This document shows positions 1-64,000 of a stretch of 64,000 bases of DNA, piece by piece. Source of the DNA: Ceraceosorus guamensis (lineage: Eukaryota > Basidiomycota > Exobasidiomycetes > Ceraceosorales > Ceraceosoraceae); contig NW_020290021.1 of the NCBI RefSeq assembly GCF_003144195.1, positions 239,838-303,837 of the forward strand, in the 5' to 3' direction. The notes beneath the pieces were generated by a model that was given only the letters and a program-made list of their open reading frames with translations, made no database searches and was not told the origin of the DNA. The first letter of the stretch is position 1. Each line of letters opens with the position of its first letter. The position numbers and the translations under genes were made by a program.

Positions 1-37
1 TCCGAACTCGGAGCTGTGCCAAGCTGAGACAACTCAC

Positions 38-300
38 GAGCAACCTGCGTACAAGCCTCGCACGCCGTTCCTACCCACCGTCTCCTTGACAATGGCAAAA
101 GGCCCGGGAGGTTTGGCTCCGCTAGCCACTGCAAATTGAGCTTGCGTCTTGACGTATTCGGTAGGGTACGTTGCAAACCCTTCCACTGCGCCTGCAAAAG
201 CACCAGCGACTAGCGAGTTGAGCGGCTTTTCTTGTCGCTTCTTGGCCGGCGGAGCTTTGGCAGAGGAAGGGGAGGTGGAGGTGGTGGTCGCGGATGACAT
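38..300 (-). CDS. CTP1: Mitochondrial tricarboxylate (citrate) carrier, 5' exon only
   Basis: First coding exon of a mitochondrial carrier that continues past the left edge of the window. It starts at an ATG at 300. About 25 residues rich in Ser, Thr, Pro and Ala come first, then a first carrier repeat: transmembrane helix 1 with LVAGAFAGAVEGFATYP, the signature PTEYVK (PxExxK) and a matrix loop ending in GVRGLYAGC. The family exchanges citrate/isocitrate for malate across the inner membrane. The closest pattern I know is fungal Ctp1, mainly from the wording around PTEYVKTQ. The exon probably ends at 38, where the reverse strand reads GCTC/gtgagt; the intron runs out of the window. The other carrier repeats are not present, so the substrate is inferred from the first repeat only. 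Confidence 0.8.
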
Positions 301-2328
301 GATGCGAGACAGTCACAGTACTCGTGAGTGTGAGGGCCAAGTGTGGCGGCTGGCTGCGTGCAAAGGCGTGTGTATACGTGACTGCTGTAGCGTTGTCCTG
401 TCCGTCGGCGGCCGCTTCTCTCGATGCGATAGAGCGCTTCAATCAAGCAGCAGCTAGAAGCATCGAAATCGCGATGCGATAAGCAAAGGTCTTTGGAGAT
501 ACTCTTGACTCAGATAAGCTAAGCCGAGGGATGTAGCTAGGTTACTAGAGCGGTCCTATATTTCGCCCAGCGAAGCACTTGAGCTACACTTGCTATCTGC
601 GGTAATAATACGCGTGGGCAGGCCCGAGTATGACCGAATTGCGAATATGAGACGGGCTCTGTTCTGACTCAGATTGAACTGCGAGCTGTGGACAAATCAA
701 GCCTCGCGAGCAGCGTGGAGTGCATGGAGAGTCGTTGACCGCGTTGCTGCTGATGACATGTATGATCGTGGTCGAATGGGAGCTGAAACAAATCGCAAGG
801 TGGTCGATCGAGGTAGCGCATATCTGATTCACGTGGATCCGGCTCGGCTCTGCAGTCTGTGAGTCTTGAGTCAAAGGCTAGCGCTGCATGCATGGCCGCT
901 TTTCTTCTTGCGTGTCCGCTCGCCGATGCCCGCGAGGATTACGAGTCCGCGGCGACCGCGGGGCTACGAACGTTGGTTGCGATGAGGCCGCCGCTGTTGG
1001 ATCAATCTTTGACGCCTGATCGGGTGTGGTGATGATTGTACATTAAACTTAGGATCACTCACAACTTTCGAATTGATCACGAATGGTGGTGGGAGGCGTG
1101 CGCACTCACAAATGATGTGAAGAGCCGGTGCATGGCTGCTTGCAGCTATATAGCTGGTCTTGTAACGCACGAAACATATGCTAAGAGCTCCGCTGCTGGC
1201 CTGATGGCTGGGGCAACAAGGTGGGGGCAAGGCATACATCATCAGCTGCGGGTGGATGGTCGGATGACAATCAAAATAAGCAAGAATTACAAATGTCAGA
1301 GGTCGATTTGTCCACTCTCAAGAAATCGTCGAATTGCACAGATATTTGTTCCAGCTGAGCTGCATAAGACCAATCAATCAAGTGCCGGACCAAGAAATTC
1401 AATGAGCCCCATGCACGTGCAGTCACGTTGCTGCCTCGTCGCTCATGGTAAGCTTGAATTGAGGTGAATTGCAATCAAGAATGCGGGTCAGGCATGTGAA
1501 TGCTATGGCAGCTTGGTCCTTCCTGCGTGCGAGGTCGTGACGAGAGTCTTGAATTGTGTATCAGTGAAACAGGAGCCCTATAATATACTGATATACCTAT
1601 GACACGCTCGTGACTATTCTGGCTGAGGAGCGTGAGCGTGAGTGCGAGCTTGACCGCCGGCCCATCAGCAGCCATGCAAGCTCCTTTGCAGGTGCTGCAC
1701 CCAGCCGTGCCGACAGATCATGCCGGGTCGGATCTGCAGGGTCCGTCATGGATGGATGGATGGATGGATGCATGCTGGATGGATGCAGCCGCTACAGGCA
1801 GGATGCTGCTGCCTGCTGATTGCATGCGCCGCGCGGTCCTCCCTCCACTCTGCCGCCAAATCACGAATTGCTCTCTGCTGCTGCTGCATCCTTTCCTTCG
1901 TCATGGAGTCAAGCCCTCGGCTAGACGGTAGGCAAAAACACTCTCATCAGCCTTGCTGCTTTCCCTTTGCCGGCCTTTATCTGGATCTCACTCCCCTCCT
2001 AACCTCCCCCCCATCATCTCACACTCGCACTCACGACTGCTGTGTGTTTCGGGCGCAGGCCGGCCTCTGCCATCAATTGGAGTCCTTTTAGCACCCACCC
2101 TCACGCAACATCAAAGTTCGGGATGCGAGTTGCACCGAACGTCTCCTGTCCGCTCCACTCAGACGGCCATTTCGCGCCCTCTTTCCATTCACGACAACCT
2201 TCACTGGTAACAGAGCGTACCTTGGCACGATCAAGCGATTTCAGAACGACGAAATGACGACGATAACTCACATTGCACGGCGAGCGCGTTCGACTGGCGA
2301 TTTTCGGTATCGACGCTCGCCCCTCTTG
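301..2328. other. Intergenic region between the citrate carrier and crtYB
   Basis: This two-kilobase stretch lies upstream of both divergent neighbours, so it should hold both promoters. I see no open frame with recognisable homology. It contains a short ATGG tandem repeat, a gtgagtcttgagtcaa word near 850 and pyrimidine-rich DNA before crtYB, typical of fungal promoters. An in-frame ATG at 2254 could extend crtYB by 25 residues. Confidence 0.6.
1748..1770. repeat. ATGG tetranucleotide microsatellite
   Basis: Between five and six perfect copies of ATGG lie in the intergenic region upstream of crtYB. Imperfect GGATGGATGC continues just downstream. There is no sign that it is translated. Confidence 0.9.
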
Positions 2329-4587
2329 ATGCACGTCGTTTTGAGCATCACCGTCTTTCTCAGCTCATTCATCTCGAGTCCATCAACCGCCTGCCTTCTA
2401 CGCTATTCCGATTTTCATTTGCGCTTCACCTTACCATCGCTTGCGTTGCTGTATGGTCTTGCAAGACCATTCCTTGCTCGCCTGGATAAGGCCAAGCTGA
2501 TGGTGATATCCCTTCTAGCGTTGGTATGGACTACACCGTGGGATAACGTCATCGTCAAGAACAAAGCTTGGAGCTATCCGGAAACCTGCGTGTTGGCTAG
2601 AATAGGTCATGTGCCAGTGGAAGAGTACGCATTTGTAAGTCTAGCTTGCCGCGCCAAGTCGTAGCTCTTGCGCACCTGCTGATCGAAAGAGCTGACGCAA
2701 TTGTACCCCAGTTCATCATCCAATCGCTCATCACGACGCTCTTTGCCACATTGATCCTTCGATGGCAACCGCCCACCGCGTCTCAGACACACCGGCGAAG
2801 GCTGTTCTTGGTGCCCATTGTCGTCTTCTGCGTCGGTTTGCACTACGCCAAGAAGGAGACACACACGTACTATGGCGGCATGATTGCCTGGTGGGTCTCA
2901 GTCCCACTCACGCTCCTCTGGTTCGGCGTTCAAGGGGCTTGGCAAGCGCTGTCTTTCGGCCGAAAAGCTTTATGGCTTTCTGTTTGGATCATCCCGACAT
3001 TAGCTCTGTGTGCTGCTGATCGCTACGCGATGCAGAGAGGAACGTGGCACATCAACGTGAGTTCCGATGGCATCGCTCCAATCGCGGCATCCTAGGCTGT
3101 TGACTCTCTCGCAAGCGTCTCTTTCACAGGAGGCCACTTCGGTGAACATATTTCCAGTGTCCGACCTGCCGATCGAAGAGGCCGCATTCTTTGCAGTCAC
3201 CAACTTGCTGCTGCTGAGCGCCTTCTTGGCCTTTGACACGACTGTGTTTCATTTGCGCGTCTGCGCTCCATCTAGTGTTGCACCTCTAGGCGCAGTCCAT
3301 CTGCCCTTCGCCTGGTCTACCGTTGGTGCCCTTTGGAAAGCTTTCATTTCTTTCGACAGCTTCTCATCTGGATCGGCAAAGGGGTCCATGGAGCGTAGCG
3401 ACGAAGCAGACGATGTTCGGACCGCCTTGCGAGTGCTGGAAAAAGCTAGCAAGAGCTTCGCTGCTGCTGCCAAACTTTTACCCTGGGACTTGCGCAGGGA
3501 CCTGTCCTGCCTGTATGCGCTGTGCAGGGCCGCCGACGATGTCGTCGACGAGGTTGTCCCCACCGCCGAATCGAAAGCGAGTGCAGTGGCGGAAGGAACT
3601 TCGAGCAAACGAAACGTCAAGCTTGACTTCTTGCATGGAGTCATCGAAGCTGTCTTTGATCCTTCGAAAGACAAATCCGACTCGCAAATAAGGCACAACG
3701 TGCTCCGGGCGGTATCGTCCTTCTCCATGGGTGAAGGGGATGATGGGCTCGCGGCTGATCAGCTGGAGGAGGTGAGGGCGTGCGCTTGTGCGTGCATTTC
3801 ACTGCGACATATTTTGCCTCTGTCTCTCTTCCGAGAGCTTTTGAGGGGATACGAGATGGATCTGAAGCTCGGAAGCACGACCCTAGCCATCGCAAGGTTC
3901 GAGGCTTCTCGAACAATGCGCACAGAAGAACAGCTGATGGACTACTGCCAATGTGTCGCGGGAGTGATTGGAGAGATGGTCGTTCGAGTGGTGTTGGGTC
4001 GCACTGGTCACTTGATCCCCAAGGACTTAGCCGTGAGCCGGGATGTTCGAGCGCAGAATGCTCGAGTTGACAAGAAAAGCGACACTTCGACACGGCGGAT
4101 GGAAGAGCTTTTGTGGAACGCTAGGAATATGGGCGTGGCGTTGCAGCTCATCAACATCGCCAGGGATGTAGTGAGCGACGCACAAAGCCTCCAGCGGTGC
4201 TACCTCGTCATTTTAAAGCCGCAAGACGAATGGATCTCGCACGCACTCTCTCTAGGCAAGATTCGATGCTTTGCGGCCGAGGAACCTGCTGCCAAGCATA
4301 ACCAGACAGAGAACGACCAAGTACCGACGACGAGGGACGTCCGACCTCATGTTCTGGCCTTGTTGGACCGCGCCGAAAATATCTTTGAACAGTCCTTGCC
4401 AGCGCTTAGGGCTTTGCCCTGTGCGCCCGCTCGAGCAGGCCTCAGAGCAGCCTGCTGCGTCTATGCGGCCATCGCTCATCAGATCAGAGCTCAGGAAGAA
4501 TCAGCTTGGGAAAGAGGAGAAAGAGCTTTCGTCTCTTTCTACAACAGGTTGTGGATCGCTCTTTGTGCTGTGTATGCTGAGGGTTGA
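2329..4587 (+). CDS. crtYB: Bifunctional lycopene beta-cyclase / phytoene synthase
   Basis: Carotenoid enzyme that joins two geranylgeranyl diphosphates into phytoene and later cyclises lycopene to beta-carotene. It is called car2 in smuts, crtYB in red yeasts and carRP in Mucorales. Three exons: 2329-2634, 2712-3056 and 3130-4587, giving 702 residues (family about 600-700). Residues 1-240 are a hydrophobic multi-helix cyclase domain holding two repeats, one with PWDN and PVEEYAF, the other with TWHIN and LPIEEAAFF. The C-terminal phytoene synthase domain has both Asp-rich motifs, DDVVD at 353-357 and DVVSD at 563-567. Past the second motif the usual GRVYLP reads RCYLVILKPQDEW, a small local deviation. 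An upstream in-frame ATG at 2254 would add 25 residues; the later one was chosen because the known proteins start close to the first helix. No other carotenoid gene is nearby. Confidence 0.93.
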
Positions 4588-4859
4588 GAGCTCGCGTTCG
4601 TGCATGACGCGGGCGGCTCGTTCGACGTGCATGACTCTAACCCTGCCCTGCTTGCCTGTGCTCTACGAACAACAATGCTGCGTGCCGCATCCGCTCAAGT
4701 CACGAATGTCACCCACATTACGCCCGTACTGCTGCCATACGTGCGTGAGATGTGCACATCTTACGCGAATGCTCTTCATCACGAACGATGGCCAGTCAAT
4801 GAGAGTTGGTGTTCTTCAACGTCTTCGAGATTGATCATTCTCGCGCGTGTTCCACCTTT

Positions 4860-6610
4860 CTACCATCCTTTCCAAGGTCTCCACACATCCGCTATGGTAC
4901 CGCCGCCTGACTGGTCCGAGGAGTCGACGACGTAGAGAAATTCGTGGGCTGCTGCTACCATACAAGCGCTGTGTGCAAGGTAGGAAGCACGCGTCAGAGC
5001 TCGACTGGACTAGGTCTTGCCATGGCATAACGGCTGCCGCTTACGCACTGTTGAGGTACAATTCTGATCTTTTCGCCGACCTTGAATGCTCTCGGAGCTC
5101 CCTTGATCCACTTGCCCCTCTCCTTTTGAACATCCACACCCCATTCCCTTTCCCACTCCTCCACTTGTCCGTCCCTGATAGCGAGCACACCATGCTCCTG
5201 CGATATGCGGTCCAGCTTCCAACCCCTCAAATCTTTGGGATAGTAGACGTGTCCATGACCGCTAAATGGGCCCGTATCCTTGCTCAACGCAGTGCCTGCC
5301 GCATCGCACAGAGCTTCGTCCCAGTACCCTTCGGACGATTGCTCGGCTTGGTGGCTGGCCTCCTCAGAAGACAGAGACAGGACTTGTGGGCGACGTCGCG
5401 GATAGACGGAGATGATCTCGCTGAGCACCGTCACTGCGCAGCGCGAAATGGCGTCCGGATCGTTCAGACGCGTAGCTACTTGTTGGAGATCCAAGAAGGG
5501 TGCGTTGCCCGCGTGAAGCTCCAAAGATGTGCTCGGAGGGAGTGAAGAGAGGATTTGGTTCCAGACCGAAGAAGAGCTGTCCCTACCCGCGTGGAATGTA
5601 GGCGTGGCTCCCACACTTAGGGTGAAAATTTGCTCGATCGATTGATTAGGATGTCTGGAAGCTGACGAGCTGGATGATCGTAAGATGGAATGCGCCTCTT
5701 TGGCTGCGGAAGATACGGCATTGATCTCGGTCGATAGCATTGACGAGGCATCAGAGTGGGATCTGGAGCCGTAGGAATGACCTGCATGCGTATAGAAGCC
5801 CACCAGGTGGATAGCGGGAGAAGCAAGCGCTTTGTGCAAGACGTTTGTTAGCTGATTTGTTTCGAATGGGACGCCTGCTCGACTAGACGTTTGAACGTTT
5901 TGCAGGAGTCAGCAAAGAGCGGATCGCGAGAGCTTGGAACGCATAAGGGCTTACCGGTAGCCGCAATCTACCTTGATAAAGGCCTGCCAAGGCTGGTCAG
6001 CACTGGGTTGCTGTTGTTTGGTGAACGCCTCGAGAGCTTCGATTTGCTGCACATCGTCCAGCAAGATCTGAACTTCGGTCGGCTTTCCCTTGGTGGTGCC
6101 GTTCTCTTTCTCTACCGCGCTGCCGAATGCACGCTTGTACTCTGCTCTGATGGCCGCAAGTCGCGGGATGCGACCCGGGGAAAGTGGCAGACCATACAGC
6201 ACCTGACTTAGGATGCTAGATTTGGCGCCATTGACGATGCCGTCTGTGAGGAGTCCTTGCAGCTCTGCTAGAGTAGACACGATCGCTCGATCAGTCCCTC
6301 TCGCATCATCGCAAGTCTCGGCCGCCAGAGCTACTGCGTCACGCCTGTTGGTGCCTTGCTCATCGGCGTACGCCGGCCTCAGCATCTCCCTTGTAGCTTG
6401 CCAGGTCTTGTGCGTCTTGAGGTGCCAGCGAATACCGATCCTGCCGGAAGTGGAAGCGTACAGAGTATAGATTCTAGCAATGTTGCTCCGCATGGGATGT
6501 ACATCCACCACGCAGCTCGGCGTCGGAAGATCAGAGAGGGGTCGACCTATGCGAGCTGACACGTCGCTTGGCAGGTCGGCCCTGTGGACTGACGCTTCGC
6601 GAGCAGCCAT
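4860..6610 (-). CDS. DSD1: D-serine dehydratase / D-threonine aldolase-like PLP enzyme
   Basis: Fold-type III PLP enzyme of the eukaryotic D-serine dehydratase family, which breaks D-serine into pyruvate and ammonia with a zinc cofactor. Exons on the reverse strand are 6610-5955, 5882-5049 and 4968-4860, for 532 residues. The Schiff-base lysine is in RWHLKTHK (Lys65). VDCGYRRAGVPFE spans the first splice. Further on are THAGHSYG and SVGATPTF, the phosphate-binding part. The last exon is easily missed, because reading past 5049 gives a false C terminus. Spliced, it encodes PQHACMVAAAHEFLYVVD, with the zinc ligands His497 and Cys499. The start is the ATG at 6610; the codon further upstream is GTG. 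It converges on crtYB with 272 bp between stops. Substrate choice between D-serine and D-threonine cannot be settled from sequence. Confidence 0.9.
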
Positions 6611-7227
6611 CTTGGGCACAGTCAGTACGCACTTCTTGCGAGACTAAGCAGGAAAGGTACAAGATTGCTCAAAGATGCCGCAAAGCGAGACGATGGATGT
6701 GAACCATCAAGCAGATCCAGAGCGGGAAGTGGAAGCATGTATGCGCCGAGATGATGGTCGAGTCATGATGAGAGAGCATCGAATCACAGAGAAAGGGCAT
6801 CGAATGGTCGGCGTATTCTCGCCACGTCCAGCGTCTCCGATATGCACTCACGACTGCGTGCACGCGTCCGCTGCGATTGCGCCGATGAGGTCCGTGCGCT
6901 GCGTCTCTCACCACGGTTCAGGTCGAAGTAAGTTCCGTATACCGTACATAGATCTCCAGCAGCTGGGGCTCCAGCAAAGGGCACATGCAGCTGACCATCA
7001 CCATCTCACTCGAGAATCTGAATCGTGATTGAGGCTGTGTGACCGGTGCTCCTGACCAGCCTGTTCGATCTCGGCTAGCCAGCAATTTCAAAGGGAGCCG
7101 ACGTGAAGGGAGCGCTACCTCTGAGCGCCTGCAGGTCACATCGTCTGGTGGCCTCTTCTTCCGGCAGACTCACTCACCGGACACACTCGTGCCTCCACGC
7201 ATCTGCCTGGCCAACCTCGAGACGAAG
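6611..7227. other. Divergent promoter region between the PLP enzyme and the Cdc1-like gene
   Basis: About 0.6 kb between two 5' ends. No conserved reading frame is seen. The frame before the Cdc1-like ATG stays open to a GTG at 7039, but nothing in it resembles the family, so it is treated as leader. Confidence 0.5.
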
Positions 7228-9626
7228 ATGATGTTCAATCAAGCTCAATCGATTGCTTCAACTTCCTACGCTGGCGCAAGCTCTACACCCACCTCTTCGA
7301 GATCACGCTCCTTCATCTTACCCATGCCGTCCAGCGCTCACGCCTCCGCCTCCAACACCAACGGCAACGACTTACGTGACATTTCTTCCAGGCGCGCTCC
7401 ACCGAAAAAGCTTTCGAGACCTGCAGAATTGGTTCTGAGCGCAACTTACAGAATAGCAGTCCTACCTCGAAGAACGATCAGATCATTGACTCGAGCACCT
7501 CAGACTGTGCAATTCCTCCGGCTCTTCGCTCTGGCCCTTGTGCTCTGGGCAGAAAGATTGACCTGGGAGCGCTGGCGTCTCATTTCCCAACCATCTACTT
7601 CGACCAGCAGCAATTCTGCGCGCAAAAAAATGAGCAGACCGCTAAGGTTGCTGCTGGTTGCGGATCCTCAGCTGGTGGATGAGCACACTTATGAAGATGT
7701 GCCAAAGAGATTGGGACCGGTGGTCAGGTGGGCTGCAGACACTTTCGTGAGGAGAGCTTTCAAGGGAGCCAAAAGGAGTTGCGATGGGGTGGTCTGGCTG
7801 GGCGATCTGTTCGATGGGGGCAGAAGGGAAATGTCGGATGAGAGGTGAGTGAGAATCGTTGTTGCTACGCTGGCGGCGCATGTGCGCGCTTAGACTGTCC
7901 TTGTGGCTGACACTCAAAATGCTCGCCACTTCAATTTCAAGCTGGAAAAAATTCCGGAAGCGCTTTGATAGGCTCTTTACCCCGCGTGCCCCTTCGATCT
8001 ACATTCCAGGTAATCATGATCTAGGTCTTGGTCCATCACCATCCATTCCAGTGGATGCACAAGCTCGTCAGCGATACATTGCCTCGTTCGGCACGAGGGC
8101 GAAGAACGGACTCGGGGCATTCTCCAATCTAAAGCTGGGAAAGTGGAGCGGGGCGTCTCGACCAGCTCTTGGCCTAGCCAAGGCGTTGCCAGAGAAGCCA
8201 AGGGAAGAACAATTTGAGTTGGTGGATAATGAAGGGCTGAGAAAAATCAATGTCATCGTGCCTATCTGGGCTGGGGGGAGACTTGACAAGGCGCACGATG
8301 GTACTGGGGACAGCGCTACTCTTCCTCCGACACACGAAATCATATTGCTGGACGCTTTGGCTTTGGCTCGGATGCGTGCCCCGTCAGAAGCAAGTGACGA
8401 CGATGCGAGCGTCGAAGGGGCACATGAAGTGAAGGATTTTTTGAACAAGCTTGCAAAACGTAAAGATCGTAAGTCTATAAGAGGAACCCGTATGCTCTCA
8501 CATGCCCGGTGTGGTCTCGCTAAGTGCCTGGGTCATCAATTTCAATCAACAGATCCGCCTCGCGTCCTCATGACACACATTCCGCTCTACAGACCGGCGG
8601 GCACACCTTGCAACTTGGCGGGGGCCACGCATGGTGTGACGCGAGAAGCAAGGTCCAGTCTTCGCGAAGGTGAAGATGCAGGTCACACGTACAAGAATGA
8701 GATAGGTCAAGCTGTCAGTCGATGGGTGCTCGAGTCTGTTCGGCCTAGCGTGGTGTTTAGGTGAGAGATGATCGCTTTGTGCTTTTGTGTGGAGATGCAA
8801 GTCACATTAACACGCCCAAATCCTGCGCTGTAGCGGCGACGACCACGACCATTGCGAGATGTTACACGACGTACCAGAGGTGCGATCTAGCTCGCAGAGC
8901 AACTCTCTATGGCGCTCCGACATTCGCAATCTTCCGTGGTTGCCACCCAACAAAGTACCTGAGTTGACTCTCAAGGGCTTTGCTATGACGGATGGCATCC
9001 GTCATCCAGGCTATGCCTTGCTGCATCTCTACCCTCCCTCCGCCGCGACCACCACAGAAGAGCAAGGCGCGTCTAGGCGGCCTACATCGGAGGCTGCGGG
9101 GATCCACTATGCGCCCTACTTGCTGCCTGACCAGATACTTATTTGGACTCATGTTTATGCTGGACTAGCTGTCGCAGTGGTTTGCTGTTTAGCCCTCCTG
9201 AGGCGGATGGGATGGAGAGACAAGCTCTTGTTCTCCTTTGCGGACTCCCAGGTAACATCTTCTAAGCTGGGCAAAGCACCAGGACGAGCAAAACGCGCCT
9301 CTTGGCTTCCTTTGTACTCCCGTGCACATGCTCCTCCCAACGACGCAGCCAGCGCAGCTGACAGAGACGATTGGGAAATGGTAGATCTGGAAGTCGACTC
9401 TGCGCAAGATTCATCCAGAACAGCACGAGGCAACACGTCCGATGAGGACTCGGACGATCACCTGGATTTGGGCTCTTTGAGCCCTACCAAGATCCAGTAT
9501 GGAGCTGGAGCAGTTCCAAGGAATAAGAAGAAGAGAAAGCGTGCAGCAACTTCTCTGTTTGCGGACTTTGGCGCCGTAGCTTTTCCTCCGCTGGCTCTTT
9601 GGGTGGTCTTGCAGCTTTGGTACTAA
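7228..9626 (+). CDS. CDC1: Cdc1/MPPE1-type metallophosphoesterase (GPI-anchor remodelling)
   Basis: Membrane-bound calcineurin-like phosphoesterase. Yeast Cdc1/Ted1 and human PGAP5 remove ethanolamine phosphate from the mannoses of GPI anchors in the ER or early Golgi. Four exons, 7228-7844, 7942-8468, 8553-8760 and 8834-9626, give 714 residues. The N terminus is Ser-rich, then one hydrophobic helix (VQFLRLFALALVLWA). Metal-binding motifs follow in order: ADPQLVD (Asp146), GDLFDGG (Asp193), GNHD (229-232), THIPLYR and SGDDHDHCE, the last created by splicing at 8760/8834. Another helix (HVYAGLAVAVVCCLALL) and a final hydrophobic segment at the C terminus match the Cdc1 topology of a lumenal phosphoesterase between membrane anchors. 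An acidic linker lies between the last two helices. Two ATGs in tandem (7228, 7231) are possible starts. Confidence 0.9.
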
Positions 9627-9899
9627 GTTCAACACTTCACATGACTCAGAAGGTGATCGCGAGTGCTTGCGAGTGCTCAAAGTGCCCATGTTGTCACTGC
9701 TTGAACTCTAGGACGAAGTGCAATGCTGCAACGATTCACGTCACCTCACCCTGCATTGCGTCTGCTTCCCCACGACGATGACACTCGTGACTGTGTCGAA
9801 TTTTTTGCTTTCATTGCGAAGAGTACAGCGTATGGATGGTGAATCACAACAAGGGGCGCTACGGGGTTTGGCTCTGATGCATGTCCTTTCGCGCATCAC

Positions 9900-12407
9900 T
9901 CATCGATGGGCTCTAGCAGCGGTGCAAAGCTGCACAGCCCTCTCGAGTTCTTCCTTGTCCAGAGCAAGTCTCAGCGTTGTAGCAGACGCAAAGGTGCTGA
10001 TACCCTGCACCACCTGCGTCGCAGGCACGCCCGATTGCGACTGCGATCCCGTATTGTCCATTTGCGTATCGGATCCTACGGCCCGCAACAAGCCGTGCGA
10101 CGTGAATTCGTGCACCACCAAGGCCAAGGATCCCGGATTGGTAGCTATAAAATTGCGAGCTGCCAATGTTCCCAATTCGCTGTACGTCGTGCTTCCCGGC
10201 GCAGCAGCAGGCGTGTCCGAGCGCAACTTTTGCAATTGTAGATTGGCCAGCTTGAGAAAGAGGGACTGAGCATTGTTCGTTACGCTCTTGAAGATGTGAA
10301 GAGCTTGCTTTGCGCTCAGATCTGATTGAGCTTCGTTTGCGTGCGCAGTGCCCGAGGAAATCCCAAGCGACGCTGAGGGTGCTGCCGATCCTACGGGTCG
10401 TTGAGCGCTGTTGCTAGACGCGGAACCGTACAAAGCCCGTGGTAGTCCGGCTGAGTGAGCTACGCGCGCCGAAGGCTCTCGAGGAATGAAGGTGTGCAGC
10501 GCGTGCAACACCCACCTTGGGCTCGAAGGATGCAGATTTAGCAAGGAGGCTGCGCGAACGTGCGCTGTGCTCCCCATCAGCCAGATCAGCTTGCTCCTGC
10601 AAAGCATGCCTAGCGCTCGTTGTGCTCGCGGAACGAGTAGCGGAGCGCTGGACACATTGTGAATCAGTAGCAGCAAAGGCGGAAATTCGAGATCATCGAC
10701 TGCTTCCGCAATTGCTTTAACATCCTGCCAATGATCAAGCCAGCAGTCGTCGTCGTCGTCATCGTCGTATTCGTCGTCTTGAAGAGGATTGCCACCTTTT
10801 GGCCGTCGTCTTCCTCTACGCAAGTGTTTGGAAACGAGAGCAGCTCTCCTCTCAATTGGCGTCGCAAACACGTCGTCTTCTTCCCTTCTTCTACCAGTCT
10901 TCTCCATGCCCAACGCCAATTCAACAGCGTCTAGAATTTCTTCGGGTCGTTTCACATGATCGCCCCTCACGATGACGCTGTCTGCATACCCCTCCTCGGC
11001 CATCCGACTGGCAAAGCTGTCCAGAACTTGTTTCATTTCTCCCACGCCGTGAAACAAGATCGGAAAGCCATCCTGCAGCATGTACCTCCACGAGTTGTGA
11101 GAACGTTGAAAAGTGGAGAGGCCGGTATGAGTGGTGGACACTTGGGACAAATCGGCAATGGAAGATAGCCGCAGGGGGCCCAAGCGAGCAGACAAAAGAG
11201 CAGAAGAGGTTTGATCCTTTGCTTTTCTGGATCGAGTGCTCGCGTGCGCAGCAAAGTACGCATCCGATGAAGTGGGCACCACAAGTGAGGCCGATGCCGA
11301 AGCGTCGTCCTGTGTTTCCCCCTTGCGTCCATCATGCTTCTCAGATCTGCCAGTGAGACCGCTCGGCGTGCTGGGAGTGGGTCGGGCTCTTGATACGCTC
11401 GAATGGCTAGGGGTGATGCGCTTGCGTTTTGACGCTGAGCCAGAGGCGGACGATGAGGCCCCTCTTCTGGGGGTGGAAGACTGCGATGTTGAAGAGCTTG
11501 CGCTGACCTTGGCATTCTTTGGTGGTCGACCACGCTTGCGTGGCCCAACGACCGGTGGAGCTTCCTCTTCGTCCGCGAATGGCGAAGGGACTGAGCGGGA
11601 GAGAGAGGCACTTGGACTTGGCCTGCGAGACTTCCGAGGCGTGACATCGATCTGCACTACTGCTCCGGTTTTACCTTTGCCCTCATCGAGAGTGTGGCTT
11701 GAAGCATCAAAATCCCTTTCGGCATCGCTATTCCGACTGGCCAATTCGCTCTCCTCCGAGTCGTCGCGCTCATATGCTGCCCCTCCAGTCTTTGGGATCG
11801 ACACCTTGCCAGCCTGCTTTCCAGCAAAGGCATCTGCTGATGCATCCGCATTCTTTCTTGGTCGCCCGACTCTACGTTTGGGACCTGCAGAGATTGACGT
11901 CCGAGCACGTTTGCGTGGTTCAACCTCTACTAGCAGCCTGGGAGCTCTATCAGGAGCCCTGCCTTCCCACGCCAGGTGAGCTTTCGACGAAGCAGTACGC
12001 CTCGGTCTAGATGAAGATGATGCTTCGTTAGAACCCTCTTCGGTGCCTGCCGATCCTTCATCCAATGTCTCTTTGTCCTTGCTTGTGTTCTTCGAGGCTG
12101 GCAAGCCATTCGCCTCGTGCATCCTTTGTTCCGCTCCTGGGCTGACCACGCCATTGACGGCACCTGCAGCAGTTCCGAGCATTTTGTTCCCACTGAGCTC
12201 GCCATCATCTATACTGGCGCTAGAGCTGCTACCGCCACCATCCGTACTGCTTCTTAGCTCCAACTCGGATTCTGAAGAATCGTCTGCGTCTAGGCTCACA
12301 CCTCGTCGCGAGCCGCTTTCAATGTCGTGTGGTGCGATCCTTATCGGCGTGCGAGACGAGCTTGAAGCAAAGGACGAAGAGGGACGAGCAGGCGTGTGTA
12401 AGGTCAT
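9900..12407 (-). CDS. ORC2: Origin recognition complex subunit 2
   Basis: Single-exon gene of 835 residues. ORC2 is a core subunit of the complex that marks replication origins and loads MCM. The first 400 residues are low-complexity and charged, with two AT-hook-like motifs: RRVGRPRKN near 178-186 and KRGRPPKNAK near 291-300. The conserved ORC2 region starts around 380 (SDAYFAAH) and continues through HNSWRYMLQDGFPILFHGVG, LLLLIHNVSSAPLL and LIWLMGSTAHVRAASLLN (an inactive AAA+ fold), ending in a winged-helix region. An Asp-rich insert (YDDDDDDDCW) follows GNPLQDDE. The start is the ATG at 12407; frame upstream to 12536 begins at GTG. It is longer than yeast ORC2 (620) because of the N-terminal tail. 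Confidence 0.9.
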   Translation of the reverse strand: MTLHTPARPSSSFASSSSRTPIRIAPHDIESGSRRGVSLDADDSSESELELRSSTDGGGSSSSASIDDGELSGNKMLGTAAGAVNGVVSPGAEQRMHEANGLPASKNTSKDKETLDEGSAGTEEGSNEASSSSRPRRTASSKAHLAWEGRAPDRAPRLLVEVEPRKRARTSISAGPKRRVGRPRKNADASADAFAGKQAGKVSIPKTGGAAYERDDSEESELASRNSDAERDFDASSHTLDEGKGKTGAVVQIDVTPRKSRRPSPSASLSRSVPSPFADEEEAPPVVGPRKRGRPPKNAKVSASSSTSQSSTPRRGASSSASGSASKRKRITPSHSSVSRARPTPSTPSGLTGRSEKHDGRKGETQDDASASASLVVPTSSDAYFAAHASTRSRKAKDQTSSALLSARLGPLRLSSIADLSQVSTTHTGLSTFQRSHNSWRYMLQDGFPILFHGVGEMKQVLDSFASRMAEEGYADSVIVRGDHVKRPEEILDAVELALGMEKTGRRREEDDVFATPIERRAALVSKHLRRGRRRPKGGNPLQDDEYDDDDDDDCWLDHWQDVKAIAEAVDDLEFPPLLLLIHNVSSAPLLVPRAQRALGMLCRSKLIWLMGSTAHVRAASLLNLHPSSPRWVLHALHTFIPREPSARVAHSAGLPRALYGSASSNSAQRPVGSAAPSASLGISSGTAHANEAQSDLSAKQALHIFKSVTNNAQSLFLKLANLQLQKLRSDTPAAAPGSTTYSELGTLAARNFIATNPGSLALVVHEFTSHGLLRAVGSDTQMDNTGSQSQSGVPATQVVQGISTFASATTLRLALDKEELERAVQLCTAARAHR

Positions 12408-12650
12408 GCTCGTGTCGAAGGAGTTTGGAATTTGGGGTCCGAGGCCGTGTCTGCACGGAGAGTGGAGGTGGTGCTGGATGCTGGATGCGCCTATGACTGG
12501 CCGATCACCACTGGCGACTTGGCAGCCGAGCAGCACAGGTGCCTATGGGAGCACATATGCGCTGCTGAAACACATGCATGCAACGGATGTGGTGGTGTTA
12601 GAGCCAAAGGGCGACAACTCGGTTGGAAAGCTAGTGAGATTCAAAAGTCT

Positions 12651-12673
12651 TGACTCGTGAGTCTGACGAGTCA
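12651..12673. repeat. Inverted repeat with TGACTCGT arms
   Basis: The 8-base arms TGACTCGT and ACGAGTCA face each other across 7 bases that themselves contain GAGTC. Each arm has the TGACTC half of a Gcn4/AP-1 bZIP site. The element lies about 245 bp upstream of the ORC2 start. The same words recur in most intergenic regions of the window, so this may be a dispersed sequence habit rather than an operator of this gene. Confidence 0.5.
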
Positions 12674-12788
12674 AAGTGAACGATCATCTTCTAATCGCTT
12701 GCTTGCATTTCGAGGCCATTGTGGTGCTGCATCACGTGACGCCTCGGTCCTAGTGGAGTTAAGTCAGAAGAGAGCTTTCGGCTTGGAG

Positions 12789-13109
12789 TCAAGATGAGTT
12801 CATCGACGTGTAGCAACAGTCTTTTCCAGACTCATCATAGATCCAGCCTTCGCAGCTTTCTCCATCATCACCACCTTCATCAAGAGCAAGATCCCTCAAC
12901 GCCACTCCCTCCTGAAGCAGAGAGCCAGCCGCGGGACTAGGACAGCCTGCACCATTCGATTGCAGCAGCTCAAGAACGCGCAGCGCACGAGCAAAATCAC
13001 GAGCTGAGCAGCAGTGTGTTGCATTCAGCAATCGTTTTTGCTCTGAACAGCAGATGTCAAGGAGAATATCATCCGAGCTGTCCCATCTGCCGCCTACAGC
13101 CTCTGACAT
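12789..13109 (-). CDS. Possible small hypothetical protein
   Basis: ATG-started open frame of 106 residues, acidic and unusually Cys-rich, with segments DSSDDILLDICC, ARALRVLELLQSN and GWIYDESGKDCC. I recognise no family. It lies in the interval between ORC2 and RDS3 on the ORC2 strand, with its stop about 380 bp upstream of the ORC2 ATG. In favour: it is open, has a true ATG and has a plausible helix in the middle. Against: it is short, in a promoter interval, and has no homology I can name. It may be chance. Confidence 0.28.
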   Translation of the reverse strand: MSEAVGGRWDSSDDILLDICCSEQKRLLNATHCCSARDFARALRVLELLQSNGAGCPSPAAGSLLQEGVALRDLALDEGGDDGESCEGWIYDESGKDCCYTSMNSS

Positions 13110-13325
13110 TGATCTCGAGTCCTGTCCTTGAGAGTGGAACCTCCAACCGTTACAATCTCAACTCAAGACATCTCGTGCGCCACTATCGCATCGCGTACAT
13201 TGCGCAGCTGCCAGTCTGAAGCAGCTCTGAGTCCACCATTCGAAGACTGAGACACTGAGACAGCGCGCTTGCAGGGGCTCTGCCATCCACTTCTTAGGAG
13301 GCTACGTTTTTACGCCGGCTCCAAC

Positions 13326-13883
13326 ATGTCCAAGTGAGTGTCGTGTGCTTCCAAGCGCAGCATTCTTTGCAAGGGTGGGATATCCGCACCAAGAGACAAT
13401 CAAAATGCTATTCTAGAGCGGGATGAAGTGTTCAAGACTGATCTTTGCTCTCCATCCCCTTCATCACGCAGGCATCACCCAGACCTGATCCTCTGCAGGA
13501 AATTACCTGGAATAGCAATCGGGCGCTTGTGTGAAAAGTGTGATGGAAAATGGTGAGCACTGGCACCTCACGAATCAAGAGGCTACTAGACCCACGAGTG
13601 TCGAGCACCTAGTGACCATTTACACATCTCCCCGCTGCTTAGTCCAATCTGTGACTCTTACGTTCGGCCTGCCACTTTGGTTCGGATCTGCGAAGAGTGC
13701 AATTTTGGCACGTACGGTGGAAGATGCATTGTGTGCGGCGGACCAGGAATCTCAGACGCTTATTATTGCGCCGAATGTACGCGCTTGGAAAAGGATAGGG
13801 ATGGATGTCCAAAAGTCGTCAACCTGGGAGCTAGCAGGACAGACTTGTTCTACCTGAGGAAAAAGAATCAGGGACAAAAGTAA
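13326..13883 (+). CDS. RDS3: PHF5-like U2 snRNP (SF3b) zinc-finger protein Rds3/PHF5A
   Basis: Small, extremely conserved SF3b component that helps U2 snRNP hold the branch site. Exons are 13326-13333 (8 nt), 13472-13552 and 13643-13883, for 109 residues against 110 in human PHF5A. The protein begins [20 protein letters not shown], and both introns interrupt codons (the second lies in a Cys codon). The zinc-binding pairs are CEKC, CPIC, CEEC, CIVC, CAEC plus single Cys, matching the family's knot of three zinc sites. The C terminus is KNQGQK. A good donor (gtaagt) overlaps the stop region at 13880, and an acceptor at 14003 with a 16-nt exon would give a 113-residue form ending NFQRG instead. 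Either end is compatible with the variable family tail. Confidence 0.93.
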
Positions 13884-14427
13884 GTCGGAGTGGGTGGTGC
13901 AAGGACTTTGCGGTCGTTGAGTTGGCTGGCTTGTGCAGAGCTGCTCGAGGAACCTGATGGCTGACCTGAATACCCTCTTCTCTCTGCCTTTTGCCTTACA
14001 CAGTTTCCAAAGAGGGTAGCGCGACCTTATTCATTGCTCTCGTCGAAGCCTCATCTTGGAGGCAAGCACGGATCCGCGCTCGAATCTCCGCGCGATTTGG
14101 TCATGCATTGCACATCATTCGGCCTCCATCCAAGCATGGCGCACATTGAAGGGACAGGTGACGCAAGTTTAGCATAACACCGCCAAATCATGGGCTGACA
14201 AGTCTGGGGGCACGGTGCTCATGGCTGTAGTGGGCACTTCCTCGACACCTCGCCAGAGCGCTGCCTCTGGAACGATCACCTGTATGCCGTTCTCGCGCTC
14301 TCATTGCGTTTCATGGCTCGATACCAGACTCATCTTTGCTGTATGGACGTAGAACACAAGCATGCATTGAGAATCGATCGCAAAGCTTCGAGCCCTTGCA
14401 GATGAAGTAGTGTTGGACGCCGCGGAC
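13884..14427. other. Intergenic, 3' ends of RDS3 and SLY1
   Basis: Convergent interval of about 0.54 kb. Apart from the possible last RDS3 exon at 14004-14019 I see nothing in it. Confidence 0.5.
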
Positions 14428-17400
14428 TTAAGACAGATTCGCCAAAGCGCCAACAAAGGCGCTGGGAGTCAGAATCTCCGTAGATCCGTACGTGATCCTC
14501 CGAGCGCTGTTTCCAGGCGTAGGATAAGCGCTGTTTGCGGGTTGCGTCCTCGCAGTCCTAGCAGCGTATTCTTGCAGGTTAGCATACTCGACGTAAGAAC
14601 CTCCTCCGACAACAAAGACGATGGCATCCTTGGATCCAGCTCCGGTTTGTGCAGAGGAGCCAGCTGTCGCTCTGCCTCGACGTGGAGCCATGTCGAAGGA
14701 GAGCCAATCTTCCACCTCTTGGCGTACTTGGTTGGAGGCCGAATTCGGGTCTAACAGCGCTGAGACGAGGCGAGTCACCGTCAAGTCTTTCTGTGCTGGC
14801 AAGAAATTCTTGACTCCAGCAACGATGTTCTCGAGACCGCTGTCCTTCAAGCGATCAGTGAGCTGCAAGCACACGTGGTGAGCACCGTGTGAGGGGTGGG
14901 ATTAGCAGTGCATGCTACAAGATACGGCTGAGGATTGTACTCACACGACTACTGAGCGAACTGAACCCTCGGAACAGCTCGCCGCCGCCTCCGCTTGCGG
15001 GCTGAGGTGCAGGTGCCGACGCAAGCATGGTCATGCGCGTTAGCTCTCGGACTCTGTGGGGCGACAAAAGTAGAATTCAGCTTCTGTGATCAATCGCGTT
15101 GCGAGACCGCTCCGTACACGCAAAATTTACTTTTTGACGTATTGCAATGCGCGCAAATCAGCTCCGAGATCGGTCAGTGCCTTTTCAAATTCTTCCACAT
15201 CAGCGCGGCTCGCAAAGACGTTGTCAGGAGCGGAGAGGTAGTAGATGATGAACAGCCGCACTTTGTCCTCGACAGACTCCAGTGTCGGATCTTTGATTGT
15301 GTCCATGATGACTGTCTTGTTCTGCGAGTCGCAAGAGATGGCAAGAGACTATATTAGTACGAGACAGGGACGCTACCACAACGGATCGCAAGTGCTACTA
15401 CTGGTGCTGGCCAAAACGCACCTGTCTCGCAATGCCTTCTTCGAGTTGGAAAAGCGTGTCCAGGCCTCGAGTCTTGATGCCTTGAAGCAACGACGTCGCG
15501 ATGTTCATGTGCGCATCAATGGTCTGCTTCCGAGCTGTGAGCTCCGGCAATGCAGTGACTGCCGCTTTCAGGTGCGCTGCATTAGATGACAGATCTCTAC
15601 TCGTGCCACGCGTCGACGAGTCCCGGATTGTCAGCTTCGTACGAGCGGCTGCATGTCTCGGAGGCAACATCAGGATGTTCAGTCACGTCACCCTACTCAC
15701 AGCTGGCCAACTTCATCCATGCTGCTGATACCGGTCGATCGGGTGATATCGGCCGCGTCAGACTTGTATCTGTTCAGTTCTGCGTCGATATCCTCTGCGA
15801 CCTGCGGGAAGGGTGTAGAAGCGTTCTTGGCCCAGAAAAAGTCCCTGCTATCCAAATCATATGATCGTTTTTGCGTCTTGCCCTGCTCAGTGGACTGTTG
15901 AGGCCCTCGCACTGCGGTCAGCGCCAATCGCTTAAGCAAACCCATGGGACACAAGGCGCCATGCTCACCACAACGGTGACCCGATTGAGGTTCATGTCCA
16001 GCACATCGTGAACTAGCGCCTGATAAGTCCAAGAATGTGAAAGCATTGGTACCAGGTCGACATTTCGGTCAAGGACGACGAGCACTAAGGCAGAGGACAG
16101 GTCAGGACGTAATGCTCCCGTGCGCAACGTTCCCACAGGGGAATACTCACGCGGTCGACTGCTTCCCCAGGGGCTTCCAGCGCTATCGCCGGAGAACAAG
16201 TGCGTCGCCCCTCGCGCACTGTTGATGTGCTCCTTGATCTTGCCTTCCAATTTCCGGCAAACAAGCTCGGCAGCATTACCGCGTGGACACCTGATGATTG
16301 GCAATGTGCCTTCACGCGCGGGTCGTTGTAGGACATTGGACTCGTCAGCAGAGGGGATGCTTGGCAAGGTCGAACGCCGGAGAAATGTTTGATGACATGC
16401 CTCGCAAAGTCGAGCCCACGCTGACTCACCCATAGTCGCAAGAGTGCTAAACAAGCCGGCTGCGATGCGGTCCGTCTCCGTCTCCACCTCTCTCTCGCCT
16501 GCCGCAGCATCATTGAGCCTTTCGTAGGTGGTCAAATCCCTCTTGCTTGCCTTTTCTGAAGTTCCGTTCACCTGACCGCTCTTCGCTCCCGGCACGAGCG
16601 AGTCGCCCCCTTTGGGTGGACCTGGCAGAAGAGAGAACAGTGAAGGCTCCAATACCACATAATTCAGATACTGGTCCCATATGCCTCCAATCAAAGATGC
16701 TGTCCCATCCCTAGCCACTTGAGCTGCAAAGTCGTCCAAGAGAGTGCCGGAACGCGGTAGAGGCGCAACGAAGTTGATGTGGACTGCTTCATAAAGAGAC
16801 TTTGACATGTCCTGAAGGTAGCAGGTAGGCAAATCAGGAAGCGAGCCTCACGCAGGCGTTGAGGACACGCAACTCACCTGTGCAACGCGGGTCAGATTCT
16901 CCTTTGTGGGCGCGATGAAGTAGATCGCCGGCACATCTGGCAGTGCTGATCTGTCCGCGTGGAGTTGCCTATAGGCCAATGTATCAAGAGCGACGCGAGC
17001 GCCGGGGGGGAAGAGAGGGGGGGGCAGTTCAGCGATGCCCAAAACTCGTTTGCAGATCAAACCTTTGAGCACACGTCCGCTCTTCATGGCACAACAATTC
17101 ACTCACATGTGCAAAGTGACACCGGCCTCTCTAAGATCTTGCACTCTCAGGCTCGTAGCAAGCACCTCTTGCGCGATCTTGTCCAGTATCAATACCTTCC
17201 AAACAGGTGGTGCATCCGGAATGGTGATCTCCTTGCTCTCCTTACTAGCACCATTTGCATCGTAGACAGCACCACCCACTCCATCTGACCCGTTTGTACT
17301 ACCACCAATGATGGATCCCGCAGCACCACCAAGACGTGCAGCCCCGCCCTCACGCGGTTGATTGAAGTGCAAGAGTGTCAACAGGCTTTGTTGTTGAGCG

Positions 17401-17441
17401 GATCGCAGTGTTGCTGCGCTCGATGCGGAGGAGCTCGACAT
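14428..17441 (-). CDS. SLY1: Sec1/Munc18 family vesicle-fusion protein Sly1
   Basis: SM protein that binds the syntaxins Sed5 and Ufe1 and is required for ER-Golgi fusion. Ten exons on the reverse strand: 17441-17107, 16968-16878, 16811-16430, 16309-16151, 16084-15969, 15894-15701, 15596-15422, 15321-15131, 15053-14945 and 14862-14428, for 728 residues. Landmarks in order: [105 protein letters not shown] and [12 protein letters not shown] near the C terminus, all typical of Sly1. A Gly/Ala/Ser-rich insert follows the first 30 residues. The splice after residues NRVTVV needs the acceptor at 15895-15896; nearer acceptors shift the frame. This is the most intron-rich gene in the window. Confidence 0.93.
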
Positions 17442-18042
17442 TGCGGTGTTGGACCTGGGAAATTGGTAAGTAAAGGAAATTGTCGCCCTTCTGCAGCATT
17501 CGCAGACAACGCTCCTTCTCAATAGAGCAAATGCGGGTAAGCTCGGAGGTGTCGCCTTGCGCCCAGTTGAGCTACACAGAAGCTTTGTAGAGTATCGGCT
17601 GAGCCGTCTACTTCTTCGCCCGCCTCCGGCTTTGAGCACGTGGGACTGGGCGACAAGTGCTGATCGATACGCTTGCCAGCGTCAACGCGAATGGTATCGG
17701 GTGCGTCGACGAGAGGGAAATGCGGTGCAGGGTGTTGTGCGTGATGTAGGTGTGGGTGACGACAAGCAAAGCTTGTGTAGCGAGGAGGATGCGTGGATGT
17801 GTATCGCACCTTACGGTGCATCTTCGAAAGCAGCAGGGCCAGCCAGCGCACGGGGCAGCAGCTTGCGCTGCATTCAAGATTCACGTGAGTCCCCGTCAAG
17901 CGTGAACCTCCACAGACGCGAGTCAGCGCGCATCCCCGCGACCACTCAAGCCGTGAGTGAATCAAGAATCGACTCATGCTGACACAGGCATCATCTTGAC
18001 GGGCCCTTCGTCTCTACGATTACCTCCAATAGCTGGCTCACC
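17442..18042. other. Divergent promoter region of SLY1 and the FUN14 gene
   Basis: About 0.6 kb. Reverse-strand frames run through it without homology. Near 17945-17980 lies a cluster of gtgagtgaatcaagaatcga-type words like those in other intergenic regions. Confidence 0.45.
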
Positions 18043-19138
18043 ATGTCCACGCGGCTGTATTCTCCTACCGCGATGCTGGGGATCGGCCCCGCTTCTCTGA
18101 GGGCAGCTGCGCTCGGCTTGGCCGGCTGCGCGCACCAGCGTTGTGTACACTCATCCGCCTCTTTACCCGCGTTGGACAACACGCGAGCGGTCCCATTGTC
18201 ATCATTTTTGAAGTCTTTCGGAAGATCAGGTGTTCACGCAAACATCGGTGCTGCTAACTTCACCCACAACACTGGCCATCATCGCTCCGGCGACAAGAGC
18301 AGCGCCGGCAGAGCTTGGAGGAGCGCACCCGTCTCGATTGCAATGGGCTTGGCGGCGTTCGGGCTCTTCGGCAAAGAGAAAAGAGAGGTGCAGTGCGGTG
18401 AGCAAGAGATTCGGGTTTGCGTTGGGAGAGCGGATCGAGGGTTGACTTTGACTGTTGCGCGTACTCTGGATCCGCCTCAAGACTCGCCACCTATCTCGAC
18501 AAGCCGACCGCCGACGCCAGCAGAAGGTGGACCGACTCCTCCCTCGCCGAACAAAGAGCCCCTATTGAACGTGGCCAACTTGAGCTTCGGTACGATTGCG
18601 TGAGTGGAGGCAATCCATGGCAAAGTACAAAATTGCGCCACGCTGCTCACCCTTGCAAATTCCTACTTCGATGGCCACATGACCCGCAGAGGTCTTTGCT
18701 CTGGCGTCTTTGTCAAAAAGGGGCTCAAATTGTTGGCTGTGCTGCTGGGTGAGGGCAAAGCGTTCAGCGTACTCGGCGCCACATGCAAGTCCAATTGCTC
18801 ATCGTCTCATCACTCGTTCTCACAGGTGCCGCCTTTATCCTTCTCCAATATCTCTCCACTCAGCATCTCATCAGCGTAAATTGGTCCGGCATAGCTTCTC
18901 GTTACGAAAAAGCAGCCGATCGAGCTGCTCAACAGACTGGCAATCAGAACGCCCCCACATCCTGGCAAGACTCTAGATTGGCAAAGATCTGGGGCAGTTT
19001 CATCAACTTCTTGACGACTGGGTTTCAGTGGAAAGCTAGCTTCATTGCGGGCTTCGGTGTTGGGTTCAGGTACGGCTGAGATGTTTCTGGACAAGTACGG
19101 AGAAAATTTGCTTAATGCGCAGACTGGCAACACACTAG
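18043..19138 (+). CDS. FUN14-domain mitochondrial outer-membrane-type protein
   Basis: Four exons, 18043-18599, 18690-18748, 18826-19069 and 19123-19138 (16 nt), for 291 residues. The C-terminal FUN14 domain is assembled by splicing: NLSFGTIAGLCSGVFVKKGL, then LKLLAVLLGAAFILLQYLS (hydrophobic helix), INW-type linker SVNWSGIASRYEKAA, and the last helix ending GFGVGFRLATH. FUN14 proteins (FUNDC1 in animals) are small mitochondrial membrane proteins, and FUNDC1 acts as a mitophagy receptor. This one is far longer because of about 185 residues in front, with an Arg/Ala/Ser-rich, acid-poor start that looks like a targeting presequence (ASLRAAALGLAGCAHQRC) and a Pro/Thr-rich linker. I do not see a clear YxxL LC3-interaction motif just before the domain, so a mitophagy role is not assumed. 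Confidence 0.85.
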
Positions 19139-19335
19139 GGTGAAGAGCGAAGTTTTGAAAAAGCCTGTGTTGGGCGAGATGAGGACTCAGGTGCATACAT
19201 CTAACGATTTCGGGAGAGGGTGGCCCAGAGCACGCAGAAAGGTGCAAATCTTGCGTTCCCATGCCGGCGGATTGTGATGGTTCGAAGGACACCAATGCGA
19301 CGAGTAGATCCAGCGAAGAAACCACGTCACCTCTC

Positions 19336-20858
19336 TTAAGCATCAAGAGGCTTAATGTCCGGGACGGGTCCCAAAGGCACGATTCGAGTTGGGTTCTGTG
19401 GTGGGAGCGAAACATACGTCACGAGGTTGGTCAACGATTTTTTTGGGAGGTCCACCTTCCACGAAGACACTCACGATGTTGGCATGGCTCTGGGTGTAAT
19501 GCTTCTTGATGCTTTCAAAGTCTGTCGTATCTTTGAAAGCCTTGGAGTCCACCTTCCAGTACAGGTTTCGCAGCCACTTGTGCAGATTGGGGTGATCAGC
19601 GCGGATCGTGCCTAGGTTGCACTTGAAGTGCTGCACGTAGACCGGATCAAAGCGGACAATCGTCCTGGCCGCGCAAACGAGCGGATTTCGCACATCAGCG
19701 TCGATACTCTGATCCACTTCGATAAGGTCAATGAACTCACGTGAACAGTCGAATGTCAGCCTCTGTCAGCTGACTTCCGATGAGGAACTCTGCGCCAGAA
19801 TTGTGAACTTCTTGCAGATGCTTTTCGAGCCTGTCTAGAGACTTGAAGAGTGGCACAACGTTAGACTCGTACGCCTGCTGGGTGGTTGCGAACCCGCTGG
19901 AGACAAGGGTGGCAAGCGCAATGTTAGCTATGTGGAGATGCGAATCTCACAAGACGCCATGCCCTCGTCTCACCTCTTGTAGACGCCATTGTTGACCGTA
20001 TCGTACACCCATTCGTTGAGAGAGTCAATCTCGGATCTGAGCTTTTCGGGGTAGAAGTCGAGTGTCTTCTTGTCCTCTGGCAGGAATTGATCAAAGGCGT
20101 GGTTCAAAAACCGGATGACTTCGGAAGACTCATTGTTGACAATGGTCCCCTTCTTGTTATCCCAAATGACAGGAACAGTGCACCTAGCCGCATACTCGGG
20201 ATCCGCAGCCTTGTAAAAGTCCCTGATCCGCTTCTTGCTCTCGTGGCCTGGGATCTTGTTGCCCGTTCCTTTAGCAGTCTTGACGCCTCCGGTCACATCG
20301 TCCCCATAAGGTTCAAAGGTCCACCCTTCGGGGCCCAAGAATGAATCGACAGTGTGGACGGGCAGTAGATCTCTTACTTGATCGATGCCCTTGAGTGCGC
20401 GCACGATGAGTGCACGATGGGCCCATGGGCAAGCTAGCGCGACGATCAGGTGATACCGTCCTACTTCGGGAGGGAAAGGCGAGCCTGGATCGGAGGAGAT
20501 GGCATCCCTGAAAGTGGATGTTTGCCGACGAAATTGCCCGTCTTTCGACGCCCACTGCGAGACATGGGTGGAGCATTGTCAGCCGAAACCACGCATTGCG
20601 GCTGTCTGCAACGCTGCTATGTGTGCAACACACCTTGCCCGCTCCGTCAGTCTGAGGGTCTTGCTTGGATGTGTCCGTCATGATGTTTCTAGATGCTGAT
20701 GTCGGTGGATGAATCGTAAATTTGAAGGCACTAGTCAAGCTTCGGCTTGAAAGACTTCTGGACTGAGCTACTGTTGGGTTGTGCACGAGCGCAGACGCAC
20801 CACGTTCCAGGCTGTTTGCAAGCGTACGACGGCCAGGGAGCGCGAAGCGATAGGACAT
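19336..20858 (-). CDS. ECM4: Glutathionyl-hydroquinone reductase (Xi-class GST, Ecm4/Gto2 type)
   Basis: Enzyme that removes glutathione from glutathionyl-hydroquinones, an omega-like GST with a catalytic Cys. Five reverse-strand exons: 20858-20634, 20554-19974, 19896-19741, 19664-19475 and 19395-19336, for 403 residues. The Xi signature is complete: [17 protein letters not shown], then the active-site ALACPWAHR and RALKGID. Later come [17 protein letters not shown] (the GSH-binding cis-Pro and Glu-Ser pair), [17 protein letters not shown], and the last-exon ending [14 protein letters not shown]. The first exon adds about 60 residues rich in Arg and Ser and poor in acids, followed by an internal Met (NIMTDTSKQ). 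This resembles a mitochondrial presequence with a downstream start for a cytosolic form. Confidence 0.92.
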
Positions 20859-21692
20859 GCGTAGTGTGAGAGGAAAGTCAGGATTGTGCGCGTATTGTGT
20901 AATGAAATGGCTGCTTTCTGGTGTTTGAAGCCTCTGCTCTTCTATATATGTGGGACCCGGCGTTCGCGGGACGATCAGTCGGCTGTCGAGGAGCTCGCCG
21001 TTAAGGCAAGCATACCCAAAGCATCCACATAACAGCTGCTGATGACGACGGCAGCAAACTCGTCACGACTTGTCGACATCTGTTCGTCGCCTAAGACCGA
21101 GGTGGAGGCCAAGCCCGTTATGCTGCGAGACACCATGCCTGGACAAGCAGCGCACCGCGCGCATTCGTGGTTTACGGCCGATGAAGGCTATAGTCACGTG
21201 ATTTGACTTCTCTCGCACGAGACGTATTGGCTTGTAGATCAAGTCTTGAATCTGAGCGCGCCCTGACTCGGCGCTGGACATGCAGACGCAGAGAAGAATT
21301 ATTGATCACGAGTCACGGCGGGTGAGTCGTGGTGAGTCGTGAGTCAAAAGTGTGAGTCAGAGTTTTGAGTGTGCATTCACGACTGATTGTTCAAATTGTC
21401 ATTCTATGTTCTGCTGACTCGACCAACTCGATTCCGAATCATACCACACCATTTGAGCCTAGATATCAGATCTAGCCCATCTGCACCAGCACCGAGCCCA
21501 AATTGCAGCTCACCTCTCCACAACAAATCCATCGCCACGCTGGTCACACTCGTAGCCCTGAGAGCGATCGCGCACAGGTCTGCGCTGCGATCCACTGCTC
21601 TCCCGTTCGCCGAAACGCGTGCTTGCTCTACGCTCCTCACTCGCCCAGCCTTGCCCGCCTGCGCGATCAAACCGAGCAGATCTGAGCTCAGC
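20859..21692. other. Divergent region between the GST and arginyl-tRNA synthetase
   Basis: Contains a TATATATGTG word at 20943-20952 that could serve the GST gene, and at about 21298-21386 a dense run of gtgagtcgtgagtc-like words. The 3' third (21387-21692) is an open frame in phase with ArgRS; see the finding on non-AUG initiation. Confidence 0.55.
21298..21386. repeat. Cluster of GAGTCGTGA / TCACGAGTC words
   Basis: Within ninety bases at least five copies of the core gtgagtc or its reverse complement occur (for example gatcacgagtcacgg, gtgagtcgtggtgagtcgtg, gtgagtcaaaagtgtgagtc and attcacgactga). It is the densest such patch in the window and lies about 300 bp upstream of the ArgRS ATG. 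Confidence 0.6.
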
Positions 21693-23810
21693 ATGTCCGC
21701 CTCGACATCTGGTCCTGCTCCGAGCATCGCAGCCTCTCCCAAATTCCCAGGGGTGCCGTTGCTGTCTCAGTTGCCGGAACTGCCAAGCTTGGAAGGTGCA
21801 GACCCTCTGCGTAACCCCATCGATGCTTTCAGATTGGCCATCGCTCATCAACTCGCCGGCATACTCAACCTCGACCTGCAAAAAGTCTATGATGGGGTGC
21901 AGGTCCACACAAAAGGAGCGGACTTTATCGCGACGCTTCCTAGATTTCGACTGCCTGGTAAACCCATGGAATGGGCAGAAAAGGTGGAAAAGGAGGTGAG
22001 TTGGCCGACATGATTGGAGTATGCTCTTTTTCATTGACCCCGCTCACCTCTCATTGGCCGCTCCAGTTCAAACCGGACGCATACATCGAGACCGCAAAAG
22101 CTCAAAAGGGCGGCTTCGTCTGGTTCACAGCCGTGACCAACACCCTGTCCCAGTTGACGTTGTCTACCATCAATGCGCTGTCTCGAGGTGAATACGCGGG
22201 CAGCAAAGAAGGCGGGTCTTATGGAACCAATGTTAGCGGAGTCGGCAAAGACTTGATCGTAGAGTTTTCATCGCCCAACATTGCCAAGCCTTTCCACGCT
22301 GGACACCTCCGATCCACCATCATTGGCGCTTTCTTGGCCAACTTGTACGAGGCTAATGGCTGGTATGTGGAGCGATGGAACTATCTTGGTGATTGGGGCA
22401 AGCAATTCGGTGAGTGGAGGCGTGTATGACTTGGACCAACTACAGAGCGACGGCTGACGTGTGGTGGCATTGTGCGCAGGCCTTCTGGCTGTTGCCTGGG
22501 GCATGTACGGCGATGAGGCTGCTTTGAAGGAAGATGCAGTCAAACATCTGTACGACATCTACGTTCGGATTAACAGAGAAGCGGAAGAACATCCCGAATA
22601 CCACGACCAAGCTAGAGCCTTCTTCAAGAAGATGGAAGACGATGATCCCGCTGCGTTGGCGCTTTGGCAAAAGTTCCGCGACCTGAGTATTGCAAAATAC
22701 AAGGATACCTACGCCCGGCTCAATGTCCACTTTGACGTGTACTCTGGCGAGAGTCAAGTCACCAAGCAAAGTATCTCTGAGGCTTTGACACACATCAAGA
22801 CTAGCGACTACATCGAAAAAGCGGACAACGGAGCCTATCTGATTGACTTGAACCAGTACAAGCTGGACAAGACAGTCATTGAGCGTCAAGATGGCACACC
22901 CCTCTACATTACGAGAGATATCGGAGAAGCCAAACAGCGCTGGGATACCTGGAACCAAAAGCGCGGAAAGGGCTTCGACAAGATGATCTACGTCATCGCT
23001 ACTCAACAAAACCTGCACTTGGCGCAGTTCTTCAAGGTTCTGGAGCTGATGGGTTACGACTGGGCTCAGCCTGAGCAACAGCGTTTGCTTCACATCAACT
23101 TTGGCCTGGTCAAGGGCATGTCCACGCGGAAAGGTACTGCCGTGTTCCTCGATCACATCCTGGATGAAGCGGGTGAGAACATGCACAATGTGATGAAGAG
23201 CAATGAGGACAAGTACAAACTTGTCGCGGAGCCCGAAAAGACTGCAGATGTTTTGGGAATGACGGCTGTCAAAATTCAAGACATGACGGGCAAGCGTATC
23301 AACGACTACAACTTTGATTGGAACAGAATGCTAAGCTTTGAGGGTGATACGGGGCCTTACTTGCAGTACAATCACACGCGACTTTGCTCAGTGGAGCGCA
23401 AAGTGCAGGAGACGGATGGATTGGTCTTATCGGATCCTTTGGACCCCAGCACTCTTCGATTGGATTTGCTGTCAGAGCCAAAGGCTAGAGATCTGGTTAT
23501 GCTTCTCGCGCAATGGCCCGAGGTGGTCCGTAGAGCCCTCGACGACCTTCAACCCAGCACGATTGTGCAGTACTGCTTCAAGCTCTGCCATTCCATCTCT
23601 AGCGCTTGGGAAGTGCTCCTTGTCAAGGGGCAAGAGAGGGACTTGGCCCTCGCTAGACTGTTTGCTTACCGATGTGCGCGTGATGTACTCAGCGCTGCTA
23701 TGCGTTTGCTTACCTTGCAACGTGAGTTCTCGCGCGACTCGAGCAGAGTACGTAACAAGAATGCTGACGCCCTTCCTCTACGCCCGCCAATAGCTCTGCA
23801 GCGCATGTAA
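21693..23810 (+). CDS. RARS1: Arginyl-tRNA synthetase, class I
   Basis: Charges tRNA-Arg with arginine. Exons are 21693-21995, 22067-22409, 22480-23721 and 23794-23810 (17 nt), for 634 residues, close to other fungal cytosolic enzymes. Seen in order: an N-terminal additional domain, [20 protein letters not shown] with the HIGH-type HAGH at 178-181, [11 protein letters not shown] (joined across a splice), a Rossmann-fold core with [13 protein letters not shown], the loop [12 protein letters not shown] (from residue 429, KMSKS equivalent) and an anticodon-binding helical domain. The 17-nt last exon encodes the end of the conserved C terminus, LQPLQRM. The ATG at 21693 gives the cytosolic form. 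The frame is also open for 102 codons upstream without an ATG and looks like a mitochondrial presequence. No separate mitochondrial ArgRS gene is in the window. Confidence 0.95.
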
Positions 23811-23911
23811 ACAGACTCGTGACAATTCTTGTAAAGCAGTCGCACGATTCAACAATGTGTTGTGTGTGAAATTTTGCAAGGAGTGAAGAGAGCGCGGCTT
23901 GTCTGAGTGAG

Positions 23912-24847
23912 TTATTCAAATACGCTCACCCAGACATCGAGGCACGGGGCGAGAGAATCTGTGCTGCGTCTCGATGCCTCCCAATGACTTATCGCGGCTT
24001 GCAATGCAGCCTCGTGAGCATGCAGAGCGATCTGGTCTTCGTTCTTTAGATGTGCTTTCTGCATTTTCGCGATGGCTGCCTTAGCGGCATAGATCTCCCA
24101 TTGGGCGTCTTCGAGATCAGGCGATTTGAGCGTCATTTCTCCCCGCACCTTCCAACCCGCTTTGCAAGCTGCCTCTCGAATAGCATTGGGCGTGAGGGGA
24201 CATCGAATATTTGCTTCGGTGTCTCGCAGCGCTGCGGGCAAAGCCTGGAGCAGGACGGAATGAAGATGCACCGAGGCGGACGTCGCGCCGGTTGAGATGT
24301 CCCACTCTGCCAGTGCGAGATGACGAGTGCCGGTACTTTTGAGCGCTTGAAAGGTGTCGGTGAGGATTTGAGGGGATGGAAAGTACCATATGCAATGCGA
24401 CAGGACCGCGATGTCTTGCTTCTCCGCCTTTCCAGATTTGGACCGTGCGGCAAAGGAAACGGCATCCATCTGCTCGAATGTGATGTTCTGACCCCAAGGT
24501 GTCGCCTTCAGAGCGGCTTGGGACTGACCCAAAGTCGTTGGAGACCCTACGGCGAGTGTTCTCGAATGACATGCTTCAGTATAAAACACATACTTTGAGT
24601 CGAGCAAGTCTTGGGGCGCCTCACCATACTCGGGGCTGGCTGGATCTATGGCGGTGATTTTCGATTGCGCAAATCTCTTGGCTAGACTTGCGGTTTGGTC
24701 TCCTTGACCGCAGCCTACCTCCAAGATGCAGCTCCATGCTCGACCCGAAAGCTGGAGCCAGGCATCTATGAGATCATGACGATGCTTTTGTTGGCGCGCC
24801 GAAGAGTGAAAGTTGCCCTCTTCGATGGCCAAGGATGCGTCAGTCAT
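23912..24847 (-). CDS. SAM-dependent methyltransferase, substrate unknown
   Basis: Single-exon protein of 311 residues with a class I Rossmann methyltransferase fold. Motif I is ILEVGCGQGDQTASLAKRF near residues 40-60. The acidic residue after beta-2 is in ITAIDPASPEYG, followed by ITFEQMDAVSFA (motif II region) and LSHCIWYFPSPQ (motif III/post II). The C-terminal 80 residues are helical and Ala-rich. It resembles fungal UbiE-like/Methyltransf_25 proteins of unknown substrate, and its neighbours do not help. It starts at a real ATG and its stop lies 101 bp beyond the ArgRS stop (convergent). Confidence 0.8.
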   Translation of the reverse strand: MTDASLAIEEGNFHSSARQQKHRHDLIDAWLQLSGRAWSCILEVGCGQGDQTASLAKRFAQSKITAIDPASPEYGEAPQDLLDSKYVFYTEACHSRTLAVGSPTTLGQSQAALKATPWGQNITFEQMDAVSFAARSKSGKAEKQDIAVLSHCIWYFPSPQILTDTFQALKSTGTRHLALAEWDISTGATSASVHLHSVLLQALPAALRDTEANIRCPLTPNAIREAACKAGWKVRGEMTLKSPDLEDAQWEIYAAKAAIAKMQKAHLKNEDQIALHAHEAALQAAISHWEASRRSTDSLAPCLDVWVSVFE

Positions 24848-25628
24848 GTCGATCGCAGTGGTGTATTACTGTTGAAAAGTCTGTGCGGCCAAGGCTATAC
24901 TCCGATGCAGATCCAGCAGATGATATATCCACTTCGCATCAGAAGAATCTTGGCGGAGCTTATCAATCCCAGTCACAGTGCAAGGTATGGTCGAGTCACT
25001 CACGACTCGTGTCGCTGCGTCAAGTCGAATGTTTCATGCTGCTGCTGCTGCTGCTGCTGCAGAGGTGCGCTAGACGCGGAGCACCGACGCACCGACGCAC
25101 CGACACCACTTGCGCCTCGCTTCGATTCCCACGACTTCATCCACCCATCCCATGCCTTTCCTTGACCAGCGGGGCGAGGCTCCTAGTTACACGAGCACTT
25201 GCACTCAGGGATGACTCCGGGCACAAGTCCACGACCTCACTCGGGCCTTTACCTTTAAGCATGCACCATCAATCTGTTCTCACGGCGCCCGAGCAAGCAA
25301 TCGCTACGTGCTCGTGCTTGTGACCTCTGGCATTTCAGAAGCCGTCTCAGCAAGCTCGACCTAGTATTATAGTCTATGAAGTGTGTTTCATTTCGTGAAG
25401 GGAAGACCATTGCGTGAGAAGAGCCAAATGTGCAGAGTCTGCGCTGATATGTAGCTTGGAGTCAGCGAAAAAGGGTCGATGGAGGGCGGGCGGGAAGCTG
25501 CAAAAGTGCGAGTGTGCGACACAAAGCTTGGTTGGAGGTGCGATGTGAAGACGAAGACGAACAATGGTGAGTGGGCCAAGGCCCGCAGCATTGTAGGTGT
25601 TGTCTGAGCCAGTAAATCGCCGGGTCCT
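24848..25628. other. Intergenic region between methyltransferase start and Reg1-like stop
   Basis: About 0.78 kb, tandem orientation. Contains the GCT repeat at 25038-25060 and the word gagtcactcacgactcg just before it (around 24996). No gene recognised. Confidence 0.5.
25038..25060. repeat. GCT trinucleotide repeat
   Basis: Seven perfect GCT units plus a partial one in the intergenic region upstream of the methyltransferase gene. Not in a supported reading frame. Confidence 0.85.
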
Positions 25629-28448
25629 CTAGGACTGGCGCCAAGAGGCTCCTCTATCGCCGCCCCACAAGGCTCCAATGAGGTCTCTTGCAGTGTTGAC
25701 CATCTCTACAGCACGCCCAACGATCCCACCTTCATCTTCCTCCACATAATCCGAGGAAAGCGGCACCCTGACGCCAGCTTGTCTATCGGCATCGCTAGGC
25801 GCGACTATAGCGCCAGTAGCGCTACTCCGTCGAGGCACTGTCGGGCTCGAAGGCTGCGTCTCGCTCGAACCCGCTTTGCGTGAGGGCCGTGCGCCGCCGC
25901 GACTTCTCGCAAGCGCAAGGGTGGGCGTATTGAGTGGGGTTGGGCCGCCTAGCGCAGAGGGTGGTGAAAGGTTGGGGTCGTTGCTGGGCAAGTGCTCAAC
26001 ATCAAGACTGAGGCGCTCTCCGTCCGGTCCCCTTGGATTGTCCCCATCATCCGAGGGATACCTTCGATGTGCAGCCGACTTGGACTTGGAGGGGCTTGAT
26101 CGAGAACCTGTGGGCTTGCCATCTGACCAAACGCTTGAGTCACCACCAGCAGTCCTGCCATACATTTTGCCCTCTTCTGCTCTCTCATTCTCGCCATCGC
26201 CAAGCTGTGGACTAGCGGGAAACCCTGGACTGGCAAAATCCAGCGATGCGCGTCCATCCGAGTCCTCGCCATCGTGACCAGCTACCCTAGCCGCCGCCGC
26301 TGCATACGAGCCTGACTTGTCCATAGCTCTCGAGCCATCTCCAGCTCGCCCGCGAAATGAATCTCGCCTCTCGCCCGACCTGTGCGAATTAGCAAATCGG
26401 TCATCAGGACTGGTGGAAGCGTTGCTCGACGAAGAGTTGTTGGAATTGGTTCGCGTTCGAGAGCTCGAACCACCGCGTGTCGCATCTTGTATGCGCTCGT
26501 AGCTGGCCGAAGTGCCCAATCGCTGCGATGAGCGACCGCGACTGGCTGGTGCGGTATTTTTTGGGTCGGACAAATCATCGATGGCCTCGTCTGCCGGCAG
26601 CTTGGCGGGAGAAGTGCCAAAGTAGTCTCCGTCGTTTGCTTCCGCGGAGGCTTCCGCGGAGACTTCTTCGCGCTGATGCTCGTCGGACACAGCCTGTCCA
26701 CCCGACCCGCCCTTTTTCAGAATGCTTCGCCTTGCCGGAGGAGCAGATGCAGGTGCAGATGTACCGGGGGGCATCTCTTCGGGTGGCGAAGCATGTTTCA
26801 CCGTCTGGCCACCATTCTTGGCAGCTATGGCAGCAGCCATGCGCCTGACAGTGGCTTCCGGGTCTTCGTGCGAGGTTGGAGGAGATGGCGACGCGTCCGA
26901 ATTTGATCCGCCGGCAGCTCCAGTATAGCCTTCATTCACATCTGGCCCGTCAAAGTAGTCGTACTCCCCAAAGTCGTCGTCTGCATCCCACTGGCTATAC
27001 CTCGTCCCAGCATCTTCGTCATCACCGTAGCCAGAGTAGCTGTTGCCACCAGTCGCTGATACACGTGAGCTGCTGGAGGCCTTGAAGCTGTCACCAAAGC
27101 CGCTAGGGTCGACGACGGGAGCAGAAGGCAATGAAAAAGTATCGCTGGTCTTCAGCATGGTGGGCGCTAGCTTTGCTATCGTGTGATGCTCCGCGCCTGG
27201 GCTAGACACGCGGCTTGAGGCTCCAGATGTCGAAGTCAGGGGCCACGAAGGGGAATGTCTCGGACTGGAGCGCATTGTGAGCACATCGTCCTCGGATCCT
27301 TCTTCAGTATCGCCCTCGCGCCCATCGGGTCGGGAGCCTTGCGTAGATTGGGCTTGCAAGGCCGCTTTGGAAGCGTTATAGGTGTCATCTTCATCGTCAT
27401 CCTCCTCATCTTCTTCCTCCTCTTCATCATCGTACTCAATCTCCTCGACGTCTACCGAGATGCACTGCTCCACCCGCTGATTAAAGCTGATGTGGCGCTT
27501 CTCTTCAGGCGCAATGCTGCTAGCTGCACTATCCGCCCGGTCCAGCGCAGGTTGATTGGGGAGCCTCACGCTAGGCGGTGGACTGCCGCCCAAATTCTTC
27601 CTCAGTGTCGGCAAGCTTGAATCAAGAGTTGCCGAATGTCCGGGGAGTGGCTCGGGTTTTGGCCTTGGAGACGCGTCAAGAGAACTGGTGCCTTTGCGCC
27701 TTGGGGTGCTGGACTCTGTCTCGGTCTCGTCCTCTGATGTCTCGTGTGATACTTCAGCACTCAGAGGCAGCGCATTTTCGTTTGCGCTTCTACCGGGTGT
27801 AGTGAGCATCTCGGAGATAGTGCGATGCTTCAGGATCGACTTCCTTCGGCGTGGGTCGTCATCGAGACCGAGGCGTTCGCCGGCTGTGGCCACACGAGGA
27901 GGAGGTACAGGGTCTGCATGCTCATGCAAAGGCCCATACAGCCAAGTCACATCACTGTCCTTCAACCTGGCCGGGACCGATGGGTTGGCATTTAGTGATT
28001 AGCACAGATGAGCACACTTGCCACCCTCAATCTCGTCCCATGACGAAGCCTTGGCACTCACCAATTCAAAGTCTCGGGACTGATAGTCTTTAACTTGCCA
28101 CGCTGCTTTGCCCACGTTCTCCAACTCGCATTCTCTAACCTGACACCATTTGCTATCTCGTTCTTGCGCTATAGTTGAGAAAGGCGGGCTAATGGTCAGC
28201 AGGGAGCATGCGGAGGGAGCAATGCCCACGAGGGCACATGGACGTTGACCTCAGTCTCGACTGCTGTTCCATGCGCAAGTCAGACTTACCTTTGTCATCG
28301 CCTTCCAGCTGCTCCACACATCTTCGTCAGTCCAGTTGTGACTGAGATAGTCGACGCATATCGATGGCGTCTTCTTGGAGATCTCGTGGTCGTCGGGTGC
28401 CGGCGCGTGAGAAGCCACGGCCGGATAGGGAGCAGGTGCAGACATCAT
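25629..28448 (-). CDS. REG1: Reg1-like regulatory subunit of protein phosphatase 1
   Basis: Three reverse-strand exons, 28448-28290, 28168-28062 and 27966-25629, giving 867 residues. The first two exons and the start of the third make a conserved domain: PSICVDYLSHNWTDEDVWSS, then NGVRLENASWRTWAKQ and LNWLKDSDVTWLYGPL. This is the N-terminal DUF1752-type domain of fungal Reg1-like proteins, which direct PP1 (Glc7) against Snf1 kinase in glucose repression. RHISF at 246-250 within RHISFNQRVEQCISVD is an RVxF-type PP1 docking site and a family hallmark. The rest is disordered and Ser/Asp-rich, including an Asp/Glu run (EEEEEDEEDDDEDD), SILKKG repeats of the theme SILKHR, and a conserved C-terminal AVEMVNTARDLIGALWG. 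Function in this organism is inferred. Confidence 0.85.
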
Positions 28449-30900
28449 TTTGAAGACAGCGAAGAGTGTGGAGATGTGACTTGAGGAATGGCAGACTGAT
28501 ACGCTTCCATCAGTCCCGGGCAGAATCAGCGGGCGTGCCTTCCACCTGACGCCGGTGTAAGGAGACGATAGCTCGACGGAGCTGCTGTACGATGGCAGTC
28601 GAAGTCTATGTGAGAGTTGAAGAGCAGATCGTGGGGCAGATAGAAGCTGCAGATGCGCGGGACATGGGATGAGCCTGGTGTAGAAATGAAAGCTGGTGCG
28701 GTACCGCTTCAATCAAAGTGGCCAACCCCGTACTGAGGGGGTCAATCCCCTCTCTGGCGGTCCTGATCGGTGGAAAAGTCGCGACCACCCGTGACTTGAC
28801 TGCTGCTGCAGACGCTGCTATGGTGCCAGTGCCAGTCAAGAGTGTGAGTGCCGGTGCCTCAAGCCGCGGCCTGCTTGCTTGCTATACGTGCTCGCGCGCG
28901 CGTCACGCCGTTTGGGGTCTCGGGCACGGCTTGCTGCTGGTTGCTTGCATGCTGGTTATAATTGATGATGCTGCTGCCTGCTGCCAACTCTGATCGCGCG
29001 CGCTGTGCCAGGCCTCGATCGCGTTTGGGCATCGGCGCCTCTCGGCTGCTGCAGTCTTTGGGCGAGCAGCAGCAGGTACGTGATGCCTAATCTGAATCGT
29101 GAATTTACTCAAGACACTGCATGCTGCTGCTGCATCCTACGCCCATGCATCACGACTGTACCGTACCGCGCGACATCAGCACGCAGTCGTGAGTCAGTGG
29201 CTCATACCTTCAAATTGAGGCCTCGACTAGGCGCCGCCCCCGCCTCGCTGAGGAAAGGCAGGGGGGTCATCCAACGCAAAGCGGGCAGAAGCAGTCATCA
29301 TGATCGATGTCGCACGCACGCTCAGAGATAGCAGTCGAGTAGTAGCAGAAGATGTGTATAGACTCATGACTGTGACACATCATTCCAGATCGAGATTTAG
29401 CAGGCCTGCTCAGAGGCTTGCTGCTTCCTGCCTGATACGAGGTAGACCTGGCAAATCTGAGGACACGATGAATCACTCAGTCCGGAGAGAAGTCGTCCTA
29501 CTTCCTCTCGCGCCTGCTGCCACAATGGCAGACAGACTGGCCGCTGTAGGGCTCCGTGCTGTGTTAGGTGTTTCGTTACAACAGGGTCGGCCAGCACTGA
29601 GAGAAGACATCAAAGATCCTCACGCTCTCAAGCCACACAACCCGCAGGCAGATCTGATGACGTTAACATCGTGGTCGATACTTCACAGCAAACTGGCCTA
29701 TAAGAGCTCTGCTCATGTGCCAGACGGAATAACCAACAATGTGAGGCTCCGTTGTCGAGCAGCAAGTCAACCATCATGCAACGTCCAGTCCAGGTCCCTG
29801 TCTGTGTGGGTATATATATAGCGTGGGTTCACAAAGCCGGAGCAAGTGGGGCCGGCCGCCGCGGGTAATTTCGAGGTGAAGATCGGTCTGCCGTCGGTCA
29901 CGTCTCGCTAGGCTTGTTGTGTCTTCAGCACGTGATCGAGGATCGTGCCCCGCACATAAGCAGATGCAGCGAGCAGCAGGTGCGGAAAGTCCGACCAGCA
30001 CATCAGCCAGCTTAATGCGCGTGAAGGGGGTCGGCTGCATCTACAACTCAAAGTTGTTCAAAGCCAATCTCTACCTTTTACTCACCACCACTGCCAGGAC
30101 GAAGGCTGGCTAGCCAAGTAAGCCTAGCCAACTATCGCTAATCGAAGGAGTCGGTACGAGGCTTTGCTTCTGGGGCTGTGCACGTGATGACGAGGTCAGC
30201 AAGATGCGCCAGTACATGCGTCGCGAGCTGGAGCCGTTGGAGACCGTTGCCAAACATCCATGAGCACGCATGCAATCTGCGTGGTACGAAGCGGACCGGG
30301 TACAAGCACGCTGATGAATCCACCTTCACACGCATGTTTAGAAGCAGCAGCGTGCGCACAACAATTGTTTGCACAGCGGTGCTGTAGCTTTTTCCGTTGA
30401 TGCGCTGCTGCCGACCGTCGCTTGCCTCTTCGGTCTGCAGACACTTTGCGGTCTTCGCGCAGCGGTGCAGAGATTAGCTGACATAGGTAGACCAGGGCTC
30501 GCTTGATTCTGACCAGACTCTCACCTTCTCATTCGCAATCATCCTTCGCTGCTCGCTCTTTCCTTTGCCCTTTCTCTTTCGTTCACCCCTTCACCACTTG
30601 CGCGGCAGGACCGCCTTTCGACCCCGTGTTATCTCATTATCCTTCCATCGTCGAGCGTCTTGATCTTGCATCCTTCAGCAGATCGCGACAACCATCCACT
30701 GCTGGCAGGCTGACGCTCGTGCGACATTTCACTGGCCTCAGATTCCGTGGTCAATCAAATAAAGCTTGACTTTATCATCTGCGTCTGGACACCGACAGTT
30801 CAGCGAAGGCACTGCTAGGAACGCGTCAGTGTTTGCCACTTGACCTCTGCAACGACGAGTCAGGTGAGCCGTGCAACCAACGACCTGTCGACGCCATCGG
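28449..30900. other. Long intergenic region between the Reg1-like gene and the 1394-residue orphan
   Basis: About 2.45 kb, divergent. Reading frames up to 173 codons occur but have no recognisable features and no consistent coding pattern. GCTGCT-rich patches near 28970-29130, TATATATATA at 29811-29820 and the words cagtcgtgagtcagt near 29185 and aatcgtgaattt near 29095 are present. The last 400 bases are C/T-rich, as expected for a fungal promoter/leader. Confidence 0.5.
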
Positions 30901-33900
30901 ATGCTTCAAAGAGCGCCTGAGGATCATGACTCGGGCTTGCGAGCTATTTACGGCAACGAGATGCGGAAAGTAGGAGCTTCAAGAGATGTTGCTGGCTCCA
31001 CGCAGCACAACAAACCGCGGTCATCCGCACCTCCAACGCGAGCGCCCGTCGCACGGCGCACCCGACAGGCCAGCAATCCAGCGCATAGTCGCACAAGGGA
31101 TACGCCTGCGATCTTAGCTGCCCAAGGACTCCGTCGATGCGATCAGGTCCCTATTTCGGAAGCCTGGGCTGTGTTCGGACACAGAAACGTGGGTACCCTC
31201 CCGCGCGATCGAAGTGCGTCTGTGACATTCCAGGCTGGGTGTGAGCGCGATGCTCGACCAGACGGCTTCGTCGGTCTCTTGCATCGATCGACCGAGGGGT
31301 CAACGCCAGCTGGCGTGCGCGCCGGACAATGCCCGGTGTTAGCGCCTTCAGCACCGCGCCCTGTCGCAATGACGGCGCCATCTCAAGTACGAGCCCTCCC
31401 AGTCAATCTAACGGCAGCGGGCGGTTGTTCTTCATTAAACTCGACGTCTTTGCCAATTCCTCCTTCACGGCCCTGTCAATTCTCAACAGCGCCTCCAACA
31501 AGGGGCAGGCGTCCACACGATATGCCACGCATGATTAATTTGTCTGCGCTGGCTACTCCGTTCGTCGCCGCCGAAGAGTCTGCCAAGATGATCACGGCAG
31601 TGAGCTCTCCTCCCAGTAGCCAAGCGAGGGGAACGAGCTCGACGATGGCTGTCGCTCCATCGAGGGTGGCGTATGCTCTGCCTAGGCGTCCAATGCTACG
31701 TACAGAATCTAGTCAAATTGGATCAGAGACCTCTGTCTCATCCTACGCTTCCAACACGTCTTGGATCTCCCACGGCACCGACGTGTCCTTGCGACCAGGC
31801 GAGATTCTACCAACCGCGCCGTTGCACCTCCGCACGCAGGAGCTCTGCGCCGTGCGACAGAGCCGTCGTGTCTCTGCGACATCTTTCGCGTCCTCAGCAT
31901 CGCTCCATGACAGACACCAGCAGGTGAAGAGAGCCTTAAGACCACTGAAGGACTCACCATGCTCTGCTACCTCCTTCGCAGACCAGCGGTACGGTAGCCC
32001 CATCGTACCTTGGTCGGAACATTGTGGCTCTTCTCTGCCGACTCTGCTAGAGCCACCGTCATCCAAGCGCGCCTGCCGCTTGCACTTGAGCCACCAACCT
32101 TGGCGAAGCTTTTCAGCGAACCTTCCAGACCTTCACAAAGGGACATTTGTCGGCTCGCGTGCCACTGTAGGACCCGCAACGGGAAAGCACGCCCGTGTCC
32201 ACTCTGCACATTCGTTATCCTTCTCCGAGCTACGGTTGCCGTCCATCCACATACCAGAGAGGTTGCGGCATTTTTCGCCTGGTAGTCTACGCAGCTGGAA
32301 GGATTCTTACCAGGGCTTTAAAGCTAGTTCCGGTAAGCAGTGTGCTCTTGAAGAAGTTCTGGGGGCGCCTAGCTCTGGCGACGAAGGTCCGTACGCGATC
32401 TGCAAAGCTGTTGCCGAAGACGCGGCCAGCAGCCGGAAGAGCTCTGCGTCTAGCTTACAAGAGCGCTCCGTCAATTCGAGTCGATGCCACGACTTGCAGT
32501 CTTTCAGCAAACAACATCCGCGAAGTTACGCTGCTGTTGCCGCTCGATCAGGGCCGAAAATGGCGCGTTCAGACGGACCACGTCGCGGTTTGCTCTCGCT
32601 TCGTCGCTCCCAAGAGGCCACGAATACGCGCCCTCTGTCACCACAGCAGACGGGTCCAGCTAGACTTCAGAGGCAGGAGCAGCCCAGCCAAGCTGTGCTC
32701 AATCATCATGCGAGGGTCAATGCTGCAACTTACCCATCGGAGCCGCCCACGTTGCCTCCTATCTTGCCACCAGTGCGCATCACTGGAGAACCCTTACTCA
32801 ATCTGAATTCATGGGGCAATCTGGACTTTGGCACAACGGACTCAAAGCGTGCCTCGCGATCAGCAAGATCGATCAAGTCTAATCGCTATTCGAGGATTTC
32901 AAATCGCAGCGAGCTGCCACCGTTCCTGCGTCCTGGCGGTGACTCGCATCTACCGTCGTCCTCGGGTCAACGCGCACGTGACCCGCATCAGCTCCGAGCC
33001 TCACCTATCAGACGTGACGCTTTCCAGCGACTGCCTGATACCAAATCTGAGTCACGTCCAACAACCGCTCCTCACCCCATACGTGAGCAGAGCCACGCGC
33101 AGAATGTGTCTCAGCCCAGACGCGAGCCCGGGCACCAGCAGAGCGCTTCTCAGGGTCGTGCCTTGCCTCGCCGAGGTTCTCAACGCGTCACGCCTTTGCA
33201 TCACCAAAGAGCTGTCTTCACAAGGAAAGCAAGCACGGTCCCGGTGGACGTGACACCTGCGTCGCTACCAATACCTCTTCCGGTGGCGGATGAGACACCT
33301 GACCACTTGGGACCCCAGGTGCGCATCAACACCACCTCGCTTGGCACGATAATCTATACTGGTAATGCGCCACAAGATGCTCGGTCATTGAACGGGGGCG
33401 CTTCAGACACTTTGCCGTTTTCCCAACGAGCTCCAGCTGCTCCAGCACCAACGCAGGAGGCAAGCCAAGACGCAGCTTCACATTGCGGTCGGCGCAATGT
33501 CGTTGACCCGACGACAAAGTCATCGGCAGCCTATAGCACGAGGAGCGACCAGGCGGTCGCCCCTCAATCTCGTCAAAGGGCAGGGTCGAATGCTTCGCGG
33601 AGTACAAAAGTGAATGTTCCGGTACGCGCCCCTCAGCAATATCTACACGACACACGTGAAGTTCATAGGCCACCGGAACTCAGAACAATGCTACCTCAAA
33701 GTCGATCCCGAGCAGACTCGGCCGCGACGCGGAGCGCCAATGTGTGCCCTCCTGCACCTTCCGCTAGGCAATATGTGCGAGACGTGCGTGGTCCTCTTTT
33801 CACGTTGGATGCCACGACGATGATACCACGCTCTCGACCACGAGCAGAATCTACGGCATCACGCATTGCCAATGTGTGCCCTGCCGCACGCTCCGCCAAG

Positions 33901-35085
33901 AATTCCCTGCCTGACACGCACGCAACAGCAATACCGCATCGGCAAGCAAGCACGTCGGGCATCTCAGCATCCGCACGCATGTTTGCGCCGCCCAGCACGA
34001 GCCAGCTGCGGGCTCGCCCTCAGGCGCAATTGGGAGATTCGCAGCGTGAAGGCAGCAGCGTGCTTGCCAACCCCAATTCAGGACAGAACGATGTGCGCAC
34101 GCCTCGGCCACCACAAGCACTCAATCCACACGAAGTGACATCGCAAGTATCATCGAGCGAGGATGAGCTGGGCCATGGAGTTCAAAGAAGCCGCCAGCAG
34201 CGAGCGCAAGTGGCTTGTTCGCCTCGAACAGACGATGAGGCAAGCAAGCTTTGGAAGCATTTGGAGCAGCGTTTGGGTGTCAACTTATCGTGCGCCCAAG
34301 GAGAAGGGCATGACGGCTCTGATCGTGCTGCTGCAAAATGCGGACCTGCTCCAAAAGCGGATATCGACGATGCCGTGTCTGCAGTACAGACGGCATGGCA
34401 AAAGACGGTCAAGATGGATGCTCAGTCTTCACAAGCTACCAGAGCTTCCGAAGCAGGCACCGAGTCTAGCGTCAGATCCACGCACAGCAGGCGCGCGCCG
34501 GTCGGATGGATCTCTGAAAGGGGAAGTCAGGACAGCACCCTTTCTGGGTCTCGCATCCCTGTGCCCATTAGCCAGAAGAGGGCAAGCGTGACGTCTTGTG
34601 CAGGCGGCACCTCGCGCATTCCTAGACCGCCACTCAAAGCTCGGCCAGTGAATGCGCGTAACCGGGATTTGTCTGTGCTGCCAACATCGATCCAATCCAG
34701 AGTGGCTCCACCAAACGCGCGGGCGAGAGGCGAGTTTGGAGTGGGAAGGCCGCGCGCAGACACAGAAACGAGCGTCTCCCTCTCTGCCACCTCTGGCATC
34801 TCCTCGGATAGCGAGTCATCTCAAGAAGGTGCAAAGACTCCGAAAGACTTGCGAGCTGCAAGTCCAGTGGCAAACAAGCAGCCGACGTGCAGCTCTTCTC
34901 CAGTCGCCATGACGCTCCTCGCTTTGCGAAGCAACACCATTCGACGCTCCGTCAGACAGGCCATCGACGACAGAGATTTCGGCATGGAAGACGAAAATAT
35001 TGACTACATTGGAGTGGCCCCGCGCCTTACGGCCCAAAGGTACGCGGAAAATAACGCTGCGCTCGCCGAGCTTGGCTGCTCTTGA
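30901..35085 (+). CDS. Large Ser/Arg-rich orphan protein with 44-residue tandem repeats
   Basis: One uninterrupted open frame of 1394 residues from ATG 30901 (the GTG at 30871 extends it by 10). Frame length alone makes it a real gene, since shadows here stop within 200 codons. Composition is Ser, Arg, Pro, Ala and Gln rich and mostly disordered. No enzyme motif or membrane helix is seen. Three tandem copies of a 44-residue unit are at about residues 888-1019, the middle copy starting PQSRSRADSAATRSANVCPP. Most conserved-looking is the C-terminal end, TIRRSVRQAIDDRDFGMED and DYIGVAPRLTAQRYAENNAAL, about 55 residues and probably folded. SxxxSR-type sites suggest phosphorylation. I recognise no family; it may be a lineage-specific regulatory or cytoskeletal scaffold, but that is a guess. 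Confidence 0.8.
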   Translation: MLQRAPEDHDSGLRAIYGNEMRKVGASRDVAGSTQHNKPRSSAPPTRAPVARRTRQASNPAHSRTRDTPAILAAQGLRRCDQVPISEAWAVFGHRNVGTLPRDRSASVTFQAGCERDARPDGFVGLLHRSTEGSTPAGVRAGQCPVLAPSAPRPVAMTAPSQVRALPVNLTAAGGCSSLNSTSLPIPPSRPCQFSTAPPTRGRRPHDMPRMINLSALATPFVAAEESAKMITAVSSPPSSQARGTSSTMAVAPSRVAYALPRRPMLRTESSQIGSETSVSSYASNTSWISHGTDVSLRPGEILPTAPLHLRTQELCAVRQSRRVSATSFASSASLHDRHQQVKRALRPLKDSPCSATSFADQRYGSPIVPWSEHCGSSLPTLLEPPSSKRACRLHLSHQPWRSFSANLPDLHKGTFVGSRATVGPATGKHARVHSAHSLSFSELRLPSIHIPERLRHFSPGSLRSWKDSYQGFKASSGKQCALEEVLGAPSSGDEGPYAICKAVAEDAASSRKSSASSLQERSVNSSRCHDLQSFSKQHPRSYAAVAARSGPKMARSDGPRRGLLSLRRSQEATNTRPLSPQQTGPARLQRQEQPSQAVLNHHARVNAATYPSEPPTLPPILPPVRITGEPLLNLNSWGNLDFGTTDSKRASRSARSIKSNRYSRISNRSELPPFLRPGGDSHLPSSSGQRARDPHQLRASPIRRDAFQRLPDTKSESRPTTAPHPIREQSHAQNVSQPRREPGHQQSASQGRALPRRGSQRVTPLHHQRAVFTRKASTVPVDVTPASLPIPLPVADETPDHLGPQVRINTTSLGTIIYTGNAPQDARSLNGGASDTLPFSQRAPAAPAPTQEASQDAASHCGRRNVVDPTTKSSAAYSTRSDQAVAPQSRQRAGSNASRSTKVNVPVRAPQQYLHDTREVHRPPELRTMLPQSRSRADSAATRSANVCPPAPSARQYVRDVRGPLFTLDATTMIPRSRPRAESTASRIANVCPAARSAKNSLPDTHATAIPHRQASTSGISASARMFAPPSTSQLRARPQAQLGDSQREGSSVLANPNSGQNDVRTPRPPQALNPHEVTSQVSSSEDELGHGVQRSRQQRAQVACSPRTDDEASKLWKHLEQRLGVNLSCAQGEGHDGSDRAAAKCGPAPKADIDDAVSAVQTAWQKTVKMDAQSSQATRASEAGTESSVRSTHSRRAPVGWISERGSQDSTLSGSRIPVPISQKRASVTSCAGGTSRIPRPPLKARPVNARNRDLSVLPTSIQSRVAPPNARARGEFGVGRPRADTETSVSLSATSGISSDSESSQEGAKTPKDLRAASPVANKQPTCSSSPVAMTLLALRSNTIRRSVRQAIDDRDFGMEDENIDYIGVAPRLTAQRYAENNAALAELGCS
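33562..33957 (+). repeat. Three tandem 132-bp (44-residue) units inside the orphan gene
   Basis: Units start at 33562, 33694 and 33826, exactly 132 bp apart, and each begins with the sense P[QR]SR.RA.S.ASR..NV.P. Spacing is a multiple of three, so the frame is kept. The third unit is the most diverged towards its end. The units have clear amino-acid similarity but many synonymous and replacement differences, so the duplication is not recent. Confidence 0.8.
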
Positions 35086-35228
35086 GCAAACACATTCTTT
35101 TGTACACATACTCTCCGTTTTACACCATCACGGCATCAAGCGTGGTGGCCGGACCACCACCCCTCTGTCGCTCCTAAGTAATCAATGTCTACTTCCTGTG
35201 GCATTCTTGCGTGTTGGTGCTATGATTG

Positions 35229-37285
35229 TCAATATCGTACACGTCCCTTGACTCTAGGGAAGGTGACACAGTCTTTGAGGTTCGAGGTATCGGTGAGCCA
35301 ACTGAGTAGCCGTTCCATCCCCAACCCGAATCCGCCATGGGGAGCGGTGCCGAATCTTCTCAGATCCGAAGCATACCATTCCATCTGCTTCTTAGCCTTC
35401 TCGCTCCAGCCCAAGGAACTCAGCTTTTCTTGAATGACTTCTGGGCGTGTCTCTCGAAGGCTCCCTCCTACCAGCTCGCCCATCCCAGGGACTAGCAGGT
35501 CGAAACAGTCCACAGTCGGTCCTGTGTAACCTTCGCTCCCCCCCTGATCGCTGGACGGAGCACCTGCAGAGGCGCGCATGTAAAATGGCTTGCTGTGAGC
35601 AGGATAGTGCGTGATGAAAACAGGGCCATCCTCTGCCAATGCTGCTTCGTGCTCCGTGGCCAGAGGCTGACCGGCTATCGGCTCCGTGCGGAATCCTGCA
35701 GATTCATGTATTTGCCGCAGCTGCGTGATGGCTTGCGAATACGTCATTCGAGTCCATGGTCGGTCGAACGGAATCTCGTCCAAGGCACTTGGAGGTCGCG
35801 AAAGACTCAACTCCTTGATTTTTTGCTTCTCTTCCCACACATCCCAGCTTAAATTCCGAAATTCTCTCGCTGGCGGAGCTCCGATCAAGAAGTCCGCATC
35901 CTCGTCGCCTTCGCCTCCCAGAAACAGCGTCGCAGGCTCGCGCCACTCAGCACCAAAAAGCGCGAGGGCAGACGCTTTGACGGATCCTTCAACGATCGTC
36001 ATGACCTCCTCCAGCGCCACCTGAGGATCATCTGAGGTGACCATCTCCACCTCCGCCATCCAAAATTCGGCCAGGTGACGGTTGGTAGCGCTCCCTTCCG
36101 CTCTGAAAGCCGGTGAAAGCGTCCAGATCCGATTCAGTCCGTGCATGATGGCTTCTAGGTGTAATTGCGCCGAGACGCTCAGATATGCTGGTTGACCGGA
36201 CCAAAAGGCTTGCAGTTGGTTGTCCGATGTGGTCGGCTGTGATGTTTCAGCGTTGGTCGAATGCTCGTGATCCATGCCATTCTCCGCTGGTGAGATTTCT
36301 GCAGCGCCAGCCTTCGGCTGATCCACCTTCTTCAGATCTGAGTCAGCAACAATCTGAAACACTTCTCCGGCACCTTCACAGTCCGAAGAGGTGATGATCG
36401 GAGTGGTAACTTTGATGAATTCGTTTCTCGCAAAGTAGTCAGCCAGGCCTCGCTCGAGGCAATCTCGAGAGCGAAGCAGAGCTGCGTGCCTCATGTCGCG
36501 CGAACGAAGATGGGCGTGCGCTCGCAAGGTCTCAGTCGGATTGTTCTCGCCTTGGAGTGGCACTGGATAAGACTGTGATCGGTAGCTAGATGTGAGCGCT
36601 TGCCGCTCTTACATAGGCTATTGCATGTGCATAAAAGTGGCATGTACGCAGACTGAAAACTCACAGCAGAGTCACAAACTGCTACTACGCGAGCAGAGGT
36701 AGCTCTCAATTCTACATCATCGCCTCCGCTCGCCCTTCCATCCTTCTTCCTGACCTCGCATAGGGCACCTTCGATCTCCAGGGATGCGCCCGGACTAAGT
36801 CTGCTCCCAAGCTCTTCTCTGAGCTGAGGTGACAAGACAATCTGCAGATGATTGTCCGCTGACATGCTTCCATCCACCAAGGAGACAAAGCTCACTTTGC
36901 GGTGGTCTCGGACGCTCCTGGCCCAGCCTCTTACCTTGACCGGCTTCGCGCCCTGAAGATAGCTATCCCCGCGATCTCGATCGGCATCATTCCGACAAGC
37001 TTTCACGAGGCTGTTCAACGTCGGCGGAAGCTCCACGCTTTCTTCCTGAGCTCGAGCGGTCTCTGATCCCGACGCGGAGACTCTTGCGGAAGTCGCAAAA
37101 TGACGTCCATGCGGTGCGCTCGGGTTTGCACACCGCCTAAAACGTTCTGGCTGGGCAGCGATCCAACGGGGGCTGTGAGCGCAAATGACAGGCAAAGTGT
37201 GCTGCGATTGCCTGCTGCTGGTGTGGACCATTCGCAGAGCCGACATCAGAGCCGTTTCGCCACGCAGAGTGGTGGCTCGAAGCAT
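35229..37285 (-). CDS. SLM5: Mitochondrial asparaginyl-tRNA synthetase
   Basis: Class IIb enzyme charging mitochondrial tRNA-Asn. Two reverse-strand exons, 37285-36665 and 36572-35229, for 654 residues. It starts at ATG 37285 with a long presequence rich in Arg, Ser, His and Thr (MLRATTLRGETALMSALRMV), as expected for matrix import. The OB-fold anticodon domain (VKVRGWARSVRDHRKVSFVS) follows. The splice gives SYPVPLQGENNPTETLRAH, then motif 1 (RNEFIKVTTPIITSSDCEGA), motif 2 (IWTLSPAFRAEGSATNRHLA) and motif 3 (HGGFGLGMERLLSWL). FWSGQPAYLSVSAQLHLEA is the AsnRS-type adenylate region. An acidic/Gln-rich insert of about 40 residues (near KKVDQPKAGAAE) precedes that. It shares its last bases with the orphan's downstream region (143 bp between stops). 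Confidence 0.93.
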
Positions 37286-38045
37286 GCCTGCAATGAGGTG
37301 AAAATGCTGGGATGCCTGTCGACCAGGAATCAATGGGAGGACAGGAGGGAAGCCTGCCTTTGGGGTGGGTCCGGATGTAGTTGGTGCTGCGCTCGTGTCC
37401 TTCCTGTCTGTGCAGACCTTTATAACCCTGCAGCTATCGGGAATTGCTTGTGGCTACAGTCTGGTCTGAGCTCAACGCGACATATACGACCGCCTTGCCT
37501 CTCTCCCTTGTCCCCTTTGCGACGATCGATGTTGTTGATGATGATGTTCAGCGTCAAGCTCCTCGTGAATTGCTTCCTATGTTCTCTAAGACGCACGCCT
37601 GATGCTGGCTGCATGCATGATGCGCGTGGCTGCGTGTACAGAACCGAGAACACGTGACACAGTTTTGTGAGCGTCCCATAATCAAAATGTCCGTGCACGC
37701 TGCTGGGGTGATGCGAGTCTTGAGTGGTCAACGCGTCGGTGGTCGAGAGCAAAGCGTCATATATATATATGTGGACACGCACATGCGCTTTTGAATTCCT
37801 GCAGCAGTCACAGCGACAACCCTCCTCGTCTACTTCCATCATTCCGTTGAATTCAAATCTCCGCACTCTCCTTCAAAGCAACCCAGATCAAGCGTCTTTG
37901 AAGCAGCAATAGCCAGACTCGCGAGTACAGGCACTCTCTCTCACAAAATCGAACACCGTCTCGCTCGAGGAGTCACCTGCTCGTTTACCCATTTGCCACC
38001 GCCGTCCTTCGATCCATTCGCTCAGCCAGACGACACGTAGCCACA
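37286..38045. other. Divergent promoter region of AsnRS and UBA1
   Basis: About 0.76 kb between the two starts. Holds an ATATATATATAT tract at 37758-37769 (TATA-like, about 280 bp before the UBA1 ATG) and pyrimidine-rich DNA just before UBA1. Nothing else recognised. Confidence 0.5.
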
Positions 38046-41000
38046 ATGCCAGCAATGGACGTGGATGCGCCTCAGTCGTCCATCGACGAGGGCCTCTACT
38101 CTCGTCAGCTTTATGTGCTGGGCCACGATGCAATGAAGCGCATGGCCGTGTCCAATGTCCTGGTCGTCGGTCTGCGAGGTTTAGGAGTCGAAGTAGCCAA
38201 GAACATTTGCTTGGCAGGTGTCAAATCCGTCACCTTGTTCGATCCTCACACTGTCAACATCGAGGATTTGTCCACTCAATTCTTTCTGAGGCCTGAAGAT
38301 GTGGGAAAGAAGAGCAGAGCTGATGCTACCGCTCCGCGATTAGCAGAGCTCAACACCTACGTGCCTGTACGGGTACTGGAGGAGCCTGCGCTCTCCAAAG
38401 ACGCTCTGTCTAAATTCCAAGTGAGTCAAGGAGCTTCTTGGCGGTGCTATGGCAGTCATTGGCACTCATTCCGTCACCGGAGGAATTGCAAAGGGGGCTG
38501 GGAGGCGGGGAGGGATTCGCGGTATTAAGCCTTATCTCCGGTCTTGCCCTTCCCACGTACGATATCGCGCTGCATTCTTGACAGCAACGGCTGACGCAAA
38601 TTCGCCTCTCCAGGCCGTGGTAGTGACGAACGAGTCTTTGGAAAAGCAGCTGGAGATCAACGATTGGACGCACGGCACCTCGACCCACTTCATCGCTGCA
38701 GACGTGCGAGGCCTGTTCGGATCCGTCTTCAACGACTTTGGACACAAATTCCTCGTCAATGATCCCACCGGCGAGCAGCCCCTCAATGGCATGATCGTAT
38801 CGATCGACTCAGACTCGAATGGTATCGTGACCACGCTCGATGAAACCAGGCATGGACTCGAGGATGGCGACTACGTCTCTTTCAGCGAGGTGCAGGGGAT
38901 GGAGGCCCTGAATGCTGCTGAGCCGCGAAAGGTGACAGTGAAAGGACCATACACCTTCTCCATCGGCGACACCACTGGTATGGGCGAGTACAAGCGCGGA
39001 GGTATCTTTACTCAGGTCAAGCAGCCCAAGACGATTGACTTCAAATCTCTGCGCGAGAGTCTCAAGTCACCAGAACACCTCATCTCTGATTTTGCCAAGT
39101 TCGACAGACCGCCCAGTCTCCATGCTGGCTGGCAAGCCCTATCAGCGTTTTGGAAGTCTCAAGGCAGGCTACCAAAAGCACGCAGTGCCACTGATGCTAA
39201 CGCCGTCCTGGCGCTCGCCCAGGACATCCACAAAGAAAGCGGCGATGAGTCCGAGCTACAAGAAAAGGTAGTCAGGGAGCTCGCATTGCAGGCAACAGGA
39301 GACCTTTCGCCGATGGTCGCTTTCATCGGTGGCTTCGTCGCGCAAGAAGCGCTCAAAGCTTGCTCAGGCAAATTCCATCCTCTCGTACAATACCTTTATG
39401 TCGACTCGCTCGAGTCCTTGCCGGCCAAGGTGCCGGAGCTGCCCGAGTCCGAATTTGCACCGAGGAATTCGAGATACGATGGACAGATTGCCGTTTTTGG
39501 ATCCAGCTTCCAAGAGAAGCTAGCAAACGTCAGGCAATTCCTGGTCGGCTCTGGTGCCATTGGATGCGAGATGCTCAAGAACTGGAGCATGATGGGGCTG
39601 GGTTCCGGACCCGAGGGAGCAATACACGTCACGGACATGGACCAGATCGAAAAGAGTAACCTCAACAGGCAATTCTTGTTCCGACCCAAGGATGTCGGGC
39701 ACTTCAAGGCGGACACGGCTGCTGCTGCAGTAGCTGAGATGAACACCGACCTCAAAGGCAAAATTCACAGCCACCAGAACAGAGTTGGACCCGAGACCGA
39801 GGACGTATACGGCGACGCTTTCTTCGCATCGCTCACGGGCGTCACGAACGCGCTCGACAATGTTCAAGCACGTCAGTATATGGACCGTCGATGCGTTTAC
39901 TACGAAAAGCCCCTGTTGGAAAGCGGCACGTTGGGCACAAAAGCGAACACTCAAGTTGTCTTGCCTCACCTCACTGAGAGCTACTCGAGTTCTCAAGATC
40001 CGCCAGAGAAGTCAATTCCTGTCTGCACGCTCAAGAACTTCCCCAATGCCATCGAACACACCATTCAATGGGCCCGCGAGCAGCTCGACGACTACTTCAC
40101 CAAGCCAGCGGAGAATGTCAATCAGTATTTGACGCAGCCTGACTATGTAGAGACAAGCCTGAAGAGTGGTGGATCACAGAAAGACCAATTGGAGCAGATC
40201 AGGACTTTCTTGGTGGAGGAAAAGCCTATTTCTTTCGAGCAGTGCATCGCTTGGGCAAGGCTGAAGTTTGAAGAGAATTACAGCAACACAATCAGGCAAC
40301 TTCTGTTCTCTTTGCCCGAGGACGCGGTCACCTCAAGCGGTCAGCCTTTTTGGTCAGGTCCGAAGCGTGCTCCCAAGCCCATCACCTTCGATGTCAAGGA
40401 CGTGAGTACCGATTTTTGGCGCCGAGAGACCGCTTTGCTCGCTGACTTAACGAGCGCTGTTCCCAATCCATTAGCCCATCCACCTCGAGTATATTGTCGC
40501 GGCGGCCAACCTGCACGCTTTCAACTACGGTCTCAAAGGCTCAACGGACCCTCAGGTCTTTGCAGAGGTGTTGAGCAAGGTCCAAGTGCCCGAATTTGTG
40601 CCCAAGAGTAACGTCAAGTTTCAAACGAACGAGAAAGAAGCTGCTCAGCCCGCTGAGCCTGCTGCCGCACCAGGCTCAGAAGGTGACTTGACAGAAATTG
40701 CTAGCTCTCTGCCCACGCCTGCTAGCCTTGCTGGATTCAGACTGCAGCCGGTCGATTTTGAGAAGGACGATGACTCGAACCATCATATCGACTACATCAC
40801 TGCCGCGTCCAACCTGAGAGCTATCAATTATGGCATCCAACCTGCTGACAGACACAAAACTAAGGGCATTGCTGGAAAGATCATTCCTGCTATCGCGACT
40901 ACGACCGCAATGGCTACGGGTGAGTGACTCGTCATGCGCGCACAGCGAGTTTGTCTCTGATCAAACTTCTCCAATGTCACGCTCCACAGGTCTCGTCTGC

Positions 41001-41694
41001 TTGGAGCTGTACAAAATCATCGATGGCAAGGATGACATTGAGCAGTACAAGAATGGTGCGTCCAGTGGATTGGGTAGAAGTGTCGAAATCAGGCTTTTTG
41101 AGTGCTGACAGAGCCTTGCTTTGCTTGGCAGCTTTCGTCAACATCGCCCTCCCCTTCATGGCGTTCTCTGAGCCCATCGCTGCTCCGAAATTCAAGTATC
41201 CCAGTCCCGACGGAGAAGTTACATGGACGCTGTGGTCCAGGTGAGACTTCACTGTCGTACAGAACAACAGTTTCGCGCAAGTCTGACTCCGCGGCATTCA
41301 CTCGCAGATTCAAGGTGCCCGGCAACCCAACATTGCAAGAGTTCTTGCGCCTGTTTGAGGAGAAGCATGGCTTGGAGATTACGATGCTCTCTTCGGGTGT
41401 GTCCATGCTTTTCTCTGGATTCATGCCGCCAAAGAAGAGGGAAGAGAGGCTTAAGATGTCCATGAAGGAGCTGGTGGAGAATGTCAGCAAGAAGCCTGTG
41501 CCACCTGTGAGTACCGACGCGGACATGCTAGAGCTTTCGACCCTCTGTTCGAGCTGACTTGGTGCCCATCCGCGTTTGTGCAATGTTTGCAGCATGCCCG
41601 CTGGTCCGTCTTTGAAGCGATGACCGATTCGGTCGTGACGCAGGACGACGTCGAGGTGCCCTTCATCCAGGTTGAGCTTCAACCTGCTGCCTAG
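38046..41694 (+). CDS. UBA1: Ubiquitin-activating enzyme E1
   Basis: Activates ubiquitin with ATP and passes it to E2 enzymes. Seven exons: 38046-38420, 38614-40401, 40475-40919, 40990-41055, 41132-41240, 41308-41506 and 41593-41694, giving 1027 residues (yeast Uba1 has 1024). Seen in order: the inactive adenylation half ([33 protein letters not shown]), first catalytic Cys half-domain, active adenylation half with [17 protein letters not shown] and [17 protein letters not shown], the catalytic Cys596 in [16 protein letters not shown], and the C-terminal ubiquitin-fold domain ending [15 protein letters not shown]. Every exon junction restores a conserved stretch, for example [11 protein letters not shown]. 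The protein has a Lys-poor acid linker before [16 protein letters not shown]. No second E1 is in the window. Confidence 0.96.
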
Positions 41695-42477
41695 GCGCGC
41701 GGACACATCGCTCGAAGCTAGGACTCCACATGTATGCCATACGGGCCACGGATGGGCAAAGAGAGCAAAGAAGTAGAAATTTTGCGAACGGGTCGTGATG
41801 CGTGATTCGTGCGCTGGCGCTCTGAAGTCGGGGGGGCAGAGATTGGTTCCATGACAATGTCGAAACAGACCTCTGATTTTTCCGTCAGGAGCTCAGCGCC
41901 GGACTTTCACTGCGCAAATCTGACAGCGATGTCAAACAGAGCCGCCCGCTGCCTCGCGTGGAGGATAAAGGGGGGCGGGCACGCACGACCCTTGCGGTGG
42001 TGCTCAAGCGCCGCCCAGGCGCAGTTGGCCGCACGGCACACGCACCGATCGGGATGTTCCCCGCTAGATTCCCTTGTCGAGCGCACAATCCCACGTTGTA
42101 GTCAAGTATGGAGCACAAGATTCGATTTGTACATTTTCCTCTGATTGTCTAGAGCCACGTGTGCGAACTCCATAAACAGCAGCAATTCCCCACCCCCCCT
42201 CAACAAATTTCCGCCATGCCTTTTCCACCAAGAAAAAGTTGGCGAACGTCGAAATCGTGATTCTTTTGCCCCCTCCTCCCCTTTTCGTCGCCCTTCGCAT
42301 GGTCATCTGCGTGCTTCGTTGGCCCCTCCATGCCCGCTTTCACCTCCTACATGACGTGGAAAGCTGCATCGAGTACACATTCGGCGAGACACGCGTGCTC
42401 GGATTTCAACTTTTGAACACCTGGCCGGATGGTGAACGGATTGATGACGTTGGGCCAAAAGTTGTGTTGGGATGCGA
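41695..42477. other. Intergenic region between UBA1 and the bL33m gene
   Basis: About 0.78 kb, convergent (3' end of UBA1 and of bL33m). Poly-C/poly-G short runs (ggggggc, ccccccc) occur; no gene seen. Confidence 0.5.
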
Positions 42478-42940
42478 TTACTTTTTGACTTCCTTGAAGA
42501 GGACGTGCCTCTTGACTGGAAGAGCAGCCAGCATGAGCAGAGAAAGGGCGCTTTCAGCAATCTTTGACGAAGAGCGAAGCCGAAACGTCGCGAGACTTTC
42601 GGCAAGTGGTGATCAGGTCCGGTGCAGACCAAGCTTCCTCCTGTTCCTTCCAAAAAGCCCGGCCCCAGCACAGTCCAGGCCTGCGCTTCTCGCCCTCTGA
42701 ATACCTTGACCAACACCATTCAACGCTCCTCATGATTTCGCTCGCATCCTTACTCGCCAATGCCAGCCCGACCAGCCAATAATGTGCAAAGGTAGAAAAA
42801 AACAACTCACCAACAGGATCATACTTCATCTTTGCCAATTTATCAGCTACGCGCAACCTCTTGGTAGTGTAATAGTATCCCGTTCCCGCAGTGGACATCA
42901 AGCGAGTGATCAGCACTCTCGCCCTGGCTTTGGCCGCCAT
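42478..42940 (-). CDS. MRPL39: Mitochondrial large-subunit ribosomal protein bL33
   Basis: Very short protein of 55 residues in two exons, 42940-42811 and 42515-42478, separated by a 295-nt intron. The splice joins KYDPV to VKRHVLFKEVKK. The reading MAAKARARVLITRLMSTAGTG, then YYYTTKRLRVADKLAKMKYDP, is the bL33 fold with the RNA-binding TKR. Length and sequence fit the yeast Mrpl39/bacterial L33 family (50-70 residues). A naive reading of the first exon runs on through the intron to a false 128-residue protein. The intron is more than half of the gene and longer than most introns here. Confidence 0.9.
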
Positions 42941-45900
42941 GGTGAACGCCGATCGAAAGCGGATTGCTCTCCTTTTTCGTTTGGGACCTTTCTCTTTTGG
43001 ACGTGCTCCGCTGGGCTAGCGGGGGCGTACAGCGTGGAATGAAGCTGCTGCTTCCGGATCACGACGGTGGGATGGCGTTAGACGTCGTGTGAAAGGGGTC
43101 GGGCTGACAAGACTCGTGGCGGCAATGATAGTGCTTGGTCACGGTACGGTACGGTTGTGGTGTATAGTAAGCAGGGTCACATTTGAAAGAAGCAGGACGA
43201 AGCGAAAGAGTAGCGACTCGCGACTCTTGACTGGTCGTAACCCTGGCGATGCGTGCCGAAGAAAAGTATCACGTGACTGATCTTGTGTGGTTCAGGCTCG
43301 ACTCATCAGGCTCCAAACTCTCTTTGAAGTGTCCGCCAACTGCTCTGCACCACAAGCCAATCCCTGTCGGACTATGCCAGCATGCACAGCTCGGCATTCA
43401 ACTTCATCAATTGTTGAGGTCGCAAATAGTTCAGATCAGTCATGATCTTGAGTTGCAGCTCCGCATGCTGGGTATCCAGCACGTAGCAGTCGACCGTTAG
43501 GCGAAAGTTGGTGACGAATCAGACAAGCACGAAGATGTAGTCAGAGTTTGGATGTTTATTGGAGAGAGTGAGCAGGTCTCGAGTCTGGAGTCTGGAATGG
43601 ATGTGGATGCTATCTACGAGATCATTGCGCAGCTTGCAATACACGAAAAGCATCGCCTCGAGCAAGGAGTCCAGAGACGAACAAGTCAAGAGTGAGCCCC
43701 GTTGAGTTATGACCCTCCTGCAGAGGGACATGACCGCATAACTATCAACATCTCGCTAGAGACGTTATGACAAACGTTGCGACTCTTTGAATCGTTTCGA
43801 AGAGTTTCCTGGGCTGTGTCCCATTGGAGGAACATGGTGGGATTTTTGTTCAGGTCGTGTCCTACGACTTGTCAACTTGTGCTGCGTTATGCGTTCAAAG
43901 AACCCCCTTCGCTTTGCTGGCAACACCACGTTCCAAAGCCTCGCGCATCCTCTTTGCCATTTTGCCACACTCGCACAGGATGCTCATGACGAAGGGAAAT
44001 ATGCCAGCCCTTTCTGTAGGACACGCTCTTTTACCGCTCCGTGTGCATCTTCGCGGGCTTGGCAAAGAGAAGGGATGCGCTCTCTTCGGGACAGGCTCCT
44101 ATGTGGGCCAGAAACAAAGCCGCAGACACTTCGGAGGTACCCAAAGCCACCAGGACGGGCCCATTCTAATCCGGGTCTCACGAGGCACGTCCACTGCACC
44201 CTCACGGGCCCAGCAGAGCGGCGCATCGATCACCAGAACCGTTCCCGTTGCCGAAGCAACGAGAACTAACGAAGGCCGACCTGCTTCGGAACGGATCCTC
44301 CCGTGTCTTTCTTGACGTGCTCTCGCATGCCGATCGGCACGACAGGTGACACCAGCTAAAGATCGACCCATATTCACGCCGCGACCTCCCCGCTCCCAGC
44401 TCGCACCATGAACCGCGTCAAGAGCCGTGCGCATTACGGCACTGGCCGCTCTCCGATGAGACGAGTGGATAGTGGTGCAAGTCGAGAGCGTGGAGGTCGC
44501 AAACGCGAGAGCCATCATGACCCCGCTTCCATGCCCCATTGTAAACGTCGTGGGCAGTTGTCCGATATGGGGATTGCAAAGGCACAAAAGACAAAGCTCG
44601 AGAGGAGGATCGTGTCCAAATGAGAAAACTGCTTCTTGGAAAGAGATCGCTTGTCCGGGGACTTTCCCTACAGCAAAAGATCGATGGTGAAAAAAAGCTC
44701 TTGATGAGCATCTCCCCATCGCAGCTGCAATGCGGTCCTTTGACCGTCTCTGGACGCTGCTCAGCAGCTACAGAACTGCGAGAATGAACTCGTCGAGCTC
44801 GCCGACTGCCTCACATGGGGACATCGACAGCCCATGCGCAACCTTCCAATGCTTCGTGGACGACGAGAGACGGCGTCGAACATGGGCGAAACACGGCTCG
44901 ATAAACCCTGCCACCTTGGTGTGTGTCAGCGACGAAGTTGCACCAGCGTCCGAGCAACATTTCGACGCCACTCGCCGCCATCCACGAGTAGCACGATAAA
45001 ATTCGATGTCGGCTTCCTTTCTTGCGCGTCCCTTGTTGAGCAGTACGAAAGAGACGCGTAATATGTATCAGAAGCACCAAGGAAAAAGTCTTGGTTGAGA
45101 ACGAAATCCTGTTCGATTGATCTTTGCTGCCTTTCCCTCAGCCGATTGCCCATGTGATGAACAGAAGTCATCGAGCAACGTGATGAATATAGCAGCATGC
45201 GTGTGGTGATTGGATTGCGGAACGAGGTAAAGGATCTTGACCTACCTGTGTGAATCCACTTGCCGATGCGGGTCGAGTGACTGATCGACCAACCCGAATC
45301 TGAAAGGTAAGGACAAAGTACAGCGCATATATTCTACCGCTTACCGCATGTCCGATCAGCGACTGATGGCTGATTTGCTCATCAGGGTGTGCTGGCGTGG
45401 AGGCGTGACCATAGGAGGAGCAATGTAATCAAGGGCTGATGAACAAGGGCATGGGCGGCGTATGGTGGCAGCAGCGGTGTGTGTGCTTTCCTGGCGGTGA
45501 TGCTACGGTCAGGAAGGAACGTGCAGGTCTCGAATTCGTGCATGCTCACACTCAATCAAATGAGAACCGAAAAGATTGTTGTGAATCTTTTCGCGCGTCT
45601 CGACAAAACATGCGCAGCGCGTGCGCGTGCGCAAGCGGCGGCGGCGGCGGTTGATTTCGTCGCGCGTTGCACGCGCGCGCGTGCACAGTCGTCAGCGGCG
45701 AATTTTTCTTTCGCGCACAACCTCGCGTTACAAATTTTTGATTAGGGCGGCAAGGCACAACTGAAAAGACTCACAGATTCGCTTTACAGGTATACATACA
45801 GCCGTGAGTATACGGACCTAACCGACGGTGCATCTTCAAATCACGATACTCGCAACGACTTGAATTCGTGATTTGCGCTTTGCAAATGACCTGCTGCTGC

Positions 45901-46288
45901 TGCTGCTGCTGCTGCTGATCCAATTAATAAATTTCAATCGTGAATGAGGAGCGTGTCTCACGACTCTCGTTGCATCACCCATCACGTCCACGCGCATGCT
46001 GTATGCGTCATCCTTTTCGCCAGCTCATCGTCCAACCCCTTTGTCCAATCCGATTCTGCTCCTTCTGCACCTGCCGCACCGTACTGCACCACCACTGTGC
46101 GAGGATGGATTCATCTTGTCTTGCTTGAGGATAGCGGAGAAGTGGACGAGAACGCGAGAGTACGCCAGCTATAGCGCTGCTACATCAGGGCCTACTCGTG
46201 CGCCACTGTCCCACCTTTCGAGCCTGCTGCACTCGACAATCCGATGCTGCCTTTGCCAGCGGCTTGAAAAGCGGCCAGTCAACACGAG
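42941..46288. other. Long region without a supported gene
   Basis: About 3.3 kb between bL33m and the ubiquitin protease, both transcribed away from it. The region from about 43750 to 45100 has overlapping open frames of 70-206 codons on both strands but no motif, no conserved family and no consistent frame, so I call no gene. It also holds a CTG repeat, an ATTCGTGATTT word near 45866, a GGC/GCG-rich stretch at 45600-45700 and an A/T-rich transition around 45780-45940. Confidence 0.5.
45891..45917. repeat. CTG trinucleotide repeat
   Basis: Nine perfect CTG units in non-coding DNA about 0.4 kb upstream of the ubiquitin protease start. Confidence 0.9.
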
Positions 46289-48791
46289 ATGGACCGACTT
46301 GTTGCGCACTTTTCACCCACAATAACCTCAACTGGATTCATCCTGCCACAGCTTGAAGATCCTCAGAGGTTCCCACTGCTTTTCATATTTCCCTGGCCTC
46401 TTACTGTATTGCAGCAAGGCATCGTCTGCTCCTTGCTCCTCATAGCTCTTTCCATTGTTTCTGTCTACCTTTACAATTCGAGCAGCCACGGCATCTCCTG
46501 GACCGCTGCTTTGGCAGAGCTGGCCCGGTCTTTGTTGGGTCCGCTGGCAGACACACTTGGGCAGCTGCTTGAAGACCTCACCCACCTGGTTCAGAGCATG
46601 GCCGGCGGAATGGCGGCGTGCGTGCCCTCTGTGGGGCTTGGAAGCAGCTTTCATCTGTCCCTCGGTCGAACTTCCAGAAGTTCAGGCTCCACGAGCACCG
46701 ATGGAGCTCGGCGGCACGGCGCACTCAGAAGAGCTACAATTGTGCCCTCAGCGGGCTCACTCAATGGTGCAGCTTCTAGCTCTTTCAAGAAAGCCCCGCA
46801 ACTGCCTGAAGGGGAGCATCATCCGGGTCTAAGGAACACTGGAAACACTTGCTACTTCAACAGTGTGCTTCAAAGCTTGGCCTCGGTCCCTGTATTGGGT
46901 GACTGGTTGGAGCACTTGGAGAACGAGGCCGAAAGATGGGACGTGCCTACACCGGTTGCTGATGCGCTCAAGGAACTCATTGCGGGTGAGGTTGTCCGTA
47001 TGCGTGGGCGCCCGGCGCCGACTGACATGAAACTTTGCGTTGCGTGTGTCACTTTCCGCAGAGCTCAACACTCCCTTGAAACAAAGGCGAGCTCTTCTAC
47101 CCGATCAGCTCACCTCGGCTCTTCAGTCGGCGCCTGACTCGATGGCCGTCCGAGCACTTGTAGGCGCGCACGCTCAGCAGGATGCGCACGAATTGTTCGT
47201 TCTGCTCCTGTCTGCTCTTTCGGACGAGGCCAAGTCAATAGAGCAAGAACAAGCAGTCCAAATTCAGGATCGTACGAGAGGCTTGAAAGGTCTCATGGCA
47301 CCTACTCTCAGAGCGTTCGCTTCGGGTCAACACAACGGTCATGCGACAGGCTTGATCCGAGAAGAGGCAGAAGCAGGACCATCTCAGCCCAACCCCTTTC
47401 AGGGGCTGGCTGCTCAAAGGACTGCGTGCTACACATGCGGATACGTCGAGGCAGTCAGGCACACGACGTTCGAAGAACTCAACTTGACCGTACCCACGTA
47501 TCGCGCCTGCAACTTGAGAGACTGTCTAGCTAATTGGACAGAGATTGAACACGTCGACTGGATCTGCTGGCGATGCACACTGCGCGCTACCAAATTCAGG
47601 CTGGCGGAAGAAGTTGCCAAGCTGGAAGCTGTTGCAGAGAGCAGCAGAGCCGGAAAAAAGGCGCCCATGAATGCAGCAAAAAAGAGGAGGCTCAAAGAAG
47701 CGAAGAAGCAGGCGGCTCGAGTGGAGAGCGCAATACTCTGTGGAGAGCACGAAGATGAGTTCTTGGACCCGTCGATGGGCACTGAACCGCAAGCAGCCAC
47801 GAGCTCGGGTGCAGAGATCAGACTCGAGCGGACCATGTCGAGAGCTGCTACGAAGCAAGTCATGCTAGCCCGTCCACCTCCTGTGCTAGCCATACATCTC
47901 AACCGCTCTAGCTACTCGGCATCTTCCTTCGGGGCGAGCAAGAATGATGCTCTGGTGCGCTTCCCCGAATATCTTGATGTGGGCGATTTCACCACGGGAG
48001 GCAAGCTGAGCGTCCAAGCCGACGAGCCCATTTCGGAACGTGCAGAATACCTGAATGGTATGCACGACGCAGAGGATGCGTCACGGAACGTGAATGGAGC
48101 TGCTTACACGAATGGCAGCGCTGCGAATGGGCACACGAGGAGGAAAGCTCGGCAAGGCTTAGAGGCTTACGAAGCGCCGAGGACAGTGTACAGACTGGAA
48201 TCGCTAGTTGTTCACTACGGCGGTCATTCGTTCGGGCACTACGTCTCTTATCGACGACGCCCAAGGCGAAATACCATGAGTTCTGCTTCAAGGCTAGACG
48301 CAGAGACTGCTTCCTGGTCTTCCTCTCAGCACTCTTCGGATGATCTGGAATGGCTCCGAATATCAGATTCCTCGGTGGAAGCTTGTCATCTGAACGAAGC
48401 GCTCTCCCAGAATCCCTTTTTGCTCTTCTATCAGCGCGTCGACTCGTCCGGGTCGCCGAGGACGAGTGGATCCGGCAATCCGTCCATAGATTCAAATCGT
48501 ATTGGCGGAGAGTACTGGAGAGCGCCTACGGGCTTCGAGACTCTTAAAGGAACACAGCTGGACAGGTACAGAAGAGCTCTCTCCCCTAGGATCGTGCACA
48601 ATTGGAGCTCCACGGCATCTCCTGTCTCTTCGCCGCTCGCCACTCTGGCTCCTAGCGGCACAGACGGGTCATCAAGCTCCAAGCCGAGTCGAGATGGCAC
48701 ACAGAGGAGCAAGGTGCAAGGAAACGGCTCCGTCAAAACTGCCTCGGAGGAAATGTCGCATGGCTCCTCAGGATCTGCTACTCTCGCTTGA
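46289..48791 (+). CDS. Membrane-anchored ubiquitin carboxyl-terminal hydrolase (USP)
   Basis: Two exons, 46289-46985 and 47062-48791, for 808 residues. Residues 30-70 hold hydrophobic helices (FIFPWPLTVLQQGIVC, SLLLIALSIVSVYLY), then a Ser/Gly linker and a USP peptidase domain. The catalytic Cys188 is in GNTCYFNSVLQSLA, the QQDAHELFVLLL motif (finger/palm) follows, and the Zn ribbon is CYTCGY...CWRC. His625 is in GGHSFGHYVSYRR and the catalytic Asp/Asn region is in WLRISDSSVEAC. A Lys/Ala-rich coiled insert (KKAPMNAAKKRRLKEAKKQ) sits in the fingers. N-terminal membrane anchoring and length are similar to yeast Ubp1 and animal USP30, so it likely acts at a membrane surface; which membrane (ER or mitochondria) cannot be decided. 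The C-terminal 100 residues are Ser-rich and disordered. Confidence 0.9.
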
Positions 48792-48995
48792 ACCGGTGCA
48801 AATATCGAGACGTCACCCTACCACTACCTATGTATAATATCGACGAAGCCAAAATTGCCACTCTGCACGTCTCACCGCGCTATGCAGCATTCACATTTCA
48901 GCAGTTGTTATTCAAACTCGCGTGACTCGCCATTCGCGTTGCAGTGATTCCTGAGCGAGGGTGCTTCGCGCTCCCAAATTACTGTTTTTTGCCGC

Positions 48996-50805
48996 CTACT
49001 TTCCTCCGGCATGTGCGGATTGCTTGTCCACGCCTCCGAGGCCCTTTCTAGTCTGATTGAGGCCGTGCGCCTTGAGTCGGATGGAAGAAGTAGCGATGAA
49101 TCCACCAGCAGCTTCGACGTCGAAGCCCTCGACGACGTCCATGCTAGCCGCATCGGCGCTGTACAGCGTCTCGCTAGAAGATCTGCCCTCGACGATCGTG
49201 TTGCCCTTGTAAAGCTTCAGCCTCACATCTCCATTCACGTTCTTTTGTGATGCGGGAATGGCAGATCGGACGAATTCGCACTCGGGAGAGTAGTAGAGCC
49301 CGTCGTACAGCTGCTGGCTGAAGCTGCGAGACAAGAACGAGTCGCGAAGCTTGCGGAGCTCCTTGTCCATCACCAGACCTTCCAGAGAGATGTGCGCGGT
49401 GCGCAAGATCGTTCCAGCTGGAGTCTCGTAGCAACCTCGGGACTTGAGACCCAGGAGTCGGTTCTGGAAAAAGGTGAAGAGGAATTTCGAAAGGCGCGCG
49501 TCAGTTCAATCGACATTGCTGTCCCAACCTTCAGATCCTGGTCGCCGCACCTCGACAATGTCCACTCTGCCGATACCGTGTTCCCTAGCCAATAGGTTCA
49601 AAGTGTCAAAGACCTCGACAGAGTCCGTCACTTCCTTTCCGCTGCTTTGAATCTTGACCTTGGTGGGCAGACCCTTGGTGAATGTGATGGTGATTTGCTC
49701 AGGCGTGTCCGGTGCCTTTTCGGGAGACTTGATCAAGCCCCACATGTCCTCAGGAGGCGTGTGGTCCTGTCGCACATGCGTCAAATGACTTGGAGAGCAA
49801 TCAGCGTTGGATGTCACAGCACACTTTCTTTTATCAATCCACACGCACGGGGTCCTCCAAAACACCTGCTTCGTAGGAGCAGTGCATCGCATTCTCATCT
49901 GCGAGGAGGGGCAAAGAAGCTCGTGTAAGCAGGCGCAGGGTTCCTGCAGCGACCCTGATCAGCAGCTCACCAGTAGACCAGGGCTTCGCCTTGGTCTGGG
50001 CGACCGGGATGCCCTTGGACGCGGCATACTCCAAGAGCGCCGAACGTCCAGCAAAGCGGTTGTAGAAAGCTGCGGGCGTAGCAAGGTGAGGGATGGAAGT
50101 CAGTGTATGCTAGTGACTCCGTGCGTCGAAAAGCCTTTCTTGGGCTATACTCACAGGCATCGCGCCAGGGTGCAATGACCTTGATGTCGGGCTTGAGGCC
50201 GTAAAAGGCCAGCTCGAATCTGACCTGATCGTTGCCCTTGCCCGTACAGCCATGAGCCACGTATTGGCATCCCGTCTTGGCAGCGCTCTCGATCATTCCT
50301 CGAGCAATGACTGGACGAGCCAAGGATGTACCGAGGAGGTATACATCCTCGTAGATCGCATTGACCTGCACTGCAGGGTAGATCAGCTCTTCGATAAATT
50401 CGCGGCGCATGTCCTGGAGGGTGGTGGAGGAGGCGAATCGAGCGAGGTAGGAGCACGATTAGCATTCGTTTCGGGATGATCAATGCAAGATTTCCTTGAA
50501 TACCCTCTGTCCCCATCACTCACTTCGAGAATGAAGTCCTTGGCTCCACACTTGATCGCCTTTGTGCGAGCTGCTTCAAAGTCCTCGATCTGTCCGACGT
50601 TGGCCATGAAGGCGACGACATCGTAGCCTTCGTCGATGAGCCAAGCCAGGATGGTAGAGGTATCTGCAAGAAAGAAACACCTGAATGAGCGGGCTGCGCA
50701 CATCGACTTGGCGATTGGCGACTATGGCGCGATGTGAATAGCTAGGAGACATTACTCACCCAGACCGCCAGAGTAGGCTAGTAGTACCTTTCCTTTGGCA
50801 GACAT
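48996..50805 (-). CDS. ARG1: Argininosuccinate synthase
   Basis: Joins citrulline and aspartate with ATP, the penultimate step in arginine biosynthesis, in the cytosol. Seven reverse-strand exons: 50805-50760, 50663-50524, 50413-50155, 50069-49971, 49898-49849, 49766-49551 and 49463-48996, giving 425 residues (yeast Arg1 has 420). The N terminus is [19 protein letters not shown], in which SGGLDTS is the PP-loop and is split by intron 1. Next come [48 protein letters not shown] and PPEDMWGL, and a final exon with [18 protein letters not shown]. The last 40 residues ([15 protein letters not shown]) are longer than usual but similar to fungal orthologues. It is divergently paired with ARG8. Confidence 0.96.
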
Positions 50806-52388
50806 GATCGATACGGGATTGTTGATGGATATGTACAGCAGACTGAGCTATGCACTGATCTTGTCAGCTGGTGTGGTGGAGAAAGGGAGCGGAGGCAGAG
50901 TGTTGCACTCACGACTATACAGATATTCACCCGCACAAGATAGCAAGAGGCTGGTCGATGCTGTAGGCAAAAGTGGATGAATGCTGGATGGATGATCGAT
51001 CCGTCCTTTATCTGCATGCAGCAAGCAGCTGCAGCAGAGGCACTCGATCGTGCCCATTGTTGCAGCAGCCGAGTCACGCACGCCCTCCTGCTGTGCATCT
51101 AAATTCACAGCAGCAGCGACTTCCTTCCAAATAAAAAAGCGCCTGGTCAAAAATTATTTGCGCGTGTTTGATGTGCCTTGGCGCACGCGCGAAGCGAAGC
51201 AATAACGGGCCACCGCTGCGTGGCGACAGTCAACTGAAACTGCTGCTGCTGCCATGCATGCAGCTGCTGCAGATGAGATCGCGCGCAGACCACCGCGGCG
51301 TGCACCACGTATGGGGGCGCGCGCGGCGACGGCGGCGGCTGAAGCAATATAAGGCGGACGAAATTCGATCGCGCGCGCATCTTCGCAAACATCCCGCGCA
51401 CAGCCGAGACAGCCACATTCAAGAATTTCACGATTCTTCACGATTTGTGCATGCCGACATTTGCGCGATGTGGAGTTTTGTATTTGCTCCATTTCTTTTC
51501 GTGCGAGAGATAAGGCCCATCAGCAAGATTCTTGATCTTACTACTATGACTTTATTTCGGTATGATCCGGGCTTACAGCTAACTGATGCTGTGACAGAGT
51601 GTGATGAGTGTGACTCGTGACGCGTTGCCAGATCTGTTGTCCGTAGACCGCAATTCCTGCAATCACGAGTCAGTCGTGCCTCCCCAAGCTACATCAGCAG
51701 TCAAGGTCCCCGTAGTCGTCGGGCTGACTCAAAGCTCACATTCACGTGGTTTTGAGGAGGAAGAGATGGACACGAGCTGTGTGCAAATCGAGCAGTCGCG
51801 AAACAAGTTGCAAGTGGGCCTAGCCTGCACAAGCCGCAAGGCAAACGCCCTCGGCCCTGGAAGAACCCCGAGCCCTAGGTTTGTTGTGAGCTTGCTGCGC
51901 TGCCGCGTGCGACCAGCTCAAACTCTGGATTTAGGAAGCCACGCCGAAGCTTCGGCACCGCCTCTATAGCTTGCCTTCGTCTGCGCGCGGCGAAGTCTTG
52001 AATCTTGAATACAAGTCGTGATTGGTCGACATTTGATGTGCATGTGTATTTTGAATCAGATTCTCCATTAATCATTAAGAGTTTCAGGCATGAGGATTCG
52101 AATTTGAATTCTCAACGATCGTGACGAGAAGATCTTGCGCTGCGCTGCTATGACTCGTACAAGACAAGAGATGCTGGTGGCTGATCATCCAATCGTTGCA
52201 TGGTAGATCGTTCGAAATGGTACATCTTCCCAACATGTCTCTCCTGCTCACCATGTCATCACAAGGACTCTCACTTTGGAGCACAAGCTAGACATCTTCC
52301 TCCGCCATTGTGGTAGCGCTTGACCTGACTTGCACGTCACCCTCTTTCCATTCATCTCCGACTTCCGCTTCTTCCGACAAGCTCCAGG
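50806..52388. promoter_or_regulatory. Shared upstream region of ARG1 and ARG8 with Gcn4-like sites
   Basis: This 1.58 kb interval drives two arginine genes outward. It contains a perfect TGACTCA at 51725-51731 and TGACTC-core words at 51071-51077 (reverse), 51611-51617, 51666-51672 (reverse) and 52151-52157. TGACTCA is the binding sequence of the Gcn4/CpcA amino-acid starvation regulator in other fungi. The same cores are common in intergenic DNA here, so the assignment is inference. It also has attttcacgattcttcacga near 51427. Reading frames up to 150 codons have no recognisable content. Confidence 0.45.
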
Positions 52389-54062
52389 ATGTTGGGGCGT
52401 TTTACAAAACAGGCTGGACAGCTTGGAAGGTGGTCGAGAGCGGGTGTCCTTGCGCAGAGGTCCTACGCCTCATCACCGCGCGTGAGTGTGCGCTTTCTGC
52501 CCGCCAGTCAGCAAGTGCAGACCAAGCCTAGCTCACATCAGTTACATACTCGCCCATCTGCGCCGGCTGCGCGTGCGCAGGAACCATGCCAGCGGTACCT
52601 CAAAGTTACACATCCAGACGATCTACCAGAATTCGACTCTCCCAACTCGGTTGGAGCGACGCTGAAGCGCTTCGATGCGTCCACACTAGCAACCTACTCT
52701 CGCCCCTCCGTCTTGCTCACTCGTGGAAAAGGTCTCGATTTGTGGGCAGCATCGGATGATGCCGGCTCCCCCTCGGGAAGAGGAGAGCGGCATTATCTGG
52801 ACTTTAGTTCCGGCATCGCTGTCAACTCTTTGGGCCATGCTGATGCGCAAATCGCCGAGGTTGCGGCCGATCAAGCTAATAGATTGGTCCACAGCAGCAA
52901 CTTGTATCACAACGAGTGGAGTGGGGAGCTGGCGGATAGGATGGTCAAGCTGACGAGAGAACATGGCGGACTGGGCATCGAGCGAGGAAGCTCAGAGGGA
53001 GACTTGAAGGTGTTTTTGGCCAATAGCGGTACGGAGGCGAACGAAGGTGAGTTCTCGCGGGCCGCTATCCAACACTTCAACCGGACTTTGTTATCCTCTC
53101 GGCGCTGCTTAACGCTGCTCCACTTGTCATATGTAGCCGCCCTCAAATTCGCTCGAAAGCATGGCATGTCGCATTCTGGCAAGCCGGCAACCAAATCCGG
53201 TCTAGTCAGCTTCAACAACGCCTTTCATGGTCGCACGATGGGAGCGCTAGCCATGACGCCCAACCCAAAATACCAAGCACCATTCGCCCCCCTTCTCGGG
53301 GATGTAAAGACGGGTCACTACAACTCCTTTGAAGGTCTTCACGACCTCATCGACGATAAGACGGCAGGCGTCATTGTGGAGCCGGTGCAAGGCGAGGGAG
53401 GCATCTTTCCCGCCAAGCTCGAGTGGCTCCAAGCTCTCAGAAAGAGATGCGACGAAGTCAAGGCTCTGCTCATCTTTGACGAGATCCAATGCGGTCTTTG
53501 GAGATCCGGATCCTTGTGGTGTCACTCCAACTTTCCGACCAACGCTCATCCGGATCTCATCACCATGGCCAAACCTCTTGCAAACGGCTTCCCCATCGGA
53601 GCGGTTCTGATGCGCAAGTCGGTTGCCGATAGCATCACAGTTGGGGATCACGGAACAACATTTGGAGGGGGTCCTCTGACCAGCAGGATAGCCCATCACG
53701 TTCTGGGGCGGCTGTCTGACCCTGCCCTGGTCAAGAGTGCCAAAGCAGCTTCGGACAAGCTCAAGGCGCGATTGACTGAATTGCGAGACCTCTTTCCTGA
53801 ATTGATCCGACACGAAGAAGGCGCGTATGAGTCACCCAGAGGCAAAGGCTTGTTGATCGGTCTGAGCACAAAGGACCCTTCTCATGCTGGCAAGATCGTC
53901 AAGCTGGCCAGAGAGCGCGGCTTGATTGTGCTCAGCGCTGGATCGGATGCCGTTAGGATAGTCCCAAGCTTGACGGTATCGCTGGAGCAGATCGATACTG
54001 CTGCAGACATACTGGAGAGCTGCTTCTCCGTCTTGGCTCGAGAGACTAGACATACCGCCTAG
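52389..54062 (+). CDS. ARG8: Acetylornithine aminotransferase, mitochondrial
   Basis: PLP enzyme that makes N-acetylornithine from N-acetylglutamate semialdehyde in the mitochondrial matrix. Two exons, 52389-53046 and 53137-54062, for 527 residues including a presequence rich in Arg, Ser and Gln (MLGRFTKQAGQLGRWSRAG). Seen in order: DFSSGIAVNSLGHADAQIAE, FLANSGTEANE/AALKFARK across the splice, NAFHGRTMGALAMT, VEPVQGEGGIFPA, LLIFDEIQCGLWRSG, and TMAKPLANGFPIGAVL with the PLP Lys. The 90-nt intron is a multiple of three and has no in-frame stop, so the unspliced message is also open. The presequence and the linker to the conserved part are longer than in yeast (about 423 residues). Confidence 0.95.
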   Translation: MLGRFTKQAGQLGRWSRAGVLAQRSYASSPRVSVRFLPASQQVQTKPSSHQLHTRPSAPAARAQEPCQRYLKVTHPDDLPEFDSPNSVGATLKRFDASTLATYSRPSVLLTRGKGLDLWAASDDAGSPSGRGERHYLDFSSGIAVNSLGHADAQIAEVAADQANRLVHSSNLYHNEWSGELADRMVKLTREHGGLGIERGSSEGDLKVFLANSGTEANEGEFSRAAIQHFNRTLLSSRRCLTLLHLSYVAALKFARKHGMSHSGKPATKSGLVSFNNAFHGRTMGALAMTPNPKYQAPFAPLLGDVKTGHYNSFEGLHDLIDDKTAGVIVEPVQGEGGIFPAKLEWLQALRKRCDEVKALLIFDEIQCGLWRSGSLWCHSNFPTNAHPDLITMAKPLANGFPIGAVLMRKSVADSITVGDHGTTFGGGPLTSRIAHHVLGRLSDPALVKSAKAASDKLKARLTELRDLFPELIRHEEGAYESPRGKGLLIGLSTKDPSHAGKIVKLARERGLIVLSAGSDAVRIVPSLTVSLEQIDTAADILESCFSVLARETRHTA

Positions 54063-54714
54063 AAATGACAACCAAACCTCTGCATAACCTCTCATGGCTA
54101 GAGATGTGCCAGTGAAAGACCAAATGATGACTGGCAGCCTTTGACGAGATAGCATGCAAGCGCTCGTCATGCGATGGAGTATGTTGAGGTGCTATGCGTC
54201 GTCGATTCAAAGTTTATCAAGTTTTTGACTCTGTTGTGATTCTCTGGAGATTGGGGCTGGCCCACGTCACGTGAACTCGTTGCGTTGCTCTCACGCGAAA
54301 GAGCCGTGCCTCGGGCATCGGGCTTGCGACTTACCGGACGTGGACGCGCGCGTGCGCGCATACATGTGCATGTACGCGATGCCCGCGTACGCAAGCGCAA
54401 AGGCTGTAGAGCGCACCCCTGGCGCGTGCTGGGGTGTTGCTCGCCTGCTACGCATGTCTCCGCTTCGCCCGAAAGCGAGAAAAGTAGGGATCGAAGGCGG
54501 GGGGTTATTTGAGCCCCTTGCTGCCTTGCTGCTTGCCGCTCTTTCTGGGTCAGCACATTGTGGAGACGCAGAAGAGTACCAGTATTCTAGTGAATCTTCA
54601 TGACGACGGTGCTACGCTGATCATCCTCCTTGTCGTCCGATCCACCATCAAACACATCACGACAAAGTCCGCAAGGCCCTCTTTCTACAGTCGCCCATCC
54701 AAACGCTTCCGAAA
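54063..54714. other. Intergenic region between ARG8 and the thiolase
   Basis: About 0.65 kb in tandem orientation. Contains a GC-rich stretch around 54330-54500 with alternating gcgcgcgtgcgcgcatac and cacgtgaac. No gene recognised. Confidence 0.5.
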
Positions 54715-56379
54715 ATGCACGCTACGACACTTCGCCAGTCGGCCTCTTACATTGTCGCTGCCAAGCGAACGCCGTTCGGCGCTTTCGGCGGCAAGCTTTC
54801 GTCGCTCACAGCCGCACAATTGGGAGGACACGCTTCCAAAGCAGCCTTGAGCCAATTGCCTGAAGGCACACCGATCGACGCTACCATTTTCGGCAATGTG
54901 CACGCTTCCGACAACTCTGCTGCTTACTTGGCCAGACACGTTGGTCACCATGCTGGTCTGCCAGTCACTGTGCCCGCACTCACGGTCAACCGTCTTTGCG
55001 GATCTGGCTTCCAGAGCATCATCAATGCCGTGCAGGAAGTCAACAGCGGTGACTCCAACATCGTCCTCACGGGTGGAACGGAGAGTATGAGTCTCGCTCC
55101 TTACACACTCCACGGCGTTCGATTTGGAGGCGGCAAGTACGGAGTGGACCTCAAGCTCGTCGACTCTCTTGCTGCTGCTCTTACCGACATGGTTCCTCAG
55201 CCTACTCCCATGGGTGAGTCGGAGTGTGACTGTGTGCCGGGAAGGTCGTTTCATCGGAAGCTTTACAGGCAGTGCTTCATCCACAGACGGGCCCGATATC
55301 AAGCTTGTTCCGCACTGCATGGACTGACACGCCCATTCCGCTGATCCTACCGTTTGCCCATCCCTTCGCACGTCTTCTCTACTTCGACTGATACCGTAAA
55401 TTAGGGTGAGTCAAGCGCGCGCCTCCAATTCTGGCTGCTTTTTGGAGCAGCCTCGTTGACCTGTACGCGCCTCCCTCAGCATCACCGCCGAGAATCTTGC
55501 AAACAAGTACGGCATTACGCGCGAGCAGTGCGACCAATTCGCTCTGCAGAGTCAGCAACGCTGGCAAGCCGCTCAAGAGGCCGGCGCATTCAAGGACGAG
55601 ATTGTTCCTGTGGAGGTCAAGGTCAAGCGTGTGAGTGCAACTAGGCGTCTTCTTCGTCTTTGTCAGCGAGGCACCTCAGCTGAGATCGATGCGTTTTCCT
55701 TTCTACCGCACAAAGGCGACAGAGACATTCAGCGTGGATGAGCACCCCAGGGGAAAGACGACGATCGAGTCTCTGGCCAAGCTCCCGTCCGTCTTCAAGA
55801 AGGACGGAACAGTGACGGCGGGCAACGCGAGCGGTATCTGCGATGGAGCCGCCGCCAATGTTGTCGCTAGCGAGGAGGCCATCAAGCAACACAACCTCAA
55901 GCCTTTGGCCAGAATTGTCTCTTACGGTGTCACCGCTTGCGAGCCTAGCATCATGGGTGTGAGTACAGGGGCACAGCAAACGAGGTGCCATGCGCACTGC
56001 GCGATGAAGTCTGCGCCATTTTGACGCTGCCTCGTCCCCCCTCGTGGTGCCTCATTGTTTCTAGATCGGGCCTGTCGAGGCTATCAAGATTGCCCTTCAA
56101 CGCGGCGGCAAGACCCTCGGAGAGATTGATGGACCAATCGAGGTCAACGAAGCCTTTGCGGCTCAATTCCTGTCTGTGCAAAAGGAGCTCGAGCTTCCCA
56201 ATGAGCAGACCAATCAATTCGGAGGTGCCATCGCCCTCGGACATCCGCTTGGAGCTTCTGGAGCTAGAATCATCAACAACTTGGTGTACAATGGAAAGAG
56301 GCTCAACAAAAAGTACGCACTTGGTGCGGCTTGCATTGGCGGTGGTCAAGGTATCGCCATCCTCCTCGAGATCTTATGA
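54715..56379 (+). CDS. ACAA2: 3-ketoacyl-CoA thiolase (mitochondrial ACAA2 type)
   Basis: Catalyses thiolytic cleavage in fatty-acid beta-oxidation. Exons 54715-55213, 55405 (one base), 55480-55630, 55716-55958 and 56065-56379 give 402 residues. The conserved order is SYIVAAKRTPFGAFGGKL, NRLCGSGFQS (nucleophile Cys95), GGTESMSLAPY, MGITAENLANKYGI, KDGTVTAGNASGICDGAAA, PSIMGIGPV, VEVNEAFAAQFL, ALGHPLGASGARI (His358) and ACIGGGQGIA (Cys388). There is no SKL-type peroxisomal C terminus and no PTS2 in the first residues, which supports a mitochondrial form. The join between PTPM and ITAEN needs one G from 55405; without it the sum is not divisible by three and the frame is lost. Confidence 0.93.
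55405..55405 (+). other. Predicted one-nucleotide exon of the thiolase gene
   Basis: Exon 1 ends ATG-G at 55213 and the next conserved exon starts C-ATC-ACC at 55480, so the Gly codon GGC needs one more G. The only place that supplies it with good splice signals is position 55405, where ttag/G/gtgagt has a perfect acceptor to its left and a perfect donor to its right. A branch-like ctgat lies 15 bases upstream. Introns would be 55214-55404 (191 nt) and 55406-55479 (74 nt). Confidence 0.65.
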
Positions 56380-56520
56380 TCGCCCACATCTCCCGGCGCA
56401 GACGCCCGCACAATGTACGCACGATCATCGCGCCAAAATTATTGACTAGAAAGAGGAGCTTTGCATCGAGGGGATCGCAATCGAATCTTGTGTCGACTGA
56501 AAGCAGGACTGCGTAATCTA

Positions 56521-57646
56521 TCATTCGATCTTGTGCAGTAACATTCCGACCTCGTCCACATCCATCAGAGCATTATCGCCCTCCAAATGCGCACTAGATT
56601 GAGGTTGACCGGTGCTGAAGATTTCCGATCCTGAAGCGAGTGCATCGATGAGCAGAGGCAACCTCGAGCCGCCAAGACTTTCGGAAAGGGAAGGATCTCT
56701 CTGCCGTCGTCATCAAAGGGGACAGCGTGAGTCGGCTTGTAAGCGCATACACTCCGTCGATTCCGATTTGCAAAGCAGCCAACGGCTCCTCATTGCTTCT
56801 CCGACAAACTTTCTCGCACTGCATGTCCCGCAGCGCTGATTGAACCCCCCGTCCTCTAGACTGCGCTCTACTCACCTTTCTCATATTCTCCAGCTCTTCG
56901 CCAAACTCTTCCGTCACGGCAGCCAACCAAAACGTCCTGAAAGCGTTTCTCCTCTCCTCGGAATCCATCGGTTTTCCCCTCTTCTCCTCTTCTTGTCTTT
57001 GAGAGTCGAGCGCAGATTTCTGCTTCGCGCGCTGAACTGCTTCGACTTTGGTCTGTTGCGCCTCCATCAAGCTTGGAAGACGTGCATCGGGGACTTTGCT
57101 CAATTTGCTCTCGAGGCGAGAAGATTTGTTGGTGCCTTTGTCTGAATCAAGGCGGCAGGAGGAATCGCTTGATAGCTCCGATTGGGCCTCCACGTCGGAA
57201 GGGTCGGGCGAAAATCTTTGCCGACGCGCTTCTTGACCATCGTCAACAGACGCACGAACAGCTTCTGATGGCGCATTCATCAGGCCCCAATTCGGCTTTG
57301 TTGCTGCGCCGGCACCGTCGCTTCCCTTTTCGCTTCTCCGATTTCGTCGACGGTTGCCATTGTCGGTTTCGGAGCGCGAACCAGAGCTGGAGCTGGAGCT
57401 GGAGCCGGAACTAGATTCCGTGCTAGAGTCCAAATCCCCTTTCTTTGTGGCGCTCAAATCCGTCGCCTTCGCAGAGGGTGCGCCCTCGTCACCGCTGCCA
57501 TCAGAGCTACTGTCGCTGCTGCTGCTACTGCTAGAGTCGGAAGCTGCAGTTCTTCGGGATTTCCGCACTCTTCTCCGTTTCGGCTTGATGCCTCCTTGTG
57601 TCGATGGGCCAGGTGCGCCAGCGGAGAAAGAGGATCGGGGTGGCAT
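56521..57646 (-). CDS. RSA3: Ribosome assembly protein Rsa3-like
   Basis: Two reverse-strand exons, 57646-56876 and 56700-56521, for 316 residues. The N-terminal 190 residues are Ser-, Asp- and Arg-rich, with a basic patch (KPKRRRVRKSRRT) that is a likely nuclear or nucleolar signal. The conserved Rsa3 region is EERRNAFRTFWLAAVTEEFG with EELENMRK, then, after the splice, RDPSLSESLGGSRLPLLIDA and LASGSEIFS. Rsa3 helps with pre-60S particles in the nucleolus. The second exon is read in a different frame from the unspliced continuation, so a naive translation gives a false C terminus. The open frame continues upstream of the ATG to 58009 without family similarity. Confidence 0.75.
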
Positions 57647-58169
57647 GGTGGTCTTTGGGACGCGTGGTTTGAGGGACTTTTGCGCAGGTGATGCTGGGTG
57701 GGAGGAGCTGAGCGCTGACCACTCGCAGACTCGACCTGCACTCGGCTTCTTCTTTGTAAAGGAAGATATGTGACGCTCAGGATGTGAGAGATGAATTGCA
57801 TGAGAAAGCCGTGAGCGAGGCTTCCTTCCTCGGCTCGCCTTCAAGCGAGGCGAGGTCCAAATTTCTGGATTCTGCTTAGCGTCTGCACACTCTGGCTCTC
57901 TTCTCGCACGAAATAAGGTCCCCGGCGCGCGGAATTCATCCGGCCGCTGCGTGCTCTCTCTACTCGCGCTGCTCGGATGCACTGTGCGCGCTGCGACTGC
58001 TGAATGCACACCGTGTATGATGAAAACACCGCATGCCCTCCATAGCTCTTAACACCTCGTCGAGAGACATCTGCCTCTGCGTAGGACACACATCCATCAT
58101 CCTTTGCCGCGATCCTCATACCGCATCCCAGATTCGGTTTCCTGGCTCACTTGGAGGAGGCGCTGCAAG
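57647..58169. other. Divergent region between the Rsa3-like and Smr genes
   Basis: About 0.52 kb of promoter DNA. The Rsa3 frame is open through most of it but contains no recognisable sequence. Confidence 0.45.
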
Positions 58170-59564
58170 ATGGATGACGTGATCCGCTTCCTCAAGGCCC
58201 ACAAGGTAAGACAGCGATCGATGGGCGGAAGAGGGAACGGGTGGGTTCACATGCGAAGTCATCAATCGCTGAGCCGTGTTTGATTATGCCCCGCGTCATG
58301 ACTGCTTCCCCATCGCAGGGCCAGGTGAGTAAGACGTAACATCTCTTTGTGAAGCTTGTGCCTGGCTCAACGCCATGCGTCGCTCTTCTCTTCGGCGGGG
58401 CAGATCATCAAGTACGGCAAAAAGTTGTTCAAGGCCTTCTCGAACAAGAACAAGCAGAATCAGCAGCAAGGCGGGCAGGGTTACGCCCCGCAACAACAGC
58501 CATGGCAACAGCAACAACAAGGCGGCTATGGAGGAGGATATGCGCAAGCACCGCAGCAACAGCAGCAGCCATGGTCTCCGCCTCAGCAGACTGGCCATGG
58601 TATGCCCCAGAGTCATCCTCCGGGTGTCAAGCCTCATCATGGAAAGTACGATGATAACCAAGTCAGTCCGAGGGCGTTTGCGTCATCGTATGTGCGCCTC
58701 TGATACCTGCCAACGTGCTCACCACTCATGCATCTCTCCGTATCAGGTGAACCAAGCTAACGAGCGCTACCAGCAACTGCGTAATCAGGCTCGGTCGGAA
58801 GGTGATCAGATGGCAAAGTGCTTTGACGCTTCTCACAAGGCCTACTCATCTGGCGATGGAGCGCGCGCAAAGGAGCTGAGCAATGAAGGCAAGATGCACA
58901 AGGAACGTATGGAGCAGCTGAACCAAGAAGCTTCCGACTGGATTTACAAGGCTAATAATGAGGACAGCGGACCCGATGAGGTTGGTGAGTGGTGTCGGCT
59001 GCGAAAACCGACATTGCTCTTGCAGAAGCTTTCCGTAGCTCGGCTCTGACGTATCAAGCGCATACATTGCTGTCACAAGACTTGCATGGACTGTACACTG
59101 CAGAGGCCATCAAGAGGACAGAGCAGGCGGTGCAACAAGCCCAGCAGGCTGGCAAGCCCGAGCTGCGCATCATCGTTGGCAAAGGTCTTCACTCAAAGGA
59201 TCACGTAGCCCACATCAAGGTACGTGCTTGACAACACTTGCAAATGTGAAGCATGACTGAGCAGAGTGTCCTGCACGGTTGTCCTTCTCGCGCAGCCCGC
59301 CGTCGAAAAGCTCATGCGAGAGTGAGTCGATCAGGTAGGTTGAAGCTGGAGCAGAGGCTGACATCTGCATACTGTTCCCGCCGCAGCTACAACCTTGCAG
59401 CCCACCTCGACCCCCACAATTCTGGTGTGCTTGTCGTGAATCTTCAAGGCCAGGGATCTCGCGACGTTGGCAGCTTCACAAGAGATCTCGCAAAGCATGC
59501 CAGCGGAGACGAGGAGCAAGTGAGTGCAGCGGATATGATGAGACTGGCGGCACAGGCAAGTTGA
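58170..59564 (+). CDS. DUF1771 and Smr domain protein
   Basis: Seven exons: 58170-58205, 58319-58324 (6 nt), 58404-58661, 58747-58984, 59080-59219, 59296-59321 and 59387-59564, for 293 residues. The N terminus MDDVIRFLKAHKGQ, then IIKYGKKLFKAFSNK, is a small helical segment; next a Gln/Gly/Pro-rich low-complexity part; then DUF1771 (residues 101-165; YQQLRNQARSEGDQMAKC with a helix pair to EQLNQEASDWIYKANNE) and an Smr domain (VDLHGLYTAEAIKRTEQAV, LRIIVGKGLHSKDHVAHIKP, HLDPHNSGVLVVNLQG). The Smr domain (VDLHG and GxGxHS) is nuclease-like in related proteins such as N4BP2; activity is not proven here. The tail (SAADMMRLAAQAS) is acidic then hydrophobic. Tiny exons 2 and 6 are kept because their junctions preserve frame and consensus. 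Confidence 0.85.
58319..58324 (+). other. Six-nucleotide microexon of the Smr gene
   Basis: GGCCAG lies between a good acceptor (atcgcag) and donor (gtgagt), 113 and 79 nt from the flanking exons. It adds Gly-Gln to make HKGQIIKYGKK. Skipping it also keeps the frame, so both forms may exist. Confidence 0.6.
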
Positions 59565-59868
59565 GCTGACATCTGGCGTGCACCACGCGTCGCTAAACCT
59601 GGCCCACAGTGCACCATTATGTGATGTTGTCCGGCCAGCTGTCATTTCTGCTTCACTAGATACCTTTGGCTCCGAGCCAGCTTGCCTGCAATCAATTGGT
59701 TCTCGCACACCCGCTCACAGTGTGGTTGTCCGGATCACATAATCTACATTCGAGGAAGGGAGCTAAATACGAAATACGATACAAATACAAACTCATACTG
59801 AATTGGGTCTCGCAGCTCGCGAAACCGCTCGGATACCTTCGCGCGACATCGTTGCCTTCACTCGTCCT
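59565..59868. other. Intergenic region between the Smr and DUF2828 genes
   Basis: Three hundred bases between convergent stops, with an A/T-rich middle (agctaaatacgaaatacgat near 59761) that is suited to 3' end formation. Nothing else is seen. Confidence 0.5.
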
Positions 59869-62268
59869 CTAATCGAGAATCTCCATGCCGTCGAAGACGC
59901 TAGCAAACAGGACCTTTTCCATGCTTTCTCTAGGTGTGAGACCTTCACTTTTCTTGCTCGGCGTCTTCAATTCCGTCGTTTCGTCCTTTTCCTCCCCACC
60001 GAGGTCGACAAACCCATCATCTTCGATCTGCTTTTCCGCATCCAAATCGAGCTCGAGACTATCATCGAAAAGTGAGCCGTCCAAAAGGGCCTTCATCTGC
60101 GCGCTGCTCCATCCGCTCATCATTGTCACGTGAGGAGTGTCCGATTCGACGGGCATGGCCGCTTTGCCGGCGGACAAGTTCCAAAAGATCAAGTGGGGCA
60201 GATCGTAGCCCGCCTGGTCCCACTTGCGCTTGATAACGGAGAAGATGGTTGCTGGACTGGTGGTAGCAGTACCGCTCATTCCGAATGACGAGTCGCAGGC
60301 GGCGTCGAAGTGCATATCGGTGAATGCAACGCAGATCAACTCGCCCGTCTCTTGCTTGGCCATCTTGCTTTGCTGCGCCAAGTTCAACAAGAGATCAAAG
60401 ACGGCTTCAAAGTTGGTGCTGTAGCCCATGGGCAAATGTTTCTGGAAGTGCTCCACAGTTCTGCTAAAGGACTTTGCTTCTGGCAATCTGACCACCTTTG
60501 GCTCTTCGCTGAAGGAAATCACCCTTCCGCTCCACGGCTCCGGCGCCAACTCGGAGAGCAAGAGGGACAGACCAGTGGAAATGTGGATGGGAGTCAAGCC
60601 TCTAGTGTTGAGCTGGGGTCCCTCCATGCTACCGCTCAGATCGCACACTGGAATCATCGGCCTCATCGTCTTGTCTGCATCGCCGTCGATTGTTCCAGCA
60701 GCGACCTTTGCTTGCCGCGTCGCCTCCATCTCTGCCACCAATGTCCGCTTCATATTCTCCCACTGTCCATCCAACAATTGCGTTTGGGAAGCTAGGATTT
60801 GATCTCTGACTTGTGTGCGTTCTTGCGTTGGCAATTGGTCCAAGTGTTGGCGGATGCGCGCATCCAGGGCACGAGCTTGATGCAAAGCCAAGACCAATTC
60901 TCCAGGCGTTTCGCTAGCTCCTGCAACGGTGCTCTTTCCTTCCGCCACCCTCTGCGCATACCGTATCATATCCGACAAGGCGTGTTTCCAGAGCAATGCT
61001 TGCGAAATGTTGAAAGCTCGAGCGGGGATGTGAGGCAAGCTGATCTTGCCCTCCCACGAACCTTGAACCATGCCCTGCTCGGGAACCTTTTTCGCCCTGC
61101 GAAGCTTGCACAGCAAGGCCCTGTACTTGGCACGCGCGTCGCGTTGATCCGGGTACAAAGCCTTGGCCAAAATTTGCGCCAAGCCGGTCTGATTATCCAC
61201 ACTGGCTCCTTCAGACGGCGCCCACTTGCCAGCGTAACTCAGATGGTCGACCAATTCGCTTGCATCTCCCCCCTCTTCGATCCTCTCCAATCGTCCCTCA
61301 TCCTCCCTCAACTGTCGCACAAACATCTTGACCACCGTCGCGTACACTGCTCGATACTGGACGTTGCTCTCCACAAGTTGGCTGACTTTGTTCGAAGCCT
61401 GCTTGGCCGCGCTTCGCCTGGCTTCCGCAGCCGCTTGCCTCCTCTGCTCATCCATCCTCTTGGCTTTCTCTGCTCTTGTAGGGCCGGGCTGCACAAGCTC
61501 ACCGCCGTGTGCGAGCATCTGATGTTCGTCATTGCTCTGCTTGCTGTTGCTTGCACGGCGCCCTTTTCCAGCCAATCTGTGCGGTGTCCCATCCAAAGTG
61601 CATTTGCGCTTCAATATGCGCTCGGGCAATTCTTTTGTTGCGCTGGCCAATTGGTCCATGCTCAGATGGGTGGTGAGCGATTTGGTAGCGATCAGGAGAA
61701 CATTGAGCGGATCTTTCCAGCTGCCGTGCAATCTGGCTGGTCTCTCCACTCTGGCCGTGACGCCATTTCCCGCATCAAAGTCTTTGCAGGTTGGCAGACC
61801 AGCATGCGCTACGAGGAGCGGCAAAAGAGAGCCCAACAAAGTCTTTGGATGTTCAGCGTACATCCAAGCCGCAGCTCGCAAGAACAATGTTCGATCGCCT
61901 GCTCCTGCAGCGATGCTGCGAGCATAAAGGATGAGCCTCAAAGTCGACGCTGCATCTTTGCGCCAAGCTCCTTGCAATTTCGATTCGAGCGCCTGGCCGC
62001 GCAGATTTTGATCCGTCAAACTGCTAAAGAGATCCAAAAGCGCATCTCCCGTACTTTCGAAAGCCCCAGCATTGTTGGCAGTCTTGGTCTTGTTCGCTTC
62101 AACGTCCAATGCCTCCAAGAGAGCCGGTTTGGACCTCGAGGGGGAAAGGCTTGTCTCGGCGGACTGCGCGAAGATGCGGTTGGGCAAGATTTGATCCAGC
62201 GCTGGAGCGTTGATGACTAGTTGAGCTGCTTGTTCTGAGAGAACAGTATTGCAACGTGTGGACGCCAT
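59869..62268 (-). CDS. DUF2828 (TROVE/vWA-like) protein
   Basis: Single-exon protein of 799 residues starting at ATG 62268 (the frame upstream to 62370 opens with TTG). Residues 60-480 are mostly helical: TGDALLDLFSSLTDQNLRGQ, LRLILYARSIAAGAGDRTLFLRAAAWMY and similar helical repeats, an Arg/Ala-rich coiled stretch (AEKAKRMDEQRRQAAAEARR), then KISLPHIPARAFNISQALL. The C-terminal part has a von Willebrand-type metal site, MIPVCDLSGSM (Asp543), then FTDMHFDAACDSSFG, HLIFWNLSAG and MMSGWSSAQMKALLDG. This arrangement is typical of fungal and plant DUF2828 proteins, related in shape to TROVE/Ro60 RNA-binding proteins; function is unknown. Length is in the usual range. Confidence 0.85.
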   Translation of the reverse strand: MASTRCNTVLSEQAAQLVINAPALDQILPNRIFAQSAETSLSPSRSKPALLEALDVEANKTKTANNAGAFESTGDALLDLFSSLTDQNLRGQALESKLQGAWRKDAASTLRLILYARSIAAGAGDRTLFLRAAAWMYAEHPKTLLGSLLPLLVAHAGLPTCKDFDAGNGVTARVERPARLHGSWKDPLNVLLIATKSLTTHLSMDQLASATKELPERILKRKCTLDGTPHRLAGKGRRASNSKQSNDEHQMLAHGGELVQPGPTRAEKAKRMDEQRRQAAAEARRSAAKQASNKVSQLVESNVQYRAVYATVVKMFVRQLREDEGRLERIEEGGDASELVDHLSYAGKWAPSEGASVDNQTGLAQILAKALYPDQRDARAKYRALLCKLRRAKKVPEQGMVQGSWEGKISLPHIPARAFNISQALLWKHALSDMIRYAQRVAEGKSTVAGASETPGELVLALHQARALDARIRQHLDQLPTQERTQVRDQILASQTQLLDGQWENMKRTLVAEMEATRQAKVAAGTIDGDADKTMRPMIPVCDLSGSMEGPQLNTRGLTPIHISTGLSLLLSELAPEPWSGRVISFSEEPKVVRLPEAKSFSRTVEHFQKHLPMGYSTNFEAVFDLLLNLAQQSKMAKQETGELICVAFTDMHFDAACDSSFGMSGTATTSPATIFSVIKRKWDQAGYDLPHLIFWNLSAGKAAMPVESDTPHVTMMSGWSSAQMKALLDGSLFDDSLELDLDAEKQIEDDGFVDLGGEEKDETTELKTPSKKSEGLTPRESMEKVLFASVFDGMEILD

Positions 62269-64000
62269 AATGTACGGGCGCACGTCTGATCGAATGCGGC
62301 CGGCTTGCTGACCGTTTTGCGGGGCACAAAGATGGTCAAGGGTGGTGGAAAGCGTTTCAAACGACGGCAAAAGATGGCCTCAGCTTTTAAAGGACAGTCG
62401 ACCCTAGGTAAATACGAGTTTTGATCAGTGCGTGTGAAGAGATGACTCGAATCGGAGGGTGACGTGACATGACTCGACGTGCTCGGAGGCGCGCTCTCAG
62501 CTGTCCAATGCGATGTCGCAGCAAGCGAGTCTGAGCATGCTGCAACACGGCAGTCACATCGTCTCTTCTGGGAGAGCGAGCTCTGAAAGAACATCCTTTG
62601 GAAGCCAAACTGCGTGCAGAGTTCTTGCTGAATGGTGGACCACGCGGTTCTTGCAGCGGATTGTCGTACCGGTGCCCGTCTGGATGCTCCGACCAGATTC
62701 AAAAGTGCGCTCGCTGACTCGAGAGCTGAGCCAGCGCCGTGTACGCAGCAGCGCACGCAGCGAAACGACGGGCCCTCGACATGCGCGCTCGAAATGCCGT
62801 CAAGTTCCATGGCGGTGCAGCAAGCATGCCCTCTGCACATACATACGCACCACATACATACATCCATTCCCCTTCCTCCACCCCTGCTTCGTGCTGTTGC
62901 AGACCACAACGGCTATGTATGAAATCTGTATGGTTAGAAGGATTCACGATTGCGATACGTGCTCCTGTGTCTCTTGCATCTGACCACCGCACAAGGCATG
63001 GAGCTGCGCAGCTAAAGGCCATGTATGTGCTGTGCTGTTGAGCGGCTCGCTCAATCACGAGTGGCATGCATGCTGCTGAGCACCCGCTTTGCGCACAGCC
63101 ACATGCGGTCTTCGACCACGCGGTCGCGTCGTGACTATACACTCAAAACTCCCACTCGGCGAATCTTTGGCTCGCATTCGTCATTCACATTCTTGATTCA
63201 CGATTCTTGATTGTTCGTGAATCGAATTGTTGGTTTCACAAATCAGAGTCGTCAGTCGTGAAGCCTTGAGCCTGGGACCGAGTCAAGTCGTGTTTATGCA
63301 TGCATACACATGACCAACAAGGGTTCATGCCAAGGTCATCCACGTGATGCAAGTTCACGTGTGTGTCTTGCGCATGGTTGCTGCTGGGTGCGTGCGCGAA
63401 CACCATTGTGATTATTCATTCAAAGATTTGATTCTTGATTCAAAGTTTGGGTTGCAAGCCGATCATCTTGAATGAACAGCAGATCACGTGTCTGCTACTC
63501 GCAATTGCTGCGTGCCAAAACCAAACCTCGTCTGTCAAGTCACACGAGTCACGAGTCAACATCTTAATTGAGTCCTCGCCTCGCTGCATGCTGCACGCCG
63601 CGATCGAACTCGTAGCGTGCGAGCGAATGAGTCTTGAGTGACATGCAGACCGTTTCGCATACGCGCGCGGACACGATCACGAAGAAAGGGTTTGATTCGT
63701 AAGCAAGCGGCGACGCGGTGCTTTTGTTGTCTTCTCATCGATCGTCCCATCACCGCGCCCATGCACTCATGCTGCGTCTACTTCTTTGTCAAGCGCATAT
63801 AGTGAGGGCCAAAACTGTGACTCAGCTGCTGCATGGGGCTGCTGTATGCGATCAGATCGAGGCTTTGCTTCCTGTCTATGTGCGGAGCACGCCGCGTATG
63901 ACGGTTTGTGGTACTCCAGCTTTCCAAGCTCTCGATCGTGACGTATGCTTGTGGCTGCTGCTGGATGGGACTTTGAAAACGTTTCGACCGAACCGCCTCT
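62269..64000. other. Right-hand intergenic region, upstream of the DUF2828 gene
   Basis: About 1.7 kb to the window edge. Short frames to 156 codons have no support. There are dense cacacatacatac-type words near 62840, a cluster of attcacgattcttgattgttcg between 63180 and 63240, cacacgagtcacgagtcaac near 63541, and several cgcgcg and ATGCATGCA words. Confidence 0.5.

Follow-up and report, generated by a model that had tools for sequence, protein, structure and literature searches.

Exons of a single nucleotide have been described in plants, fungi and one animal mitochondrial gene, and these reports provide the closest counterparts to the locus studied here. For Arabidopsis APC11, a single-nucleotide exon was shown by cDNA and reporter constructs (PMC4674806), and microexons of 1 nt in APC11 and VPS55 are conserved over many land plants, with support from RNA-seq and RT-PCR (PMC8831610). 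In Fusarium, a single-nucleotide exon is likewise reported for CYP621A, where it is present in 20 orthologs and is confirmed by RNA reads of F. solani and F. acuminatum (PMC12940212). The first-pass annotation of the present locus had treated such exons as nearly unique to one Arabidopsis gene, a view that VPS55 (PMC8831610) and the Fusarium orthologs (PMC12940212) have made outdated. Outside nuclear genes, the mitochondrial cox1 of placozoans carries a 1-bp exon, for which the proposed origin is an intron insertion that isolated a single base (PMC5436844).

To this group we add a candidate from the basidiomycete Ceraceosorus guamensis, found in a stretch of 64,000 nucleotides (hereafter the window). 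One gene in it, predicted to encode a 3-ketoacyl-CoA/acetyl-CoA thiolase, has a reading frame that closes if a lone G at position 55405 is retained between two introns. Its predicted structure, all on the forward strand, is as follows:

54715-56379, forward strand: thiolase gene, five predicted exons
54715-55213, forward strand: exon 1, 499 nt, ending in ATG-G, where the G is the first base of a Gly codon; evidence from translation, exon sum and Pfam Thiolase_N (E 3.3e-81)
55214-55404, forward strand: predicted intron 1a, 191 nt, GTGAGT...CTGAT...TTAG
55405-55405, forward strand: lone G predicted as a single-nucleotide exon, second position of the Gly codon of MGITAEN
55406-55479, forward strand: predicted intron 1b, 74 nt, GTGAGT...TTGAC...CTCAG
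55480-55630, forward strand: exon 3, 151 nt, opening with the third position of the Gly codon and continuing into ITAEN
55631-55715, forward strand: intron, 85 nt, GTGAGT...AAAG
55716-55958, forward strand: exon 4, the penultimate one, 243 nt, site of the premature stop if 55405 is omitted
55959-56064, forward strand: intron, 106 nt, GTGAGT...CTAG
56065-56379, forward strand: exon 5, 315 nt, through the stop codon TGA; Thiolase_C, E 1.6e-40

The sequence bears out the structural details on which the exon had first been proposed. Exon 1 ends in ATG-G at 55213 and is followed by the donor GTGAGT at 55214-55219, a TTAG ends at 55404, a second GTGAGT occupies 55406-55411, and C-ATC-ACC begins at 55480, directly after CCTCCCTCAG. 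Exactly one base therefore lies between the AG of a 3' splice site and the GT of a 5' splice site (TTAG-G-GTGAGT, 55401-55411). On recomputation, the claimed sum of 499+1+151+243+315 nt does give 1209 nt, which translates to 402 residues plus a stop, and leaving out 55405 reduces it to 1208 nt with loss of the reading frame, as had been argued. The frame then shifts after PTPM and reaches a stop at nt 748, inside exon 4 (nt 651-893), so that the product ends after 249 residues and Thiolase_C is lost. The CTGAT put forward as a branch point upstream of 55404 is present, its A lying 13 nt before the end of the intron, and the proposal that longer exons ending at 55405 would run into a stop agrees with an in-frame TGA at 55389-55391; in our enumeration of splice chains, all inner exons ending at 55405 were 1 nt long.

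Among the described cases, Fusarium CYP621A (PMC12940212) is a close match: both are fungal nuclear genes in which an exon ending in phase 1 faces one starting in phase 2 with one base missing, both share the core AGGGT, the exon supplies in both the second position of a conserved Gly codon, and the combined interval exceeds the usual intron length. The Fusarium gene differs in that it encodes a cytochrome P450 and is known from 20 orthologs with RNA reads in two species, whereas the thiolase gene is known from one genomic sequence. Because these Fusarium exons have been reported, the thiolase exon is not the first fungal case. Arabidopsis APC11 resembles it in having a one-base exon flanked by AG and GT and needed for the frame, which in APC11 is constitutive; there, however, the base is an A and the gene is a plant gene (PMC4674806). 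VPS55 also has a one-base exon, followed by a conserved GTRAGT donor, but the APC11 and VPS55 microexons are in plants and are supported by RNA (PMC8831610). In placozoan cox1 a single base likewise restores a conserved codon, although the introns there are mitochondrial group I rather than spliceosomal (PMC5436844). Fungal stwintrons (PMC5639578) share with our locus two adjoining introns that may be mistaken for one and are spliced consecutively; in the [D1,2] type, the outer donor is interrupted after its first base by the internal intron, whereas both predicted thiolase introns are complete and the base between them is retained. We rejected the [D1,2] stwintron as an assignment, since it needs a T after the internal acceptor and here TTAG is followed by G and then by a complete GTGAGT. 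A search of the literature on one-nucleotide exons and basidiomycete/ustilag microexons, judged by titles and the openings of abstracts, named no basidiomycete nuclear single-nucleotide exon; we make no claim of priority within a lineage. The thiolase exon is probably a further case of a known, very rare exon type.

The identity of the protein and its conservation at the junction were assessed from the spliced translation. The protein matches PF00108 (Thiolase_N) over positions 2-260 of 260 (E 3.3e-81, 272.9 bits) and PF02803 (Thiolase_C) over positions 1-122 of 123 (E 1.6e-40), and its top PDB match is the mitochondrial 3-ketoacyl-CoA thiolase 4c2j_A (residues 11-400, E 3.2e-142). For the junction we compared it with the best 80 of 441 bacterial relatives found in a set of bacterial and archaeal genome contigs. 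In all 80 the seven-residue segment from Met to Asn is free of gaps; Met is followed by Gly in 66 of them and by Ile in the other 14, and 50 have the exact MGITAEN. The segment was also gap-free in the five PDB alignments inspected, out of 92 PDB matches, with 4c2j_A carrying Ala where the thiolase gene has the junction Gly. Small indels near the junction do occur, since the thiolase protein carries one residue more than the inspected PDB chains at a place within exon 1, 3-5 residues before the Met. A scan of viral contigs for fungal relatives gave four pattern matches and no relative among them.

We then enumerated the ways in which the interval could be spliced, using splice and codon models trained on the other predicted genes of the window with the thiolase gene left out (36 introns). 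The first listing kept exon 3 whole and the frame intact into ATC-ACC, and allowed up to three introns of 40-450 nt; acceptors were AG, and donors, either GT or GC, had to lie at or beyond 55150 with a score of -2 or more. It returned ten in-frame chains, with the one-base exon at the top (-1.10) and as runner-up (-4.83) a chain with the weak donor GTGTGA at 55224, which adds three residues to give MGESDITAEN. A wider listing over 55048-55630, limited to two introns and permitting acceptors within exon 3, yielded 2223 chains, and the one-base exon was again first (10.09), ahead of the GTGTGA-donor chain (6.36) and of single introns that would cost the conserved region about 30 residues (5.54 and 5.38). 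When every single intron starting at 55191-55260 and ending at 55400-55499 was considered, the exact TPMGITAEN arose only with GT-CA, TG-AG or GA-GC ends. Within the range searched, no canonical single intron yields the conserved protein; such introns come only with extra residues or with conserved residues lost. A one-base exon that completes the Gly codon of MGITAEN is thus supported as the best-scoring of the enumerated chains and is consistent with the family alignment.

The splice signals around 55405 are of unequal quality. GTGAGT is the commonest donor in the window, occurring in 32 of the 51 predicted introns, 1a and 1b included. Within predicted gene spans, read in the sense direction, it is used as a donor 32 times out of 33, a figure that is partly circular because the gene finder scores donors. 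Donors are unusually uniform across the window (1-64000), with GTAAGT in only 2 of the 51 introns predicted by this donor-scoring finder. Splice scores are themselves partly circular, the 36 training introns being predictions of the same gene finder; on this scale 24 of the 36 training donors score equal to or lower than the donor of intron 1a, while its acceptor at 55404 (TGATACCGTAAATTAG), at -0.62, falls short of every one of the 36 training acceptors (1.98-6.60). The sequence upstream of this acceptor is A-rich instead of pyrimidine-rich, and at 13 nt the branch-like A of CTGAT sits close to the shortest distance among the listed candidates (12-45). For intron 1b, 27 of the 36 training donors and 6 of the 36 training acceptors score equal or lower, and a branch-like TTGAC has its A 20 nt before the intron ends. 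The 51 predicted introns, with 1a and 1b among them, measure 60-193 nt, so a single intron of 266 nt would exceed them all.

The short motif was judged against chance at several levels of stringency. AGGGTGAGT occurs once in the 64-kb window, both strands counted. The looser YAGNGTGAGT is present twice against 1.04 expected, at least two copies being reached in 30 of 100 shuffles, and YAGNGTRAGT is present twice against 1.45 expected. As these frequencies are about those of chance, the motif alone proves nothing, and the weight rests on its place inside an intron that breaks the frame. When the interior of the intron was dinucleotide-shuffled 20,000 times, a 1-nt exon scoring as well appeared in 0.9% of the shuffles for any base and in 0.29% for G, and among 25,331 overlapping real 266-nt frames of the window it appeared in 146 (0.58%), or 36 (0.14%) for G only. 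Chance alone thus yields an equal or better site in 0.14-0.9% of comparable stretches.

Gene-finder predictions were compared across ten settings, in which the intron penalty of -12, derived from the expected intron spacing, was also varied. Eight of the ten keep 55405, and six of those reproduce the exact gene; the base is kept in four of five settings with untrained splice models and in four of five with the thiolase gene left out. The heaviest penalty (-16, two settings) loses everything before 55689, so that 55405 disappears along with the whole 5' half, and the lightest (-8, two settings) keeps 55405 with altered gene ends.

Elsewhere in the window, a second small exon may be present at 58319-58324 on the forward strand, where a candidate 6-nt exon, GGCCAG, lies between CATCGCAG and GTGAGT and is flanked by introns of 113 and 79 nt. 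It belongs to a predicted DUF1771/Smr-domain gene at 58170-59564 and is called as a separate exon in four of six finder settings, whereas in the other two it closes a longer first exon; the evidence is weaker because GGCCAG is frame-neutral. The window further includes, on the reverse strand at 43680-44749, an RNase MRP RNA (Rfam RF00030, 59.6 bits, E 3.9e-14) with large insertions, as the full 266-position model is spread over 1070 nt. Pfam assignments of predicted genes place an argininosuccinate synthase (48996-50805, reverse strand) next to a class-III aminotransferase (52389-54062, forward strand), possibly two arginine-pathway genes side by side. ARAGORN found no tRNA genes in window positions 1-64000.

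Our preferred reading, predicted from the DNA and in our view very likely, is that the spliceosome constitutively includes G55405 as an exon of one nucleotide, bounded by an intron of 191 nt and another of 74 nt, each a complete and ordinary GT-AG intron. The leading alternative is an ordinary 266-nt intron combined with the loss of one base near one of its ends through an assembly or sequencing error, the internal AG-G-GTGAGT then being fortuitous. As a class, single-base errors are far commoner than single-base exons, and the weak acceptor at 55404 and the near-chance frequency of YAGNGTGAGT in the window would both fit. Against it stand the rarity by chance of a site this good, the length of 266 nt beyond that of all 51 predicted introns, and the remainder of the gene, which reads through unbroken. 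We therefore hold this error unlikely, and a variant in which the strain carries a real frameshift less likely still; the grades given to the one-base exon and to the one-base error are judgements from the figures rather than computed posteriors. A canonical solution with one intron is provided by the 256-nt interval from the weak donor GTGTGA at 55224 to 55479, which is GT-AG, stays in frame and was the second of the enumerated chains. It nevertheless scores 3.7 log units below the one-base exon, uses a donor found in none of the 51 predicted introns while leaving a consensus GTGAGT ten bases upstream unused, and inserts its three residues (MGESDITAEN) where none of the best 80 of 441 bacterial relatives has a gap, with a fall in the Thiolase_N score of 9.4 bits (from 272.9 to 263.5); we regard it as very improbable.

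A single non-canonical intron (TG-AG from 55215, GT-CA ending at 55478 or GA-GC from 55216) would give the correct protein directly, and in the range searched these three junctions alone produce TPMGITAEN with one intron. To our knowledge none of them is a common spliceosomal class, their length is above the intron range of the window, and AG-G-GTGAGT would be left unexplained, which makes this solution highly improbable. Least credible of all, in our judgement, is that the base is skipped and that a programmed frameshift rescues translation or that the frame-broken transcript is the main product. A junction one base short is what a frameshift requires, and we found no further support for it; the product would end after 249 residues and lack Thiolase_C, and a simpler splice solution is at hand. 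A regulated form of the one-base exon is also conceivable, though quite improbable, in which inclusion would give the thiolase and skipping would place a premature stop in the next-to-last exon and cause the transcript to be degraded, so that recognition of the weak TTAG acceptor would tune fatty-acid breakdown. If that were true, the AG-G-GT core, which in Fusarium CYP621A also falls in a Gly codon, would point to recurrent single-base isolation in fungi.

For a constitutive one-base exon, intron definition would provide a straightforward mechanism: the spliceosome would take out each intron separately and in either order, and the exon would never be recognised as a unit. If the 191-nt intron were removed first, the joined exon end ATGGG would adjoin the second GTGAGT; if the 74-nt intron were removed first, the TTAG end of the first intron would adjoin GCATC. 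Both orders would join ATG-G, G and C-ATC and so restore the Gly codon and the thiolase reading frame. That the RNA is spliced in this way, with constitutive inclusion of the base, is what we infer, together with the order of splicing and the origin of the exon.

On the simplest account of that origin, a second intron would have been gained one base inside an exon already bordered by an intron, much as the insertion proposed for placozoan cox1. For Fusarium, Nelson and Syed propose instead that a base was lost near the boundary and rescued by a cryptic AGGGT (PMC12940212). Nothing in the present data favours intron gain over base loss or the reverse. Duplication of a donor was considered, as GGGTGAGTC is found at both donors, and was rejected: C follows 5 of the 32 GTGAGT donors, these two included. 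BLAST searches of introns 1a and 1b against the other predicted introns and the window gave only matches of 9-11 nt with E 0.14 or worse, and the two introns gave no match to each other. On these figures, we claim neither a duplication nor an introner.

If the exon is real, annotation pipelines may call genes of this kind frameshifted or add spurious residues to them, and screening fungal genomes for phase-incompatible junctions with AG-N-GT in long introns could reveal how frequent they are. It would also give fungi an independent example of an exon at its minimum size, in an enzyme of core metabolism whose gene family differs from the published one, and it would support the view that an intron-defining spliceosome requires no exon body.
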